Origin: Paracoccaceae bacterium
GTDB taxonomy: Bacteria; Pseudomonadota; Alphaproteobacteria; Rhodobacterales; Rhodobacteraceae
Length of the DNA: 64,000 nt
Assembly (NCBI GenBank): GCA_020446815.1
Contig: JAGRDY010000018.1
Coordinates: 186,001 to 250,000, forward strand
Reading direction: 5' to 3'
A model generated the notes under the pieces. The model was not told where the DNA came from. It did no database searches and saw only the letters and a list, made by a program, of their open reading frames with translations. Position 1 is the first letter of the stretch. Every line of letters begins with the position of its first letter. This document shows, in pieces, positions 1 to 64,000 of the stretch. The translations under genes were made by a program, and so were the position numbers.

Positions 1-89
1 AATCCGCTTGTCCGGAGTGCTGGGCCAAATCTGGACCAACCCACCCGTTCATCACAAATTATGCGCATTTTTAAACAGTAACAACCCAA

Positions 90-214
90 AAAATACCAAA
101 AAATACCTAAATAGCATTTTTATTTAACATTTCTTGCCATTTTGGTATTTTCCGGCAATCATCGAGGCGTTGCTGGTGCAAGAATCATCACGTTTCAGCC
201 GGATTGGTATTTTC
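90..214. promoter_or_regulatory. GGTATTTT inverted-repeat cluster, candidate operator
   Basis: AAAATACCAAAA at 90-101 and TTTTGGTATTTT at 140-151 are exact reverse complements. A further AAAATACC lies at 100-107 and TTGGTATTTTC at 204-214. This gives two inverted and two direct GGTATTTT copies upstream of the first operon gene. The arrangement looks like a regulator binding region. No regulator gene lies next to it in this window, so the protein is unknown. Confidence 0.4.
134..162 (+). promoter_or_regulatory. candidate sigma-70 promoter of the TMA operon
   Basis: TTGCCA (134-139) and AATCAT (157-162) are separated by 17 bases and match the -35/-10 consensus at 5 of 6 and 4 of 6 positions. 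The GGTATTTT motif at 144-151 lies in the spacer, where a bound protein would control initiation. This is a by-eye match only. Confidence 0.3.
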
Positions 215-292
215 TTGGTTCAGAAAGTTCCGATCCGGTCAAAAACTGGAATTGCCTAAAAACCTAAAAAGAAGCGACATAGGGAGGAAAAA

Positions 293-1600
293 ATGAACCT
301 GAAAAGTATGATTACCGGTCTGAGCCGCAGAGGCTTTCTGGGTTCGGTGGCGTCGTTTGCGGGGGTCAGTACGCTTGGCGCATCGCTGCCTGGCAGGGCG
401 CTCGCCGCCGATGACAACGTGATCAAGATCGGCTTTCTGGCGCCTCTGACCGGGGCGGTTGCCGCCTGGGGCAAGCCTGGTCTCGATGGCTGTCAGATTT
501 GGGCCGAATGGGTCAACAAGGCCGGCGGGATCAACATCGACGGAACCGCCCATACGGTCGAGTTTGTCAGCTATGACAATGAATACGATCCGGCCAAGGC
601 GCGTACCGGTGCGACCAAGCTGATCCGCGAGGATGGCGTGAAGTTCATCATGATGCTCGGCGGCGACACCTGGCCGGGGGTCATGCCGGTGGCGGAGCAG
701 ACGGGGATGTTGTTTTCCACGCTGTTGCCGTCGGATCTCTCGCCCGACACGACCACCCTTATCGCGCCCGCCGAAGTGCACCCGGTCTACAATGTCACGG
801 GCGTCGAATGGCTGGCCGAAAACAAGCCGGAATTGAAAACCGCCGTGATGTGTGCGCAGGACGATGCGCTCGGGCTGCCATCGGTCGCGACCTATCTGGC
901 CGCCTTCGAAGCCGCCGGGATCGAGATGCTGGACGAACCGCTGTTGTTCGACCCGGCGACGACGGACTTTGCGCCTGTGGTCACCCGCCTGATGTCCGGC
1001 AACCCGGATATCATCTGCCTTGACACCTGCTATTCGGATTATGTGCACCCGATCTGCGAACAGCTGTTCCAGCAAGGGTACAAGGGTCAGATCATTTCCT
1101 GCACGGCGGACTTCTACGACCAGATGATCGAAAAGACCTCGAAGGAGTTCATGGAAGGATTCATCTTCCAGTTCCCGGATTTCGACGATCCGGCAATGGA
1201 AGCCGAGGGCATCAACTTCAAGCACGCCAACGCCTTCTATGCGGAATACGCCAAGCGTTTTCCGGGCCAGTGGGGCGCGGTGAGTTGGGAATATGCGGCT
1301 GTCATGGATCTGTGGAAGGCGGCCGCCGAAACGGCGGGTTCCACCGAACCCGACGCGGTGCTTACGGCCATGCTCGACGATGGCAAGGGCATGCACGCCT
1401 TTGGCGAGGCCGATTGGTGGGGCAAGGATCTCTTTGGTATCGACCATGCCCTGGTCGGCAACTGGCCCGTCGTGGTCATCGAAGATGGCAAGGCGCATGT
1501 GAAGGCCCTGAAGTCGATCCCCGCCTGGTACGACAAGCATGGCGAATTGCTCAAGAAGTACATGTCGGACTACGGCCAGATGTGGAATCAGCGGACCTGA
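293..1600 (+). CDS. Liv-type ABC transporter substrate-binding protein
   Basis: This 435-aa periplasmic binding protein of the branched-chain amino acid/amide family (type I fold) delivers a small ligand to the permease encoded just downstream. The N-terminus has a Tat-type signal: SRRGFLG at residues 11-17, a hydrophobic stretch, and a likely cleavage after ALA near residue 38. The mature part opens with the family signature IKIGFLAPLTG. The start ATG has a GGGAGGA ribosome site. It heads an operon that leads into trimethylamine dehydrogenase, so a methylated amine or related compound is the inferred ligand. A true amino acid or amide ligand cannot be excluded from sequence. Confidence 0.88.
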   Translation: MNLKSMITGLSRRGFLGSVASFAGVSTLGASLPGRALAADDNVIKIGFLAPLTGAVAAWGKPGLDGCQIWAEWVNKAGGINIDGTAHTVEFVSYDNEYDPAKARTGATKLIREDGVKFIMMLGGDTWPGVMPVAEQTGMLFSTLLPSDLSPDTTTLIAPAEVHPVYNVTGVEWLAENKPELKTAVMCAQDDALGLPSVATYLAAFEAAGIEMLDEPLLFDPATTDFAPVVTRLMSGNPDIICLDTCYSDYVHPICEQLFQQGYKGQIISCTADFYDQMIEKTSKEFMEGFIFQFPDFDDPAMEAEGINFKHANAFYAEYAKRFPGQWGAVSWEYAAVMDLWKAAAETAGSTEPDAVLTAMLDDGKGMHAFGEADWWGKDLFGIDHALVGNWPVVVIEDGKAHVKALKSIPAWYDKHGELLKKYMSDYGQMWNQRT

Positions 1601-1672
1601 CAGGCCTGCTTCCGAAGCGTCGCGGCGGCTGGTTCGCCGTGGCGTTCCCCCACAGTATAAATCGAGACATCC

Positions 1673-2542
1673 ATGTTTGACCTGCTTGCGCAAACGGTCC
1701 TTAACGCTTGCTATTCGGCCAGCTACATTTCTCTTGTCGCCGTCGGGCTGGTGCTGATCTTCGGCGTCATGGGCATCGTGAACTTTGCGCATGGCGAGCT
1801 GTTCATGGTCGGCGCCTATGTCGTGGTCGCCCTTTATTCGAACTACGACATCCCTTATGTGCTTGTCGCCGCGATCGGCCTTGTCTTTGTGGGCTGCATC
1901 GGCCTTCTGATGGAACGAACGATGTTCCGGCCGCTTCGCGACAACCCGCTTGGCGGGCTCGTGGCGTCGATCGGTTTCCTGATGATCCTTCAGGCGCTGG
2001 CGTCGATCACCTTCGGGGTGAGAATGGCCTTTGTGCCGCCGGTGACCCAGGACGTCATCGAGTTCACCGACAAGATCCGCCTGCCGTTGCAGCGTCTTTA
2101 TGTGATCCTGGCGGCGGTCGGGTTTCTGACGGCCCTGTGGCTTTTTCTGACCCGCACCCGCTTTGGCTGGGCATTGCGGGCAAGCGCGCAGGATCCGGAA
2201 GCGGCCGCGCTGCAAGGCATCTCGATCACCCAGACTGCCAAGATAGCCATGTTCATCGGCGCCGCGCTGGCGGGCGTGGCGGGTGTGCTGACCGCACCGC
2301 TGATCTCGGTCAATCCGCATATGGGGCATTCGGTGATCATCGCCGCCTTCATCGTGGTGATCGTCGGGGGGGTCGGGTCGCTGGAAGGCGCTGTGGTCGC
2401 TTCGATCGCCTACGCTTTCGTCCACACCTTCGTGACCACGTTTTTCGACGGTGTGATTGCCGACATAACCGGCCTGTTGCTGATGCTTCTCGTGTTGATC
2501 GTCAAGCCGACCGGCCTATTCGGGACTGCGGACCGTGCGTAA
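1673..2542 (+). CDS. ABC transporter permease, LivH type
   Basis: This 289-aa inner-membrane permease is mostly hydrophobic helices and carries the LivH signature GIVNFAHGELFMVGAYV near residues 37-53. It is one half of the membrane channel of the transporter. It follows the binding protein by 72 nt, and its last 8 nt overlap the GTG start of the next permease. The match to LivH is clear; the substrate is inferred only from operon context. Confidence 0.9.
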   Translation: MFDLLAQTVLNACYSASYISLVAVGLVLIFGVMGIVNFAHGELFMVGAYVVVALYSNYDIPYVLVAAIGLVFVGCIGLLMERTMFRPLRDNPLGGLVASIGFLMILQALASITFGVRMAFVPPVTQDVIEFTDKIRLPLQRLYVILAAVGFLTALWLFLTRTRFGWALRASAQDPEAAALQGISITQTAKIAMFIGAALAGVAGVLTAPLISVNPHMGHSVIIAAFIVVIVGGVGSLEGAVVASIAYAFVHTFVTTFFDGVIADITGLLLMLLVLIVKPTGLFGTADRA

Positions 2543-3521
2543 CATCTGGATGATTCTGATCGCCGTCGCACTTGTGGTGCTGCCGCACGGGCTGAGCTTT
2601 TCGCAGCAGGAAATCCTTGTCTATCTGGTGATCAACATTTTGCTGGTGGTTTCCTACCGGCTGATGACGCTGACGGGGGAATGGTCTCTTGGCCATGTCG
2701 TGATCATGGGGGTCGGGGCCTATACCTCTGCGCTCCTGACCAAAAGGTTGGGGTTTTACGTTCCTGTCTCGATGATCATGGGAGCGCTGATGGCGGCGTT
2801 CGTGGCCTTTCTTCTCAGCTTTCCGCTGTTTCGCATGAAGGGGTTCTATTTCCTGATCGGCAGTTTCGCCTCGGCCGAAATCATCCGGCTGCTCTGGAAA
2901 AGGTTTCGTGAGCCGTTCGGCGGGCCGAAGGGACTGAAGCGGATCGACGGGTTGCCCAACATCGACATTGGCCCGATCCATATCGATTTCTTTGAACCGA
3001 CGGCATATTACTATTTCGCGCTCATCGTCGTCTTGGTCTGTCTGTGGGTTCTCTGGCGGATCGAAAAGTCGCTGGTCGGGCTGACCTTCCACGCGGTGCA
3101 TTGGCAAGACAAGCTGGCGCAGGCTTCGGGTGTGGATGTGCGCCGCTACCGGACCCTGGCCTTTGTGCTGGCCTCCGGGTTTGCCGGGCTGTCGGGCGCG
3201 TTGCTGGCCCATTACATCGGCACGATCAATCCTAACAGTTTTGATGTCGAGGTGATGGTCTTCGTGCTGACCTGGGCGATTGTCGGGGGCACTTCGACTT
3301 TCTACGGGCCGATCCTCGGATGCATCGTGCTGACAATCCTGAACGAGATAGTCCTGCGCGAGCTGGGATTCGAGCAGATGCGGCCGCTGATCTATGGCGC
3401 GATCATGATCGTTTCGATCCTCTTCATGCCGGATGGTCTGGAAAGCCTGGTCAAGCGGGCACTGGCCAGGTGGAAGTCCGCGCCACCACCGCCGAACCAG
3501 CCGGAGGAGGCAAAGCCGTGA
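2535..3521 (+). CDS. ABC transporter permease, LivM type
   Basis: This 328-aa permease is the second membrane half of the transporter, with about eight to ten hydrophobic segments and the LivM motif EWSLGHVVIMGVGAY near residues 50-64. It starts with GTG inside the end of livH and ends with a Pro/Lys-rich tail. The stop overlaps the GTG start of the ATPase gene (GTGA), so translational coupling is likely. Confidence 0.9.
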   Translation: MRNIWMILIAVALVVLPHGLSFSQQEILVYLVINILLVVSYRLMTLTGEWSLGHVVIMGVGAYTSALLTKRLGFYVPVSMIMGALMAAFVAFLLSFPLFRMKGFYFLIGSFASAEIIRLLWKRFREPFGGPKGLKRIDGLPNIDIGPIHIDFFEPTAYYYFALIVVLVCLWVLWRIEKSLVGLTFHAVHWQDKLAQASGVDVRRYRTLAFVLASGFAGLSGALLAHYIGTINPNSFDVEVMVFVLTWAIVGGTSTFYGPILGCIVLTILNEIVLRELGFEQMRPLIYGAIMIVSILFMPDGLESLVKRALARWKSAPPPPNQPEEAKP

Positions 3522-4288
3522 ATGCTCCACTTCTTCAGATAAGGGATCTGACCATGCGGTTCGGTGGCCTGACCGCGGTCGACAAGCTGAACTTCAATGT
3601 GCAGAAGGGCACGATCCACGGGTTGATCGGGCCGAACGGTGCGGGCAAGACCACCACCTTCAACATGATTTCGGGTTTCTATCGCCCGACCGAGGGCGAA
3701 ATCGTCCTGCGTGACGAATCCATCGCCGGATTGCAGATGCACGAGGTTGCGCATCGGGGTGTGGTGCGCACGTTCCAGCATTCGACTCTTTTTGCCGAAA
3801 TGAGCGTTCTGGAAAACGTGCTCGTCGGTACGCACATGGAGTTCCGGCCGTCGATCTGGAGCGCGCTGTCGGGGCGTGATGCGCAACAGCGCCGCGGTGC
3901 CGAGGCGAAGGCACAAGAGGCGCTCGATTTCTTTGGTCTTCTGGGCTTTCAGCACAACCTGGCAGGCGATCTGCCCCATGGCCACCAGCGCGCGCTCGGC
4001 ATGGCCGTGGCGCTGGCTTGCCGACCTGACATCATGCTTCTGGATGAGCCCTTTACCGGCATGAACCCCGAAGAGACGAAGCACATGATGAAGCTGATGG
4101 GCCGCCTGCGCGATTCGGGAGTGACCGTGCTTCTGGTCGAGCACGACATGTTCGCGATCATGGGGTTGTGCGACACGATCACTTGCATGAGTTTCGGCAA
4201 ATTTCTGGCCGAAGGTGGACCAAAGGAAATCCGCAACCACCCGGACGTGATCCAAGCCTATCTGGGAGGTGCCCGCCATGTTGCTTGA
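3518..4288 (+). CDS. ABC transporter ATP-binding protein, LivG type
   Basis: This is a 256-aa cytoplasmic ATPase subunit. Walker A is GPNGAGKTT, Walker B is IMLLDEPFTGMNP, and the signature loop is LPHGHQRAL, typical of LivG rather than the usual LSGGQ. The open frame runs further upstream, but the start is placed at GTG 3518: a perfect GGAGGAGG site sits at 3503-3510 and the codon overlaps the livM stop. It pairs with the LivF-type ATPase that overlaps its 3' end. Confidence 0.9.
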   Translation: MNAPLLQIRDLTMRFGGLTAVDKLNFNVQKGTIHGLIGPNGAGKTTTFNMISGFYRPTEGEIVLRDESIAGLQMHEVAHRGVVRTFQHSTLFAEMSVLENVLVGTHMEFRPSIWSALSGRDAQQRRGAEAKAQEALDFFGLLGFQHNLAGDLPHGHQRALGMAVALACRPDIMLLDEPFTGMNPEETKHMMKLMGRLRDSGVTVLLVEHDMFAIMGLCDTITCMSFGKFLAEGGPKEIRNHPDVIQAYLGGARHVA

Positions 4289-4950
4289 AATGAAGGGGGC
4301 GGCGGTAAATTATGGTCGCGTCACCGCTATCCGGGACATTTCGATCAGTGTTTCGGATGGTTCCGTCGTGACCATCATCGGCGGCAACGGCGCGGGAAAG
4401 ACGACGACGCTGCGGGCGATGTCCGGGCTTGTCAGGCTTTCTGCCGGTGAAATCCATTTCAACGGTGAGCGGATCGACGACCTGCCCGCTGACAGGATCG
4501 TCGCCAAGGGCATGGCGCATGTTCCCGAAGGTCGGCGCATCTTTCCCGACCTTACCGTCGAGGAAAACCTGCGCACAGGTGCATTCCTGCGCCGCGACAA
4601 GGCGGCGGTGAATGCCGACCTCGACAAGGTATTCAGCAGGTTTCCGAGGTTGAAAGAGCGTCGCGTCCAGTCCGCGAGAACCATGTCGGGCGGCGAACAG
4701 CAGATGCTGGCTATCGGAAGGGCGTTGATGAGCGATCCGAAGATCCTGTTGATGGACGAGCCGTCGATGGGGCTGGCGCCGGTCATCGTGGAAGAGATTG
4801 CGCTGATCATCGAAGAACTCAGCACCCAGGGAATGACCGTGGTGCTGGTCGAGCAGAACGCCGAACTGGCACTTGAACTGGCCGATTACGCATACGTTCT
4901 CGAAACCGGAAACATGGCTCTTGAAGGGCCTGCGAAGGAGCTACACGACA

Positions 4951-7846
<2,896 letters not shown>

Positions 7847-7871
7847 GGCCGTGAGTCAACCGCAATAAACA

Positions 7872-7893
7872 GGAGCGCCGCTCGCGGCGCTCC
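7872..7893. terminator. 9-bp hairpin between tmd and the fusion gene
   Basis: GGAGCGCCG (7872-7880) pairs exactly with CGGCGCTCC (7885-7893) around a CTCG loop, followed by CTTTC. The U tract is poor, so it may attenuate or stabilise the mRNA between two operon genes rather than end it. Confidence 0.4.
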
Positions 7894-7926
7894 CTTTCAG
7901 ACAACGCATGAGCGTGTGGCCCTTGG

Positions 7927-10900
7927 ATGGCCCACGCAGGGACGGAGACTGCATTGGAAACCCGCGTATTGTTCTGGTCCCTGAGCCATGACGCGATAGT
8001 GGCGTTCTATGTGATCGGCTTCAGTGCGATCGCGGTTTTCCTGTGGGGCCTGTGGCGGCATATTGCCAAATACCGTCGCGGTGCGGCGAATGTGTCGGCC
8101 GTCGATCTGTGGGCGGGAATGCGGCGCATGGTTGCCGACGTGCTCAGCCACCGGACACTCGTCCGGCGCGACCGCTATGCCGGTTTTGCGCATATGGGCA
8201 TCTTTTTCGGCTTCGTGATCGCCGCGATCGGCACGTCGATCATCACCCTGGAATATGACATCGTTTATCCGCTTTTCGGCGTCCGGTTCTGGAAGGGCGA
8301 TTTCTACCTGCTTTTCAGCCTGATCCTCGATCTGGGGCATGTGGCGTTGATCGTCGGCATCCTGATGATGATGTGGCGCCGTGCCTATTTCCGTTTGCCC
8401 AAGCTTGACTATCTGCGCGCCTATCGCGGCGAAGGGGAGTTGCGCGAACCGGCCCGGAAATGGCGGCGCGAGGATTGGCTGTTCATGTCGGTGCTGCTGG
8501 TCATCGAACTGAGCGGATTCACCCAGGAAGCTGTGCGGCTGCTGATGGATCGGCCGGAATGGGCGATCTGGTCGCCGGTCGGGCTGGCGCTGGCGAAGGT
8601 TTTTGCCGGGCTCGGGATGTCCGACGCCACGGCGGCCGCCATTCGCGGGGCCAACTGGTGGATGCACGGGGTACTGGCGCTGGCCTTCACGGCGGCGATC
8701 CCGTGGTACAAGGCCAAGCATATGATCGCGGTTCTGGGGTCTCTCTCGATGCGGTCCGAAAAGCCCTTGGCCCGGCTCCCGCGGGAGCCGGAAGACAAGG
8801 CGTCTGCCGGGGTCGCCTGCATCTCTGAGTTTTCATGGAAGGACATGCTGAATTTCGATGCCTGTACTAAATGCGGGCGCTGTCACGAAGCGTGCCCCGC
8901 CCGTAGCACCGGCTATCCGTTGTCGCCGCGCGACCTGATCCTGGATTTACGGCTCTATAACGACAAGGTGCAGGGCCGGCCGGAAGAGGGCGTCAGCCTG
9001 ATCGGTGATGTGATCGATGCCGAGACCCTGTGGTCCTGCCGGTCCTGCGGCGCCTGCCAGGAAATATGCCCGGTAGGTATCGAGCACCCGACCATGATCG
9101 TGCAAATGCGTCGGCAACTGGTTGACCGCGGAGAGATGGACCCGCTCTTGCAGGGCGCGCTCGATGCCATTTCCAGCACGGGCAACAGCTTTGGCGAGAA
9201 CAGCCGCAAACGCTCTGCCTGGACTCGCGAACTGGAATTCGAGGTCAAGGACATTCGCGAGGAACGGGCCGAGTCGCTTTGGTTCGTCGGTGACTATGCT
9301 TCCTTCGATCCGCGCAATCAGAAGGTCAGCCGGGCCTTTGCCTCGCTCTTGAAGGCGGCGCGCGCCGATTTCGCGCTGCTGCATGAAGGCGAGCGCAATT
9401 CGGGCAACGATGTGCGGCGTGTGGGCGAGGAGGGTCTTTATGAATCGCTGGTCGAAAGCAACCTGGAGGCCATGGCCGGCGTCAAACCGTTCGAACGGAT
9501 CATCACGACCGATCCGCACAGCTACAACACGATCCGCAACGAATATCCGGAATTCGGCCCGACCGCGCCGGTGGAACATTATTCTTCGGTGCTGGCGGAT
9601 TTGTTGGATACGGGCAGGTTGAAGGTCACCAAACCGTTGAACAAGCGTGTGACCTTTCATGACCCGTGCCATCTGGGCCGTCTCAATGGCGGCTATGACG
9701 CCCCGCGCCAGGTGCTCGAGGCGATCGGCTGCGAAATCATCGAGATGCCCCGCAACCGCGACAATTCCTTCTGTTGCGGTGCCGGTGGCGGGCGAATCTG
9801 GATTCCCGACCCGCCGGGCCAGGAAAAACCCTCTGAAAACAGGATGCACGAGGCATCCAGTCTGGGCGGGATCGACGTTTTCGTGACCTGCTGTCCAAAG
9901 GATCTGACCATGTTTGAAGACGCGAGAAAAACCAGCGGCCATGAAAAGGAGTTCGTGGTGCAGGATATTGCCGAATTGGTGGCCGAAGCGGTCGAACTGG
10001 AAAAACTGACGCTGAAGGATCTGCCGCCGCTGGCAGAACGGCTGACCGACGCCATCGCCACGCGCATCGCCGAAGTGGTGGCCACACGCCTCGACGAGGT
10101 ATTGGCCGGCAAGATGGCGGCCCTGGCGACAGCGCCGGAAGCCGGCTCTTTCACCGCTACGCGCGCCGTGGCGCCCCCCGCCGAAGCCGCCGAAGCCGCC
10201 GCCGAGCAGCCCGCGGCCCCGGTCGCGCGGCCGCCCGAGCCAGACATCAGCGCACCACCCGCCGCCCCGCCGGCCGCCGATCCCCTGCCGGCGCTGACGC
10301 CAATGGACTGGGACAATCTCGCGCCGGTCACCCCGGCCGATCTCGGCGGCTATGTGGCGCCTGACAAGACCGGCCTGCGCATCATGGTGGCAGTCAAGCA
10401 CGCGGCCAAGCTCGGCGACGAGTATGAATTCACCGCCGACGGGCGCGATATTGGCGGCGAATTTCTGGAACACGATCTCAACGAATGGGACGATGCGGCA
10501 CTGGAACAGGCGCTGCTGCTGATCGAGGCGCTTGGCGGCGGCGAGGTTGTCGCGGTGGCTGTCGGCCCTGAAGAAAGCGAAAAATCCCTGCGCAAGGTTC
10601 TGGCCAAGGGCGCCGATCGCGCGATCCGTGTCTGGGATGACAGGCTGGCCAATGCCGACCCGGTGACAATAGCGCGCGCGCTTGCCGGTGTGGCCAGGGC
10701 TGAGGCACCCGATCTCATTCTGACCGGCACGCAAAGCTCCGATCAGGCGCATGGCTCGACCGGCACGGCGCTGGCGCGGATTCTCGGGCTTGCGCACGCA
10801 TCGGTCATCGCCTCTGTCGAGTGGGACGGAAAGGGCGATCTGACCGTCACGCGTGAACTCGAAGGTGGCACCCGGCAAGTCCTGAGCCTGCCCGCGCCTG

Positions 10901-11142
10901 CGCTGCTGGCGATCCAGACCGGCACCAATACGCCGCGCTACGCCACGATGCGGATGATCAAGCAGGCAAAGAAAAAGCCGCTCGAAGTGCTGGACGGGGC
11001 GGCGTTGATCGACGGGGGCGGCGGCTACCGCGTGCGACGGATGTACACACCGGTACAAGAGAAGGCGAAGATGCTGGAAGGTAGCGCCGAAGAGGTTGCA
11101 GAACAGATCGCGGCGCTTATCCGCGAACGGAAAGGAACGTAG
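7927..11142 (+). CDS. fused membrane Fe-S/heme oxidoreductase (DgcB/EMO-like) and ETF beta subunit
   Basis: A 1071-aa fusion. Residues 20-260 hold about five membrane helices of the NarI-like (DUF3483) type. Residues 313-381 are two [4Fe-4S] motifs, CTKCGRCHEAC and CRSCGACQEIC. Residues 450-660 are two CCG-type domains; only the second keeps cysteines (581, 616-617, 655-656). Residues 740-800 are an Ala/Pro linker, and 816-1071 an EtfB domain with the usual VAVKHAAKLGDEYEF and QSSDQAHGSTG motifs. The first part resembles DgcB and the ETF:quinone oxidoreductases of the DUF224/EMO group, so the protein should carry electrons from ETF to quinone. A TTG at 7954 with GGGACGGAG upstream is an alternative start. 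EtfA follows at once. Confidence 0.85.
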   Translation: MAHAGTETALETRVLFWSLSHDAIVAFYVIGFSAIAVFLWGLWRHIAKYRRGAANVSAVDLWAGMRRMVADVLSHRTLVRRDRYAGFAHMGIFFGFVIAAIGTSIITLEYDIVYPLFGVRFWKGDFYLLFSLILDLGHVALIVGILMMMWRRAYFRLPKLDYLRAYRGEGELREPARKWRREDWLFMSVLLVIELSGFTQEAVRLLMDRPEWAIWSPVGLALAKVFAGLGMSDATAAAIRGANWWMHGVLALAFTAAIPWYKAKHMIAVLGSLSMRSEKPLARLPREPEDKASAGVACISEFSWKDMLNFDACTKCGRCHEACPARSTGYPLSPRDLILDLRLYNDKVQGRPEEGVSLIGDVIDAETLWSCRSCGACQEICPVGIEHPTMIVQMRRQLVDRGEMDPLLQGALDAISSTGNSFGENSRKRSAWTRELEFEVKDIREERAESLWFVGDYASFDPRNQKVSRAFASLLKAARADFALLHEGERNSGNDVRRVGEEGLYESLVESNLEAMAGVKPFERIITTDPHSYNTIRNEYPEFGPTAPVEHYSSVLADLLDTGRLKVTKPLNKRVTFHDPCHLGRLNGGYDAPRQVLEAIGCEIIEMPRNRDNSFCCGAGGGRIWIPDPPGQEKPSENRMHEASSLGGIDVFVTCCPKDLTMFEDARKTSGHEKEFVVQDIAELVAEAVELEKLTLKDLPPLAERLTDAIATRIAEVVATRLDEVLAGKMAALATAPEAGSFTATRAVAPPAEAAEAAAEQPAAPVARPPEPDISAPPAAPPAADPLPALTPMDWDNLAPVTPADLGGYVAPDKTGLRIMVAVKHAAKLGDEYEFTADGRDIGGEFLEHDLNEWDDAALEQALLLIEALGGGEVVAVAVGPEESEKSLRKVLAKGADRAIRVWDDRLANADPVTIARALAGVARAEAPDLILTGTQSSDQAHGSTGTALARILGLAHASVIASVEWDGKGDLTVTRELEGGTRQVLSLPAPALLAIQTGTNTPRYATMRMIKQAKKKPLEVLDGAALIDGGGGYRVRRMYTPVQEKAKMLEGSAEEVAEQIAALIRERKGT

Positions 11143-11144
11143 TC

Positions 11145-12110
11145 ATGCCCGGTATTCTTGTCGTTGCCGAACAGATGGAGGGCAGCCTGCGCGATATTTC
11201 GGCCGAACTTATCGGCGCGGCACTGTCGATCAAGGACCAGATAGGCGGCCCGTTGCGGGTGCTGGTCATTGGCGCGACACCCGACAATCTGGCCAGGGGC
11301 GTCAATCTGCATGGTGTGGATGAGATACTGACGGTGACAACCCCCAGCGATCATTTCGATCCCCTGATATACGAACAAGCCGTCGTGACCGCCGGCGGCC
11401 AATGCAAGCCAACGGTCGTTCTGATCGGGCATACCGTCAGCGGCATGGCTTATGGCGCATCCGTAGCGGCCCGGCTGGGCTCCGGTTTTGCCAGCGACGT
11501 GTTCATTCTTGGCACGGCTGACGGTGAACTGATCGCGACCCGCGCGGCTTATGGCAACAAGGTCGAGATGGAGATGGGTTTTTCCGGCAAGGGTGTCGTT
11601 GTGCTGACCCTGCGGGGCGCCACCTTTGCTGCGCCCGATGGCGGTGGATCGGCGACCCTGACGGCTTTGGCTGTCGATATGAGCGGCATCGAAGGTGTCT
11701 CGACCCATGTCGAATACCAGGAGGCGCCGCCTTCGGATGTCGATATCACCAAATCCGGTTTCATCCTGTCGGTGGGGCGCGGTATCCAGGACAAGGACAA
11801 CCTGCCGCGTTTCGCGGCTCTGGCCGACAAGCTGGGTGCCACGCTTGGCTGTTCGCGCCCCATTGTCGACAGCGGCTGGCTGGCCAAGCCGCATCAGGTC
11901 GGGCAGTCCGGCAAGGTCGCCTCGAATTGCGAGCTTTATCTGGCGCTGGGCATTTCCGGTGCGGTGCAACATCTTTACGGCATGAAGCATGTCGATACGA
12001 TCATCGCGGTAAATACCGACCCTGATGCGCCGATCTTCAATGTCGCGACCTATGGTACTACGGTTGATCTGTTTGAGCTGACCGAAGCGCTGGAGCGGCA
12101 TTTCAATTGA
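11145..12110 (+). CDS. etfA: electron transfer flavoprotein alpha subunit
   Basis: This 321-aa FAD-binding ETF subunit is the partner of the EtfB domain in the preceding fusion. The C-terminal FAD motif is intact: SVGRGIQDKDNLPRF, GCSRPIVDSGW, QVGQSGK, ALGISGAVQH and the API loop. It starts 3 nt after the fusion gene with an AAAGGA site. The pair should take electrons from the dehydrogenase [4Fe-4S] cluster, as TMADH does with soluble ETF. No free EtfB is encoded in this operon. Confidence 0.93.
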   Translation: MPGILVVAEQMEGSLRDISAELIGAALSIKDQIGGPLRVLVIGATPDNLARGVNLHGVDEILTVTTPSDHFDPLIYEQAVVTAGGQCKPTVVLIGHTVSGMAYGASVAARLGSGFASDVFILGTADGELIATRAAYGNKVEMEMGFSGKGVVVLTLRGATFAAPDGGGSATLTALAVDMSGIEGVSTHVEYQEAPPSDVDITKSGFILSVGRGIQDKDNLPRFAALADKLGATLGCSRPIVDSGWLAKPHQVGQSGKVASNCELYLALGISGAVQHLYGMKHVDTIIAVNTDPDAPIFNVATYGTTVDLFELTEALERHFN

Positions 12111-12141
12111 TACGGACGTACAATTTCAAGGAGGACTAATC

Positions 12142-13248
12142 ATGACAGCAGAAGGCACACGCAATTCCGTTCTCGAAAGCCGCCACCGGGCGCTTGGATC
12201 CGATCTCGGCGACTGGAACGGCATGGGCGTCGCCTGGCATTATGCCAGCGACCCGTGCGACGAACATGACGCGGTGCGAACTGCGGCGGGGTTGTTCGAC
12301 GTTTCGGGATTGAAGAAGATCCATGTTCGCGGCCCCGACGCGCTGGCGGTCGTCGACCACATCATCACCCGCAACATGGCGGCAATCCCGCCGGGGCGGT
12401 CGGCCTACGGGCCCAATCTGACCGAGGAAGGGACGATCTGTGACGATGCGATCATCTTCAATCTTGGCGATGGCGAATGGATGGTGGTGCACGGTGCCGG
12501 CGAATGCATGGAGCGTTTGCAGGAATCGGCAAAGGGCAAGAATGTCGAAATCGCCTTTGACGACGATCTGCACGACATTTCGCTTCAGGGGCCGAAATCG
12601 ACCGCCTTTCTAAACCAGTTCACGCCGCTCGATCTTGAGTCGCTGGGATATTTTCATCAGCAGCGCACCACGCTTTTCGGCCACCCCGTGATCATTTCGC
12701 GCACCGGTTATTCCGGCGAACGCGGTTATGAGATATTCGCGAAGGCCAGCCATGTCACCGATATCTGGGACCAGATCCTCGAAAAGGGCGCATCGGAAGG
12801 GATCATGCCCTGTTCCTTCACCTGCCTCGACAAGATCCGGGTAGAGGCCGGGCTGCTGTTTTATCCCTATGACATGACCAAGGAGCAGACACCCTGGGAA
12901 GTCGGCTTGGGCTGGGCCGTGTCGACTAAGGGCGGCGATTTTCGCGGGCGCGATGCGGTGCTGGCCGCGAAGGGCAAGGAAAAGATCACCGTGGTCGGGA
13001 TCGATGCCGATCATGGCGAGGCGCTGGCGGGTGGCGAAAAGCTGATGCGCGACGGAAAGGAAGTCGGCGTCGTGAATTCGCCGGTCTGGTCGCACCGGAT
13101 GAAGAAATCCATCGCGCTCGCGCATGTCAGGCCGGATGCGGCGGCGCCCGGCACGAAGGTTCGTGTCGAAGGTGACGGCGTGTCTTGCACGGCCACCGTC
13201 GCATCCGTGCCGTTCTACGACCCCCAAAAGACCAGGACCCACGGATAG
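12142..13248 (+). CDS. GcvT-like folate-dependent aminomethyltransferase family protein
   Basis: This 368-aa protein of the glycine cleavage T-protein/DmdA/dimethylglycine dehydrogenase C-terminal fold has a strong AAGGAGG site. Seen motifs include GLFDVSGLKKIHVRGPDA, RTGYSGERGYEIF, the folate-site region CLDKIRVEAGLLFYPYDM and the C-terminal barrel. It is not DmdA or housekeeping GcvT by its motifs. Behind trimethylamine dehydrogenase, the likely job is to move the one-carbon unit released by demethylation onto tetrahydrofolate. Whether it acts on formaldehyde or on a methylated intermediate is not shown. Confidence 0.82.
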   Translation: MTAEGTRNSVLESRHRALGSDLGDWNGMGVAWHYASDPCDEHDAVRTAAGLFDVSGLKKIHVRGPDALAVVDHIITRNMAAIPPGRSAYGPNLTEEGTICDDAIIFNLGDGEWMVVHGAGECMERLQESAKGKNVEIAFDDDLHDISLQGPKSTAFLNQFTPLDLESLGYFHQQRTTLFGHPVIISRTGYSGERGYEIFAKASHVTDIWDQILEKGASEGIMPCSFTCLDKIRVEAGLLFYPYDMTKEQTPWEVGLGWAVSTKGGDFRGRDAVLAAKGKEKITVVGIDADHGEALAGGEKLMRDGKEVGVVNSPVWSHRMKKSIALAHVRPDAAAPGTKVRVEGDGVSCTATVASVPFYDPQKTRTHG

Positions 13249-13347
13249 ACCGCAGGCGCCCGGGCTAGTTGCCGCTGCCTTGCCGCCACGCCCCGCGGGC
13301 GGCGGGGCAGGGGGGAGGTACCTTCGCAGGATCGGGAGCGCACTCGC

Positions 13348-14724
13348 ATGACCACGATGAACGAGGCCCGCATCCGGCACAGGCGCAGAACCGTGCGCTG
13401 GGGCTATATCTGGGCGCTTTGGTGCGCGGTGTTCTGGGGGGCGTGGTACCTGCCCGGCACCGCCGTGTGGAGCGTACCGCCCTTTGCCGCCATGAGTTTC
13501 AGGACCAGCGATGAGTTTCTGGCTGCGGCGGCCGTGATCACCGCGCTGAACGCGGTCGGCGTCTTGATCGCGCTTTTCATCTGGCTCGCATCGCTGGAAA
13601 AACTCGGTGAGTTCTGGCGTACCTTGCGGCAGTTCCGCAAGATATCGATATGGTTCTTCCTGGCGGCGATTTTCGGCGGGCCCTGCGCGCTTTTCGGCTC
13701 ATATCTCGCGATCGGCTTCGTCGGCCCGGTTTTTGCCGCCGTGGCCGCGCTGCTTTACCCGATCATCGGCGCCAGCCTTGCGCGTTTGTGGTACAACGAA
13801 AAGATAACCCTGCGCGCGGCAATCGGGATCCTGGTGATCGTTGTCGGCGGCGTCTCGATCTTCGTGCCGGGCATCGCCGCCGAAACGGCAAGCGCCGGTG
13901 ATCTGATCTGGATCGGGTATCTTGGCGGCGCGATGGCGGCCTTTGGCTGGGGCGTCGAAGGGGCGGTGGCCGGGCGGGCGCTGGATATCACCGATCCGGA
14001 TGTCGGCATCACCATCCGATTTACCGCCGAGGTCTTCTATTGGGTGTTCCTGCTGCTCCCCGGTTTCGCGCTCTGCTTCGAAACGCCGGTCTATGAAGTC
14101 ATGCGCGCCACGGTCAACTTCTGGGCCCTTGTCTGGTTGTCGCTTGCCGGTATCAGCTTCGGTTTTTGTTATGTATGCTGGTACAAGTCCTTTCCCCTTA
14201 TCGGTGTCGGGCGAGGCCAGGCGATCGGGGCGCTTTACGCGGTCTTTGCCGTGATCTTCCTGGCGGTCTTCGCCTTCAGGTTTCCCGACTGGAACTTCCT
14301 TGCTGGGCTGGCGCTTGCCGTTGCAGGCAGTTTTCTGATGGTCACTGAACCTGCGGATATCGTGGAAGTGGTCCGCGCGTCTGACGACAGCAACCTTCCT
14401 GCTCCCGCCAGACACGACCCCGGTTCCGATAATTCGCATCTGCATATGAAAGGCTTCGTGCTGCTACTTCTGGCTAGTGCCCAAGAGCGCGGATTATGGG
14501 ATCATGAAATCATGCGGGAGGTCTTTCACAAATATCATCGCAAGAGCGACTATTGGAAGGGCGAGGTTCGCGCCACGCTGGCCGATCTCAACTCGGGCGC
14601 GCTGGTCGAAGAGCTCGAGGATGATCTGGATGATGGCCGGTATTTCGGCAAGGACAAGATACTGATGAAATTCCGCATCAGCCGTTTCGGAATGAAACGC
14701 TTGTCCGAAACCGGTCTGTTTTAA
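13348..14724 (+). CDS. DMT/EamA-type permease with C-terminal cytosolic domain
   Basis: This 458-aa protein has about ten membrane helices (residues 18-345) in the drug/metabolite transporter pattern, with the early motif WALWCAVFWGAWYLPG. Beyond residue 365 an extra soluble segment of about 90 residues (helix-rich, then a short acidic stretch and basic end) looks like a winged-helix or DprA-like module. DMT members are usually near 300 aa, so the tail is notable. Its operon position suggests import or export of methylated amines. Start ATG 13348 has GGGAG upstream. Confidence 0.8.
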   Translation: MTTMNEARIRHRRRTVRWGYIWALWCAVFWGAWYLPGTAVWSVPPFAAMSFRTSDEFLAAAAVITALNAVGVLIALFIWLASLEKLGEFWRTLRQFRKISIWFFLAAIFGGPCALFGSYLAIGFVGPVFAAVAALLYPIIGASLARLWYNEKITLRAAIGILVIVVGGVSIFVPGIAAETASAGDLIWIGYLGGAMAAFGWGVEGAVAGRALDITDPDVGITIRFTAEVFYWVFLLLPGFALCFETPVYEVMRATVNFWALVWLSLAGISFGFCYVCWYKSFPLIGVGRGQAIGALYAVFAVIFLAVFAFRFPDWNFLAGLALAVAGSFLMVTEPADIVEVVRASDDSNLPAPARHDPGSDNSHLHMKGFVLLLLASAQERGLWDHEIMREVFHKYHRKSDYWKGEVRATLADLNSGALVEELEDDLDDGRYFGKDKILMKFRISRFGMKRLSETGLF

Positions 14725-14740
14725 GGGGGAATCTGGAACG

Positions 14741-14851
14741 GTGTCTGATTTTTGGGGATTTGAGGGCGCGCATCTTGTTGCGATTGCGATGATCATCGCC
14801 CTTGGCATTGTCTGCCTCTATCTGGCGCGCCATTGGGGCAACTGGCTCTGA
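14741..14851 (+). CDS. 36-aa single-span membrane peptide
   Basis: GTG 14741 opens a 36-codon frame, and AAGGGGGA lies at 14723-14730, overlapping the permease stop. The product has one hydrophobic helix (HLVAIAMIIALGIVCLYLA) between an aromatic N-terminus and a short RHWGNWL tail. It resembles small subunits that sit beside transporters. Only position, ribosome site and hydrophobic profile support it. Confidence 0.5.
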   Translation: MSDFWGFEGAHLVAIAMIIALGIVCLYLARHWGNWL

Positions 14852-14930
14852 AGGGCAGGGGTACGGCCGGGGCGATCTGCCGGACCGATGGCCACTTGCA
14901 CTGCGATATCGATACCCCTTAAGGGTGTTT

Positions 14931-15602
14931 TCAACGCGAAGGCGAAACGTTCTGGCCGCCGCCTGTCGATTCGAGTTCGCCAATCAGCGCTTCGGTCGTC
15001 AGCTGGCGGCAATATCCCCTGATCGCCGATACCGAATTGTCATGCCGTTCCTGGCTGTAGGTCAGGCAGGCATCGGTGACCTGCGTGACCAGATAGCCAA
15101 GGTCGCAGGCATCGCGGATCGCGCTTTCCACGCATTGGTCGGTGATCAGCCCGCTGATGATCAGTTGCCGCACACCCAGGTTGCGCAGAACATAATCGAT
15201 ATGGGTCGAGACGAAGACCGAGGAAGACGATTTCGGCAGCACGATTTCATCCTCCAGCGGGGCGAGCGCGTCGATGACCTTGCCGTCCCACGACCCCTTG
15301 GCAACGTTGAAGCCGGTGATCTTGTAGTCGAGGCTGCGGTCGCGCCCGTCGAGCGTGAGGCTTTCGATGGTGGTGTAGATCACCTCCACCCCGGCGGCGC
15401 GGCACGCCGCCTGCAATCGCTGCATCCGGGGCACCACATGGTTGTCCAGCTGATCGAAATACCAGCCGTATTTCGCCGCAAGCTCGGCGTCGGGCAGGCG
15501 GGCGAATTCCGCGCCTTTCCGGTCGGCGCCAAAATTCTGGACATCGATGAACAGAAGGGCCGCCTCGTTGGGGACGATGGGAAGATTGCGTGTCAGCGCC
15601 AT
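14931..15602 (-). CDS. isochorismatase-family cysteine hydrolase
   Basis: This 223-aa alpha/beta hydrolase has the family triad: Asp20 (LLFIDVQN), Lys124 (VLPKSSSSVF) and Cys157 (GLITDQCVES). Members cleave amide or C-N bonds (nicotinamide, N-carbamoyl compounds, ureidoacrylate, biuret) or vinyl ethers. It starts 2 nt after the amidohydrolase gene and ends the leftward transport operon, so it probably hydrolyses the imported compound or an intermediate. Substrate not predictable. Confidence 0.85.
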   Translation of the reverse strand: MALTRNLPIVPNEAALLFIDVQNFGADRKGAEFARLPDAELAAKYGWYFDQLDNHVVPRMQRLQAACRAAGVEVIYTTIESLTLDGRDRSLDYKITGFNVAKGSWDGKVIDALAPLEDEIVLPKSSSSVFVSTHIDYVLRNLGVRQLIISGLITDQCVESAIRDACDLGYLVTQVTDACLTYSQERHDNSVSAIRGYCRQLTTEALIGELESTGGGQNVSPSR

Positions 15603-15603
15603 G

Positions 15604-16383
15604 TCAGCTGTTCTCCAGGAAACGCGCGATCGCGTTGCAAAGCAGTTCGGCCCAGGCCTGCTGGCCGGCGGCGTCGGAAATCCTGTCGTTGCGGATCTCG
15701 ATCAGGCTGTGGGGCAAGCCGCGCGCCTCGCCGTGCCGGGGCACGAACCAGTCCGAGGCGTCCTCGATCTGGTAGGGCTGGTTCATTCCGATCACGAGTT
15801 CGGGGTGCTGCGCCTGCACATGATCGCGAAGGGTTGCCGATGTGCGCGTGTCGCGGCGAAACAGAAACCCCAGATCCCAGGGCCGCGCCACGCCACCGAG
15901 GACCGGCGTGAAACTGTGAATCGCGAATGTCGCCCGCCGCGGCCGGATGTCGAGAAGGGCATTGGCCGTCTCGTGAAAAGGGCGGAATATCTCGTTGACG
16001 CGCGCCTGCCGGTCGGCGGCGCCAAGGCCCCGGTTGCCGGGAATCGCGATACCATCGCTGACCTCGGGAATCGCGTCGGGGCTGTCGGGGGGGCGGTTGC
16101 AGTCGATCACGAGGCGACTGAAACGCTGCAACGCGACCGGCGCGCCAAGCCGTTCGGCCATGTGCCGCGCGACGGCGCCCGCGCCGATGTCCCAGCTGAT
16201 ATGCGCATCGCGTTGATGCTGGGATATGCCCAGCGTGCCTAGCCGTTCCGGCACCGCCTGCCCGGCATGTTCGCAAATCAGAAGCACCGGGAAATCGCTG
16301 TCGGGGTTGAGCACTTCCACCGGGTGCGGATCCTGCGCGGTCAGCAGGCGTGCGCCGGTCTCGGTGAGACTGTCGGCTGTCAT
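15604..16383 (-). CDS. N-formylglutamate amidohydrolase family protein
   Basis: This 259-aa protein of the HutG/N-formylglutamate amidohydrolase fold has LLICEHAGQAVPERLG, DAHISWDIGAGAVARH and DCNRPP, which place the zinc-binding His/Asp residues. The start is ATG 16383, whose ATGA overlaps the stop of the LivH-type permease; a longer frame to 16458 has no support. No other histidine-degradation gene is nearby, so the substrate is probably another N-acyl or gamma-glutamyl compound of this cassette. Confidence 0.85.
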   Translation of the reverse strand: MTADSLTETGARLLTAQDPHPVEVLNPDSDFPVLLICEHAGQAVPERLGTLGISQHQRDAHISWDIGAGAVARHMAERLGAPVALQRFSRLVIDCNRPPDSPDAIPEVSDGIAIPGNRGLGAADRQARVNEIFRPFHETANALLDIRPRRATFAIHSFTPVLGGVARPWDLGFLFRRDTRTSATLRDHVQAQHPELVIGMNQPYQIEDASDWFVPRHGEARGLPHSLIEIRNDRISDAAGQQAWAELLCNAIARFLENS

Positions 16384-17273
16384 ACCTTCACCGCCTTGAG
16401 AACGCTCGACGGCACAAGACCGTTCGGCCGGAAGAGCAGCAGTACGACAACGATGCAAAGCCCGATCGGATCACGGAATTCCTGAAGCTCGGGCGGCAGG
16501 AAGGCCGCAAGATAGACTTCGATGAAGCCAAGCGTGAACCCGCCCGCCACCGCGCCACGCAGGCTGCCCAGCCCGCCGAGAATCGCGGCGATGAAGGCCT
16601 TGAGCACCGGCGTGAACCCCATCAGCGGATCGACCGAAGCGCGTTGGCTGACCCACAGCACGGCGGCGACACCGGCCAGAAGCCCCGACAGGGCAAAGGC
16701 GCCCGCGATCACCGTGTTGGCGCGGATGCCCATCAACCGGGCGACGGCGAAATCCTCGGCGGCGGCGCGCATTGCGATGCCGGTTTTCTGATGGTTCATG
16801 AACCGGTCGAGAAAGATCAGCATGACCACGGTCGCAACGATCGCCACGATCTTGTTCACACCAATCACCATCCCGCCGATCTTGAAACTGTCCGACAGGA
16901 AAGCGGGCAGCAGAACGGCCTGCGAACGCGCCGAAATGAAGTTCTGGAACAGCACTTGCAGGATCATCGCGACCGCGAAACTGGTGATCAGCATCGTCGC
17001 TCCCGATCCGTTGCGAACCGGCCGGAAGGCGATCCGCTCCATCAGGACCGCGGCCACCATCGAGGCGCAGATCGCCAGCGGCACCGACACGACGAAGGGC
17101 ACCCCCGCGATACCGCAATACATCAGCACATAGCCCGCGATGGTCATCAGTTCGCCATGGGCGAAGTTGATCAGCCCCATGATCGAAAATACCACGGCAA
17201 GCCCCAGCGCCAAGAGCGCATAAGTGCCGCCTAGCGCGAGCGCGTTGGTGGTCTGCTGCAAAAACAAGTCCAT
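16380..17273 (-). CDS. ABC transporter permease, LivH type (second system)
   Basis: This 297-aa membrane permease has the LivH signature GLINFAHGELMTIAGYVLMY near residues 34-53. The start is ATG 17273, one nt after the LivF-type ATPase stop; the upstream extension to 17423 reads as Pro/Arg-rich shadow sequence. It is the partner of the LivM domain in the fusion at 19148-20965. The 3' end overlaps the amidohydrolase gene by 4 nt. Confidence 0.9.
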   Translation of the reverse strand: MDLFLQQTTNALALGGTYALLALGLAVVFSIMGLINFAHGELMTIAGYVLMYCGIAGVPFVVSVPLAICASMVAAVLMERIAFRPVRNGSGATMLITSFAVAMILQVLFQNFISARSQAVLLPAFLSDSFKIGGMVIGVNKIVAIVATVVMLIFLDRFMNHQKTGIAMRAAAEDFAVARLMGIRANTVIAGAFALSGLLAGVAAVLWVSQRASVDPLMGFTPVLKAFIAAILGGLGSLRGAVAGGFTLGFIEVYLAAFLPPELQEFRDPIGLCIVVVLLLFRPNGLVPSSVLKAVKV

Positions 17274-17274
17274 T

Positions 17275-17988
17275 TCATTCAGCTCCCAGGTAGGCGGCCT
17301 GGAGCCTGTCGGCCTGCGACAGATCCCCGGCCGTGCCCGATGACACGATGCGGCCACCGGACATGACATATCCGCGATCGGCGATTTCAAGCGCCATGGC
17401 GACGTTCTGTTCGACGACCACAAGCGTGACCCCCTGATCGCGCAACACGCCGATCAGTTCGAAAATCTGCTCCACAATCTTCGGCGCCAGGCCCAGCGAC
17501 GGCTCGTCAAGCAAAAGCAGGCGCGGGTTGCTCATCAGTGAACGGCCGACGGCAAGCATTTGCTGCTGGCCGCCCGAAAGCGTGCCGGCGTATTGGCTGC
17601 GCCGCTCGAAGAGGATCGGGAAAAGCTCGTAGACACGGGCCCAGGCCGCGTCCATCTCTGCCCGGTCGCTGACCCCATAGGCGCCCATGCGCAGGTTTTC
17701 CTCGACTGTCAGCGTTCCGAATATCCGGCGTCCCTCGGGCGTCAGTGTCATGCCCATCGGCGCCAGCCGTTCGGGGGCGTGGTGGGTGATGTCGGTCCCG
17801 TCGAACACCACGCGCCCGGACGCGACGGGGACCAGCCCGGCCAGCGCGTTCAGCGTCGAGGATTTCCCGGCGCCATTGGCGCCGAGAAAGGCGACGATTT
17901 CGCCCGGGTGGATTTCGAAGCCGATCCCGCGCACTGCCTCGACAGCGCCGTAACGAACCTGAAGCGAGTCTACGGACAGCAGCGGCAT
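17275..17988 (-). CDS. ABC transporter ATP-binding protein, LivF type (second system)
   Basis: This 237-aa ATPase has Walker A GANGAGKSS, signature LSGGQQQML and Walker B LLLLDEPSLGLAP. ATG 17988 is chosen over ATG 18003 because AGGAGAAG lies just upstream of it. The ATG at 18003 overlaps the stop of the binding-protein gene, so a five-residue longer form is possible. Confidence 0.9.
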   Translation of the reverse strand: MPLLSVDSLQVRYGAVEAVRGIGFEIHPGEIVAFLGANGAGKSSTLNALAGLVPVASGRVVFDGTDITHHAPERLAPMGMTLTPEGRRIFGTLTVEENLRMGAYGVSDRAEMDAAWARVYELFPILFERRSQYAGTLSGGQQQMLAVGRSLMSNPRLLLLDEPSLGLAPKIVEQIFELIGVLRDQGVTLVVVEQNVAMALEIADRGYVMSGGRIVSSGTAGDLSQADRLQAAYLGAE

Positions 17989-17999
17989 CGCACTTCTCC

Positions 18000-19147
18000 T
18001 CATTCCATCCGCGGTTCGGGAATGAGCGCGGGATCGGGCGTCGGCTGGGCGACAAATTCCCGCGCGCCGTTTTTCACCCGAACCAGCGAAACCTGCCGAA
18101 TCGGCATGCCGTTGGTTCCCGCGTAGGTGATGGTGCCGGTGGCGCCCTGAACGTTTTCCAGGCTGGCCATCGCGTTGCGGATCGCCTTGGGATCGGTCGA
18201 CCCCGCCTTAAGGACCGCGGCCTCGATCACCTTGATCAGGTCATAACCCACGGCGCTGTAGATCGTGTCGGGTGCCTTGCCATAGCGCGCCTCGAATTCC
18301 TTGTTGAACTTCTCGAGCGCGCTGCCCGGTGTCGGAAAACCAGCGGTGGTGAAGACGACACCCTCTCCAACCTCGCCCAGCGAAAAGGTCGTCGGGCTGT
18401 CGATCCCGTCCGAGCCGATGATCTGGCTTGTCACCCCCGCCGCGCGCAGCGCCTTCAGAAGCGAAGGGAAATCCGGCTCGTAGGCCGAGGTCATCACCAC
18501 GTCGGGTTGCGGATCCTGAGCGGCGATGGTGGTGGCAATGGCCGAGAAATCCTGCTGACCCAGCGTGTTCGTCGATTGGCCCAGCATCTTGCCGCCAAGC
18601 CTGGTGAACACATCCGCGAAATAAAGCGGCATGGTTGTGTATTGCGTGTCCGGGGAATAGACGATCCACGCGGTGCGATAGCCCTGGTCATAGGCCCATT
18701 TCGCCGAAACAGCGGCCTGGACGTTATCGCCGGGGAAGTTCGAGAACATGTAATCCCCGCCGATCTCGGGCAGGGTGGGCGAGGAGGCGACGGTCGAAAT
18801 CGCCGGTATCTCGGCTGCGCCGACCACGCCGATCGCCGCCAGCGCAGGGTCGGAATCGCCGGGCAGCACGATGACCGAAACCCCGTCATCCGCCAGTTCC
18901 TGCGCCGCGATCGAGGTCTGCGCCGGGTCCGAGCGGACATCCTTTTCGACCAGCTCGATCTTGGTCTTGCCACCGATCCCGCCGGCGGCGTTGATGTCGT
19001 CGACGGCCATCTTCATGCCCAGCATGGTGGGCGCGTCGGCATAGGCCAGCGCACCGGTCTGTGCAGTGGCCGTGCCGATGCGCAGCGTGTCGGCCGCGGC
19101 AGGCATGGCCAGGCTGGCCGCGATGAAGGTTGATAGCACGACATGTT

Positions 19148-19151
<4 letters not shown>
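18000..19151 (-). CDS. Liv-type substrate-binding protein (second system)
   Basis: This 383-aa periplasmic protein has a Sec signal peptide (hydrophobic residues 4-20, cleavage after AAA near 20). The mature start DTLRIGTATAQTGALAYAD is typical of the family. It lies between the fused permease-ATPase and the LivF gene, with ATGA overlap at its start. The pocket cannot be read from sequence; the hydrolases next to it suggest an amide or N-acyl ligand. Confidence 0.9.
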
Positions 19152-20965
<1,814 letters not shown>

Positions 20966-21081
20966 GTGTGCGCCCTCCCTGTCGGCATGCCGATGTTTTG
21001 ATATTTTTTTTCCATAGTCAATATTTTTTCATTTTCTGAAATCATTTTTTCTTGTAATCTTTGCTCGAAGCGGAGACCCAC
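20966..21081. promoter_or_regulatory. AT-rich divergent promoter region with TTTC-T-GAAA palindrome
   Basis: The 116-bp gap between the leftward transport operon and the rightward RpiR gene has T-rich runs at 21000-21060. TTTCTGAAA at 21033-21041 is a perfect 9-bp palindrome, and GAAA/TTTC half-sites recur beside it. RpiR-family regulators often bind such half-sites, so this is the probable operator for both directions. Confidence 0.4.
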
Positions 21082-21933
21082 ATGCAAGTTCGCGAAAGAA
21101 TTACCCGGATCGAGGGCGACCTGACGGCAGCAGAGCGCAAGCTCAGCGCCGCGCTGCTGCTCGACTATCCCTTCACCGGGCTCGACACGATTCAGGCATT
21201 GGCCGACAAGACCCAGACATCATCGCCGACCATTTCGCGTTTCGTGACGAAACTGGGGTTCAACGGGTATCAGGATTTTCAACGTCACCTGATCGCGGAA
21301 CTGAAGGAAGGCAAGCACTCGCCGCTCGACCTGCACCGGGGCGACCGGCCACGCGTCGGCGGCTTTCTCGAAGACTTCATCGCGCGCGCCAGCCACATCG
21401 TCGCTGCATCGACGACCTCGATTTCCGAGGCGCAGTTCAATCGCGTGACCGACCTGCTCGCCGACCCCAGGCGCGGGCTGCATGTCATCGGCGGGCGGAT
21501 CAGCGATTCGCTCGCGCTGTATCTGACCCGACACATGCGGCAGATGCGCAGCGGCGTGTCGCATCTGCCCGCCGATCCCGAGACATGGCCGGAACATCTG
21601 TTGGGCATGAAATCGCGCGACGTCCTGTTCATCGTCGATTTTCGGCGTTATCAGCCGATCCTGTGCGATCTGGCGCGCCGCGCCAGCGAAGGCCCCGCGC
21701 CACGCATCGTGCTTATGACCGACAAATGGCTTTCGCCGGTGTCGAGACATGCCAATGAGGTTGTCGCGCTGCCGATCGAAAGTGGTACGGTCTGGGACAG
21801 CTACTGTGGCGCTCTGGCACTTGTCGAAGCGATGGTGACCAGGATTGCCGAAGACAACTGGGAGCGCACGCGCAAACGGCTCGAAGCGTGGGACGCGATG
21901 CGGCTTCACAACGAGGATGATGTGAATGATTAA
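21082..21933 (+). CDS. RpiR-family transcriptional regulator
   Basis: This 283-aa regulator has an N-terminal HTH_6 domain (residues 1-75, with TQTSSPTISRFVTKLGFNGYQDFQ as the recognition region) and a C-terminal sugar isomerase-type (SIS) domain containing LHVIGGRISDSLALYL. The start is ATG 21082 with a GGAG upstream; a TTG at 21061 is less likely. Divergent from the transporter and overlapping the ligase gene by 8 nt, it is the likely local regulator of the whole cassette. Confidence 0.9.
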   Translation: MQVRERITRIEGDLTAAERKLSAALLLDYPFTGLDTIQALADKTQTSSPTISRFVTKLGFNGYQDFQRHLIAELKEGKHSPLDLHRGDRPRVGGFLEDFIARASHIVAASTTSISEAQFNRVTDLLADPRRGLHVIGGRISDSLALYLTRHMRQMRSGVSHLPADPETWPEHLLGMKSRDVLFIVDFRRYQPILCDLARRASEGPAPRIVLMTDKWLSPVSRHANEVVALPIESGTVWDSYCGALALVEAMVTRIAEDNWERTRKRLEAWDAMRLHNEDDVND

Positions 21934-23239
21934 CGAACCGCTGATTTTCGCGGCGATATCCGATCTGGCAGGCAAGATGCGCGGCAAGGCCTTCCCTGTC
22001 TCGCAGACCGACGAGCGGATGGCGCGCGGCGTGGGCTGGGTGCCCACCAACGCGCTGATCACCTGCTTCGACACGATCGCCGACACCCCGTTCGGCTCGC
22101 TCGGCGATCTGGTTCTGATGCCCGACGCGGCCACGTCGACGCGTCTCGATTTCGACGACGGTACGCCGCCGGAACACTTCGTGTTGTGCGATATCACCAC
22201 CCCGGAGGGCGCGCCGTGGCTTGGTTGCACGCGCGGAATTCTCAAGGCCGCGCTCAGGCGGTTCCACGCGCTGACCGGTCTGTTGCTCAAGTCGACCTTC
22301 GAGCATGAGTTCCAGCGCAAGGCCGGCGACGCGCCCCCCGGCGAGGCCTTTTCGCTTCAGGCATTCTCGCGCCACCGCGCCTTTGGCGAGACGATCATCG
22401 CCGCCATGCAGCAGGCCGGCCTGCGGCAGGACACGTTCCTGAAGGAGTACGGCGCCGATCAGTTCGAAGTGACCATGAAGCCCGAGGTCGGGATCAAATC
22501 CGCCGACAGTGCCGCGATCGTGAAAGAGATCGTCCATTTCGCCGCCGCCCGCCATGGCCAAAGCGTCACCTTCACCCCGATCCAGGATCCGGCGGGCGTC
22601 GGCAACGGCGTACATGTGCATCTCAGCTTCACGGATGCCGCGGGAAATCCCGCCACCCACGACACGAACGGCCCCTATGGCATGGCTTTGCGCACCGGGC
22701 AATTCGTCGCCGGAATCCTGAAGTATCTCGACAGTATCGTCGCCATTACCGCACCCTCGGCAATTTCCTATGCGCGGCTCACCCCGCACCGCTGGAGCGC
22801 GGCATTCAACAACCTGGGCTACCGTGACCGGGAAGCCTCGGTGCGGATCTGCCCGGTCGTCGGCACCGATCCGTCCTCTGTCGCCCGGCAGTACAATTTC
22901 GAATTTCGCGCCGCCGACGCGGCCGCCTCGCCGCATCTGCTGCTGGCCGCCATCGTCCACGCCGGCTGTCAGGGAATCGAGGATGAATTGCCGGCACCGG
23001 AGGCGACGCAGGAAGATCTGTCGGGACTGTCCGAAACCGCCCTGGCGGCGCGGGGCCTGCGTGCGCTTCCCGGCTCGCTCGGTGCTGCGCTCGACAAGCT
23101 CGGCGCGAATGAAACGGTCCGGGGCTGGTTTCCCGACGGCTTCGCGGATGTCTATATCGCGCACAAACGCGGCGAGCTGGCGACCGCGCAAAGCTATTCC
23201 CAACCCGACCTGCACGCCGCCTACGCCCGCATCTACTGA
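21926..23239 (+). CDS. glutamine synthetase-like ligase
   Basis: This 437-aa protein of the glutamine synthetase superfamily has the N-terminal grasp motif DLAGKMRGKAFP, the catalytic strand ADQFEVTMKP and the GNGVHVHLSF motif. It is closer to gamma-glutamylamine ligases than to housekeeping GlnA. It would join glutamate, or an amine-bearing substrate, in an ATP-dependent amide bond. Overlap with the regulator and the nearby amidohydrolases suggest a glutamylation/deacylation route; the substrate is unproven. Confidence 0.82.
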   Translation: MINEPLIFAAISDLAGKMRGKAFPVSQTDERMARGVGWVPTNALITCFDTIADTPFGSLGDLVLMPDAATSTRLDFDDGTPPEHFVLCDITTPEGAPWLGCTRGILKAALRRFHALTGLLLKSTFEHEFQRKAGDAPPGEAFSLQAFSRHRAFGETIIAAMQQAGLRQDTFLKEYGADQFEVTMKPEVGIKSADSAAIVKEIVHFAAARHGQSVTFTPIQDPAGVGNGVHVHLSFTDAAGNPATHDTNGPYGMALRTGQFVAGILKYLDSIVAITAPSAISYARLTPHRWSAAFNNLGYRDREASVRICPVVGTDPSSVARQYNFEFRAADAAASPHLLLAAIVHAGCQGIEDELPAPEATQEDLSGLSETALAARGLRALPGSLGAALDKLGANETVRGWFPDGFADVYIAHKRGELATAQSYSQPDLHAAYARIY

Positions 23240-23282
23240 TGCCCTACCGGCCCGCCATCGGGCAAGCGAAAAGAAAGACACC

Positions 23283-26200
23283 ATGGAACTGTTCGACACC
23301 GCGCCGCCCGCCCTTTGCGAACAGCGGCTTGCCGCCATCGCCGCCGAATATTTCGGAATCCGCGCAAAGATCACGGTGCTTGCCTCTGAACGCGACCAGA
23401 ACGCCCGGCTGAAGGCCGAAGACCGCAGCTACGTTCTCAAGATCGCCCATGCCAGCGAGGATCCCGACCAGCTGCGGATGCAGAATGCCACGCTCGCGCA
23501 TCTCGCGGCCATCGGCGCCCCCGGGGTTGCGCAGATCGTTCCGACGCTTGCCGGGGAAAGCATGGCGCGCGTCGATATCGACGGACGCGATCATTTCGTC
23601 CGTGTCGTGACCTGGCTCGACGGAAGCCCGCTCAGCCAGACCCCGCGCAGCGTTGCGCAGCTGCGCGATCTGGGTGCCTTCATGGGCGATCTGACGCACA
23701 ACATGCAGGGCTTCGGGCATCCTTGCGCCTTTCGGCCCGATTTCGTCTGGTCGCTCGATCATGTGTCGCGGCTGCGCCCCTGGGCGCAGGACATCGCCGA
23801 TCCCGGCAACCGCGGCCGGGTCGCGGCCCTTTTCGACCGCTACGCGGAAAAGATCGCCCCCCGGCTAGCAGGGCTGCGCGCTTCGGTGCTGCACCAGGAC
23901 GCCAACGACAACAACGTGATCGTCGACGCGCACAACCCCGACCGGGTAATCGGGCTCATCGATTTCGGCGACATGGCCTTTGGCCGAACGATCAACGAAC
24001 TGGCCATCACGCTGGCCTATGCGATCCTCGATGCCGAGGATCTCTACGCGGCGATCCGCGCCGTCATCGAGGGCTTCACCGCCCGCTTCCCGATCACCGA
24101 GGCCGAGGCCGAGATCGTCTATGACCTGATGCGGATGCGCCTGGCGGCCAGTGTCTGCGTCTCGTCGCATCAAGGCAGGCAGCACCCCGACAACCCCTAT
24201 CTGCTGATTTCGCAGGCCCCGGCCTTTCGCACCCTCGAGCGGCTCGACGCCATCGACACGGGCTTCATGATCGCGCTGTGCCGCCGCGCGGCGGGTCTTC
24301 CCGCCATCGCCGCCGCGCCGGCGATCCGCGCCGAACTCGCGGCGCTTGCAGCCGCGCCCGTCTGCCGCCCGGATATCCGGCGCAGCGCCCGAATCGCCCT
24401 GCTCACCGACGGCACGCGCCCCGACATGCCCGCCTATTCAGACCCGGCATTCGATGACTGGCTGGCCAGCCAGCGCCCGGCCAGCCTGCCCGGCTGCGTG
24501 GCCTTCTACGGCTTGGGCCCTTACGGAGAGAGACGCACCGTCTATACCACCGACCAGTTCGCCGACGCGGCCAGCCCCGAGCGCCGCTGCCGCCATCTGG
24601 GTATCGACATTTTCGCCCCGGCGGGCACCCCGGTACATGCGCCCCTGGATGGCATCGTCAGGGATGCAACCTATAATGGCGCGCCGCTCGATTACGGGCA
24701 TACGCTGATCCTCGAACACCGCACCGCCGGCGGGGCGCCGTTCTTCACCCTCTACGGCCATCTCGGCCAGGACAGGACCGGCGCCGCGACGGCGGGCAAA
24801 AAGGTCCGCGCCGGCGATGTGATCGGCCATTTCGGGGACTGGAACGAAAACGGCGGCTGGTCGCCGCATCTGCATTTCCAGATCATGACCGACATGCTGT
24901 CGCAATCGGGCAACTTCTTCGGCGTCGGGCATGACAGCCTCCACGATGTCTGGTCCGACATCTGCATCGACCCGAACCTTCTGCTCGGCCTCGCCCCTGA
25001 AAGCTTCGCGGCCGATCCCAACCCGCCCGAAGCGCTCATGAAACGCCGCCGGCAGAGCCTCGGGCCCTCGCTGTCGGTTGCCTACCGCAACAAGCTCAAG
25101 ATCGTGCGCGGCCAAGGCCCCTGGCTGATCGACCATGGCGGGCGGGCCTATCTCGACGCGGTCAACAACATCACCCATGTCGGCCATTGCCACCCGCATG
25201 TCGTCGCCGCCCTGACCCGTCAGGCCGCGATCCTCAACACCAATACCCGCTATCTCGGCGAAGCGATCCTCGATTATTCCGAACGCCTGACGGCGACGCT
25301 TCCCGGCGGGCTCGACACGGTGTTTTTCGTCAACTCGGGATCGGAGGCCAATGAACTGGCGCTGCGCATCGCGCGCACCGCGCTCGGCAAGAAATCGACC
25401 GTCGTTCTCGACTGGGCCTATCACGGCAACACCTCGGGCATGGTCGATGTCAGCCCCTACAAATTCAAGCGCAAGGGCGGTTTTGCGAAACCGGATTTCG
25501 TCGAGATCGCGACATTTCCCGACCCGTTCCGCGGACCCCACAAGGGCATGTCTCCCGAGACCGGGCAGGCCTACGCGGCGGATGTCGCACGCTGTCTGGA
25601 CGATATCGAACGGGCAACAGGCGACGGCGCTGCCGCCTTCATCGCCGAATCGATATCGGGCGTCGGCGGGCAGGTGATCTATCCGCAGGGCTATCTTTCG
25701 CGCGCCTATGAACATGTGCGCGCCCGTGGCGGGCTGTGCATCGCCGACGAAGTGCAATGCGGTTTCGGCCGCGTCGGTTCGCATTTCTGGGCGTTCGAAC
25801 TTCAGGGCGTGGTGCCGGACATCGTCGTGATGGGCAAGCCGATCGGCAATGGCCACCCGCTGGCGGCGGTAGCGACGACGGCGAAACTCGCCAATGCCTT
25901 CGCAACCGGCATGGAATACTTCAATTCCTTCGGCGGCAATCCGGTGTCGATGGCCGTCGGCATGGCGGTGATGGACGTGATCGAAGGCGAAGACCTTCAG
26001 GCAAAGGCGCTGGCCACCGGCGCGCGCGTCATGGACGCCTGGCGTGATCTGGCCGGGCGCCATCCGATCATCGGCGATGTCCGGGGCCAGGGGCTGTTTT
26101 GCGGGCTCGAACTGATCCGCGACCGCGATACGCTGGAACCGGCCCGCGAAGAGGCCGCGAACATCGTCAACCACCTTCGCGAACAGGGCGTTCTTTTGTC

Positions 26201-26321
26201 CACCGACGGGCCTGACGAAAACGTGCTCAAGTTCAAGCCGCCGATGGTCTTCGGCCCGGACGAGGCCGACATCATGCATGAGGCCCTGAACAATGCGCTG
26301 ACGCAGTATCCGGTTGGCTGA
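23283..26321 (+). CDS. three-domain kinase / M23 / class III aminotransferase (phospho-lyase) fusion
   Basis: 1012 aa. Residues 20-340 are an aminoglycoside-phosphotransferase fold with HQDANDNNV (His204, Asp206) and DFGD (Asp227). Residues 400-540 are an M23/LytM domain with all zinc ligands: His438, Asp442 and the HLH pair 529/531. Residues 590-1012 are a class III PLP enzyme with NSGSEANE, Asp822 and PLP-lysine Lys852. The kinase and lyase relate to hydroxylysine kinase and the ethanolamine-phosphate/phosphohydroxylysine phospho-lyases, for which bacterial fusions of this order have been noted. The role proposed is phosphorylation, then elimination, of a hydroxylated amine. The start is ATG 23283; the longer frame overlaps the ligase gene. 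Confidence 0.9.
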   Translation: MELFDTAPPALCEQRLAAIAAEYFGIRAKITVLASERDQNARLKAEDRSYVLKIAHASEDPDQLRMQNATLAHLAAIGAPGVAQIVPTLAGESMARVDIDGRDHFVRVVTWLDGSPLSQTPRSVAQLRDLGAFMGDLTHNMQGFGHPCAFRPDFVWSLDHVSRLRPWAQDIADPGNRGRVAALFDRYAEKIAPRLAGLRASVLHQDANDNNVIVDAHNPDRVIGLIDFGDMAFGRTINELAITLAYAILDAEDLYAAIRAVIEGFTARFPITEAEAEIVYDLMRMRLAASVCVSSHQGRQHPDNPYLLISQAPAFRTLERLDAIDTGFMIALCRRAAGLPAIAAAPAIRAELAALAAAPVCRPDIRRSARIALLTDGTRPDMPAYSDPAFDDWLASQRPASLPGCVAFYGLGPYGERRTVYTTDQFADAASPERRCRHLGIDIFAPAGTPVHAPLDGIVRDATYNGAPLDYGHTLILEHRTAGGAPFFTLYGHLGQDRTGAATAGKKVRAGDVIGHFGDWNENGGWSPHLHFQIMTDMLSQSGNFFGVGHDSLHDVWSDICIDPNLLLGLAPESFAADPNPPEALMKRRRQSLGPSLSVAYRNKLKIVRGQGPWLIDHGGRAYLDAVNNITHVGHCHPHVVAALTRQAAILNTNTRYLGEAILDYSERLTATLPGGLDTVFFVNSGSEANELALRIARTALGKKSTVVLDWAYHGNTSGMVDVSPYKFKRKGGFAKPDFVEIATFPDPFRGPHKGMSPETGQAYAADVARCLDDIERATGDGAAAFIAESISGVGGQVIYPQGYLSRAYEHVRARGGLCIADEVQCGFGRVGSHFWAFELQGVVPDIVVMGKPIGNGHPLAAVATTAKLANAFATGMEYFNSFGGNPVSMAVGMAVMDVIEGEDLQAKALATGARVMDAWRDLAGRHPIIGDVRGQGLFCGLELIRDRDTLEPAREEAANIVNHLREQGVLLSTDGPDENVLKFKPPMVFGPDEADIMHEALNNALTQYPVG

Positions 26322-26611
26322 TGCCGCGCGGCTATGCCTTCGTCGCGGCCGCCGTCTTCGGCAAAGAGGCGGCGGGCGCCGCTTTCAGGCTCGGGGGCGG
26401 ATCGCGCGCGCAATTCCGCGCCGGCACGCGCGCCCGCACCCCGGCCGGATTTGTTTGCCGTGGATGCCATCCTTTTCGATGAATCGCTTGACGATCCCCG
26501 GCTTTGCGCATATTCCCCGCGGACGGGATTCAGGGTGCCGCGCCAGCCGTGCCCCTATTTGTTATCTGAATGACGGGCGGCCACGCCCACGCATACGAAG
26601 GAAGCGAAGCG
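26322..26611. other. 290-bp gap before rpmB
   Basis: No convincing gene, RNA or repeat is visible. The short frames here have shadow-like Arg/Pro-rich translations. It presumably holds the 3' end of the cassette and the rpmB promoter, but I cannot place clear -35/-10 boxes. Confidence 0.5.
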
Positions 26612-26896
26612 ATGTCGCGCGTCTGTGAACTGACCGGAAAAGGCCCCATGACGGGCAACAACGTGAGCCACGCCAACAACCGGTCCCGCCGCCGGTTCCT
26701 GCCCAATCTCAACGCGGTATCGCTGATATCGGACACCTTGGGCCAGACATTCAAGCTGCGCATCTCGGCGGCGGCGCTGCGGACCGTCGATCACCGTGGC
26801 GGGCTGGATGCGTTTCTTGCCAAGGCCAGGGACGAAGAACTGTCGCCCAGGGCGCTGAAGATCAAGAAGGAAATCGCAAAGGGCGCGTCGGCCTGA
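26612..26896 (+). CDS. rpmB: 50S ribosomal protein L28
   Basis: This 94-aa protein opens with the L28 signature [20 protein letters not shown], followed by RRRFLPNLN and [11 protein letters not shown]. Length and motifs fit alphaproteobacterial L28. The start is ATG 26612, with GAAGGAAG ahead; the frame extends 14 codons upstream without support. A strong terminator follows. Confidence 0.97.
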
Positions 26897-26923
26897 GCCG
26901 CCGCAGCATTGCCTTGATGATTT

Positions 26924-26961
26924 GCGGCCCCGCTCTTGCCAGAGCGGGGCCGCTTCGTTTT
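26924..26961 (+). terminator. rho-independent terminator of rpmB
   Basis: GCGGCCCCGCTCT (26924-26936) pairs perfectly over 13 bp with AGAGCGGGGCCGC (26941-26953) around TGCC, and is followed by TTCGTTTT. It lies 28 nt after the rpmB stop. Confidence 0.9.
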
Positions 26962-27002
26962 GCCGCTTGGCGGCTCAGGGTGCAGCAGTCTAGATTGCGG
27001 CG

Positions 27003-27359
27003 ATGATGCCACGCCTCGCCCATCATTTTCTGTGCCTGTCGCTGTCGCTGTCGCTTTTTGCCGTCAGCCTGCTGGCGGCCTCGGCGCGCGGGCAGACGGT
27101 GGTGAACGGCCAGGCTGTCATTCTGTGCAGCGGCGGCGGGCTGGTGCAGGCAGGCCGCGACGCCTCCGGCCATCCGGCCGGGCCTGCGCATCTTTGTCCC
27201 GATCTCGCGCTGGGGCTTCTGGCGGCGCTGCCCCTGCCGGCGCCCGATCTGTGGCACCCGCGCGGGCGGGCGGAAACCGTCGTGCCCGCCGGCGACGCCC
27301 ATCGCACCGAACGTGAGGTGCCGGTCAGGGGCGCGCGCGGTCCTCCCTTCCGGGTCTGA
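27003..27359 (+). CDS. small secreted protein, DUF2946-like
   Basis: This 118-aa protein has a signal peptide (hydrophobic residues 8-28, cleavage near ARG/QT at 30) and two isolated cysteines (ILCSGGG, HLCPDL) in a Pro/Gly-rich mature part. The layout resembles DUF2946/CutF-type proteins linked to copper handling. The copper chaperone gene starts 45 nt downstream, which supports this. I am not certain of the family. Confidence 0.6.
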   Translation: MMPRLAHHFLCLSLSLSLFAVSLLAASARGQTVVNGQAVILCSGGGLVQAGRDASGHPAGPAHLCPDLALGLLAALPLPAPDLWHPRGRAETVVPAGDAHRTEREVPVRGARGPPFRV

Positions 27360-27403
27360 ACCAGCGACCGACCCATTGAAATTTATAACGAGGACCATCC
27401 GAA

Positions 27404-27859
27404 ATGAGCTTCCTGAAATCCAGCCTTGCCGCGATCGCGCTGGCCGCCGCGCAGCCTGCCCTTGCCGCCGATACCATCACCGTCAGCGATGCCTATGCAC
27501 GTTTCCTGCCCGGCGCCAAGGCCGGTGCCGCCTTCATGATCATCGACAACGCCGCGGCCGAAGACGACCGTCTGCTCGGTGCCGCGTCGGATGCGGCCAG
27601 CCGCGTCGAGTTGCACACCCACAAGGCGGGCGAAGGCGGCATGATGCAGATGCTGCACGTCCCCGAAGGCTTTGTCGTCCCCGCGCACGGGCGGCTTGCG
27701 CTGGCCCGTGGCGGCGACCATGTGATGCTCATGGGGCCGGTGCAGGCGTTCACGACGGGCGATACCTTGATGCTCACACTCAGCTTTGAACATGCCGGTG
27801 ACGTGGCGGTCGCGGTGTCCGTCGATAACGCCCGCGCCCCCGCCGCGCCGGCAAACTGA
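27404..27859 (+). CDS. PCu(A)C periplasmic copper chaperone
   Basis: This 151-aa protein has a signal peptide (cleavage after ALA near residue 22) and one PCu(A)C domain. Copper-binding residues are His71/His73 (ELHTH), Met81/Met83 (GGMMQM) and His106/Met108 (DHVMLM). These proteins hand Cu(I) to the CuA site of cytochrome oxidase. The C-terminal tail is short and Ala/Pro-rich. It is probably co-transcribed with the small secreted protein upstream. Confidence 0.9.
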   Translation: MSFLKSSLAAIALAAAQPALAADTITVSDAYARFLPGAKAGAAFMIIDNAAAEDDRLLGAASDAASRVELHTHKAGEGGMMQMLHVPEGFVVPAHGRLALARGGDHVMLMGPVQAFTTGDTLMLTLSFEHAGDVAVAVSVDNARAPAAPAN

Positions 27860-27966
27860 TCGCGTCAGCGCGCCGGCGTGTATCGGCCTGATACCCGAAA
27901 CACCCCCGGGCAGGGGCGATTTGTGCTATGATACCCCCTTGACGCTGAACAAGGGGGAACCGCGCC

Positions 27967-28299
27967 ATGGGATTTTATCTGTTTCAGGGACGTTATGCGC
28001 CGGCCGCATTGAAGGCGATGGTGGAAAAGCCGCAAAACCGGCGTGACGCCGCGGCCAGGATGATCGAGGCCATAGGCGGCAAGCTGCATCACATGTTCTT
28101 CTGCTTTGGCAGCGAGGATATCGTCGCCTTGATCGAGGCACCCGATGACAAGGCGATGATGGCCGGGTCGCTGCTGGTCGGCGCTTCGGGCAGCATGTCG
28201 GGCGGGGCCACGACCAAGCTGATAACGGTCGAAGATGCGATGGCCGCCATGCAGGCCGCGCAAAAGGCGGCGCCATCCTACAAATCGGCGACCGACTGA
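27967..28299 (+). CDS. GYD-domain protein
   Basis: This 110-aa soluble protein matches the GYD family pattern: FYLFQGRYAPAALKAMVEKPQNR at the N-terminus and FFCFGSEDIVALIEAPDD in the middle, a ferredoxin-like alpha/beta fold of unknown role. An AAGGGGG site precedes the ATG. It is separated from the copper genes by 107 nt. Confidence 0.8.
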   Translation: MGFYLFQGRYAPAALKAMVEKPQNRRDAAARMIEAIGGKLHHMFFCFGSEDIVALIEAPDDKAMMAGSLLVGASGSMSGGATTKLITVEDAMAAMQAAQKAAPSYKSATD

Positions 28300-28426
28300 C
28301 ACCACAAGGCCCCGCGAAGGCACCGCGGATACCCCGTGAAGGCCGCCCCGCGCCTGCGGAATCTGTCGAACGCGGCGGCGCGCCGGTTTGCGGGCGCGTC
28401 ACGCCTGCCGGGCCGGATGAAACGCC

Positions 28427-28726
28427 CTATTTCGCGCAGACCGATTCCGCGGTGCTGCCGAAGGCGACATAGCGCTGCCAGAATGCGCGATAGGTGCTGC
28501 GCGACGATTGGCGAACTTCCTGCGCCTTTGCCGGATCGCTGAAAAACCGGGCTGCCATCTTCTGATCGGGCCCGGTCAGCGTCATGTCGGCAACCTGCTG
28601 GATGCAGGCGCAAAGCTGCGGATCGGCGGCACGATCCGAACGAACGCAAGCCTGATCTATCGGGCCGGCCCGCCCGGCGGTCGCGGCCGCCATCAATAGT
28701 GCCGCCATGACAGTAACTGATTTCAT
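28427..28726 (-). CDS. small secreted Rhodobacterales protein, four cysteines
   Basis: This 99-aa protein has a signal peptide (residues 1-20, cleavage after GRAG) and cysteines in ACVRSD, QLCACIQQ and SVCAK. The segment ARFFSDPAKAQEVRQSSRS and the sequence around YVAFGSTAES recur in Rhodobacteraceae proteins, some labelled arginine transporter without clear reason. Function unknown; probably a periplasmic disulfide protein. Confidence 0.7.
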   Translation of the reverse strand: MKSVTVMAALLMAAATAGRAGPIDQACVRSDRAADPQLCACIQQVADMTLTGPDQKMAARFFSDPAKAQEVRQSSRSTYRAFWQRYVAFGSTAESVCAK

Positions 28727-28874
28727 CCCCGTCCCCCGATTGCCCGGCCCGGCGGCGCGCGTCCCCCGGGTATGCCGTTACCTTCCCGGATAGCGATTAT
28801 GCATATCGCGGGCTGCCGATCAATTCGGCCGCAAGCCCCGGCCCGAAATGCCGCCTGCAACCGCCCGCTTCGGC

Positions 28875-29669
28875 TCAGGCGGCCTTCATGTCCACGCCGG
28901 TCAGCTCGGCCGCCTCGGCCAGCGCGGCGGTGAAGGCCTTGGCGGCCTTGGCCCAGGCGGCTTTCTCCAGGGCTTCGCGAATGCGCGGCTCCACCGCCTC
29001 GAAAGGCAGGATATCTCCGGCCGCGCGGGCGTCGAGCCGGATGACATGCAGACCATAGCGTGTGGCCACCGGGGCGCTGGCAACCTCGCCCTCGGCCAGC
29101 GCATCGAGAGCGGCCTCGAACTCCGGCACCGTGTCGCCGGTCACGATCTGGCCGAGCTGTCCGCCCGAATCGCGCGACGAACAGGCCGAAAGCTCGCGCG
29201 CCAGCCGGTCGAAGGCGCGCGGGTCTTCGGCGATCCTGGCCAGCGCCGCTTCGGCAGTGGCGCGCGCCTTGGCCAGCGCCTCGGTATCGCCCGGCTTGAC
29301 CGGCAAAAGGATATGCGCCGCCTCATAGAGCGTCGGCGCCCGCCAACGCCCCGGATCGGCGTCATAGACGGCACGGATCGCGGCGCCGGTCGGCGCGGGC
29401 GCGTCGATGGCCTGGTCCAGTACCTGCCGGATCAGGGCTTCCTCGTCCGTCTCGATCGTTCCCAGCTCGCCGCTGATCGGCTCCGGCACCAGCCCCAGCC
29501 GCCCGGCCTCCTGCAAGATCAGCGCCCGGATGGTCAGCGCCCGCCCCGCCGCCCGCCAGGCGATCCCCGGCTTGCCCTTGGGGGCGGGGTGCAACTGCGC
29601 CTCGGCGGCGATGGCGTCGGTGGGGATCACCTCGCCGTTCACCGTGATCTGCGACATCATCGGGGTCAT
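28875..29669 (-). CDS. parvulin-type peptidyl-prolyl isomerase of the nar operon
   Basis: This 264-aa protein has an N-terminal helical region like the SurA/NifM chaperone arm and a rotamase (PpiC) domain at about residues 110-215, with AAHILLPVKPGD, GGQLGQIVTGDTVPEFEAAL and TRYGLHVIRLD. It has no signal peptide. It starts 3 nt after narI as the last nar gene, so it likely helps fold or mature the cytoplasmic NarGH complex. A later start at the second or third Met is possible. Confidence 0.88.
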   Translation of the reverse strand: MTPMMSQITVNGEVIPTDAIAAEAQLHPAPKGKPGIAWRAAGRALTIRALILQEAGRLGLVPEPISGELGTIETDEEALIRQVLDQAIDAPAPTGAAIRAVYDADPGRWRAPTLYEAAHILLPVKPGDTEALAKARATAEAALARIAEDPRAFDRLARELSACSSRDSGGQLGQIVTGDTVPEFEAALDALAEGEVASAPVATRYGLHVIRLDARAAGDILPFEAVEPRIREALEKAAWAKAAKAFTAALAEAAELTGVDMKAA

Positions 29670-29672
29670 GTG

Positions 29673-30356
29673 TCAGGCCCCCCGTTTTTTGGTGCGCACG
29701 ATCTGATAGCCCGGCCGCCAGAGAAAGCGCACCGGCGCCGACACGATGTGCACCAGCCGCGAGAAGGGGAACAGCACGAAGATCGTCAGCCCGGTAAGGA
29801 TATGCAGCTCGAATATCCAAGACGTGCCTTCGGTATAGCTTGCGGCATTGGGATCGAAGGTGAAGATGCCCTGCGCCCACATCATGAACTTGACCATCTC
29901 GCTGCCGTCGATGTGCTGCAACGATACGAAGATCGACAATGTGCCAAGGCAAAGCTGGAACAGAAGCAACGCCAGAATGATGAGGTCCATGTAGCTCGAT
30001 GACTTGCGGATACGCGGATCGCCAAGCCTGCGCTGCAACAGCATGAAGCCGCCGATCAGCGCCGCGATGGCCCCCGCGCCACCCACCACGATGGCAAGGA
30101 TCTGCTTGAATTCATGGCCGATATGCAGCAGCTCAAGCACCCAGAACGGGGTCAGAAGCCCGACGAAATGGCCGATGAAGATGGTCAGAACCCCGACATG
30201 GAAAAGCACCGAACCGACCATGAGCTGCTTGCGCCGCAGCAGTTGCGACGAAGAGGATTTCCAGGTGAACGGGTCGCGTTCATAGCGCGCGATCGAACCG
30301 ATCAGCAAGACGCTCAGCGCGATGTAGGGATAGATACCGAAGATAAAGCCGTGCAT
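29673..30356 (-). CDS. narI: respiratory nitrate reductase gamma subunit (cytochrome b)
   Basis: This 227-aa protein has five membrane helices. It oxidises quinol at the periplasmic side and passes electrons through two b hemes to NarH. The four heme histidines are His53, His63, His185 and His203, with the same spacings as the E. coli protein. It lies 12 nt after narJ. The C-terminus is basic (RTKKRGA), as expected on the cytoplasmic side. Confidence 0.96.
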   Translation of the reverse strand: MHGFIFGIYPYIALSVLLIGSIARYERDPFTWKSSSSQLLRRKQLMVGSVLFHVGVLTIFIGHFVGLLTPFWVLELLHIGHEFKQILAIVVGGAGAIAALIGGFMLLQRRLGDPRIRKSSSYMDLIILALLLFQLCLGTLSIFVSLQHIDGSEMVKFMMWAQGIFTFDPNAASYTEGTSWIFELHILTGLTIFVLFPFSRLVHIVSAPVRFLWRPGYQIVRTKKRGA

Positions 30357-30368
30357 TTCTGGCCTCCT

Positions 30369-31066
30369 CTATTGTGCTGTCCCGGCGCGCGCCGGGGTCA
30401 TGGGAACATCCATCTTTGCAAGGATATCGCGCGAGATGGGGCAGCCTGCATTGGGATCCGGGGCGAACGTGACCTGGGCCTCCTGATAGACGGCGTCCAG
30501 CGCCTCCAGATCTTCGGGGTCATCATCGGGCACGTCCAGCATTGCCGCCGATTCGGGGCTGTCGCTTGCGGCATTCGCCAGCGCGGCAAGGGTCGCCATG
30601 ACCGGCGCATAGTCGGTTTCGCGCCGCGCCAGCCGTTCGGCCAGTACCGCGATGATAGGGCCCGCATCGGCGAGGATTTCGCGCGCCTCGGGCAGGGGCC
30701 GGTTGGCCAGAAATTCCAGCAGCACCGGCAGATGATCGGGCAGTTCGGGCCCGTGAAGATCGAAACCCCCGGCACGGTAGGTTTCCAGCAGATCGACCAT
30801 CGCGCCGCCCCGGTCGCGGCTTTCGCCGTGGATATGTTCAAAGAGGTTGAGCGACAGCGTCCGCGACCGGTCGAACAGCAGCACATAGCGCTCCTGCAAT
30901 GCGTAGATGTCGTCGCCGGCCATCGCCGAGAGCAGCGGTTCCATCCCCCGGCGCAGGTCGGCAGGCACAAGTCCTTCACTGTCCAGAACCTCGCGGATCG
31001 CCGGAATGGCGGCCTGAAGCTCTTCGCTCGGATAGGAAAGAAGCGCTGAAAGCGCCTTGAATGTCT

Positions 31067-31070
<4 letters not shown>
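30369..31070 (-). CDS. narJ: nitrate reductase assembly chaperone
   Basis: This 233-aa helical cytoplasmic chaperone of the TorD/NarJ family fits the NarJ pattern: LSYPSEELQAAIP, YVLLFDRSRTLSLNLFEHIHGESRDRG and DHLPVLLEFLA. It is needed to insert the molybdenum cofactor into NarG and is not part of the final enzyme. The start overlaps the narH stop by 4 nt. Confidence 0.95.
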
Positions 31071-32583
<1,513 letters not shown>

Positions 32584-32587
<4 letters not shown>

Positions 32588-35500
32588 TCTGCTGCCTCCA
32601 CTTTCGCAGGCTCGTCGAGCCAGTCTACCTTGTTCATCTTGCGCACGATGACGAATTCATCGCGGTTCGATCCCACGGTGCCGTAATAGTTGAGCCCGTA
32701 GGAAAGCTGGGCATAACCGCCGATCATATGCGTGGGTTTCATCACCACCCGGGTGACCGAATTGTGGATGCCGCCGCGCTTGCCGGTCTTTTCCGACCCG
32801 GGCACGTTCACGATCTTTTCCTGGGCGTGATACATGAAGGTGGTGCCCGGCTTGATCCGCTGGCTGACCACCGCCCGCGCGGTGAGCGCGCCATTGACGT
32901 TATAGGCCTCGACCCAGTCGTTGTCGACGATCCCCGCCTGCTTGGCGTCGGTCTCCGAAATCCAGATCACCGGGCCGCCGCGGTTCAGCGTCAGCATCAG
33001 CAGGTTGTCGGAATAGGTCGAGTGGATACCCCATTTCTGGTGGGGCGTGATGAAGTTCAGCACCGCATGCGGCTTGCCCCTGTCGGAATGCACCTCGTCG
33101 TTGATCGCCTTCAGATCGACCGGCGGGCGATACGACATGAAGCCCTCGCCAAAGGCGCGCATCCACAAATGATCCTGATAGACCTGCTGGCGGCCGGTCA
33201 GGGTGCGCCAGGGGATCAGTTCGTGCACGTTGGTCCAGCCGGCGTTATAGCTGACATGCTCGCTTTCGATGCCCGACCATGTCGGCGACGAAATGATCTT
33301 GCGCGGTTGCGCGGCGATGTCGCGGAACCGGATCTTCTCGTCCTCCTTGGGCAGCGCCAGATGGGCGTGTTCGCGCCCGGTGTGCTTCGACAGCGCCTCC
33401 CAGGCCTTCACCGCCACCTCGCCGTTGGTCTCCGGCGCCAGCATCAGGATCGTCTCGCAGGCGTCGATCGCGGTGTCGATCTTCGGCCGCCCCTTGGCGC
33501 TGCCGTCTTCGCACAGCCCGTTCAGCGCCCCGAGGTTCTTCACCTCGGCATCGGCGTTCCAGCCGATCCCCTTGCCGCCATTGCCCAGCTTGTCGATCAG
33601 CGGGCCAAGCGAACAGTAGTGGTCGTAGACGGCGGTATAGTCTCGCTCCACCTCCACATAATTGGGCGCGGTCTTGCCGGGGATCAGCTCGCATTCGCCC
33701 TTTTTCCAGTCGCGCACTTCCGCCTGGGCGATCTCTCCGGGTGTGTCGTGCAGATGCGGCACCGCCACGATATCGGCCTCGCGGCCCAGATAGCCGGGCA
33801 CCAGCTCCTGCACCGTCTTGGCGATATACTTGAAGATCTCCCAGTCGCTCTTGCTCTCATAGGCGGGATCGACGGCGGCCTGCAGCGGGTGGATGAAGGG
33901 ATGCATGTCCGAAGTGTTCATGTCGTCCTTCTCGTACCAGCTCGCTGTCGGCAGAACGATGTCGGAATAAACCGCCGTGGTGCTCATGCGGAAGTCGAGC
34001 GTGACCAAGAGGTCGAGCTTGCCCCTCGGCGCCTTGTCGTGCCAGGTCACCTCTTCGGGCTTCAACCCGCCTTCCTGGCCCAGATCCTTGCCCATCGCTC
34101 CGTTGTCGGTGCCCAGCAGATAGCGCAGGAAATATTCGTGCCCCTTGCCGGAGGATCCGAAGATGTTCGAACGCCAGATGAACAGATTGCGCGGCCAGTT
34201 CTCCGGCGCGTCGGGGTCTTCGCACGACATCTGCAACTCGCCCGACTTCAGCTTCTCGGCGACATAGCTCGCGCCATCCTTGCCCGCGGCCTTGGCGGCC
34301 TTGGCCACCTCGAGCGGGTTGGTCTTGAGCTGCGGCGCCGAAGGCAGCCAGCCCATCCGTTCGGCGCGCACGTTGTAGTCGATGACCGAGCCGCTCCAGT
34401 TGCCTTCGGGCGCGGTCGGGCTGAGAATGTCGGCGATGCCCACCTTCTCGTGACGCCACTGGTCGGAATGGGCATAGAAGGCCGAGGTGCCGTTCATGTG
34501 CCGCGGCGGGCGGATCCAGTCGAGCGCGAAGGCCAGGTTGGTCCAGCCGGTCTGCGGGCGCAGTTTCTCCTGACCGACATAGTGGCTCCAGCCGCCACCC
34601 GACTGGCCCACGCAGCCGCACATCACCAGCATGTTGATGATGCCGCGATAGCTCATGTCCATGTGGTACCAGTGGTTGAGCCCGGCACCGAGGATCACCA
34701 TCGACCGGCCATTGGTCTTTTCGGCCGTCTGGGCGAATTCGCGGGCGACCTGGATGATCCGGTCGCGGTTGACGCCGGTGATCTTCTCGGCCCAGGCCGG
34801 GGTGCCGGGTACGTCGGCGCCATAATCCTTGGCAACCCATTCGCCGCCCAGCCCGCGGTCAAGCCCGTAATTGGCGCAAAACAGGTCGAAAACCGTCGCC
34901 ACGCGAACCTTGCCCTTGGCGGTCTTGACCGTCTTGACCGGAATGTTGCGCGTCAGCACGTCGGGATATTTCGCGCCGGTCGCGAAGGCCGGGGTGGCCG
35001 CGCCGCCGAAATAGGGGAAATCGACGCCTGCGACTTCGTCGTGGTCTTCCTTGCCGACGAACGACATCGCCAGCCGGGTATCGGCCGCCGCGGCACGTTC
35101 CTCGAGGTTCCATTCCCCCGCTTCGCCCCAGCGGTAACCGACCGAGCCGTTGGGCGCGACCAGCCCCTTGCTGATCTCGTCCCAGGCGACGGTCTTCCAT
35201 TCGGGGTTGTTCTTCTCGCCCAGCTTGCCCTGCAGATCGTCGGCGCGCAGGAAGCTGCCGGGGATGAGCCGGCCGTCCTTTTCCTCGAGCTTCACCAGCA
35301 TCGGGAAATCGGAATACTTGCGGCAGTAGTCCTGGAAATACTCCGCCTGCCGGTCAAGGTGGAATTCGCGCAGGATCACATGGCCGAAAGCCAGCGCCAG
35401 CGCCGCGTCGGTGCCCTGCTTGGGGTTGAGCCAGACATCGCTGAACTTCGCCGCTTCCGAGTAATCGGGCGACACGACCGCCGATTTGGTGCCCTTGTAA

Positions 35501-36315
35501 CGCACCTCGGTGTAGAAATGCGCATCCGGCGTCCGCGTCTGCGGCACGTTCGAGCCCCACAGGATCAGATAGCCCGAGTTGTACCAGTCGGCACTTTCGG
35601 GCACGTCGGTCTGCTCGCCCCAGGTCTGCGGGCTCGACGGCGGCAGGTCGCAATACCAGTCATAGAACGACAGGCAGGTGCCGCCCATCAGGGTGATGTA
35701 ACGGCAGCCCGCCGCGTGGCTGACCATCGACATCGCCGGGATCGGCGAAAAGCCCATGATCCGGTCGGGGCCCCAGGTCTTGGCGGTATAGGCGTTGGCG
35801 GCGGCCACGATCTCGGCCGCCTCTTCCCAGTCGGCGCGCACGAAGCCACCGCGCCCGCGATGCTCCACATAGCCCTGCCGAAGGATCGGGTCGGCCTGGA
35901 TCGCGGTCCAGGCCTCGATCGGGTCCTTTGTCTCGCGCAACTTGCGCCAGACCTTCATCAGCCGGCCCCGGACCAGCGGTGTCTTTACCCGGTTGGCCGA
36001 GTAAAGATACCAGCTGTAGGACGCGCCGCGCGCACAGCCGCGCGGCTCGTGATTGGGCAGATCGGGCCGCGTGCGCGGATAATCCGTCTGCTGGGTTTCC
36101 CAGGTCACGATCCCGGACTTGACATAAATCTTCCACGAACAGCTTCCCGTACAGTTCACCCCGTGGGTGGAGCGCACGATCTTGTCGTGCCGCCACCGGT
36201 TTCTGTAGGTGTCCTCCCAGTCACGGTTTTCGATCGTGGTCTGCCCGTGGCCATTCGCGAAAGTGTCCTTGCGCAGGGATTTCAGGAAATTCAGCCTGTC
36301 GAGAAGATGGCTCAT
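32584..36315 (-). CDS. narG: respiratory nitrate reductase alpha subunit
   Basis: This 1243-aa molybdenum bis-MGD catalytic subunit reduces nitrate to nitrite on the cytoplasmic side. The N-terminal FS0 cluster motif STHGVNCTGSCSWK has the His-Cys ligand set of Nar enzymes. The Asp in SADWYNSGY stands where the Mo ligand lies in E. coli, followed by SNVPQTRTPDAHF. There is no Tat signal, so it is Nar and not Nap. Length matches the family. It starts 18 nt after narK. Confidence 0.98.
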
Positions 36316-36333
36316 CTTGCTCTCCTAATTATG

Positions 36334-39060
36334 TCAAGCCTTTGCGGGGGCGGCAGCAATCCGTCCCCGCTCGAAATCGTGAAGAACACCTCCGGGCCGG
36401 GTGTAGAAGACCCAGGTCAGCACCAGGCAGATCACATAGAAGATCAAGAAGGCCCAGAGCGCCATGACAGGCGTTCCCGTCATCGCTATCGACGTACCAT
36501 AGGCTTTCGGGATGAAAAAGGCCCCATAGGCTGCGATGGCGCTGGTAAAGGCGATGATTGCAGCGCTTTCACGCTCTGCCTGCTTGCGACTTGTGGTCGC
36601 ATCAAGGTTCGGCATCAGCCTGGGGATTTCATGCCCCATGATCGCCGGAATCATCTGGAAGGTGGAGGCATTGCCAACCCCGGTCAGAAAGAACAGCGCC
36701 ATGAAAGAGGCGAAAAACCCTAGAAAACTGCCGCCCATGCCGTCAGCGGGCAGGAAGGCGATCACCCCGAACACCGCGACGATCATGCCCGCAAAGGTCC
36801 AGAACGTCACCCGGCCGCCGCCGAACCTGTCCGACACCCAGCCCGTACCCGCGCGGCTCAACGCGCCGACGAGAGGGCCGAGAAACACGTATTGCAGCGC
36901 GTTGACCTCGGGGAACATCAGCTTGGTCAGCAGCGGAAAGCCCGCCGAATAGCCGATGAAGCTGCCGAAAGTGCCGGTATACAGGATGCACATGATCCAG
37001 TTGTGGAACCGCGAAAAGATGATCGCCTGATCGCGGAAACTCGCCTTGGCATCGGTAATGTCGTTCATGCCGAGCCAGGCGGCGATGGTGGCCGCGATAA
37101 TGAAAGGCACCCAGACGAAACCTGCGTTCTGGATCCACAGCTGCTGGCCATCGCTCAGCGTCACCGCATCGCCCCCCATCGCGCCAAAGACGCCCATGGT
37201 GATGACGATCGGCACCAGAAACTGCATGACCGACACGCCAAGATTGCCCAGACCGGCATTGAGCGCCAGCGCATGGCCCTTTTCCGCCTTGGGAAAGAAA
37301 AACGCGATATTGGCCATCGACGAGGCAAAGTTGCCGCCCCCCAGCCCGCACAGCAGCGCCAGCGTCATGAAGATCAGATAGGGTGTTTCGGGGTTCTGCA
37401 CCGCATAGCCGATCCCCATGGCGGGCAGCAGCAGCGAGGCGGTCGAAATCGTCGTCCACAGCCTGCCGCCGAATATCGGCACCATGAAGCTGTAGAAGAT
37501 CCGCAGGGTCGCCCCCGACAGCCCCGGCAGCGCGGCCAGCCAGAACAGCTGGCCCGGCGTGAAATCGAAGCCGATGGCGGGAAGCCGGGCAACGACCATC
37601 GACCAGACCATCCAGACCGAAAAGGCAAGAAGCAGCGCCGGGATGGAGATCCACAGGTTGCGGTGGGCGATGGCCTTGCCTTTCTCCTGCCAGAAGCTCT
37701 TTTCCTCGGGGTACCACTCGTCCAGCGTCTTTTGCATGACGGTCTTGCCGGGGATGTGGATCGGCTGCATTTCCGGCAGCTCCGGCAGACTGTCGAGAGC
37801 CTCGCCATGCGCCGCGCGTTCCATCGCCCGCACCGACAGATGCATCCAGGCCAGCGAAATGGCGACGATCACGAAAAGCAGCACGAAACAGGTCGTGTAG
37901 ATGCCGGTCAGATCAAGCAGCGCGCCGAACGCCAGCGGCAGCACGAAACCGCCAAGACCGCCGATCATGCCCACCAGGCCGCCGACCGCGCCGACATGCT
38001 TGGGGTAATAGACCGGGATGTGCCGGTAAACCGCCGCCTTGCCCAGCGACATGAAGAAGCCCAGCGCAAAAAGCGTGATGACAAAGGGCCAGCGGCCCAT
38101 CTCGGTCGAGAAGTGGATCACTCCGTCCTTGCCCTGAATGATGTAATCGGTGGGCGGATAGGACAGCATGAACAGGAAGATCAGGCTGAAGCCGAAGCAC
38201 CAGTACATCACCGCCCGCGCGCCGAACCGGTCGGAAAGATGCCCCCCGTAGGCGCGAAAGATCGAGGCGGAAAGCGAAAATGCCGCCGCCGACATGCCGG
38301 CGGTCTCGATATCCATGCCGTAGACGTCGATCAGATAATGCGGCATCCACAGCGCCAGCGCCACGAAAGCGCCGAAAACGAAGAAGTAGTAAAGCGAAAA
38401 GCGCCAGACCTGAAGATTCTTCAGCGGCGCGAACTGCTCGGCCAGGCTCGGCGCCTTGACACCTGCCTTGCGCCGCTCGACCAGTTCGGGGTCATCCTTG
38501 GCGAACAGGAAGAAAAGCACCCCCATCGCCGCGATCCCCGCCGCCCAGATCTGCGCGACACCCTGCCAGCCGTAGGCCACCATCACGAAGGGGGCGACGA
38601 ACTTGGTCACCGCAGCGCCGACATTGCCGGCGCCGAAAATGCCCAGCGCCGTGCCCTGCTTGCCCGCCTCGTACCAGCGCGACACATAGGCCACCCCGAT
38701 GATGAACGATCCGCCCGCCAGGCCGATGCCCAGCGCGGCGATCAGATACATGGTATAGGTATGGGCCAGCGTCAGCGCCCATGTCGCCAGACCCGTCAGG
38801 ATCATCTGCGCCGAAAACACCAGCCGGCCGCCGTATTTCTCGGTCCAGACGCCAAGGATGAGCCGCGTCAGCGACCCGGTCAGGATCGGCGTTGCCACCA
38901 GAAGCCCGAACTGCAATTCGCTCAGCCCAAGCTCCTGCTTGATCGCCACGCCGATGATCGAAAAGATCGTCCAGACCGCAAAGCAGACGGTAAAGGCGAT
39001 GGTGCTCAGCCCCAGCGCCCGACTCTTGTCCGCGGCCGGAACATGTGATGCGTTTAGCAT
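36334..39060 (-). CDS. narK: fused nitrate/nitrite transporter NarK1-NarK2
   Basis: 908 aa, twice the usual MFS length. The first module (about 1-430) is a NarK1-type carrier, seen as proton-linked nitrate uptake in Paracoccus. The second (about 465-908) is a NarK2-type nitrate/nitrite exchanger. Each has about twelve helices and a nitrate-signature glycine stretch (GLVGMIGGLGGFVLP; LLCGLGGGNFASSMANI). An AGGAG site precedes ATG 39060. It is the first gene of the nar operon, with an FNR-type box upstream. Confidence 0.96.
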   Translation of the reverse strand: MLNASHVPAADKSRALGLSTIAFTVCFAVWTIFSIIGVAIKQELGLSELQFGLLVATPILTGSLTRLILGVWTEKYGGRLVFSAQMILTGLATWALTLAHTYTMYLIAALGIGLAGGSFIIGVAYVSRWYEAGKQGTALGIFGAGNVGAAVTKFVAPFVMVAYGWQGVAQIWAAGIAAMGVLFFLFAKDDPELVERRKAGVKAPSLAEQFAPLKNLQVWRFSLYYFFVFGAFVALALWMPHYLIDVYGMDIETAGMSAAAFSLSASIFRAYGGHLSDRFGARAVMYWCFGFSLIFLFMLSYPPTDYIIQGKDGVIHFSTEMGRWPFVITLFALGFFMSLGKAAVYRHIPVYYPKHVGAVGGLVGMIGGLGGFVLPLAFGALLDLTGIYTTCFVLLFVIVAISLAWMHLSVRAMERAAHGEALDSLPELPEMQPIHIPGKTVMQKTLDEWYPEEKSFWQEKGKAIAHRNLWISIPALLLAFSVWMVWSMVVARLPAIGFDFTPGQLFWLAALPGLSGATLRIFYSFMVPIFGGRLWTTISTASLLLPAMGIGYAVQNPETPYLIFMTLALLCGLGGGNFASSMANIAFFFPKAEKGHALALNAGLGNLGVSVMQFLVPIVITMGVFGAMGGDAVTLSDGQQLWIQNAGFVWVPFIIAATIAAWLGMNDITDAKASFRDQAIIFSRFHNWIMCILYTGTFGSFIGYSAGFPLLTKLMFPEVNALQYVFLGPLVGALSRAGTGWVSDRFGGGRVTFWTFAGMIVAVFGVIAFLPADGMGGSFLGFFASFMALFFLTGVGNASTFQMIPAIMGHEIPRLMPNLDATTSRKQAERESAAIIAFTSAIAAYGAFFIPKAYGTSIAMTGTPVMALWAFLIFYVICLVLTWVFYTRPGGVLHDFERGRIAAAPAKA

Positions 39061-39135
39061 TTTTCACTCCTGCAACGATTGCGGGCGCAGTCGCCCGCGA
39101 TGGCGGCTTATGTTCACCGGGGTGCGACCGTGAGC

Positions 39136-39149
39136 ATGATCCAAATCAA
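39136..39149. promoter_or_regulatory. FNR-type box upstream of narK
   Basis: ATGAT-CCAA-ATCAA differs at one base from the FNR consensus TTGAT-N4-ATCAA. Centred about 82 bp before the narK ATG, it would sit at -41.5 if transcription starts near 39101, where CATAAG could serve as -10. Anaerobic activation of narKGHJI is the expected role. Confidence 0.6.
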
Positions 39150-39271
39150 ATTCAGGCGGAAAAAATCCTGAAAATCCACCTGTTTTGACTTACTTGGGGC
39201 CCATGTCCGGGCATGGTATCGCGGCGTGCTGCATGGGTCAATCAGGGCATCGACTTTCGCCCTCCCGTCGC

Positions 39272-39285
39272 TTAACAATTGTCAA
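39272..39285. promoter_or_regulatory. Crp/Fnr-type palindrome before narR
   Basis: TTAAC-AATT-GTCAA is a 14-bp inverted repeat with one mismatch, of the kind bound by NarR/DNR-type regulators. It lies 23 bp before the narR start, where binding would more likely control narR itself than activate it. Confidence 0.5.
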
Positions 39286-39308
39286 GCCGATCGGGGAAAG
39301 GGTGAATC

Positions 39309-40022
39309 ATGCGCGACGCGAGTCTGGCCGAAATCCGCGAACTGGCGCTGTTTCGCGACATCGGCGAGGCCACCTTCGAGGCGCTCACCCGCAGCGCCTA
39401 TCATCAGACATTTCCGCCGCAGGTCACGCTGATACACCAGGGCCAGAGCGCGGATTTCTTCCATGTCGTGACCGATGGTCTGGTCGAACTTGTCGGAAAC
39501 TGGAATGGCCGGGAAAACACCATGGTCGTGCTGCGCCCGGTGTCGACCTTCACGCTGGCCGCCTGCATGACGGATGCGCCCTATCTGATGGCGGCGCGGA
39601 CCATCGAGCAAAGCCGCGTGATTCTCATCCCCTCCAGCGATCTGCGCGCCGCCTTCGCGGCCGATACGGCCTTTGCCCTGGCCATCGCGCACGAACTGGC
39701 AAACTGCTATCGCGGCATGGTGCGCCACGCCAAGGACATGAAGCTGCGCACATCGCGCGAAAGGCTGGCAGGCTATATCCTGCGCCAGTCGGCGCTTCGC
39801 GGCGGCGCGTCCAGATTCGAACTGCCCCTGGAAAAACGCCTGCTCGCCTCGTTCCTCGGCATGACGCCGGAAAACCTGTCGCGGGCACTGCGGGCGCTGC
39901 GCGACGACGGGCTGGCGATCGACGCAACCCATGTGACCATCGCCGACCGGGCGGCGCTCGACCGTGTCGCCCATGTCACGCCCCTGATCGACGGCCCGGA
40001 ACCGGGGGCGCCGGATCGATGA
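39309..40022 (+). CDS. narR: Crp/Fnr-family nitrate-response regulator, NarR-like
   Basis: This 237-aa protein has a cyclic-nucleotide-type sensor domain (1-130), a dimer helix and a C-terminal winged helix with FLGMTPENLSRALRAL. No cysteine cluster is present at the N-terminus, so it is not an oxygen-sensing FNR. It is divergent from narK, as narR is in Paracoccus pantotrophus, where NarR turns on narKGHJI with nitrate or nitrite. The name rests on this position and general similarity. Confidence 0.82.
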   Translation: MRDASLAEIRELALFRDIGEATFEALTRSAYHQTFPPQVTLIHQGQSADFFHVVTDGLVELVGNWNGRENTMVVLRPVSTFTLAACMTDAPYLMAARTIEQSRVILIPSSDLRAAFAADTAFALAIAHELANCYRGMVRHAKDMKLRTSRERLAGYILRQSALRGGASRFELPLEKRLLASFLGMTPENLSRALRALRDDGLAIDATHVTIADRAALDRVAHVTPLIDGPEPGAPDR

Positions 40023-40113
40023 TCGCCGCCGCCCGTCGCAAGGGCGCCCGCCGGCGCCAGAACCCGCTGCGGGCAGCAGCGATCGGCGCGACATGACACA
40101 TCGGGAATGACGC

Positions 40114-41121
40114 ATGAAAATTCTTCGCACCGACCGCGAACTTGAAACCCCCTGGCTCGACGCCGAACTGCGCAAGCGCGGCGAACTGGTGTTGTTGGCT
40201 GACGGAATCGCCGAGACCGATTTCGCGGCCGAGGCCGCCCAGGCCGATCTGATTCTGATGTGCTACACGCCGGTCACCGCGCGGGTGATCGGCGCGGCCG
40301 CGCGGCTCAGGGGCATCGTCAAATACGGCGTCGGCATTGATGCCATCGACATTCCGGCGGCCATCGCGCGCGCCATTCCGGTGGTCAACATCCCCGAATA
40401 CGCCGAGCAGACGGTGGCCGAAGGCGCCTTTACCCTGATGCTGGCGTTGGCCAGGGGTCTGATCCCGCTCGACCGGCAGATGCGCAGCGCAGGCTGGGCC
40501 TGGCCCGCCGCCCGCTGGATGGGCGGCGACATCGCCGGCAAGACCGTCGGCATCGTCGGGCTGGGGCGGATCGGGCGCAGTTTCGCGCGCATGGCCGGGC
40601 AGGGGTTCCGCGCTCGCGTCATCGCCCATGATCCGGGCAAGAGCGCCGCCGAGATGGCGGCGCTTGGCGTCGAAAAGGCCGACGACCTGCACGGCCTGCT
40701 GGCGCAGGCCGATTTCGTCTCGCTCCACTGCACGCTGAGCGCCGCCACCCGCCACATCATCGGCGCGCCGGAACTCGCGGCGATGAAACCCACCGCCTTC
40801 CTCATCAATTCCTCGCGCGGCGCGCTGGTCGACGAAGCGGCCCTTGTGGCGGCGCTGCGCGAAGGGCGCATCGCCGGGGCCGGTCTCGATGTTTTTTCCT
40901 CCGAACCCCTCGCCCTGTCGGGCCACCCGATGAGCCCGCTTTTCGCCCTGCCCAATGTCGTGATGCTGCCGCATCTGACCTTTTATACCGCCGAGGCGAT
41001 GGACCGGCTCGAACGCGAAACCCTGGAACGCTGCGACGAGGTGCTGTCGGGCCGGCCGGTGCTGGTCAAATCGCATGACCCGCGGCTGAGGGCGCAGAAA
41101 AGGGGCGTGCGGTTTGTGTAG
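40114..41121 (+). CDS. D-isomer-specific 2-hydroxyacid dehydrogenase
   Basis: This 335-aa NAD(P)-dependent oxidoreductase has the nucleotide motif [16 protein letters not shown], the catalytic Arg in [14 protein letters not shown], and the Glu in SSEPLAL with a His in LPHLTFYT. Family members act on glycerate, glyoxylate, phosphoglycerate and similar acids; [11 protein letters not shown] is like C-terminal-binding-protein/phosphoglycerate dehydrogenase types. No operon partner points to the substrate. Confidence 0.88.
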
Positions 41122-41217
41122 GGCGGGGCGGGGCGCCGTACCGCGGCTTGCGGCCGGCCCCCCCCGCCCCGTCCCCCATTGACCGCGCGCCAATTCCCGC
41201 GCATATCCCGCTCCATC

Positions 41218-43017
41218 ATGACCGAGCTCGCACAGATCCGTAACTTCTCCATCGTGGCCCATATCGACCACGGCAAATCCACGCTGGCCGACCGGCTGAT
41301 CCAGCTGACCGGCACCGTGGCCGAACGCGAGATGAAGGCGCAGATGCTCGACAGCATGGAGATCGAGCGCGAACGCGGCATCACCATCAAGGCCCAGACG
41401 GTGCGCATCGAATACCCCGCCCGCGACGGGCTGACCTATATCCTCAACCTGATCGACACCCCCGGCCATGTCGATTTCGGCTATGAGGTCAGCCGCTCGA
41501 TGCGCGCCGTCGAAGGCTCGCTTCTGGTGGTCGACGCCACCCAGGGGGTCGAGGCCCAGACGCTCGCCAATGTCTATCAGGCCATCGATGCCGATCACGA
41601 AATCGTCCCGGTTCTCAACAAGATCGACCTGCCCGCCGCCGAACCCGAACAGGTCAAGGCCGAGATCGAGGACGTGATCGGCATCGACGCGTCGGGCGCC
41701 ATCGCCATCTCCGCCAAGACCGGCGTGGGCATCCCCGACGTGCTCGAGGCGATCGTGCGCCGCCTGCCGCCCCCGAAGGGCGACCGCGCCGCCCCGCTCC
41801 GGGCGATGCTGGTCGATAGCTGGTACGACCCCTATCTCGGCGTCGTGGTGATGATCCGCGTCATGGACGGGGTGATCCGCAAGAACGACCGCATCAGGAT
41901 GATGCAGACCGGCGCCGTCTACGGGGTCGACAAGCTCGCCGTCCTGAAACCGCAGATGGTCGATATTGCCGAGCTTGGCCCCGGAGAGATCGGCATCCTC
42001 ACCGGCTCGATCAAGCAGGTCCGCGACACCCGCGTCGGCGACACCATCACCCATGAACGCCGCCCCTGCGCCAACCCGCTGCCCGGTTTCAAACCCTCGA
42101 TCCCGGTGGTGTTCTGCGGGCTCTTTCCCGTCGACGCCAATGATTTCGAAGCGCTGCGCGACGCCATTGAAAAGCTGTCGCTCAACGATGCGTCCTTCAG
42201 CCATGAGATGGAAACCTCCGCCGCGCTCGGCTTCGGCTTTCGCTGCGGTTTCCTCGGGCTTTTGCATCTCGAGGTGGTCCGCGACCGGCTGGAACGCGAA
42301 TATGATCTCGACCTGATCACCACCGCGCCTTCGGTGGTCTTTCATCTGCACATGAAGAATGGCGAGGTGCGCGAACTCCACAACCCCGCCGACATGCCCG
42401 ACCTCACGCTCGTGGACCATATCGAGGAACCGCGCATCAAGGCCACCATCATGGTGCCCGACGATTATCTCGGCGACGTCCTGAAGCTCTGCCAGGACCG
42501 GCGCGGCATCCAGATGGATCTGACCTATGCCGGCAGCCGCGCCATGGTCGTCTACGACCTGCCGCTGGCCGAGGTGGTCTTCGACTTCTACGACCGGCTG
42601 AAATCGGTGACCAAGGGTTATGCGAGCTTCGACTATCAGATGATGGGCTACCGCGAAGACAACCTTGTCAAGATGTCGATCCTGGTGAACGACGAGCCGG
42701 TGGACGCGCTCTCGATCATGGTCCACCGCGACCGCGCCGAGGCCCGCGGCCGCGCGATGGTCGAAAAGCTGAAGGACCTGATCCCCCGCCACATGTTCAA
42801 GATCCCCATCCAGGCGGCCATCGGCGCCCGCGTCATCGCCCGCGAAACCCTCAGCGCGATGCGCAAGGACGTGACGGCAAAGTGCTACGGCGGCGACATG
42901 ACCCGCAAGAAGAAGCTTCTGGAAAAGCAGAAGGCCGGCAAGAAGAAGATGCGCCAGTTCGGTAAGGTGGAGATCCCGCAAAGCGCCTTTATCAACGCGC
43001 TCAAGATGGATGGATGA
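41218..43017 (+). CDS. lepA: elongation factor 4 (back-translocase LepA)
   Basis: This 599-aa ribosome-associated GTPase has [21 protein letters not shown] and [10 protein letters not shown] in the G domain, and the LepA-specific C-terminal domain ending [20 protein letters not shown]. The start is ATG 41218; the longer frame to 41179 lacks a site. The stop codon abuts the first palindromic repeat of the block downstream. Confidence 0.97.
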
Positions 43018-43036
43018 TCCCCGCTTTCGCGGGGAT
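43017..43036. terminator. palindromic repeat hairpin at the lepA stop
   Basis: ATCCCCGC (43017-43024) pairs perfectly with GCGGGGAT (43029-43036) around TTTC. It overlaps the last base of the lepA stop codon and may act as terminator or 3' stabiliser. It is the first unit of the repeat block and is inverted relative to the others. Confidence 0.5.
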
Positions 43037-43390
43037 GACAGGTTTTGCGGGGATGACAGCTTTTGCGGGGATGACAGGTGAGTCGGTCCGGTTTCGCGCC
43101 ATGTCATCCCCGCGAAAGCGGGGAACCCACGACCACCGCGCGCCATGTCATCCCCGCGAAAGCGGGGAACCCGCCCGCCTTAATACTTCCTTAACCACCC
43201 CGCCGCCACTCTCCTCCCCACGAAAGCGGGGAAACTGTCATGCCCGCGAAAGCGGGGAACCCACGACCACCGCGCACCTGTCATCCCCGCGAAAGCGGGG
43301 AACCCGCCCGCCTTAATACTTCCTTAACCACCCCGCCGCCACTCTCCTCCCCGCGAAAGCGGGGAAACTGTCATCCCCGCGAAAGCGGGG
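43017..43390. repeat. palindromic repeat block upstream of the GIY-YIG gene
   Basis: Eight CCCCGC-N4-GCGGGG palindromes or one-base variants lie at 43019, 43108, 43152, 43216, 43242, 43285, 43349 and 43375, usually as TGTCAT-palindrome-AACCC. Two shortened units (TTTTGCGGGGATGACA) fill 43037-43075. Copies at 43124-43257 and 43258-43390 are near-identical 133/134-bp tandem segments. The motif resembles the ATTCCC-N8-GGGAAT (dRS3-like) repeats known in Neisseria and other proteobacteria. No gene is present here. Confidence 0.9.
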
Positions 43391-43394
43391 AAAC

Positions 43395-43691
43395 ATGCGC
43401 ACCCACGACTATTATACCTACATCCTCACCAACCGCCGGAACGGCACGCTCTACACCGGTGTCACCAACGATCTGCTCCGCCGCCTGACGGAACATCGCG
43501 ACGGTCGCGCCGACAGCTTCACCCGCCGTTACCACCTCACTCGGCTCGTGTGGTTCGAACATCACACCGACATCCGCGAAGCGATCCTGCGCGAAAAGCG
43601 CATCAAGAAATGGTACCGCGCCTGGAAGATCGAGATGATCGAAGCGATGAATCCCGGCTGGGATGATCTTGCACGATTGCTGACAACCTAG
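43395..43691 (+). CDS. small GIY-YIG nuclease
   Basis: This 98-aa single-domain GIY-YIG endonuclease (UPF0213/YhbQ-like) has Tyr/Ile and LYTGVT elements of the core (residues 7-24), Arg29/Arg30 and Glu33 in the first helix, and the basic REKRIKKWYRAWK segment. The ATG begins 5 nt after the last palindrome of the 5' block, and a second repeat array starts 24 nt after the stop. Relatives with this sequence often sit beside such repeats. Role unknown; repair or repeat mobilisation are both possible. Confidence 0.9.
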   Translation: MRTHDYYTYILTNRRNGTLYTGVTNDLLRRLTEHRDGRADSFTRRYHLTRLVWFEHHTDIREAILREKRIKKWYRAWKIEMIEAMNPGWDDLARLLTT

Positions 43692-43714
43692 CACCCCGCG
43701 AACACCGCACTATT

Positions 43715-43912
43715 GTCCTCCCCGCGAAAGCTGTCATTCCCGCGAAAGCCGTCCTCCCCGCGAAAGCCGTCATTCCCGCGAAAGTCGTCATCCCCGCGAA
43801 AGCGGTCATTCCCGCGAAAGCTGTCCTCCCCGCGAAAGCTGTCCTCCCCGCGAAAGCTGTCATCCCCGCGAAAGCTGTCATTCCCGCGAAAGCTGTCATT
43901 CCCGCGAAAGCG
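43715..43912. repeat. tandem array of eleven 18-bp half-palindrome units
   Basis: Eleven units of exactly 18 bp follow the pattern GTCATTCCCGCGAAAGCT, with T/C changes at a few positions (GTCCTCCCC, GTCATCCCC). Each holds the left arm of the palindrome; only the last continues to CGGG and completes it. The regular 6-codon period keeps all three frames open on both strands, so apparent proteins there are repeat artefacts. Confidence 0.92.
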
Positions 43913-44165
43913 GGAACCCGGCAGGAAGAAGGCACGCCAGTTCGGCAATCTTCAGCGGGTATGCAAAACATGACGGCGCGCCAGCACCTTCGGGCCAATC
44001 GGACCGGTGGGCGTGTCACTGGCGCGCCCCCTGATCGGTCCTCGGGCCATCCCACACCGTTGCGGCGCCGCCCATGCCTCGCTCCGCTTCCCCCTCGCGT
44101 CATTTTGTCGTAACGCAAAATCCCGCGATCGCTGCTAGGGTCACGCTGATTTGAAGGAGGCCGCC
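43913..44165. other. gap after the repeat array
   Basis: No gene is evident. GGCGCGCCAG (43975-43984) and CTGGCGCGCC (44019-44028) form an exact 10-bp inverted repeat with a 34-nt loop. The rest gives no readable signal apart from the ribosome site of the next gene. Confidence 0.5.
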
Positions 44166-44546
44166 ATGCCGTCACGCGCGCACCTGCCGCTCGTCTATTC
44201 CTGCTCGGGCTGTTCCAGCGCCGCGCAGATGGCCAATCATGTGGCCGTCAAGCTCGACCGGCAGGGTCTGGCCGAGATGTCCTGCATCGCCGGCGTCGGC
44301 GGCGATGTTCCCAAGCTCGTGCGCATTGCCAGGTCCGGCCGCCCGATCGTGGCGCTTGACGGTTGCGCGCTGGCCTGCGTGAAGAACTGCCTCGCCCGTC
44401 ACGATGTGACGCCCGCGCGCTATTTCCTGCTGTCCGATCTCGGGGTCCGCAAGCGCTACGGCACCGATTTCGACCCCGATGAGGCCGAACAGGTGCTCGC
44501 CACCGTCGCCGGTGACCTGCGCGCCGGATCCGACGCGGCGGCCTGA
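44166..44546 (+). CDS. putative zinc-binding protein (DGC domain)
   Basis: This 126-aa cytoplasmic protein has CSGCSSAAQMAN (Cys13, Cys16) and the DGC signature DGCALACVKNCL (Cys67, Cys71, Cys75), a family thought to bind zinc and often found near respiratory and denitrification genes. GAAGGAGG precedes ATG 44166, preferred over the TTG at 44151. Function unproven. Confidence 0.85.
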   Translation: MPSRAHLPLVYSCSGCSSAAQMANHVAVKLDRQGLAEMSCIAGVGGDVPKLVRIARSGRPIVALDGCALACVKNCLARHDVTPARYFLLSDLGVRKRYGTDFDPDEAEQVLATVAGDLRAGSDAAA

Positions 44547-44699
44547 GGCGCTCCGGGAGCGACCTGCAACATGCCTCATCGCCTGTGCCGCGAGAGCGCG
44601 ACGCGCGCCGGGGCATGGGCGATGCGGCAAGGCCGGCTGCTCGCCAAGAACGGCGGCTTTGGCCTGCCGCCGTCGCGGCCTGCCGGGCGTCGGCCCCGA

Positions 44700-44837
44700 T
44701 CAGTAGCCGTTCTGCGCGTCCTGGGCCTCGGTCTCGATCGCCTGGCCGGCGGTTTGCAGATCCTTGCCGGCCCCCTCGATCGTCGCGCAGGCGCTCAGGC
44801 CGGCCAGCGCCGCAAGGCCGAGAAAAAGACGAATCAT
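44700..44837 (-). CDS. entericidin-like small lipoprotein
   Basis: A 45-aa product, MIRLFLGLAALAGLSACATI at its start, has a lipoprotein signal with lipobox LSAC and a mature part (EGAGKDLQTAGQAIE) matching the entericidin A/B family. Entericidins are membrane lipoproteins once proposed as toxin/antidote pairs; single copies like this are common. It is convergent with the DGC-domain gene. Confidence 0.8.
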   Translation of the reverse strand: MIRLFLGLAALAGLSACATIEGAGKDLQTAGQAIETEAQDAQNGY

Positions 44838-44971
44838 GGCAACCCCCTGAAAAAACGCCGTTCACCGGAACCTATAGCCCGGCCCCCGCGCCAAAGCCAG
44901 CACGGGCGCGGCGGGCGGCCCAAAATCCGCCGCATTCGTTCGCTATCCTGACCCGGACACGGGAGCGAGCA

Positions 44972-45154
44972 ATGGGAAAGACTCTTGCCGCGGTGGCGGT
45001 CTTCTTGGGCCTCTACGCGCTTTATGACACGCAAGGCGCCGGCTCGCCCGCGCGGGTGAAGGCCAGCGAATTCGGCTTGTCCGGGCTTTCCGCCCCGTCA
45101 AAGGGCAAGGTCGGCGATGCCGTGCTCGGCGTCGCGGGCAAGATCGCCGAATAA
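44972..45154 (+). CDS. 60-aa protein with N-terminal membrane segment
   Basis: ATG 44972 has GGGAG upstream. The product begins MGKTLAAVAVFLGLYALYDT, a membrane anchor or uncleaved signal, followed by a short Gly/Ser/Lys-rich tail. No family is recognised. It is convergent in neither direction with a known operon; support is the ribosome site and the hydrophobic N-terminus. Confidence 0.55.
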   Translation: MGKTLAAVAVFLGLYALYDTQGAGSPARVKASEFGLSGLSAPSKGKVGDAVLGVAGKIAE

Positions 45155-45261
45155 GGCGCCGCGCGCGACCCTCAGCCCCCCCCTCGGGCAGCTATCACAA
45201 CCGATGCGCCGGGCACCCGCAGGCGCGCCGCCGGTGCGCATGGCGGTGCTGGTGGCTTCGC

Positions 45262-45350
45262 GGCTGCCGGGACGCCTGCCGGGAAGCCTGTCGGGACGCC
45301 TGTCGGGACGGATGCGGGACGGATGCGGGACGGGCGCGGGACGGATGCGG
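45262..45350. repeat. GC-rich 11/12-bp short tandem repeats
   Basis: Four 12-bp units of the form GCCTGTCGGGAC are followed by four 11-bp units of the form GGATGCGGGAC, with small changes. No gene fits; the stretch lies in the 258-bp gap before the next lipoprotein. Confidence 0.7.
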
Positions 45351-45412
45351 GCCTCCGTCGGGCGCGGCCCGCAGTTAACCTGCCCTTAACCATGACGGGC
45401 CAACCTGCCGCG

Positions 45413-45712
45413 ATGAAACGCCTTGCCGCCCTTCTGATTCTTGCCGGTTGCGGCGCCTCGCCCGACCCGAAGTTTTTTGGCGCCGCGCGCCATGAGGTCA
45501 CCAGAGGTGGAATAGATTTCGTGGTTTTTCACAAAGATACGCGGGCCGAAGTGGTGCGCCTCGGTTATCTCAGGCGTCCCCGGCGCGGCGCGGTGCCGCT
45601 TTTGATGGAACAGGCCGTGGCCGATGCGACCGGCTGCCGCGTCATCCTGGGCTCGATGAAGACGAGAATTCCGGGTGATACCGGCGAGGCGAAATTCGAC
45701 CTGGATTGCTAA
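45413..45712 (+). CDS. putative lipoprotein, 99 aa
   Basis: ATG 45413 gives MKRLAALLILAGCGAS, a lipoprotein signal with lipobox LAGC. The mature part has two Cys (ATGCRVI and the final DLDC) that could pair. The longer frame from 45323 is built from repeat DNA. The 3' end overlaps the end of the convergent esterase gene by 4 nt. Family not recognised. Confidence 0.7.
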   Translation: MKRLAALLILAGCGASPDPKFFGAARHEVTRGGIDFVVFHKDTRAEVVRLGYLRRPRRGAVPLLMEQAVADATGCRVILGSMKTRIPGDTGEAKFDLDC

Positions 45713-46482
45713 GTATTTGAATTGGATAGAAAATTGCGAACAATCGTTTCGAACTCGCGGGGTTTGTCGGCATGAAGCCAATGCCCCGCGCCGGGGATTC
45801 TGACAAGCCTGGAATTCGGAAATAACCGTTTTATTTCAATGCGATGCTCTGGTTTCACATAATCGGAATCGCCCCCCGCCAGCATCAGGACCGGCCCGCC
45901 AAAGGTTCCGTCAACCTCCGGCCAGCCCATGATCCGCGGCATTTCCCGCTCCAGAACCTTCAGATTCAACCGCCAGCGCGGAAATTCCCCTTTCAGGTCA
46001 AGAGATTGCAGCAAAAAAGCCCGCACTCCCGAATCCGCCACCACGGCCGCCAGCCGCCGGTCCGCCTCGCCCCGGCTGGCCAGCCCCGCCAGATCCAGCC
46101 CCGCCATCGCCCGCACCAGTCCTGTTTGCGAATGATCATAGGGAACGGGCGAAATATCGCCTACAATCAACTGGTTGACCAGATCTGGTCGGGTAAGTGC
46201 CAGCATCATGGCGGCCTTTCCCCCCATCGAATGACCCAAGACATCGGCAGCCACACCCTCGGCGGCAACGACATCCGCCAGATCACCGGCCATGTCGAAA
46301 TAACTGTTTGTATCGGAACGAAAACTGCTGCCATGATTGCGCATGTCCACTGACAGGACGCGCCGGTCCTCCGACATGTGCCGGGCGATGGCCCGCCAGT
46401 TTCGCGCCGACCCGAAAAGCCCGTGCGCGATCAGAAGTGGCGGGCGGTCGGTGGCGGTGCCCAGGGTGGTGAGGTCAAGCAT
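45709..46482 (-). CDS. alpha/beta-fold esterase, YbfF-like
   Basis: This 257-aa hydrolase has the oxyanion motif LLIAHGLFGSARNW, nucleophile Ser85 in LGHSMGG, an Asp in GGDSDYV and His in GAGHWLH. It resembles the YbfF/ABHD11 esterases, which cleave short acyl esters or thioesters. Physiological substrate unknown. Confidence 0.9.
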   Translation of the reverse strand: MLDLTTLGTATDRPPLLIAHGLFGSARNWRAIARHMSEDRRVLSVDMRNHGSSFRSDTNSYFDMAGDLADVVAAEGVAADVLGHSMGGKAAMMLALTRPDLVNQLIVGDISPVPYDHSQTGLVRAMAGLDLAGLASRGEADRRLAAVVADSGVRAFLLQSLDLKGEFPRWRLNLKVLEREMPRIMGWPEVDGTFGGPVLMLAGGDSDYVKPEHRIEIKRLFPNSRLVRIPGAGHWLHADKPREFETIVRNFLSNSNT

Positions 46483-46576
46483 GGGGTATTCCTAAACCAG
46501 CCTGTGCGTGGCTGCCAGCAGAGCTTGCGGTACCGGTTCGCGGCGGCATAAAAACGGGTGAAAGGGGGCGAAGCGT

Positions 46577-46948
46577 ATGAGTGGCATGGCGGTTCAGAAA
46601 ATGGCGGACAGGGTGGCCGAACTGATGGAGCAACGGCTCAGGGTGCGTGGTGTCGATCTGGCGGCCAAATTGCGGCGTGGCGCCCGCTTGCTGCCCAGAA
46701 AGGTGCGCCGGAACGCCGCGTATCTCGCACAGGCATCGAGCACGGCCCAAGTGCCGGCCATGCAGGCGCGGCTCGATCATCAACGAATCACCGATGCCTA
46801 TGACGTTTGCATCCGCTATCTGAAACCATTGGGGGCGAGCGCGCGGCGGCGGGCCTTGCTGCTGGACATGTTGCGCGGCATCTGGGCTTCGGCGCTCGTG
46901 ACCTTGACGCTTGTGCTGGTGGTGTTGGTCTGGCGTGGCTTTGTCTGA
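46577..46948 (+). CDS. conserved hypothetical, C-terminal membrane helix
   Basis: This 123-aa protein has a basic, helical N-terminal two-thirds (ELMEQRLRVRGVDLAAKLRRG) and one C-terminal membrane span (ALVTLTLVLVVLVWRGF), a tail-anchor layout. It starts at ATG 46577 or 46586. No family recognised. It is convergent with glyA, separated by a bidirectional terminator. Confidence 0.7.
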   Translation: MSGMAVQKMADRVAELMEQRLRVRGVDLAAKLRRGARLLPRKVRRNAAYLAQASSTAQVPAMQARLDHQRITDAYDVCIRYLKPLGASARRRALLLDMLRGIWASALVTLTLVLVVLVWRGFV

Positions 46949-46991
46949 AATTTCGCGCAGCCGTTAGGAGGGCGGTCAGGCCTTGCCGAAA

Positions 46992-47013
46992 AAAGGGGGC
47001 CTTGGCCCCCTTT
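46992..47013. terminator. bidirectional terminator between the hypothetical gene and glyA
   Basis: AAAGGGGGCC (46992-47001) pairs with GGCCCCCTTT (47004-47013), a 10-bp stem with flanking A and T runs on either side. It sits between two convergent genes. Confidence 0.8.
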
Positions 47014-47032
47014 CGCGAAGCGGGGCGGAGCT

Positions 47033-48328
47033 TCAGAGCCCCGGATAGAGCGGGAAACCCGCACAAAGCGTCGCCACTTCGGCCTTGACGGCCGCTTCGA
47101 TATCGGCGTTGCCGTCTCCGCCATTTTCGGCCAGGCCGTCGACTACCTTGACGATCATCCGCGCGATCTGGCGGAATTCCTCCTCGCCGAAGCCGCGGGT
47201 GGTGCCGGCCGGGGTGCCCAGACGGATGCCGGAGGTCACGAACGGCTTTTCGGGATCGAACGGCACGCCATTCTTGTTGCAGGTGATATGGGCGCGCCCG
47301 AGCGCAGCCTCGGCCGCCTTGCCGGTGACTTTCTTGGGCTGTAGGTCCGCCAGCATCAGATGGTTGTCGGTGCCGCCCGACACGATGTTGATACCCCCCT
47401 TGACCAGCTCATCCGCCATGGCGCGGGCATTCCTGACCACCTGCGCGGCATAGGTCTTGAATTCGGGGCGCAGCGCTTCGCCGAAGGCCACGGCCTTGGC
47501 CGCGATCACATGCATCAGCGGGCCGCCCTGAAGGCCCGGAAAGACGGCGGAGTTGATCTTTTTGGCGATATCGTCGTGGTTGGTCAGAATCATGCCGCCA
47601 CGCGGACCGCGCAGGGATTTGTGGGTGGTCGTGGTCACGACATGGGCATGGGGCAGGGGCGAGGGATGCTGGCCCCCGGCCACCAGACCGGCGATATGGG
47701 CCATATCCACCATGAGATAAGCCCCCACTTCATCGGCAATCTGCCGGAAGGTCTGCCAATCCCAGATTCTGCTGTAGGCGGTGCCGCCGGCGACGATCAG
47801 CTTGGGTCTGCTGGCCAGCGCCGTTTCGCGAACCTGTTCCATATCCAGCCGCTCGTCCTGCTGGCGCACCCCGTAGGACACGACCTTGAACCACTTGCCC
47901 GACATGTTGACGGGCGAGCCATGCGTCAGGTGGCCGCCGGAGTTGAGATCGAGGCCCATGAAGGTATCGCCGGGTTGCAGCAGCGCCAGGAATACCGCCT
48001 GGTTCATCTGGCTGCCGGAATTGGGCTGGACGTTGGCATGGGCGCAGTCGAAAAGCTGTTTGGCCCGCTCGATCGCCAGCGTTTCGGCGACATCGACGAA
48101 CTGGCATCCGCCATAATAGCGCTTGCCCGGATAGCCTTCGGCGTATTTGTTGGTCATCACCGAGCCCTGCGCCTCCATCACCGCGCGGCTGACGATGTTT
48201 TCGGATGCGATCAGTTCGATTTCGTCGCGCTGGCGGCCCAGTTCGGCGGTTATCGAGCCAAAGACCTCTGGATCGCGCGAGGCGAGGGTTTCGGTGAAAA
48301 ATCCGGTGTCGCGTTGGGGGGCGTTCAT
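47033..48328 (-). CDS. glyA: serine hydroxymethyltransferase
   Basis: This 431-aa PLP enzyme converts serine and tetrahydrofolate to glycine and methylene-tetrahydrofolate. The motifs [24 protein letters not shown] and [14 protein letters not shown] (PLP lysine) are intact. ATG 48328 is chosen because CAGGAG is correctly spaced to it; the in-frame ATG at 48334 is too close to the site. The longer frame reads through the upstream gap. Confidence 0.97.
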
Positions 48329-48602
48329 GAGCATCTCCTGGGGACCAGCGGTTTCGCGGGTTCTAGCCGAGAAGGCGCGCCACGGAAAGGGAGTTTTGCG
48401 ACGGCTTTTGTCGCGGCTGCGAAGCCGGCCATGCTTCTGATTCGACCAGCGCCGGGTTTTTGACATAAAAGGGCTATTGATTGATGAACATGACTGCCGG
48501 CAGGCGGGCGCCGCCGGAGGCGGCCCGTATGACCGGGTGAAGGGGCTTGTCATGCGCGCGCCGGCAGGTGAACAATGCGCGTGTGTTCGCAAAGGTGCTC
48601 GA

Positions 48603-49370
48603 TTGTCCAAGACCCGCCGTATCTCATTCATGGCAAGCGACGGCGAGATCGCCCAACAGGCGCTTGCGGACCTGTCGGCGCGCTATGGATCGGTGCCGAT
48701 GGACAAGGCCGATGTGATCGTCGCGCTTGGCGGCGATGGGTTCATGCTGCACACGCTGCATTCGACCGAACACCTGGATGTGCCGGTCTACGGCATGAAT
48801 TGCGGAACCATCGGCTTTCTGATGAACGAATATGATGCCGGCGGGTTGGTGGCGCGGCTGAACGATGCGGTCGAAGAAGTGATAAACCCGCTGGCGATGT
48901 CGGCCACAGGCGCGGACGGGACCATTCATCAGGCGCTGGCGATAAATGAAGTGTCGATGATCCGCGCCGGGCCGCAGGCGGCGAAGCTGCGCATAAGCGT
49001 TGACGGCAAGGTCCGGATGGAAGAGCTGGTCTGTGACGGGGCGCTGGTTTGTACGCCAGCGGGATCAACCGCTTACAACTATTCGGCACATGGCCCGATC
49101 CTGCCCATCGGCGCCGACGTGCTTGCCTTGACGGCGATGGCCGCATTCCGCCCGCGGCGATGGCGCGGTGCATTGCTGCCCAAATCCGCGCGGGTCGTGA
49201 TCGAAGTGCTTGATGCCAACAAGCGCCCGGTCATGGCCGATGCCGATGGCCGTTCGGCAAGTTTGGTATTGCGTGTCGAAATCCATTCCGAGCCCGCGGT
49301 CAGGCACCGGATCCTGTTCGACCCCGGCCACGGGCTGGAAGAGCGCTTGACCCGCGAACAATTCGTCTGA
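48603..49370 (+). CDS. nadK: NAD kinase
   Basis: This 255-aa enzyme phosphorylates NAD to NADP. Motifs are [30 protein letters not shown] and [19 protein letters not shown]. The frame is open from 48477, but homologous proteins begin near the [10 protein letters not shown] segment, so TTG 48603 with an AAAGGTG upstream is proposed. ATG 48552 is the alternative and would add 17 residues. Confidence 0.9.
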
Positions 49371-49481
49371 GCCGCGGCGATGGCGTCTTTGGGAAACCCT
49401 CAGGCGCCAGAACCCCGCCACGCCTTCGGTGCTCGCGGGTGTTGGGCGAAGTTTCACGGATAAGGAATGTCGCGCAACGGC

Positions 49482-50852
49482 TTATCTCGTGTTCCTCCAG
49501 TGTTCCATCTTGCGGTAAAGCGTTGAGGGAGACACTTCCAGAATCCGTGCGGCCTTGGGCACCGATCCTCCGTAGTGGCGGATGGTTTCGTTGATCACCA
49601 GCCTTTCGATCTCGGCCAGACTGTGCCCGATCAAGCCGCTCAACCCAACGGGCAGCGACGTGTCGGCATCTTTTCCGCTTTCGCCTTCCTGCAACAGTTC
49701 AATGGGAAGCATGGCCCGCGTCACCACCGGCCCGTCATTCAGAACGACGACATGGCGGATGACATTGAGCAACTGGCGCACATTTCCCGGCCAGGGAAGC
49801 GTGCGGAAAAGCGTTTTGACATCTTCATCCAGAGCGTGAAGTTCGCGCCCTTCTTCCTTGGCGAACCGTTTCAATGCCGTTTCGGCGATGATGATGACAT
49901 CTGCATCGCGGTTGCGCAGCGGAGGCAAATGGATCGGCACGACGTGAAGCCGGTAATAGAGGTCTTCGCGGAAGTGGCCTTGCTTGACGGCTGCCAGCGG
50001 GTCGCGGTTGGTGGCGCAGACGATCCGCACATTGACCTTGCGCGGCCTGCTTGCCCCGACGGGCTGGATCGTCGACGTCTCCAGAAACCGCAAGAGCTTT
50101 GTTTGCAGGCCCAGGTTCAGTTCGCAGATTTCGTCGAGGAACAATGTCCCGCCATCGGCCGCCATGGCGGCGCCCGGCTTGTCCGATATGGCCCCGGTGA
50201 ACGAACCCTTCACATGGCCGAACACTTCGGATTCCAGCAGTTCCGAAGGGATCGCCCCACAATTCAGCGGAACGAACGGCCCCTGGCCCCGGTTGGAAAT
50301 GTCATGGACGGCCTGCGCGCAAAGCTCTTTTCCGGTGCCGCTTTCGCCGGTGATGAAGACCGTCGCCATCGACCGCGCGACCGATCGGATTTTTGCGTAG
50401 ACATCGACCATCGGCTTTGAATGGCCGATAAAGTCGCCCAAGGGCGCGACGGGGCTGGCGGGCGTATTGGCGGCCATATGGCCGCGCGTCGTCGACAGGG
50501 CGTTTTCGACGGCATTGAGGAACCTTTGTTCATCGAATGGTTTGACCAGGAATTCATGCGCGCCGGCGCGCATCGCCGCGACGGCCTTGTTGATAGATCC
50601 GTTCGCCGTGATCACGATGACGGCCGTATCCGGTTCGATGGCCAGAAAATCCCGCATCAGATCCAGGCCATCGCGATCGGGAAGTGTAAGATCGAGAAGC
50701 ACGACGAGGGGCTGGATCGATTTGAACGCGCTGAGGCCCGTGGAAGCATCGCCAGCGCAATGAACCGTGTGGCCGGCCGATTTCAGGATGGAGGCATAGA
50801 CCAGTTGTAGCGATGGCGTGTCCTCAACCAGCAGTAACGGTCTTGCGCTCAT
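49482..50852 (-). CDS. sigma-54-dependent response regulator
   Basis: This 456-aa protein has a receiver domain (1-120: Asp54, Thr82, Lys104), an AAA+ domain (about 135-370) with GESGTGKE Walker A and the sigma-54 contact loop GSFTGA, and a C-terminal Fis-type helix-turn-helix (SVPKAARILEVSPSTLYRK). It is LuxO/NtrC-like. Its ATG overlaps the kinase stop by 4 nt, so the two form one signalling pair. Target genes are not evident here. Confidence 0.93.
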   Translation of the reverse strand: MSARPLLLVEDTPSLQLVYASILKSAGHTVHCAGDASTGLSAFKSIQPLVVLLDLTLPDRDGLDLMRDFLAIEPDTAVIVITANGSINKAVAAMRAGAHEFLVKPFDEQRFLNAVENALSTTRGHMAANTPASPVAPLGDFIGHSKPMVDVYAKIRSVARSMATVFITGESGTGKELCAQAVHDISNRGQGPFVPLNCGAIPSELLESEVFGHVKGSFTGAISDKPGAAMAADGGTLFLDEICELNLGLQTKLLRFLETSTIQPVGASRPRKVNVRIVCATNRDPLAAVKQGHFREDLYYRLHVVPIHLPPLRNRDADVIIIAETALKRFAKEEGRELHALDEDVKTLFRTLPWPGNVRQLLNVIRHVVVLNDGPVVTRAMLPIELLQEGESGKDADTSLPVGLSGLIGHSLAEIERLVINETIRHYGGSVPKAARILEVSPSTLYRKMEHWRNTR

Positions 50853-52375
50853 TCGATATCACCGCGCCGCGCCCGTTCCTTGGCGACGAAATGTATCAGG
50901 CGGTCCAGCTGCGCCAAAGCTTGCGATCCTTGCATTTCAAAGCTGGTGCGGTCTTTTCGATGCGCCGCGATGTTGAGCGTCTGAGCCAGCGCCTGAAGAT
51001 GGGTTGCGCCGACAGCGCCGGCAAGGGCAATCAGTACATGGGTTTCGGCCCTGAGCGCATCGGGGTCCGATTTGGCAAGGCCGGCGATCAAGCCGCGCTC
51101 GGTGCGCCGCAAATCGGTAAAAATCCGGTCGAGCAGCTCCCTTGACGCTTCTGGTCCGGCGATCTGCATCAGCCGGTCAAAACTGTCGCGGTCGATCTCG
51201 GATCGTTCGCTGACCGCCTGGCTTGGCTCGGTGTCCGCGCCGGGCTGCCGCAGCAGGACATTGGCGATCGCCCTGCCGAATGTCTCGAGCCCTGCCAGAG
51301 GCTTGGCAAGAATCGCGTCGGCCCCCGCGGTGTAGATCGCATCCCGGTTGGCGCGCAGCACATAGGCCGTGATCGCAATGAACGGCATCTTCGAACAGTC
51401 ACCGGTCCCGGCGCGACAGGCGCGGATCACCTCGATCCCGGTCATGCGTGGCATTTCGATGTCGATCAATGCCAGATCAAATCGCTCTCTTTCCAGCCAC
51501 TGAATGGCTTCGATGCCGTCCTGGGCGATTTCGTACTGTGCGCCCATTTTCGCCAGCATATGGCCGATGATGGCCTGATTGGTAGGGTTGTCGTCGGCGA
51601 TGAGCACGCGGGTCTCGCTGAGGTCCGGCAGCTCGACGGCGGTATATGGCGCGGCGATGGTCCAGGTGTCGGGTGGCAGAACGAGACTTACCCTTGCGCC
51701 GCCGCCGGGCAGGTTTTCGACGATGACCTCGCCCCCCAGACGGCCGGTCATGTTCTTGGCGATATGCATCCCCAGCCCCAGCCCCGGCTTGCCCGCGCTG
51801 GCCGGGCGGCCCTGAAATTCGAACAGCCGATCGAGTGCGTCATCGGAAAACCCTGGCCCCTGATCGGTGACCGTGAACCGCAGCGCGCCCGTTTCGGCCA
51901 TCGCGACATCTAGCGTCACAGCGCCTTTGTCGGTGTATTTGATAGCATTCGACAAGATGTTCGACAGCACACGTTCCAGCGCGATGCGGTCCAGCGTCAG
52001 AACCGCCGGAATGTCGTCCGATGCACTGACCCGGAAAGTAAGCCCGTTTTCGGTGGCGCGCCCCGACCATCGCATTTCGATGTCATAAAGAAAACGCGGC
52101 ATCTGCAAATTGGCTGGATGCGTCGCGGCAAAGTCATCTTCGCCCAGCATCATCGCAAGCCCGTCTTCCAGCAGCCGGGCCAGAATTTCACCCGATGCTC
52201 TTACGCGCTCAAGCTGAAGCCTGGTTGCATCGTTCAGGCGTTCCTGGTCAATCAACCGCAATCCACCGATGACGTCCGACACGGCCGCCCGAAGGTCATG
52301 GCCAAGAAGCGTCATTTTCCCGGCATCGACCGAGGTTTGAGGCACCGCAGATGCCAGACCGTCATCGGTTGCCAT
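50849..52375 (-). CDS. hybrid histidine kinase with receiver and HPt domains
   Basis: This 508-aa cytoplasmic kinase has no membrane segment. It has a phospho-acceptor His26 (LLGHDLRAA), ATPase boxes SNILSNAIKYT, DQGPGF and GLGLGMHI, a receiver (about 255-375, with LALIDIEMPRMTG) and a C-terminal HPt-like helical bundle (ETHVLIALAGAVGA). The parts make an internal phosphorelay that should end on the sigma-54 regulator it overlaps. The sensed signal is unknown. Confidence 0.88.
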   Translation of the reverse strand: MATDDGLASAVPQTSVDAGKMTLLGHDLRAAVSDVIGGLRLIDQERLNDATRLQLERVRASGEILARLLEDGLAMMLGEDDFAATHPANLQMPRFLYDIEMRWSGRATENGLTFRVSASDDIPAVLTLDRIALERVLSNILSNAIKYTDKGAVTLDVAMAETGALRFTVTDQGPGFSDDALDRLFEFQGRPASAGKPGLGLGMHIAKNMTGRLGGEVIVENLPGGGARVSLVLPPDTWTIAAPYTAVELPDLSETRVLIADDNPTNQAIIGHMLAKMGAQYEIAQDGIEAIQWLERERFDLALIDIEMPRMTGIEVIRACRAGTGDCSKMPFIAITAYVLRANRDAIYTAGADAILAKPLAGLETFGRAIANVLLRQPGADTEPSQAVSERSEIDRDSFDRLMQIAGPEASRELLDRIFTDLRRTERGLIAGLAKSDPDALRAETHVLIALAGAVGATHLQALAQTLNIAAHRKDRTSFEMQGSQALAQLDRLIHFVAKERARRGDIE

Positions 52376-52533
52376 TCTGACCTCTCACTACAGCATGTGC
52401 TGCACGCAATCGTACTACAAGCAATGGTTGCATCGCCTAATGGCTTTACGCCAGGGCAGACCATTCGCCAACACTATGAACGGGTTTCAGGCCGGATATG
52501 AGCAAAAAACCGCGTTAACCGACAAATATGTCA

Positions 52534-54432
52534 TCATTTGCCCCGTGACGGAAACCCGATCGTTTGCAGGGCGGCTGAAATTTCATCCAGAACCGAGGGA
52601 TCATCGATGGTTGCGGGCGTCTTGTAGGGTTCTCCATCGGCGATTTTCGCCATCGTAGCCCGCAGGATCTTTCCCGAACGTGTCTTGGGAAGGCGATCCA
52701 CGATGCAAGCCAGTTTGAAGGCCGCGACGGGCCCTATCTGGTCGCGCACGCGCATCACGCATTCTTTCACCACATCGGTGTGGCTGCGCTCGGTGCCTTT
52801 GTTGAGGCACAGAAATCCCAGCGGGGTTTGGCCCTTGAGCGGATCGGCAACACCGATGACGGCGCATTCCGCCACATCGGGGTGCGCTGCCAGCACCTCT
52901 TCGATGGCTCCGGTCGACAGGCGATGGCCCGCGACATTGATCACATCGTCGGTGCGCGCCATGATGTAGAGATAGCCGTCTTCATCGACATATCCGGCAT
53001 CGCCCGTTTCATAATAGCCGGGAAAATGGTCGAGGTAGGATCTCAAGAACCGCGCTTCGGCATTCCAAAGCGTCGGCAGCGTGCCGGGCGGCAACGGCAG
53101 TTTCACCGCGATCGCGCCGAGTGTTCCGGCGGTAACTTCGTGGCCGCCTTCGTCGAGAATCCTGACATCATACCCCGGCATCGGCACAGACGGGCTGCCG
53201 ATCTTGACCGGCAACAGTTCGATTCCAGCCGGATTGGCGGCGATGGCCCAACCGGTTTCCGTCTGCCACCAATGGTCGATCACGGGAACTTTCAGATGGT
53301 CCTGTGCCCAGACGACCGTATCCGGGTCGGCACGTTCACCGGCGAGATAGAGGGCCGACAGGCTGGAAATGTCATAATCGGCAATGAGCGATCCTTTCGG
53401 GTCGTCGCGCTTGATTGCCCGCAAAGCGGTCGGCGCGGTAAAGAACGACCGCACCTTGTGATCCTGGATCACCCGCCAAAATGCCCCCGCGTCGGGGGTG
53501 CCGATCGGCTTGCCTTCGAATACGATGGTCGTGCAACCCGCGATGAGCGGTGCATAACAGATATAGCTGTGCCCGACGACCCAGCCCACGTCCGAAGCCG
53601 CCCAGAACACATCGCCCGCCTCGACGTTGTAGATGTTCTTCATCGTCCAGTTGAGCGCGACAAGATGCCCGGCCGTTGCGCGCACCACGCCTTTCGGGGA
53701 ACCGGTCGTGCCGGATGTGTATAGAATATAGGCCGGATGATTGCCCTCGACCGGAACGCAGTCGGCGGGTTCGGCATCTGCGCATTCTTGCGCCCAGTCG
53801 AAGTCGCGGCCGGGGACAAGGCTGGCCGGTTCTTGTTCGCGCTGGAAAATCACCGTGAATTCAGGTTTGTGCGCGGCTTGTGCGATCGCATCGTCGACCA
53901 GGGGTTTGTAATGGACAGTCCGGCCCGGCTCAATCCCGCAGGATGCGGCAATGATGGCCTTGGGTGTGGCATCGTCGATACGCACCGCAAGTTCATGCGC
54001 CGCGAACCCGCCAAACACCACCGAATGAATCGCCCCCAGCCGGGCAGAGGCCAGCATCGCCACCAGCGCTTCGGGCACCATCGGCATGTAGATGACGACG
54101 CGGTCGCCCTTTTCAATTCCCCGGGCGCGCAGCGCTCCGGCCAGTTTGGCGACGCGGCTCTGTAGTTCGCCGTAAGTGATCTTGCTGAGCGACTGGGTGA
54201 TCGGGCTGTCATGGATGATCGCTGTCCGTGCGCCATGACCCGCCGCGACATGCCTGTCGACGGCATTCCAGCAGGTGTTGACGAGGCTGTCGCGATACCA
54301 TTCGTAGATCGGGGCCTTGCCGGCAAACAGAGCCTTGGAAGGCGCCTTGATCCAGTCGATTTGGCCGGCGGCCTGCATCCAGAATTTTTCCGGGTCGGTC
54401 CGCCAGTCAGCATAGGTCTTTGCATAAGTCAT
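52534..54432 (-). CDS. prpE: propionyl-CoA synthetase
   Basis: This 632-aa acyl-adenylating enzyme of the acetyl-CoA synthetase family has the P-loop YTSGTTGSPKG, YETGDAGYVDEDGYLYIMAR, and the regulatory Lys in KTRSGKILRATM. The opening ADWRTDPEKFWMQAA and overall length fit PrpE better than Acs. It activates propionate (and acetate more weakly). No methylcitrate genes lie nearby. Confidence 0.88.
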   Translation of the reverse strand: MTYAKTYADWRTDPEKFWMQAAGQIDWIKAPSKALFAGKAPIYEWYRDSLVNTCWNAVDRHVAAGHGARTAIIHDSPITQSLSKITYGELQSRVAKLAGALRARGIEKGDRVVIYMPMVPEALVAMLASARLGAIHSVVFGGFAAHELAVRIDDATPKAIIAASCGIEPGRTVHYKPLVDDAIAQAAHKPEFTVIFQREQEPASLVPGRDFDWAQECADAEPADCVPVEGNHPAYILYTSGTTGSPKGVVRATAGHLVALNWTMKNIYNVEAGDVFWAASDVGWVVGHSYICYAPLIAGCTTIVFEGKPIGTPDAGAFWRVIQDHKVRSFFTAPTALRAIKRDDPKGSLIADYDISSLSALYLAGERADPDTVVWAQDHLKVPVIDHWWQTETGWAIAANPAGIELLPVKIGSPSVPMPGYDVRILDEGGHEVTAGTLGAIAVKLPLPPGTLPTLWNAEARFLRSYLDHFPGYYETGDAGYVDEDGYLYIMARTDDVINVAGHRLSTGAIEEVLAAHPDVAECAVIGVADPLKGQTPLGFLCLNKGTERSHTDVVKECVMRVRDQIGPVAAFKLACIVDRLPKTRSGKILRATMAKIADGEPYKTPATIDDPSVLDEISAALQTIGFPSRGK

Positions 54433-54591
54433 GGTTTGGCTCCCTCCCTTTCGTTCTGGTTACGTCGGGACATTCGCCTGCACAAGAAAGTTTCGCAACC
54501 CTTGCCGCGGATGATCCGTGCCAGCGCCGCGCTGTCGCGTTTCGCGCCAGAGCGAATTTCAAGCGTGGCCGGTTCCCGGATCGGGTGGGAA

Positions 54592-56871
54592 TCAGCTGTA
54601 GTGGTCCACCGGCGTTCCCGCGATGGCGGACATGTTCAGCAATCCCCGCGCGGTGATCGACGGTGTGACAATATGCGCCCGGTTGCCCATGCCCATCAGG
54701 ATCGGACCGACCTCCAGCCCGCTCGCCTTCATCTTCAGCACGTTGCGCGCCGTGCTGGCGGCGTCGGTGAAGGCGAACACCAAAATATTGGCCGGACCGT
54801 CAAAGCGGCTGTGCGGAAAGATACGTTCACGCAGTTCCGGGTCGAGCGCCGCATCCACCGACATTTCGCCCTCATAGTCGAAATCGACCCTTCTTGCCGC
54901 CAATATGTCCATGGCCGCCCGCATCCGCCTGCCTGAATCCGTGTTCAGGTTGCCGAAATTCGAATGCGCGCAGATGGCGACCTTGGGGGCCACGCCAAAG
55001 CGGCGGGCGTGACGCGCCGCGCCGACGATGGTTTCGGCAATCTGTTCGGGGGTCGGGACCGAATTAATCTGGGTATCGGCGATGAACAGGGGACCGTCTT
55101 CGAGGATCATCAGGCTGAGTGCGCCGACCGGTCGCAACCCGTCACGCGCCAGAACCTGCTCGATATAGTTGAGATGCCACAGATATTGACCGAACGTGCC
55201 GCAGATCATGCTGTCGGCGTCGCCACGGTGGACCGCAACCGCCGCGATGGCCGTGGTATTGGTGCGCATGATGGCGCGGGCGATATCGGGTGACACGCCG
55301 CGGCGCGCCATCAGTTCGTGATAGCTGCCCCAATAGTCGCGGTAGCGCGGGTCGTTCTGCGGGTTCACGATTTCAAAGTCGCGCCCCGGTCGAATGGGCA
55401 ACCCGGCGCGTTCGCACCGGTGTTCGATCACCTCGGGACGGCCGATCAGGATGGGCTTGTCGGTCATTTCCTCGATCATCGCATTGGCGGCACGCAGGAC
55501 ACGTTCGTCTTCGCCCTCGGCGAAGATGATATTGCGGGTGACGGTTCGGGCGACCTCAAACACCGGCCGCATGATCAGCGTCGATCGGAATACGGATCCG
55601 TCGAGTTTGCGCCTGTAGGCATCCATATCCGCGATCGGGCGGGTCGCAACGCCTGATTCCATGGCCGCCCGGGCGACGGCGCTGGCCACGACACCGATAA
55701 GCCGCGGATCGAACGGTTTCGGGATCAGATAGTCCGGGCCGAAGGTCATTTGTTCGCCCTTGTAGGCCGCCGCCGCCTCGGCGCTGGTCGTCGTGCGGGC
55801 GAGCTGTGCAATGCCTTCGATGCAGGCCAGTTCCATCTCATCGTTGATCGTCGTCGCGCCGCAATCCAGTGCCCCACGAAAAATGAACGGAAAGCAAAGA
55901 ACGTTGTTGACCTGATTTGGAACATCCGACCGGCCGGTGGCGATGATCGCGTCCGGCGCCACGCTGCGCGCCAGATCGGGCTTGATTTCGGGGTTCGGGT
56001 TGGCCAGTGCAAAGATGATCGGTTGCGAGGCCATCCTGGCAACCATTTCAGGTGTCAGGATATCGGCGCCCGACAGGCCGAGAAACAGATCGGCACCCTC
56101 GATCACATCGGCCAGGGTCCGGTGTTCGGTTTCTTGCGCGAACTCGGCCTTTTGCGGGGTCATTTCCTCGGTGCGGCCCTTGTAGACCAGGCCGGCAATA
56201 TCGCAAAGCCAGACATTTTCGCGCCGCACACCCATTTTCAGCAAGGTGTTGAGGCAGGCGATTCCGGCGGCGCCGCCACCGGTCGAAACGATCTTGATGT
56301 CCTCGAACCTCTTTCCCGCGACATGCAGGGCGTTGGTAGCCGCAGCCCCGACGACAATGGCCGTTCCATGCTGGTCATCATGAAAAACCGGGATATTCAT
56401 CCTTTCCCGGCACAGCTTTTCGACGACAAAGCACTCGGGCGCCTTGATGTCTTCCAGATTCACCGCCCCGAAGGTGGGCTCCAGCGCGCAAACGATATCG
56501 GCCAGGCGTTCGGGATCGGATTCGTTCAATTCGATATCGAAACAGTCGATGCTGGCGAATTTCTTGAACAGGACCGCCTTGCCTTCCATCACCGGCTTTG
56601 CCGCCAGGGGCCCGATGTTGCCCAGCCCCAGCACCGCGGTGCCGTTGGTGACAACGGCCACAAGGTTGCCACGCGCCGTATAGCGGCTGGCCGTCGATGC
56701 ATCGGCCTTGATTTCCAGGCAGGCCTCGGACACGCCAGGGCTGTAGGCGCGGGCAAGGTCGCGGCCATTGGCCATCGGCTTGGTCGCGCGAATCTCCAAT
56801 TTGCCGGGCTTGGGAAATTCGTGGTAGTCAAGCGCCGCTTGCCGCGTATTTTCCTGTCTGGTTTCGTCCAC
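54592..56871 (-). CDS. maeB: NADP-type malic enzyme with phosphotransacetylase-like domain
   Basis: 759 aa. Residues 1-430 are the malic enzyme part ([50 protein letters not shown]), which turns malate into pyruvate and CO2. Residues 430-759 are a phosphotransacetylase-like domain, usually regulatory in this family. The start lies downstream of a near-perfect palindrome overlapping a possible promoter. Confidence 0.95.
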
Positions 56872-56888
56872 GTTCTACCCCTTTCCAT

Positions 56889-56910
56889 TATAGTTCAATA
56901 TTAAACTATA
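56889..56910. promoter_or_regulatory. 22-bp palindromic operator between maeB and the cupin gene
   Basis: TATAGTT (56889-56895) and AACTATA (56904-56910) are perfect inverted half-sites around an 8-bp AT core, in otherwise GC-rich DNA. On the - strand TTGACG (56925-56920) and AATATT (56902-56897) with 17-nt spacing could be the maeB promoter, which the palindrome would cover. The regulator is not encoded here. Confidence 0.6.
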
Positions 56911-57007
56911 TCTTGCCCCCGTCAAGCGACCCATGCCGCAGGCGTGACACGGCTTGCAAATCGTAACGCTACATCACACTCTTGCCATAGCATGGGTGGA
57001 GCGAACA

Positions 57008-58096
57008 ATGGGCGAAATTCGTGGCGAGGTCATCCTGCCGACGCAGAGTTTGCGAAACGATCTGCCATTTTTCACGAATGTGCTGGGACTGCGGCTGGAC
57101 AGTATCTTTCCGGCCGACGACCCTGCTGTCGCGGTCTTGTCCGGGCACGGAATGCGTATCAGGCTTGAGGCGGGGCATGCGGCGGCGCCGGGGCAGTTGC
57201 GGATTCTGGCCGACGAACCCGATGCCATAGCCGGGGGAAAGCGGTTCCTGACGTCGCCCGGCGGCACGAAAGTTGCGATCGGGATCCTGAACCCGCCCAC
57301 CGTGAAACCGCCGACACAACACGCCTTTGTGGTACGCCGCCTTGCCGATCGCGCCCCCTGGGTGATCGGCCGGGCGGGGATGCACTACCGTGATCTCATC
57401 CCCACGCGGCTTGGCGGGTCGATCATCGCCAGCCACATTCGCATCCCGGACGGCGGCCCGGTGCCGGACATGGTTCATTTTCACAAGGTCGGATTTCAAC
57501 TGATCTTTTGCTATCGTGGCTGGGTCGATGTCGTCTACGAGGATCAGGGCGACCCGATCCGGTTGACGGCGGGTGACTGCTTTATCCAGCCGCCGGAAAT
57601 CCGTCACCGGGTGCTGGAGGCGTCGGACGGGATCGAGGTAATCGAAATTGGCGTGCCTGCCGAACATGTCACCGAGATCGACCATGAAATGGCCCTGCCT
57701 AACGCGCGGCTGCGCCCGGATCGGGAATGGCAGGGCCAGCGGTTCGTCCACAACACCTGCCGGGGTGCCGAATGGCGACCGTTTCGCCAGCCTGGCTTTC
57801 AATGCCGCGATACGACCATCAACCACAATACCCGAGGTGTGGCCGGGGTCGAGGTGATCCGCAGGGGGCAGGGCGAGCCGAGCTGGACGCGGCATGACTG
57901 CGATATCCTGTTCGGTTTCGTCATGGCGGGGAAAATGACGCTGGAGGGCAATGGCGAGGAGCCCTGCCTTCTGTCGCCGGGCGATGCTTTCGTGACTCCC
58001 CCCGGGATGGCAAGCCGCTGGTTCGATCCCAGCGACGATATCGAGATTCTGGAAGTTTCCCTGCCGGGTAGCTTTACGACCGAAATTGATGTGTGA
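57008..58096 (+). CDS. double-cupin protein with VOC-like N-terminus
   Basis: 362 aa. Residues 1-90 resemble a glyoxalase/VOC module (EVILPTQSLRNDLPFFTNVLGL). Two cupin domains follow, at about 145-225 (HFHKVGFQLIFCYRG, AGDCFIQPPEIRHR) and 285-355 (DCDILFGFVMAGKM, PGDAFVTPPGMASRW). ATG 57008 has GGTGGAG upstream; the TTG at 56954 is less likely. It is divergent from maeB, sharing the palindrome. Enzyme activity unknown. Confidence 0.78.
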   Translation: MGEIRGEVILPTQSLRNDLPFFTNVLGLRLDSIFPADDPAVAVLSGHGMRIRLEAGHAAAPGQLRILADEPDAIAGGKRFLTSPGGTKVAIGILNPPTVKPPTQHAFVVRRLADRAPWVIGRAGMHYRDLIPTRLGGSIIASHIRIPDGGPVPDMVHFHKVGFQLIFCYRGWVDVVYEDQGDPIRLTAGDCFIQPPEIRHRVLEASDGIEVIEIGVPAEHVTEIDHEMALPNARLRPDREWQGQRFVHNTCRGAEWRPFRQPGFQCRDTTINHNTRGVAGVEVIRRGQGEPSWTRHDCDILFGFVMAGKMTLEGNGEEPCLLSPGDAFVTPPGMASRWFDPSDDIEILEVSLPGSFTTEIDV

Positions 58097-58149
58097 TCGG
58101 GTTTCTGGCCTGCAATGCACGCAACCCCAGAACCGAGGAAAGAGCCCCC

Positions 58150-58542
58150 ATGCCGCTGCTGGACGCCGCCCGTGATGTTCGCGAAAATGCCTATGCGCCC
58201 TATTCCCGGTTCAAGGTAGGCGCCGCGGTGCGCGCCGCCTCGGGCCGGGTCTTTGCCGGGTGCAACGTCGAAAACGCCGCCTATCCCGAAGGAACCTGCG
58301 CCGAGGCCGGCGCGATCGCTGCCATGGTCGCGGCGGGAGAAACCGTTCTGACCGAGGTCTGCGTGATCGCCGACAGCCCCGAACCCGTGCCGCCCTGTGG
58401 CGGTTGCCGACAGAAACTTGCCGAGTTCGGCGGCCCCGATGTGCCCGTCACCCTGGCCACCATTGGTGGCGTGGTCGCCAAAACCACGATCGGGGCGCTT
58501 TTGCCCGGTAGCTTTTCGGCGGCACATATGGAAAAGACCTGA
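58150..58542 (+). CDS. cdd: cytidine deaminase
   Basis: This 130-aa small tetrameric-type enzyme converts (deoxy)cytidine to (deoxy)uridine. Motifs are AYAPYSRFKVGAA, the zinc/catalytic segment GTCAEAGAI and PCGGCRQ. GAGGAAAG precedes ATG 58150; the frame extends 19 codons upstream without a site. It is the first gene of the nucleoside operon, with deoA following at 1 nt. Confidence 0.95.
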   Translation: MPLLDAARDVRENAYAPYSRFKVGAAVRAASGRVFAGCNVENAAYPEGTCAEAGAIAAMVAAGETVLTEVCVIADSPEPVPPCGGCRQKLAEFGGPDVPVTLATIGGVVAKTTIGALLPGSFSAAHMEKT

Positions 58543-58543
58543 C

Positions 58544-59851
58544 ATGGATGCCCGTTCTATCATAGCGCAGGTCCGCGACCGGATTCCTCTGGACGGGCAC
58601 GCGGCGGAATGGTTCGCGCGCGGTCTCGCCTCTGGCGAGGTGACCGACGCGCAGGCGGGCGCCTTCGCGATGGCGGTCTTGTTGAACGGGCTGGGCGAAG
58701 CGGGGCGTGTCGCGCTCGCGTCGGCGATGCGCGACAGTGGCAAGTTGCTTGAATGGCAACTGCCCGGCCCGGTGATCGACAAGCATTCCACCGGTGGCAT
58801 CGGCGATTGTACATCGCTGTTGCTGGCCCCCGCTCTGGCGGCCTGCGGCGCCTATGTGCCGATGATTTCGGGCCGTGGCCTGGGCCATACCGGCGGCACA
58901 CTTGACAAGCTGGAGGCCATTCCCGGCTACCGCGCGGATGTACCGGTCGAAGAGCTATACGCACTGGTTGCCGATATCGGCTGCGCCATCGTCGGAGCGA
59001 CAGCCGACATCGCGCCCGCCGATCGTCGGCTTTATGCGATCCGCGATGTGACATCGACGGTGGAAAGCATTGATCTCATTACCGCTTCAATCCTGTCCAA
59101 GAAACTGGCTGCAGGGCTTGAGGCGCTTGTTCTGGATGTGAAGGTCGGGACGGGTGCCTTCATGAAATCCGGAGCCGAAGCCGAGGCCCTGGCAAAATCG
59201 CTGGTGCGGACGGCCAATGATGCCGGGTGCAGGACCATGGCGCTTATCACCGACATGAACCAGCCGCTGGCGGCCTCTGCCGGCAATGCGCTTGAGGTGA
59301 TGGAAGCGCTCGCCACCTTGACCGGCGACGAGATCAACCAGCGTTTGTGGGATGTTACCATCGCCCTGGGTGCCGAAGCGCTGGTTCTTGCCGATCTGGC
59401 CGAAAGCGCCCGCGACGGGGCCGATCAACTGGGCGAGGCGCTGCGGTCCGGCCGCGCCGCCGAGCATTTCGGCCGCATGATTGCGGCATTGGGCGGGCCG
59501 GTCGATTTTGTCGAACGCTATCCCGACCGTTTGCCCGCGGCGCCGGTAATGTACGGTGTACATGCGCAGCAGGCGGGTTTCATCGGGGCGATTGACGGCC
59601 TGGCCATCGGCCATGCTGTCGTTCATCTCGGCGGCGGGCGGTTGAAAGGCGGTGATGCGGTCAATCCCTCTGTCGGGCTTTCCGAAATCATGCCGCTTGG
59701 TGAACCGGTCGAAAAGGGCGAGGTGATCGCGCGTGTCCACGCGGCAACCGAAGATGCCGCCGAACGGGCTTGCGCAGCGGTTGTCAAGGCAATGAAGATA
59801 TCAGCGCAACCGCCTGAAATACCACCCCTTATCCCTAATAGAGTCACCTGA
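58544..59851 (+). CDS. deoA: thymidine phosphorylase
   Basis: This 435-aa enzyme splits thymidine or deoxyuridine with phosphate to base and deoxyribose-1-phosphate. Motifs are DKHSTGGIGD, GRGLGHTGGTLDKLE and KKLAAGLEALVLDVKVG. The start is ATG 58544, 1 nt after cdd; the longer frame overlaps cdd. Its stop overlaps the deoB ATG. Confidence 0.96.
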   Translation: MDARSIIAQVRDRIPLDGHAAEWFARGLASGEVTDAQAGAFAMAVLLNGLGEAGRVALASAMRDSGKLLEWQLPGPVIDKHSTGGIGDCTSLLLAPALAACGAYVPMISGRGLGHTGGTLDKLEAIPGYRADVPVEELYALVADIGCAIVGATADIAPADRRLYAIRDVTSTVESIDLITASILSKKLAAGLEALVLDVKVGTGAFMKSGAEAEALAKSLVRTANDAGCRTMALITDMNQPLAASAGNALEVMEALATLTGDEINQRLWDVTIALGAEALVLADLAESARDGADQLGEALRSGRAAEHFGRMIAALGGPVDFVERYPDRLPAAPVMYGVHAQQAGFIGAIDGLAIGHAVVHLGGGRLKGGDAVNPSVGLSEIMPLGEPVEKGEVIARVHAATEDAAERACAAVVKAMKISAQPPEIPPLIPNRVT

Positions 59852-61059
59852 TGGCGCGGGCATTCCTGATCGTGATGGATAGTGTCGGCATCGGCGGTGC
59901 CCCGGACGCGGACGAGTTTTTCAATGGCGCGCGGCCCGATACGGGTGCCAATACCCTGGGCCATATCGCGACGGCCTGCGCCGCTGGCCGGGCCGAGCAG
60001 GGGCGATCCGGCCGGTTGAAGATGCCGAACCTGGATGCCTTGGGCCTTGGCGCTGCGGCTCATCTGGCCTCGGGTGTCAGGCTGGACGGGCTTGGGGCAC
60101 GGCCAACGGGTCTCTGGGCGGCGGCTACAGAGGTTTCCAAAGGCAAGGACACCCCGTCGGGCCATTGGGAACTTGCCGGTGTGCCGGTGCCGTGGGAGTG
60201 GCACTATTTTCCCGATCGGGACCCCGCTTTCCCCGATGAAATCATCGGTGCCGTTGCGGCGCTGGCGCAAAGCGGCGGCACGTTGTGCAACGTTCACTCT
60301 GCGGGGCTGCCCGCCATTGAAATCTATGGGGCCGAGCATTTGCGAACCGGCTGGCCTATTTGCTACACCTCCGCCGACAGCGTGTTTCAGATCGCCGCGC
60401 ACGAGCAACGTTTCGGTCTCGACCGGTTGTTGACCCTGTGCGAGGCCATCGCACCGCGCCTGCATGCGATGAAGGTCGGGCGGGTCATCGCGCGGCCCTT
60501 TGTCGGAACGCCGGGTAAATTTCGCCGCACACCCAACCGGCGTGACTATGCCATCGCCCCGCCGTCACCAACCCTGTGCGATTGGGTGCAAGGCGCGGGC
60601 GGGCGCGTTCACGCCATCGGCAAGATCGGCGACATCTTTTCGATGCGCGGCATCGACACGCTGAAAAAGGGAATTGATATTGACCTTTTCGAACATTTGC
60701 TGGCCGCAACCACCGCATCCGAGAATGGTTCCTTGACCTTTGCCAATTTCGTGGAGTTTGACAGCGTTTACGGCCACCCCCGCGATGTCGCGGGCTATGC
60801 GCGTGCGCTGGAATGGTTCGACCTGCGCGTTGGCGTGTTTTTGAAAGCCCTGCGGCCGGGTGATCTTGCGATCTTCACCGCCGATCATGGCAATGATCCG
60901 ACCTGGCCCGGCACCGATCACACCCGTGAACGTGTGCCGGTCCTGGGATACGGGGTAGGCGCGCGCGCGGCCGGGCATGTAGGCTTCAGCGATGTCGCCG
61001 TGTCGATTGCCGCGCACCTTGGGGTGCCAGCGCAAGGGCCGGGAAGGAGTTTCTTGTGA
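59851..61059 (+). CDS. deoB: phosphopentomutase
   Basis: This 402-aa metal enzyme of the alkaline phosphatase fold moves phosphate between C1 and C5 of (deoxy)ribose. Motifs are VMDSVGIGGAPDAD at the N-terminus, the phosphorylated Thr region in KDTPSGHWELAG, and FTADHGNDPTWPGTDHTRE. The operon position follows deoA directly. Confidence 0.96.
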   Translation: MARAFLIVMDSVGIGGAPDADEFFNGARPDTGANTLGHIATACAAGRAEQGRSGRLKMPNLDALGLGAAAHLASGVRLDGLGARPTGLWAAATEVSKGKDTPSGHWELAGVPVPWEWHYFPDRDPAFPDEIIGAVAALAQSGGTLCNVHSAGLPAIEIYGAEHLRTGWPICYTSADSVFQIAAHEQRFGLDRLLTLCEAIAPRLHAMKVGRVIARPFVGTPGKFRRTPNRRDYAIAPPSPTLCDWVQGAGGRVHAIGKIGDIFSMRGIDTLKKGIDIDLFEHLLAATTASENGSLTFANFVEFDSVYGHPRDVAGYARALEWFDLRVGVFLKALRPGDLAIFTADHGNDPTWPGTDHTRERVPVLGYGVGARAAGHVGFSDVAVSIAAHLGVPAQGPGRSFL

Positions 61060-62042
61060 CGTTGCTGCCCAAGGTGGAATTGCACCTGCATCTGGAAGGC
61101 GCGGCACCGCCTGCCTTCATCCGCGATCTTGCCGGACAGAAACATATGGATATCGGTGGAATCTTCGACGAACGCGGGGGCTATGCCTTTCGTGATTTCC
61201 GGCAATTCCTGAAAGTTTACGAGACGGCGACTTCGACGCTCACCCGCCCCGAGGATTACCATCGCCTGGTGTTGGCGGTATTGGCGGAAAGCGCCGCAAG
61301 CGGTGTGATCTATTCCGAAAGTTTCCTGTCGCCCGATTTCTGTGGCGGGCGCGATGTTTCGGCCTGGCGCGAATATCTTCACGCCATCCGCGAAGCGGCC
61401 GATCTGGCGGAAAAACGCGATGGCATCATCTTGCGCGGGATCGTCACCGCCATTCGTCACTTCGGACCGCAAAAAGCGCGTGAGACCGCACTTTGCGCGG
61501 CGGAAACCGCCGGGGAATGGATTGTCGGGTTCGGCCTGGCGGGTGATGAAAAATCCGGCAAACCCAAGGACTTTCAGTGGTCTTTTGATGCGGCGCGCGA
61601 AGCGGGCCTGCGCCTGACGGTTCATGCCGGGGAATGGGACGGCCCCGACAGCGTAAGAAACGCCATCAAGGATTTGGGGGCCGAGCGGATCGGCCACGGC
61701 GTTCGGGCCATCGAAGATACCGCCCTGGTCGATGAGATTGCCGAAAAGGATGTGGTTCTCGAAGTCTGCCCGGGATCGAACATTGCCCTGGGCATTTATC
61801 CGGACTGGCGCCGGCACCCGATCTGCGCGCTGCGCGAAAGGGGTGTCAAAGTCACGGTTTCGACCGATGATCCGCCGTTTTTTCGCACCACGATGGCGCG
61901 TGAATACCACCATCTGGCGGCGGCCTTCGGGTGGGACAGCGATGCATTCATCGACATCGCGAAGACTTCGGCGGACGCGGCTTTTTGCGACACTGCCACA
62001 CGCGACAACATCAAGAGAAAACTGGAGAGTTCCGATGCATGA
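61056..62042 (+). CDS. add: adenosine deaminase
   Basis: This 328-aa zinc enzyme converts adenosine to inosine. Motifs are [11 protein letters not shown] (zinc His pair), [21 protein letters not shown] and [11 protein letters not shown] 61056 starts inside the deoB stop with GAAGGAG upstream. Adenine or aminofutalosine deaminase activity is a less likely alternative within the family. Confidence 0.92.
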
Positions 62043-62667
62043 GCATTTGACCGTCGTTCGCCATCCGCTGGTACAGCATAAATTGACCATCATGCGCGAC
62101 AAGGAAACCTCGACCAATTCCTTTCGCAGACTCTTGCGCGAGATCAGCCAGCTTCTGGCCTATGAAATCACCCGCGAAATGGAGTTGACCACCAGACGCA
62201 TCGAAACACCGCTATGCGCCATGGACGCGCCCGAGATTGACGGCAAGAAACTGGCGCTGATCTCGATCCTGCGGGCGGGTAACGGATTGCTCGACGGAGT
62301 GCTGGAACTGATTCCGGCGGCACGGGTCGGGTTCGTCGGTCTTTACCGAGACGAAAAGACCCTGCAACCGGTGCAATACTACTACAAGGTGCCGTCACGG
62401 CTCGAGGACCGTCTGGTCATCGCGCTCGATCCGATGCTGGCAACCGGCAATTCTTCGGCGGCGGCGATTGATCTTTTGAAAAATTCTGGCGCGACGAACA
62501 TCCGTTTCATGTGCCTGCTGGCGGCACCAGAAGGTGTCAAGCGGATGAAGGAGGCCCACCCCGATGTGCCGATCGTCACCGCCGCGGTCGATGAAAGGCT
62601 GAATGAGCTGGGATATATCGTTCCGGGACTAGGGGATGCGGGCGACCGCATGTTTGGCACTAAATAG
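62035..62667 (+). CDS. upp: uracil phosphoribosyltransferase
   Basis: This 210-aa enzyme makes UMP from uracil and PRPP. The PRPP loop is [11 protein letters not shown], and the C-terminal AAPEGVKRM and [11 protein letters not shown] segments are typical. The start ATG 62035 overlaps the end of add and has CTGGAGAG ahead. It closes the salvage operon, recovering uracil released by cdd and deoA. Confidence 0.97.
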
Positions 62668-62721
62668 GCCGTTTTCGCTTTACTCTGAACGCCGGGTTTG
62701 GCATCCTTCCTCAAAATAAGA

Positions 62722-63717
62722 ATGAGGCGGCAAATGCAGGTGTTGAGGGTGGCTGCGGCTGCGCTTTTGGCAGGTGTACTGACTTTGCAGCAAGTCGCGG
62801 CCCAGCCGTTGTCGCGTGTTGCTGGCCCCAGTGAATTTCCTCCGTCAGGCTTTGCAGGCACTCAATATGTGGACAGCACGGGCTGCGTTTTCGTGCGCGC
62901 AGGGGCGAACGGCCAGATCACCTGGATTCCGCGCGTGGATCGCAACCGCAATCTTGTCTGCGGATTTGCGCCGTCGGTTCCACCTGCCAGTACCGTCCGG
63001 GTGGAAAGCGCCAGGGCTAAGCCGTCCGATGCGCCGGCCGCGCGCACGCGCATGGCCGCACCCCGGCCGGCGGTCAAGGCCGCGCCGGGCGGGGCGATGG
63101 AACCCGGATCGGCAAAAGGCACCGGCCCCGCGGTCCAGATCGTTTATGCGCGCCCGTTGGCCGCAGCCCAGACCCTGTGCCCGCAGCCGCCCGACATGGC
63201 CCACCGGTATCTGCTGAGCGACGGGAGGCGGGTGACACGCTGCGGTCCCGGTGATGATGATCCGGTAACCTATCTGAACGGGTTGAATGCAACCGACCTG
63301 ACCGTGGATGACGCGGCGCCCGAAAGGCGGCAGGCGCAGCGCGCACTGGCGGCCGATGCGGGGGGCTACCGGGTGGTCTGGAGCAAGGGGGCGCTGGCGA
63401 TCGACAAACCTGCGCCTACATCGGCGCCCGCAACGAAAACCGCCCGGGTTTCGACACAACGGTCGCCAGCAACCGGCGCGGTTCGGCCGCCGCCGCGCTA
63501 TGTGCAAGTCGGGGTTTACGCCGAGCCCGGCAATGCCGACAGGGCGATTGCCACGTTGCAGGCGCTGGGGCTTACGGTGTCGACCGCCCGGAGCCGGAGT
63601 GCACAAAGGCCGCTTCGGATGGTTCTGGCCGGTCCGTTTGTCTCTGTTGAGGAACTGACAATGGCGCTGCGGCTGGCGCGTCAATCCGGCTATCGGGATG
63701 CGTTCGTTCGGCCTTGA
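62722..63717 (+). CDS. secreted SPOR-domain protein
   Basis: This 331-aa protein has a signal peptide (cleavage after VAAQ near residue 28), a Pro/Ala-rich middle and a C-terminal SPOR domain (about 255-331, YVQVGVYAEPGNADRAIATL). SPOR domains bind denuded peptidoglycan, often at division sites. Start ATG 62722 or 62734. Two Cys pairs are seen in the middle section. Partner enzymes are not evident. Confidence 0.82.
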   Translation: MRRQMQVLRVAAAALLAGVLTLQQVAAQPLSRVAGPSEFPPSGFAGTQYVDSTGCVFVRAGANGQITWIPRVDRNRNLVCGFAPSVPPASTVRVESARAKPSDAPAARTRMAAPRPAVKAAPGGAMEPGSAKGTGPAVQIVYARPLAAAQTLCPQPPDMAHRYLLSDGRRVTRCGPGDDDPVTYLNGLNATDLTVDDAAPERRQAQRALAADAGGYRVVWSKGALAIDKPAPTSAPATKTARVSTQRSPATGAVRPPPRYVQVGVYAEPGNADRAIATLQALGLTVSTARSRSAQRPLRMVLAGPFVSVEELTMALRLARQSGYRDAFVRP

Positions 63718-63723
63718 CCGCCG

Positions 63724-64000
63724 TTAATCGCTGCAAATGCCCTGAATGGCCACCCAGTCGCCGTCGGAAATGATCGTTCTGGCGGTCGCGCCTGCGGTGG
63801 CGTTCGATAGCGCAAGGCTGCCCTTGGCGATTTCGGATGGGTCGCGCGTGGCGGCATAAGGCTGGATCGGCACGCCTGCCTCGGCAAAACGCGCCAGAAG
63901 GGCGGTATCAGGCAGCGGCTTTCTGACTTGTGCCAGAAGATGTTCGCCATATCCGGTCAGGGCACCTTCTGGCAGATCGCCGGTGGTCAAAAGTTCGAAG
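63724..64000 (-). CDS. C-terminal part of an unidentified gene running off the window
   Basis: An open frame enters from the right edge and ends at a TAA at 63724, about 91 codons long. The tail reads GEHLLAQVRKPLPDTALLARF and ends DWVAIQGICSD. I do not recognise the family from this fragment. It is convergent with the SPOR-domain gene, 6 nt apart. Confidence 0.6.
   Translation of the reverse strand, partial: FELLTTGDLPEGALTGYGEHLLAQVRKPLPDTALLARFAEAGVPIQPYAATRDPSEIAKGSLALSNATAGATARTIISDGDWVAIQGICSD

What the first reader, a model, noticed from the sequence alone, without database searches (positions are those of the whole stretch)
7927..12110. Membrane-tethered electron transfer flavoprotein: DgcB/EMO-type oxidoreductase fused to EtfB
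One unbroken frame joins five membrane helices, two [4Fe-4S] motifs, CCG domains, an Ala/Pro linker and a full EtfB domain; EtfA follows at 3 nt and there is no free etfB. Known TMADH uses a soluble ETF that must find ETF:quinone oxidoreductase. Here the ETF would be held at its own quinone reductase by a flexible tether. I know DgcB-like and EMO proteins as separate subunits, not in this fusion, but cannot search.
Basis: partly seen in the sequence, partly recalled or inferred. Interest (0 to 1): 0.82.

Follow-up and report, generated by a model that had tools for sequence, protein, structure and literature searches.

The report
Quinone reductase carrying its own ETF-beta
In this bacterium, the membrane enzyme thought to pass electrons from amine breakdown to the respiratory chain is fused by a floppy linker to one half of the small electron carrier that would feed it, and related bacteria share this fused version.

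Summary
The fusion is real and conserved. One 1071-aa frame (7927-11142) joins a five-helix Fe-S/CCG membrane reductase of the DgcB/EtfD/EMO kind to a complete ETF-beta through an Ala/Pro-rich linker. EtfA follows 2 nt later; a TMADH-like dehydrogenase (61% identical to the Methylophilus enzyme, same pocket) lies upstream. Of 80 retrieved relatives (121 found), 32 are fused, 46 split, 2 cut off. Fused forms are one clade in trees of both modules; a sequencing error is excluded. The contrast with classical TMADH needs correction: Methylophilus methylotrophus, source of the TMADH-ETF crystal structure, has the same reductase unfused in its TMADH cluster, while ETF-QO lies near a second ETF. The fusion thus tethers an existing ETF/reductase pair. 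'No free etfB' holds only for this cluster; the genome also has canonical EtfAB and ETF-QO. A HEAT/LRV-type gene lies between reductase and etfB in 32 of 46 split loci, 0 of 32 fused. Likely mechanism: the dehydrogenase reduces tethered ETF, which reduces quinone through its own reductase. Electron transfer and membrane location are untested. Ten open-access library searches showed me no description. New variant of a known kind.

The parts
293..4985 (+). Upstream ABC transporter of branched-chain amino-acid (Liv) type: binding protein 293-1600, permeases 1673-2542 and 2535-3521, ATPases within 3320-4288 and 4269-4985; possible substrate uptake for the same unit
   Evidence: ORFs; Pfam ABC_tran for both ATPases and BCA_ABC_TP_C for the first. 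The binding protein and permeases are assigned from order and sequence, not by a family search.
5660..7846 (+). TMADH-like Fe-S/flavin dehydrogenase (728 aa), likely electron donor
   Evidence: PDB 1djn TMADH, E 6.1e-302, residues 3-719; 434 of 715 aligned residues identical to the M. methylotrophus enzyme in L059; C30, Y60, S74, W105, Y169, H172, W264, D267, W355 as in TMADH (residue roles recalled).
7927..11142 (+). Fusion protein: DgcB/EtfD-type ETF:quinone reductase + linker + ETF-beta, 1071 aa
7987..8697 (+). Membrane module, five long helices, candidate heme-b ligands H89 and H247 (residues 21-257)
   Evidence: Helices; H89 and H247 in 83 of 83 aligned reductases (35 fused, 48 split); fold match to EtfD 9ojn. 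The pairing with EtfD's His78/His241 is by order and conservation, not by a residue-level alignment.
8857..9081 (+). Two [4Fe-4S] motifs: C313, C316, C319, C323 and C371, C374, C377, C381
   Evidence: Pfam Fer4 families; column-for-column with EtfD D3/D4 ligands (ligands from PMC13083937); C319, C323, C371, C374, C377, C381 in 33 of 33 fused rows, C313 and C316 in 32 of 32 with letters.
9274..9993 (+). CCG region (residues about 450-689); only the second half keeps cluster ligands H531, C581, C616, C617, C656
10012..10128 (+). First part of the linker, residues 696-734, modelled as a helix with low confidence
   Evidence: AlphaFold2 model, block pLDDT 39-61; a similar start is seen in most of 33 fused rows but not in L011, L021, L032; split reductases end 1-34 residues (median 13, n 46) after position 690.
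10129..10326 (+). Ala/Pro-rich linker, residues 735-800, predicted disordered
   Evidence: pLDDT under 50 at 733-783, block means 59-69 at 781-800; linker (homologues of 700-815) 55-127 residues, median 90, poorly conserved in 33 fused rows.
10372..11139 (+). Complete ETF-beta module, residues 816-1071
   Evidence: PF01012; covers PDB 1o94_C residues 1-263, E 2.5e-63; Foldseek TM 0.90 by target length to ETF-beta of the TMADH-ETF complex.
11145..12110 (+). ETF-alpha, presumed partner of the fused ETF-beta
   Evidence: PF01012 + PF00766; PDB 1o94_D E 2.3e-84.
12142..13248 (+). GcvT-like folate-binding aminomethyltransferase, possible acceptor of the released one-carbon unit
   Evidence: PF01571 + PF08669; GcvT-type gene after EtfA in Paracoccus aminovorans and in L132; within the DNA held in 8 of 32 fused loci.
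13348..14724 (+). EamA/DMT-family permease with a C-terminal extension, possible member of the unit
   Evidence: PF00892; a DMT transporter holds the same place in P. aminovorans.

Best explanation
The 1071-aa protein is a membrane ETF:quinone oxidoreductase of the DgcB/EtfD/EMO kind that carries its own ETF-beta on a flexible C-terminal tether. EtfA binds the tethered EtfB, giving a membrane-held ETF. The TMADH-like enzyme oxidises a methylated amine, most likely trimethylamine, through its cysteinyl-FMN and a [4Fe-4S] cluster (cofactors from TMADH, partly recalled). The ETF domain docks through its beta subunit, and the FAD domain (EtfA) picks up one electron. ETF then swings back on the tether to the CCG/D2 cluster, and electrons run D2 -> two [4Fe-4S] -> heme b -> quinone. 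The GcvT-like enzyme may capture the released one-carbon unit on folate. Shown here: gene structure, conservation, folds, ligand conservation, operon logic. Inferred: EtfA pairing, electron path, membrane location, substrate, and the benefit of tethering (high local ETF concentration, dedicated routing away from the cell's general EtfAB/ETF-QO).
For: Domain content and single frame. Fold match to the quinone-linked EtfD 9ojn and to ETF-beta of the TMADH-ETF complex 1o94. Cluster and candidate heme ligands conserved. EtfA next to the fusion in 30 of 32 fused loci, gaps -4 to +4 nt, the other 2 running off the contig; TMADH-like gene in 21 of 32, 20 of them within about 310 nt upstream. The unfused homologue lies in the TMADH cluster with the crystallised type of ETF in M. 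methylotrophus. In Methylophaga lonarensis the only ETF pair detected is on the same contig as this reductase, and no ETF-QO is found, so the reductase is the only quinone route of these two types found there (draft genome, one case). Own genome has a separate EtfAB and ETF-QO. PMC13083937 (abstract and sections 8, 9, 12 read) gives the electron wire of EtfD.
Against: No biochemical data. The sixth D2 ligand of EtfD (Cys712) is Asp659 here in 35 of 35 fused rows, and D1 ligands are gone, so the entry cluster may differ. 11 of 32 fused loci show no TMADH-like gene in the DNA held, although three of these (L015, L021, L037) have little or no upstream DNA, so the module is not tied to TMADH. In the window's genome and in 19 of 20 others searched an ETF-QO is also present and could in principle serve this ETF. 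Linker cleavage or internal initiation could free EtfB.
Confidence: 0.75

Rival explanations
1. The fusion is translated as one chain but cut in the disordered linker, or EtfB is also made from an internal start, so the working ETF is soluble and the fusion only sets stoichiometry.
For: The linker is predicted disordered and is Ala/Pro-rich, so it would be easy to cleave. 23 of 33 fused rows have an in-frame ATG in the scanned stretch before EtfB; 7 of 33, the window and its near kin, share one 25 or 26 codons before the scan's end; 10 of 33 have an SD-like motif before some in-frame ATG/GTG/TTG.
Against: No start is shared in place by all or most rows, and no in-frame start in the window's linker has an SD-like motif by this crude test. 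A linker of 55-127 residues is kept in all 33 rows although its sequence drifts.
Confidence: 0.15
2. The tether has no kinetic role: a one-time gene fusion was tolerated and spread with the operon.
For: Fused forms are one clade, compatible with a single event, and split relatives serve similar dehydrogenases unfused.
Against: No split row lies inside the fused clade of 35 rows; linker length is kept while its sequence drifts. Both are weak arguments.
Confidence: 0.2
3. The substrate is not trimethylamine but another methylated amine or betaine imported by the upstream ABC transporter.
For: A Liv-type transporter precedes the operon. 10 of 19 fused-class dehydrogenases with these positions covered have a different pocket (S/T169, D172, F355). 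Four TMADH-less fused loci (L026, L028, L030, L035) lie beside GBBH-like TauD genes.
Against: The window's enzyme keeps all compared TMADH pocket residues, as do 7 other fused-class enzymes, and lacks the Q60/T74/F105 pattern of the second copy in Hyphomicrobium zavarzinii.
Confidence: 0.25
4. Sequencing or assembly error joined two genes.
For: None found.
Against: 32 of 80 loci from separate genome records, isolates included, carry the fusion in one frame, as do further genomes found by another search.
Confidence: 0.01

Closest known systems
EtfD of mycobacteria (PDB 9ojn; PMC13083937)
   Same: Five-helix heme-b membrane domain, two [4Fe-4S], CCG domains, ETF as electron donor, and a long disordered C-terminal tail (Ala/Pro-rich in the alignment) that an AlphaFold3 model in that paper places against ETF.
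   Different: Its tail carries no ETF-beta; it has the linear [3Fe-4S] D1 cluster, whose ligands are absent here; it serves beta-oxidation.
DgcB of Pseudomonas (dimethylglycine catabolism) and FadF of Bacillus
   Same: PMC13083937 says both lack the D1 cysteines, as here, and suggests direct ETF-to-D2 transfer.
   Different: Tail short or absent according to the same paper; no fused ETF mentioned there. No DgcB or FadF sequence was compared here.
TMADH-ETF system of Methylophilus methylotrophus (PDB 1o94)
   Same: Dehydrogenase 61% identical (locus L059) with the same pocket; ETF-beta and ETF-alpha are the closest solved structures; same gene content apart from X.
   Different: Reductase and EtfB are separate genes with a HEAT/LRV-type gene between them; exit-region residues V344/Y442 instead of E344/R442.
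DUF224 EtfAB:quinone oxidoreductase of Syntrophomonas wolfei (PMC3582634, passages read)
   Same: Membrane Fe-S reductase clustered with etfAB and assigned as EtfAB:quinone oxidoreductase.
   Different: Separate genes; butyryl-CoA oxidation. Its sequence was not compared here.
Classical ETF-QO (PF05187)
   Same: Same net task, ETF to quinone.
   Different: Not homologous to EtfD according to PMC13083937; present elsewhere in this genome.

Membership tests
DgcB/EtfD/EMO membrane ETF:quinone oxidoreductases | Five-helix membrane domain with two conserved histidines for heme b | tested here: met
   Five long helices; H89 and H247 in 83 of 83 rows; fold match to 9ojn with TM 0.77 by target length, rmsd 8.1. 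Heme binding itself not tested.
DgcB/EtfD/EMO membrane ETF:quinone oxidoreductases | Two [4Fe-4S] ferredoxin-type motifs | tested here: met
DgcB/EtfD/EMO membrane ETF:quinone oxidoreductases | Noncubane D2 cluster ligands (His + five Cys in EtfD) | tested here: inconclusive
   H531, C581, C616, C617, C656 in 83 of 83 rows; the sixth ligand position is D659 in 35 of 35 fused rows, with C655 close by in 34 of 35.
DgcB/EtfD/EMO membrane ETF:quinone oxidoreductases | Linear [3Fe-4S] D1 cluster (EtfD subgroup only) | tested here: not met
   All four ligand columns are non-Cys in 35 fused and 48 split rows, so it is not an EtfD-subgroup member; this matches what PMC13083937 says of DgcB and FadF.
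DgcB/EtfD/EMO membrane ETF:quinone oxidoreductases | Quinone reduction with ETF as donor | not testable with these tools
   Needs an assay.
ETF beta subunit, TMADH-ETF type | Full-length ETF-beta fold including the dehydrogenase recognition loop | tested here: met
   residue 1008, in the stretch I take to be the recognition loop (recalled), is Met in 35 of 36 fused rows and Leu in 48 of 48 split rows.
ETF beta subunit, TMADH-ETF type | AMP rather than FAD in the beta subunit | not tested
   Cofactor content inferred only from relatedness.
Trimethylamine dehydrogenase | Cys30-FMN, four-Cys cluster and TMA pocket (Y60, S74, W105, Y169, H172, W264, D267, W355; recalled) | tested here: met
   All present in the window's enzyme.
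Trimethylamine dehydrogenase | Val344/Tyr442 at the ETF side (Tyr442-Arg-alpha237 pair seen in a reference title; Val344 recalled) | tested here: not met
   E344 and R442, as in the other fused-class enzymes and in histamine dehydrogenase 6de6. So: TMADH-like, with a different ETF-side surface.
Dimethylamine dehydrogenase | Q60/T74/F105 (recalled) | tested here: not met
   Window has Y60/S74/W105.

The most novel reading that the evidence does not exclude
A respiratory quinone reductase has taken in its own shuttle: ETF works as a tethered swinging arm rather than a diffusing carrier. In most split relatives a HEAT/LRV-repeat protein encoded between the reductase and etfB does the same job non-covalently, as a scaffold that the fusion made dispensable. 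The cell thus keeps two electrically separate ETF circuits.
Probability: 0.3. Interest if true: 0.75.

Novelty: new variant of a known kind. Interest (0 to 1): 0.57.

Why it matters
TMADH-ETF is a textbook model of interprotein electron transfer, but to my knowledge (recalled, not searched out) the partner that takes electrons from its ETF to quinone is rarely discussed. The gene fusion, and the split cluster in the model organism itself, point to a DgcB/EtfD-type reductase and not the generic ETF-QO. The fused protein also gives a natural test of whether ETF must diffuse, and a way to hold ETF on an EtfD-type reductase; PMC13083937 did not see ETF bound to EtfD in its structure.

Tried and rejected
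Sequencing error: rejected. Internal start for EtfB: no start shared by most rows, not excluded. Long open frames at G384 (1085 aa) and G163 (969 aa) looked like further fusions; G384's frame shows no EtfB match, and G163's matching frame is 691 aa with no EtfB match, so both were dropped. A role for the exit-residue change in tethering: E344/R442 also occur in histamine dehydrogenase 6de6, so they may be ancestral; kept only as a correlation. X (HEAT/LRV) as a strict requirement of split systems: rejected, since 14 of 46 split loci lack it.

Rows dropped: one search kept 80 of 121 relatives, so 41 were never seen. L033 and L034 are cut off and counted as neither fused nor split, but were placed with the fused class in the dehydrogenase comparison. 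There, L085 and L086 (the window's own locus and G052, both fused, both E/R) were left out as partial, and the second L042 copy (T344/F442) was left out of the 45 split rows. L032 and L037 (reductase) and L032 (EtfB) were left out of the trees as truncated; L033, L034, L120, L122 and L128 were not put in. The archaeal L127 was left out of the split counts. Trees are 'quick' searches with SH-aLRT support only. Of 19 class genomes with a reductase match, nine were read for EtfB with a clear answer (the window, G052, G232, G122, G117, G325, G282; G384, G163); the rest were not classed. Structure alignment A2 held 33 fused rows and 30 of 46 split loci, each split locus as two rows.

Calls that led nowhere: paper search 31 (swamped by 'emotion'), 12 and 32 (no papers). 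Papers: PMC13083937 abstract and sections 8, 9, 12; PMC8593149, PMC2702500, PMC3582634, PMC5861303, PMC8097209, PMC12630350, PMC4256349 passages only; all others search listings only.
Full report
WHAT IS THERE. The frame 7927-11142 encodes 1071 residues without a stop. Pfam places a 4Fe-4S dicluster domain at 311-385, CCG at 575-658 and the ETF domain at 849-1025 in this one protein. The best PDB relatives by sequence are mycobacterial EtfD (9ojn, E 1.1e-71) for the front and ETF-beta of the Methylophilus TMADH-ETF complex (1o94_C, E 2.5e-63, its residues 1-263) for the back. An AlphaFold2 model (mean pLDDT 80.1; alignment of 93 rows) has five long helices in the first 260 residues, the Fe-S and CCG region, a low-confidence helix at 696-734 (block pLDDT 39-61), a stretch under 50 at 733-783, then the ETF-beta fold. 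Foldseek matches it to 9ojn (E 1.6e-37, TM 0.77 by target length, 27% identity, rmsd 8.1) and to 1o94 ETF-beta (TM 0.90 by target length). EtfA begins 2 nt after the fusion stop.

REDOX CENTRES. Against EtfD (ligands from PMC13083937, sections read; alignment), the eight cubane-cluster cysteines match column for column. For D2, H531, C581, C616, C617 and C656 match; the sixth position is D659 (35 of 35 fused rows, 46 of 48 split rows). All four D1 ligand columns lack Cys in all these rows. The same paper says FadF and DgcB lack the D1 cysteines and suggests ETF-to-D2 transfer. H89 and H247, the candidate heme ligands, are present in 83 of 83 rows; I did not align them residue by residue with EtfD.

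CONSERVATION. A scan of species genomes found 121 relatives and kept 80. In stop-to-stop frames, 32 of 80 are fused, 46 are split and 2 are cut off by contig ends. The linker is 55-127 residues (median 90) in 33 fused rows, window included; mean identity to the window is 38% at 700-810 against 63% for the EtfB part and 81% for residues 570-695. Split reductases stop 1-34 residues (median 13, n 46) after position 690, so the long linker is an addition of the fused class. In 'quick' trees the fused rows form one side of a single branch: 35 rows in the reductase tree, 36 in the EtfB tree, SH-aLRT 99 in both. One origin is therefore compatible with the data. In an even draw of the class, 19 of 385 genomes had a reductase-module match at E 1e-30 or better; six of these (G000, G052, G232, G122, G117, G325) are fused by locus reading (G117 with a cut-off EtfB part), G282 is split, G403 could not be decided (570-aa frame). 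None of 21 same-genus and 15 same-family genomes showed a match over the whole reductase module; what they showed were ETF-beta matches and, in some, weak partial matches to the Fe-S/CCG part. This suggests, without proving, that the operon was acquired horizontally. Among plasmid records, 12 have one place covering at least 80% of the query; one (Shinella, H1/L128) is fused by locus reading.

THE SPLIT RELATIVES CHANGE THE STORY. In Methylophilus methylotrophus DSM 46235 (L059) the order is TMADH - reductase - gene X - etfB - etfA, and that EtfB is the crystallised TMADH partner or nearly so (PDB 1o94_C, E 5.6e-165, only scattered differences). Paracoccus aminovorans has the same order, X included, followed by GcvT and a DMT transporter, as the window has apart from X and the fusion. 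In 19 of 20 genomes that I chose from the loci a canonical ETF-QO is present; in M. methylotrophus it lies about 2.5 kb from a second ETF pair, on another contig than the TMADH cluster. In Methylophaga lonarensis only one ETF pair and no ETF-QO were found, and the pair lies on the same contig as the reductase; this is a draft genome and a single case. So the dedicated ETF/reductase pair is not peculiar to the fusion, and the fusion makes it covalent.

GENE X. X of L059 carries LRV and HEAT repeats in Pfam; the others are called X by similarity to it and to its L042 counterpart. It is present in 32 of 46 split loci, in all 32 between reductase and etfB, in L038 and L061 in two frames, and in 0 of 32 fused loci within the DNA held. 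It was not found in the window's genome, with three genomes matching in the same call as controls. In a search of 18 genomes it was found in 1 of 12 fused-class genomes, 3 of 3 X-bearing split genomes and 0 of 3 split genomes without X. The exception, Tabrizicola soli, carries a second, split-class cluster, and X sits inside that one. X thus follows the split class even within one cell. As 14 split loci lack it, it is not essential to being split.

THE DEHYDROGENASE. The window's enzyme has every compared TMADH pocket residue (roles recalled). Among 19 fused-class enzymes with these positions covered, 8 share this pocket, 10 have S/T169-D172-F355 and 1 has A60/V74, so the fused module probably serves more than one substrate. 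At two positions tied to ETF transfer (Tyr442 by a reference title seen; Val344 recalled), fused-class enzymes have E344 (20 of 20) and R442 (22 of 22); split rows have V344 (44 of 46; T in two) and Y442 (45 of 46; F in the second Hyphomicrobium copy). These are 2 of 21 class-fixed columns among 715, counted without that second copy (whose printed numbers run one higher). Both Tabrizicola split-class enzymes have T344 and Y442. On the ETF side, residue 1008 is Met in 35 of 36 fused rows and Leu in 48 of 48 split rows, one of 3 fixed EtfB differences. In EtfA, the Arg of the CSRPI motif, which I take to be Arg-alpha237, is present in 29 of 29 fused and 44 of 44 split rows with letters. Against a link to tethering: histamine dehydrogenase 6de6 also has E/R, and the classes are single clades, so these are correlations.

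NEIGHBOURS. EtfA is adjacent in 30 of 32 fused loci (gaps -4 to +4 nt), the other two ending at the contig edge. A TMADH-like gene is present in 21 of 32, 20 within about 310 nt upstream and L022 5.7 kb away; a GcvT-type gene in 8 of 32. Of the TMADH-less fused loci, L026, L028, L030 and L035 lie beside GBBH-like TauD genes and L037 beside a DAO-GcvT dehydrogenase; the few neighbours checked in L007, L020 and L021 showed no obvious dehydrogenase.

HOW IT LIKELY WORKS. TMADH-like enzyme to ETF (beta docks, the FAD domain in alpha samples; PMC8097209 passages), then ETF to the D2 cluster of the reductase on the same chain, then two cubane clusters, heme b, quinone. A disordered stretch of 50-66 residues would hold ETF at roughly millimolar local concentration (my polymer estimate, not a tool result). 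Mycobacterial EtfD has a disordered tail which an AlphaFold3 model places against ETF (PMC13083937); here the tail ends in ETF-beta itself.

NOVELTY. Ten searches of the open-access library gave no description of a DgcB/EtfD-EtfB fusion in what I read, but most subscription papers are not held and most listed papers were not opened. I file it as a new variant of a known kind.

Noticed in passing
L059:8128-9537 and the same slot in 31 other split loci: HEAT/LRV-type gene between the reductase and etfB in 32 of 46 split loci, with no function known to me; a candidate scaffold for the untethered ETF.
   Followed up: partly
G000:C13:6667-7838 and C13:99492-99794: The window's genome has a second, canonical EtfB/EtfA pair and a canonical ETF-QO, so it may run two ETF circuits.
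   Followed up: partly
L013, L014, L018, L024, L025, L027, L029, L031, L036, L080: Fused-class dehydrogenases with S/T169, D172, F355 instead of the TMA pocket: a substrate specificity in the TMADH family that I could not assign.
   Followed up: no
L133 (G435:C1:14000-32000) and L031: Tabrizicola soli has both a split-class cluster (with gene X and two dehydrogenases bearing Y442) and a fused-class one (R442) in one genome.
   Followed up: partly
L061 genome (G428), Methylophaga lonarensis: Only one ETF pair and no ETF-QO detected; a natural case for identifying the quinone route of the TMADH ETF.
   Followed up: partly
L026, L028, L030, L035: Fused module without a TMADH-like gene in the DNA held, beside gamma-butyrobetaine-hydroxylase-like TauD genes; the electron donor there is unknown.
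   Followed up: no
window 14931-17423, minus strand: Isochorismatase-like, N-formylglutamate amidohydrolase-like and branched-chain ABC permease genes on the opposite strand: possibly a second catabolic unit next to this one.
   Followed up: no
G000:C33, C13, C10, C7: Four further dehydrogenases at 44-46% identity to the window's TMADH-like enzyme in the same genome.
   Followed up: no
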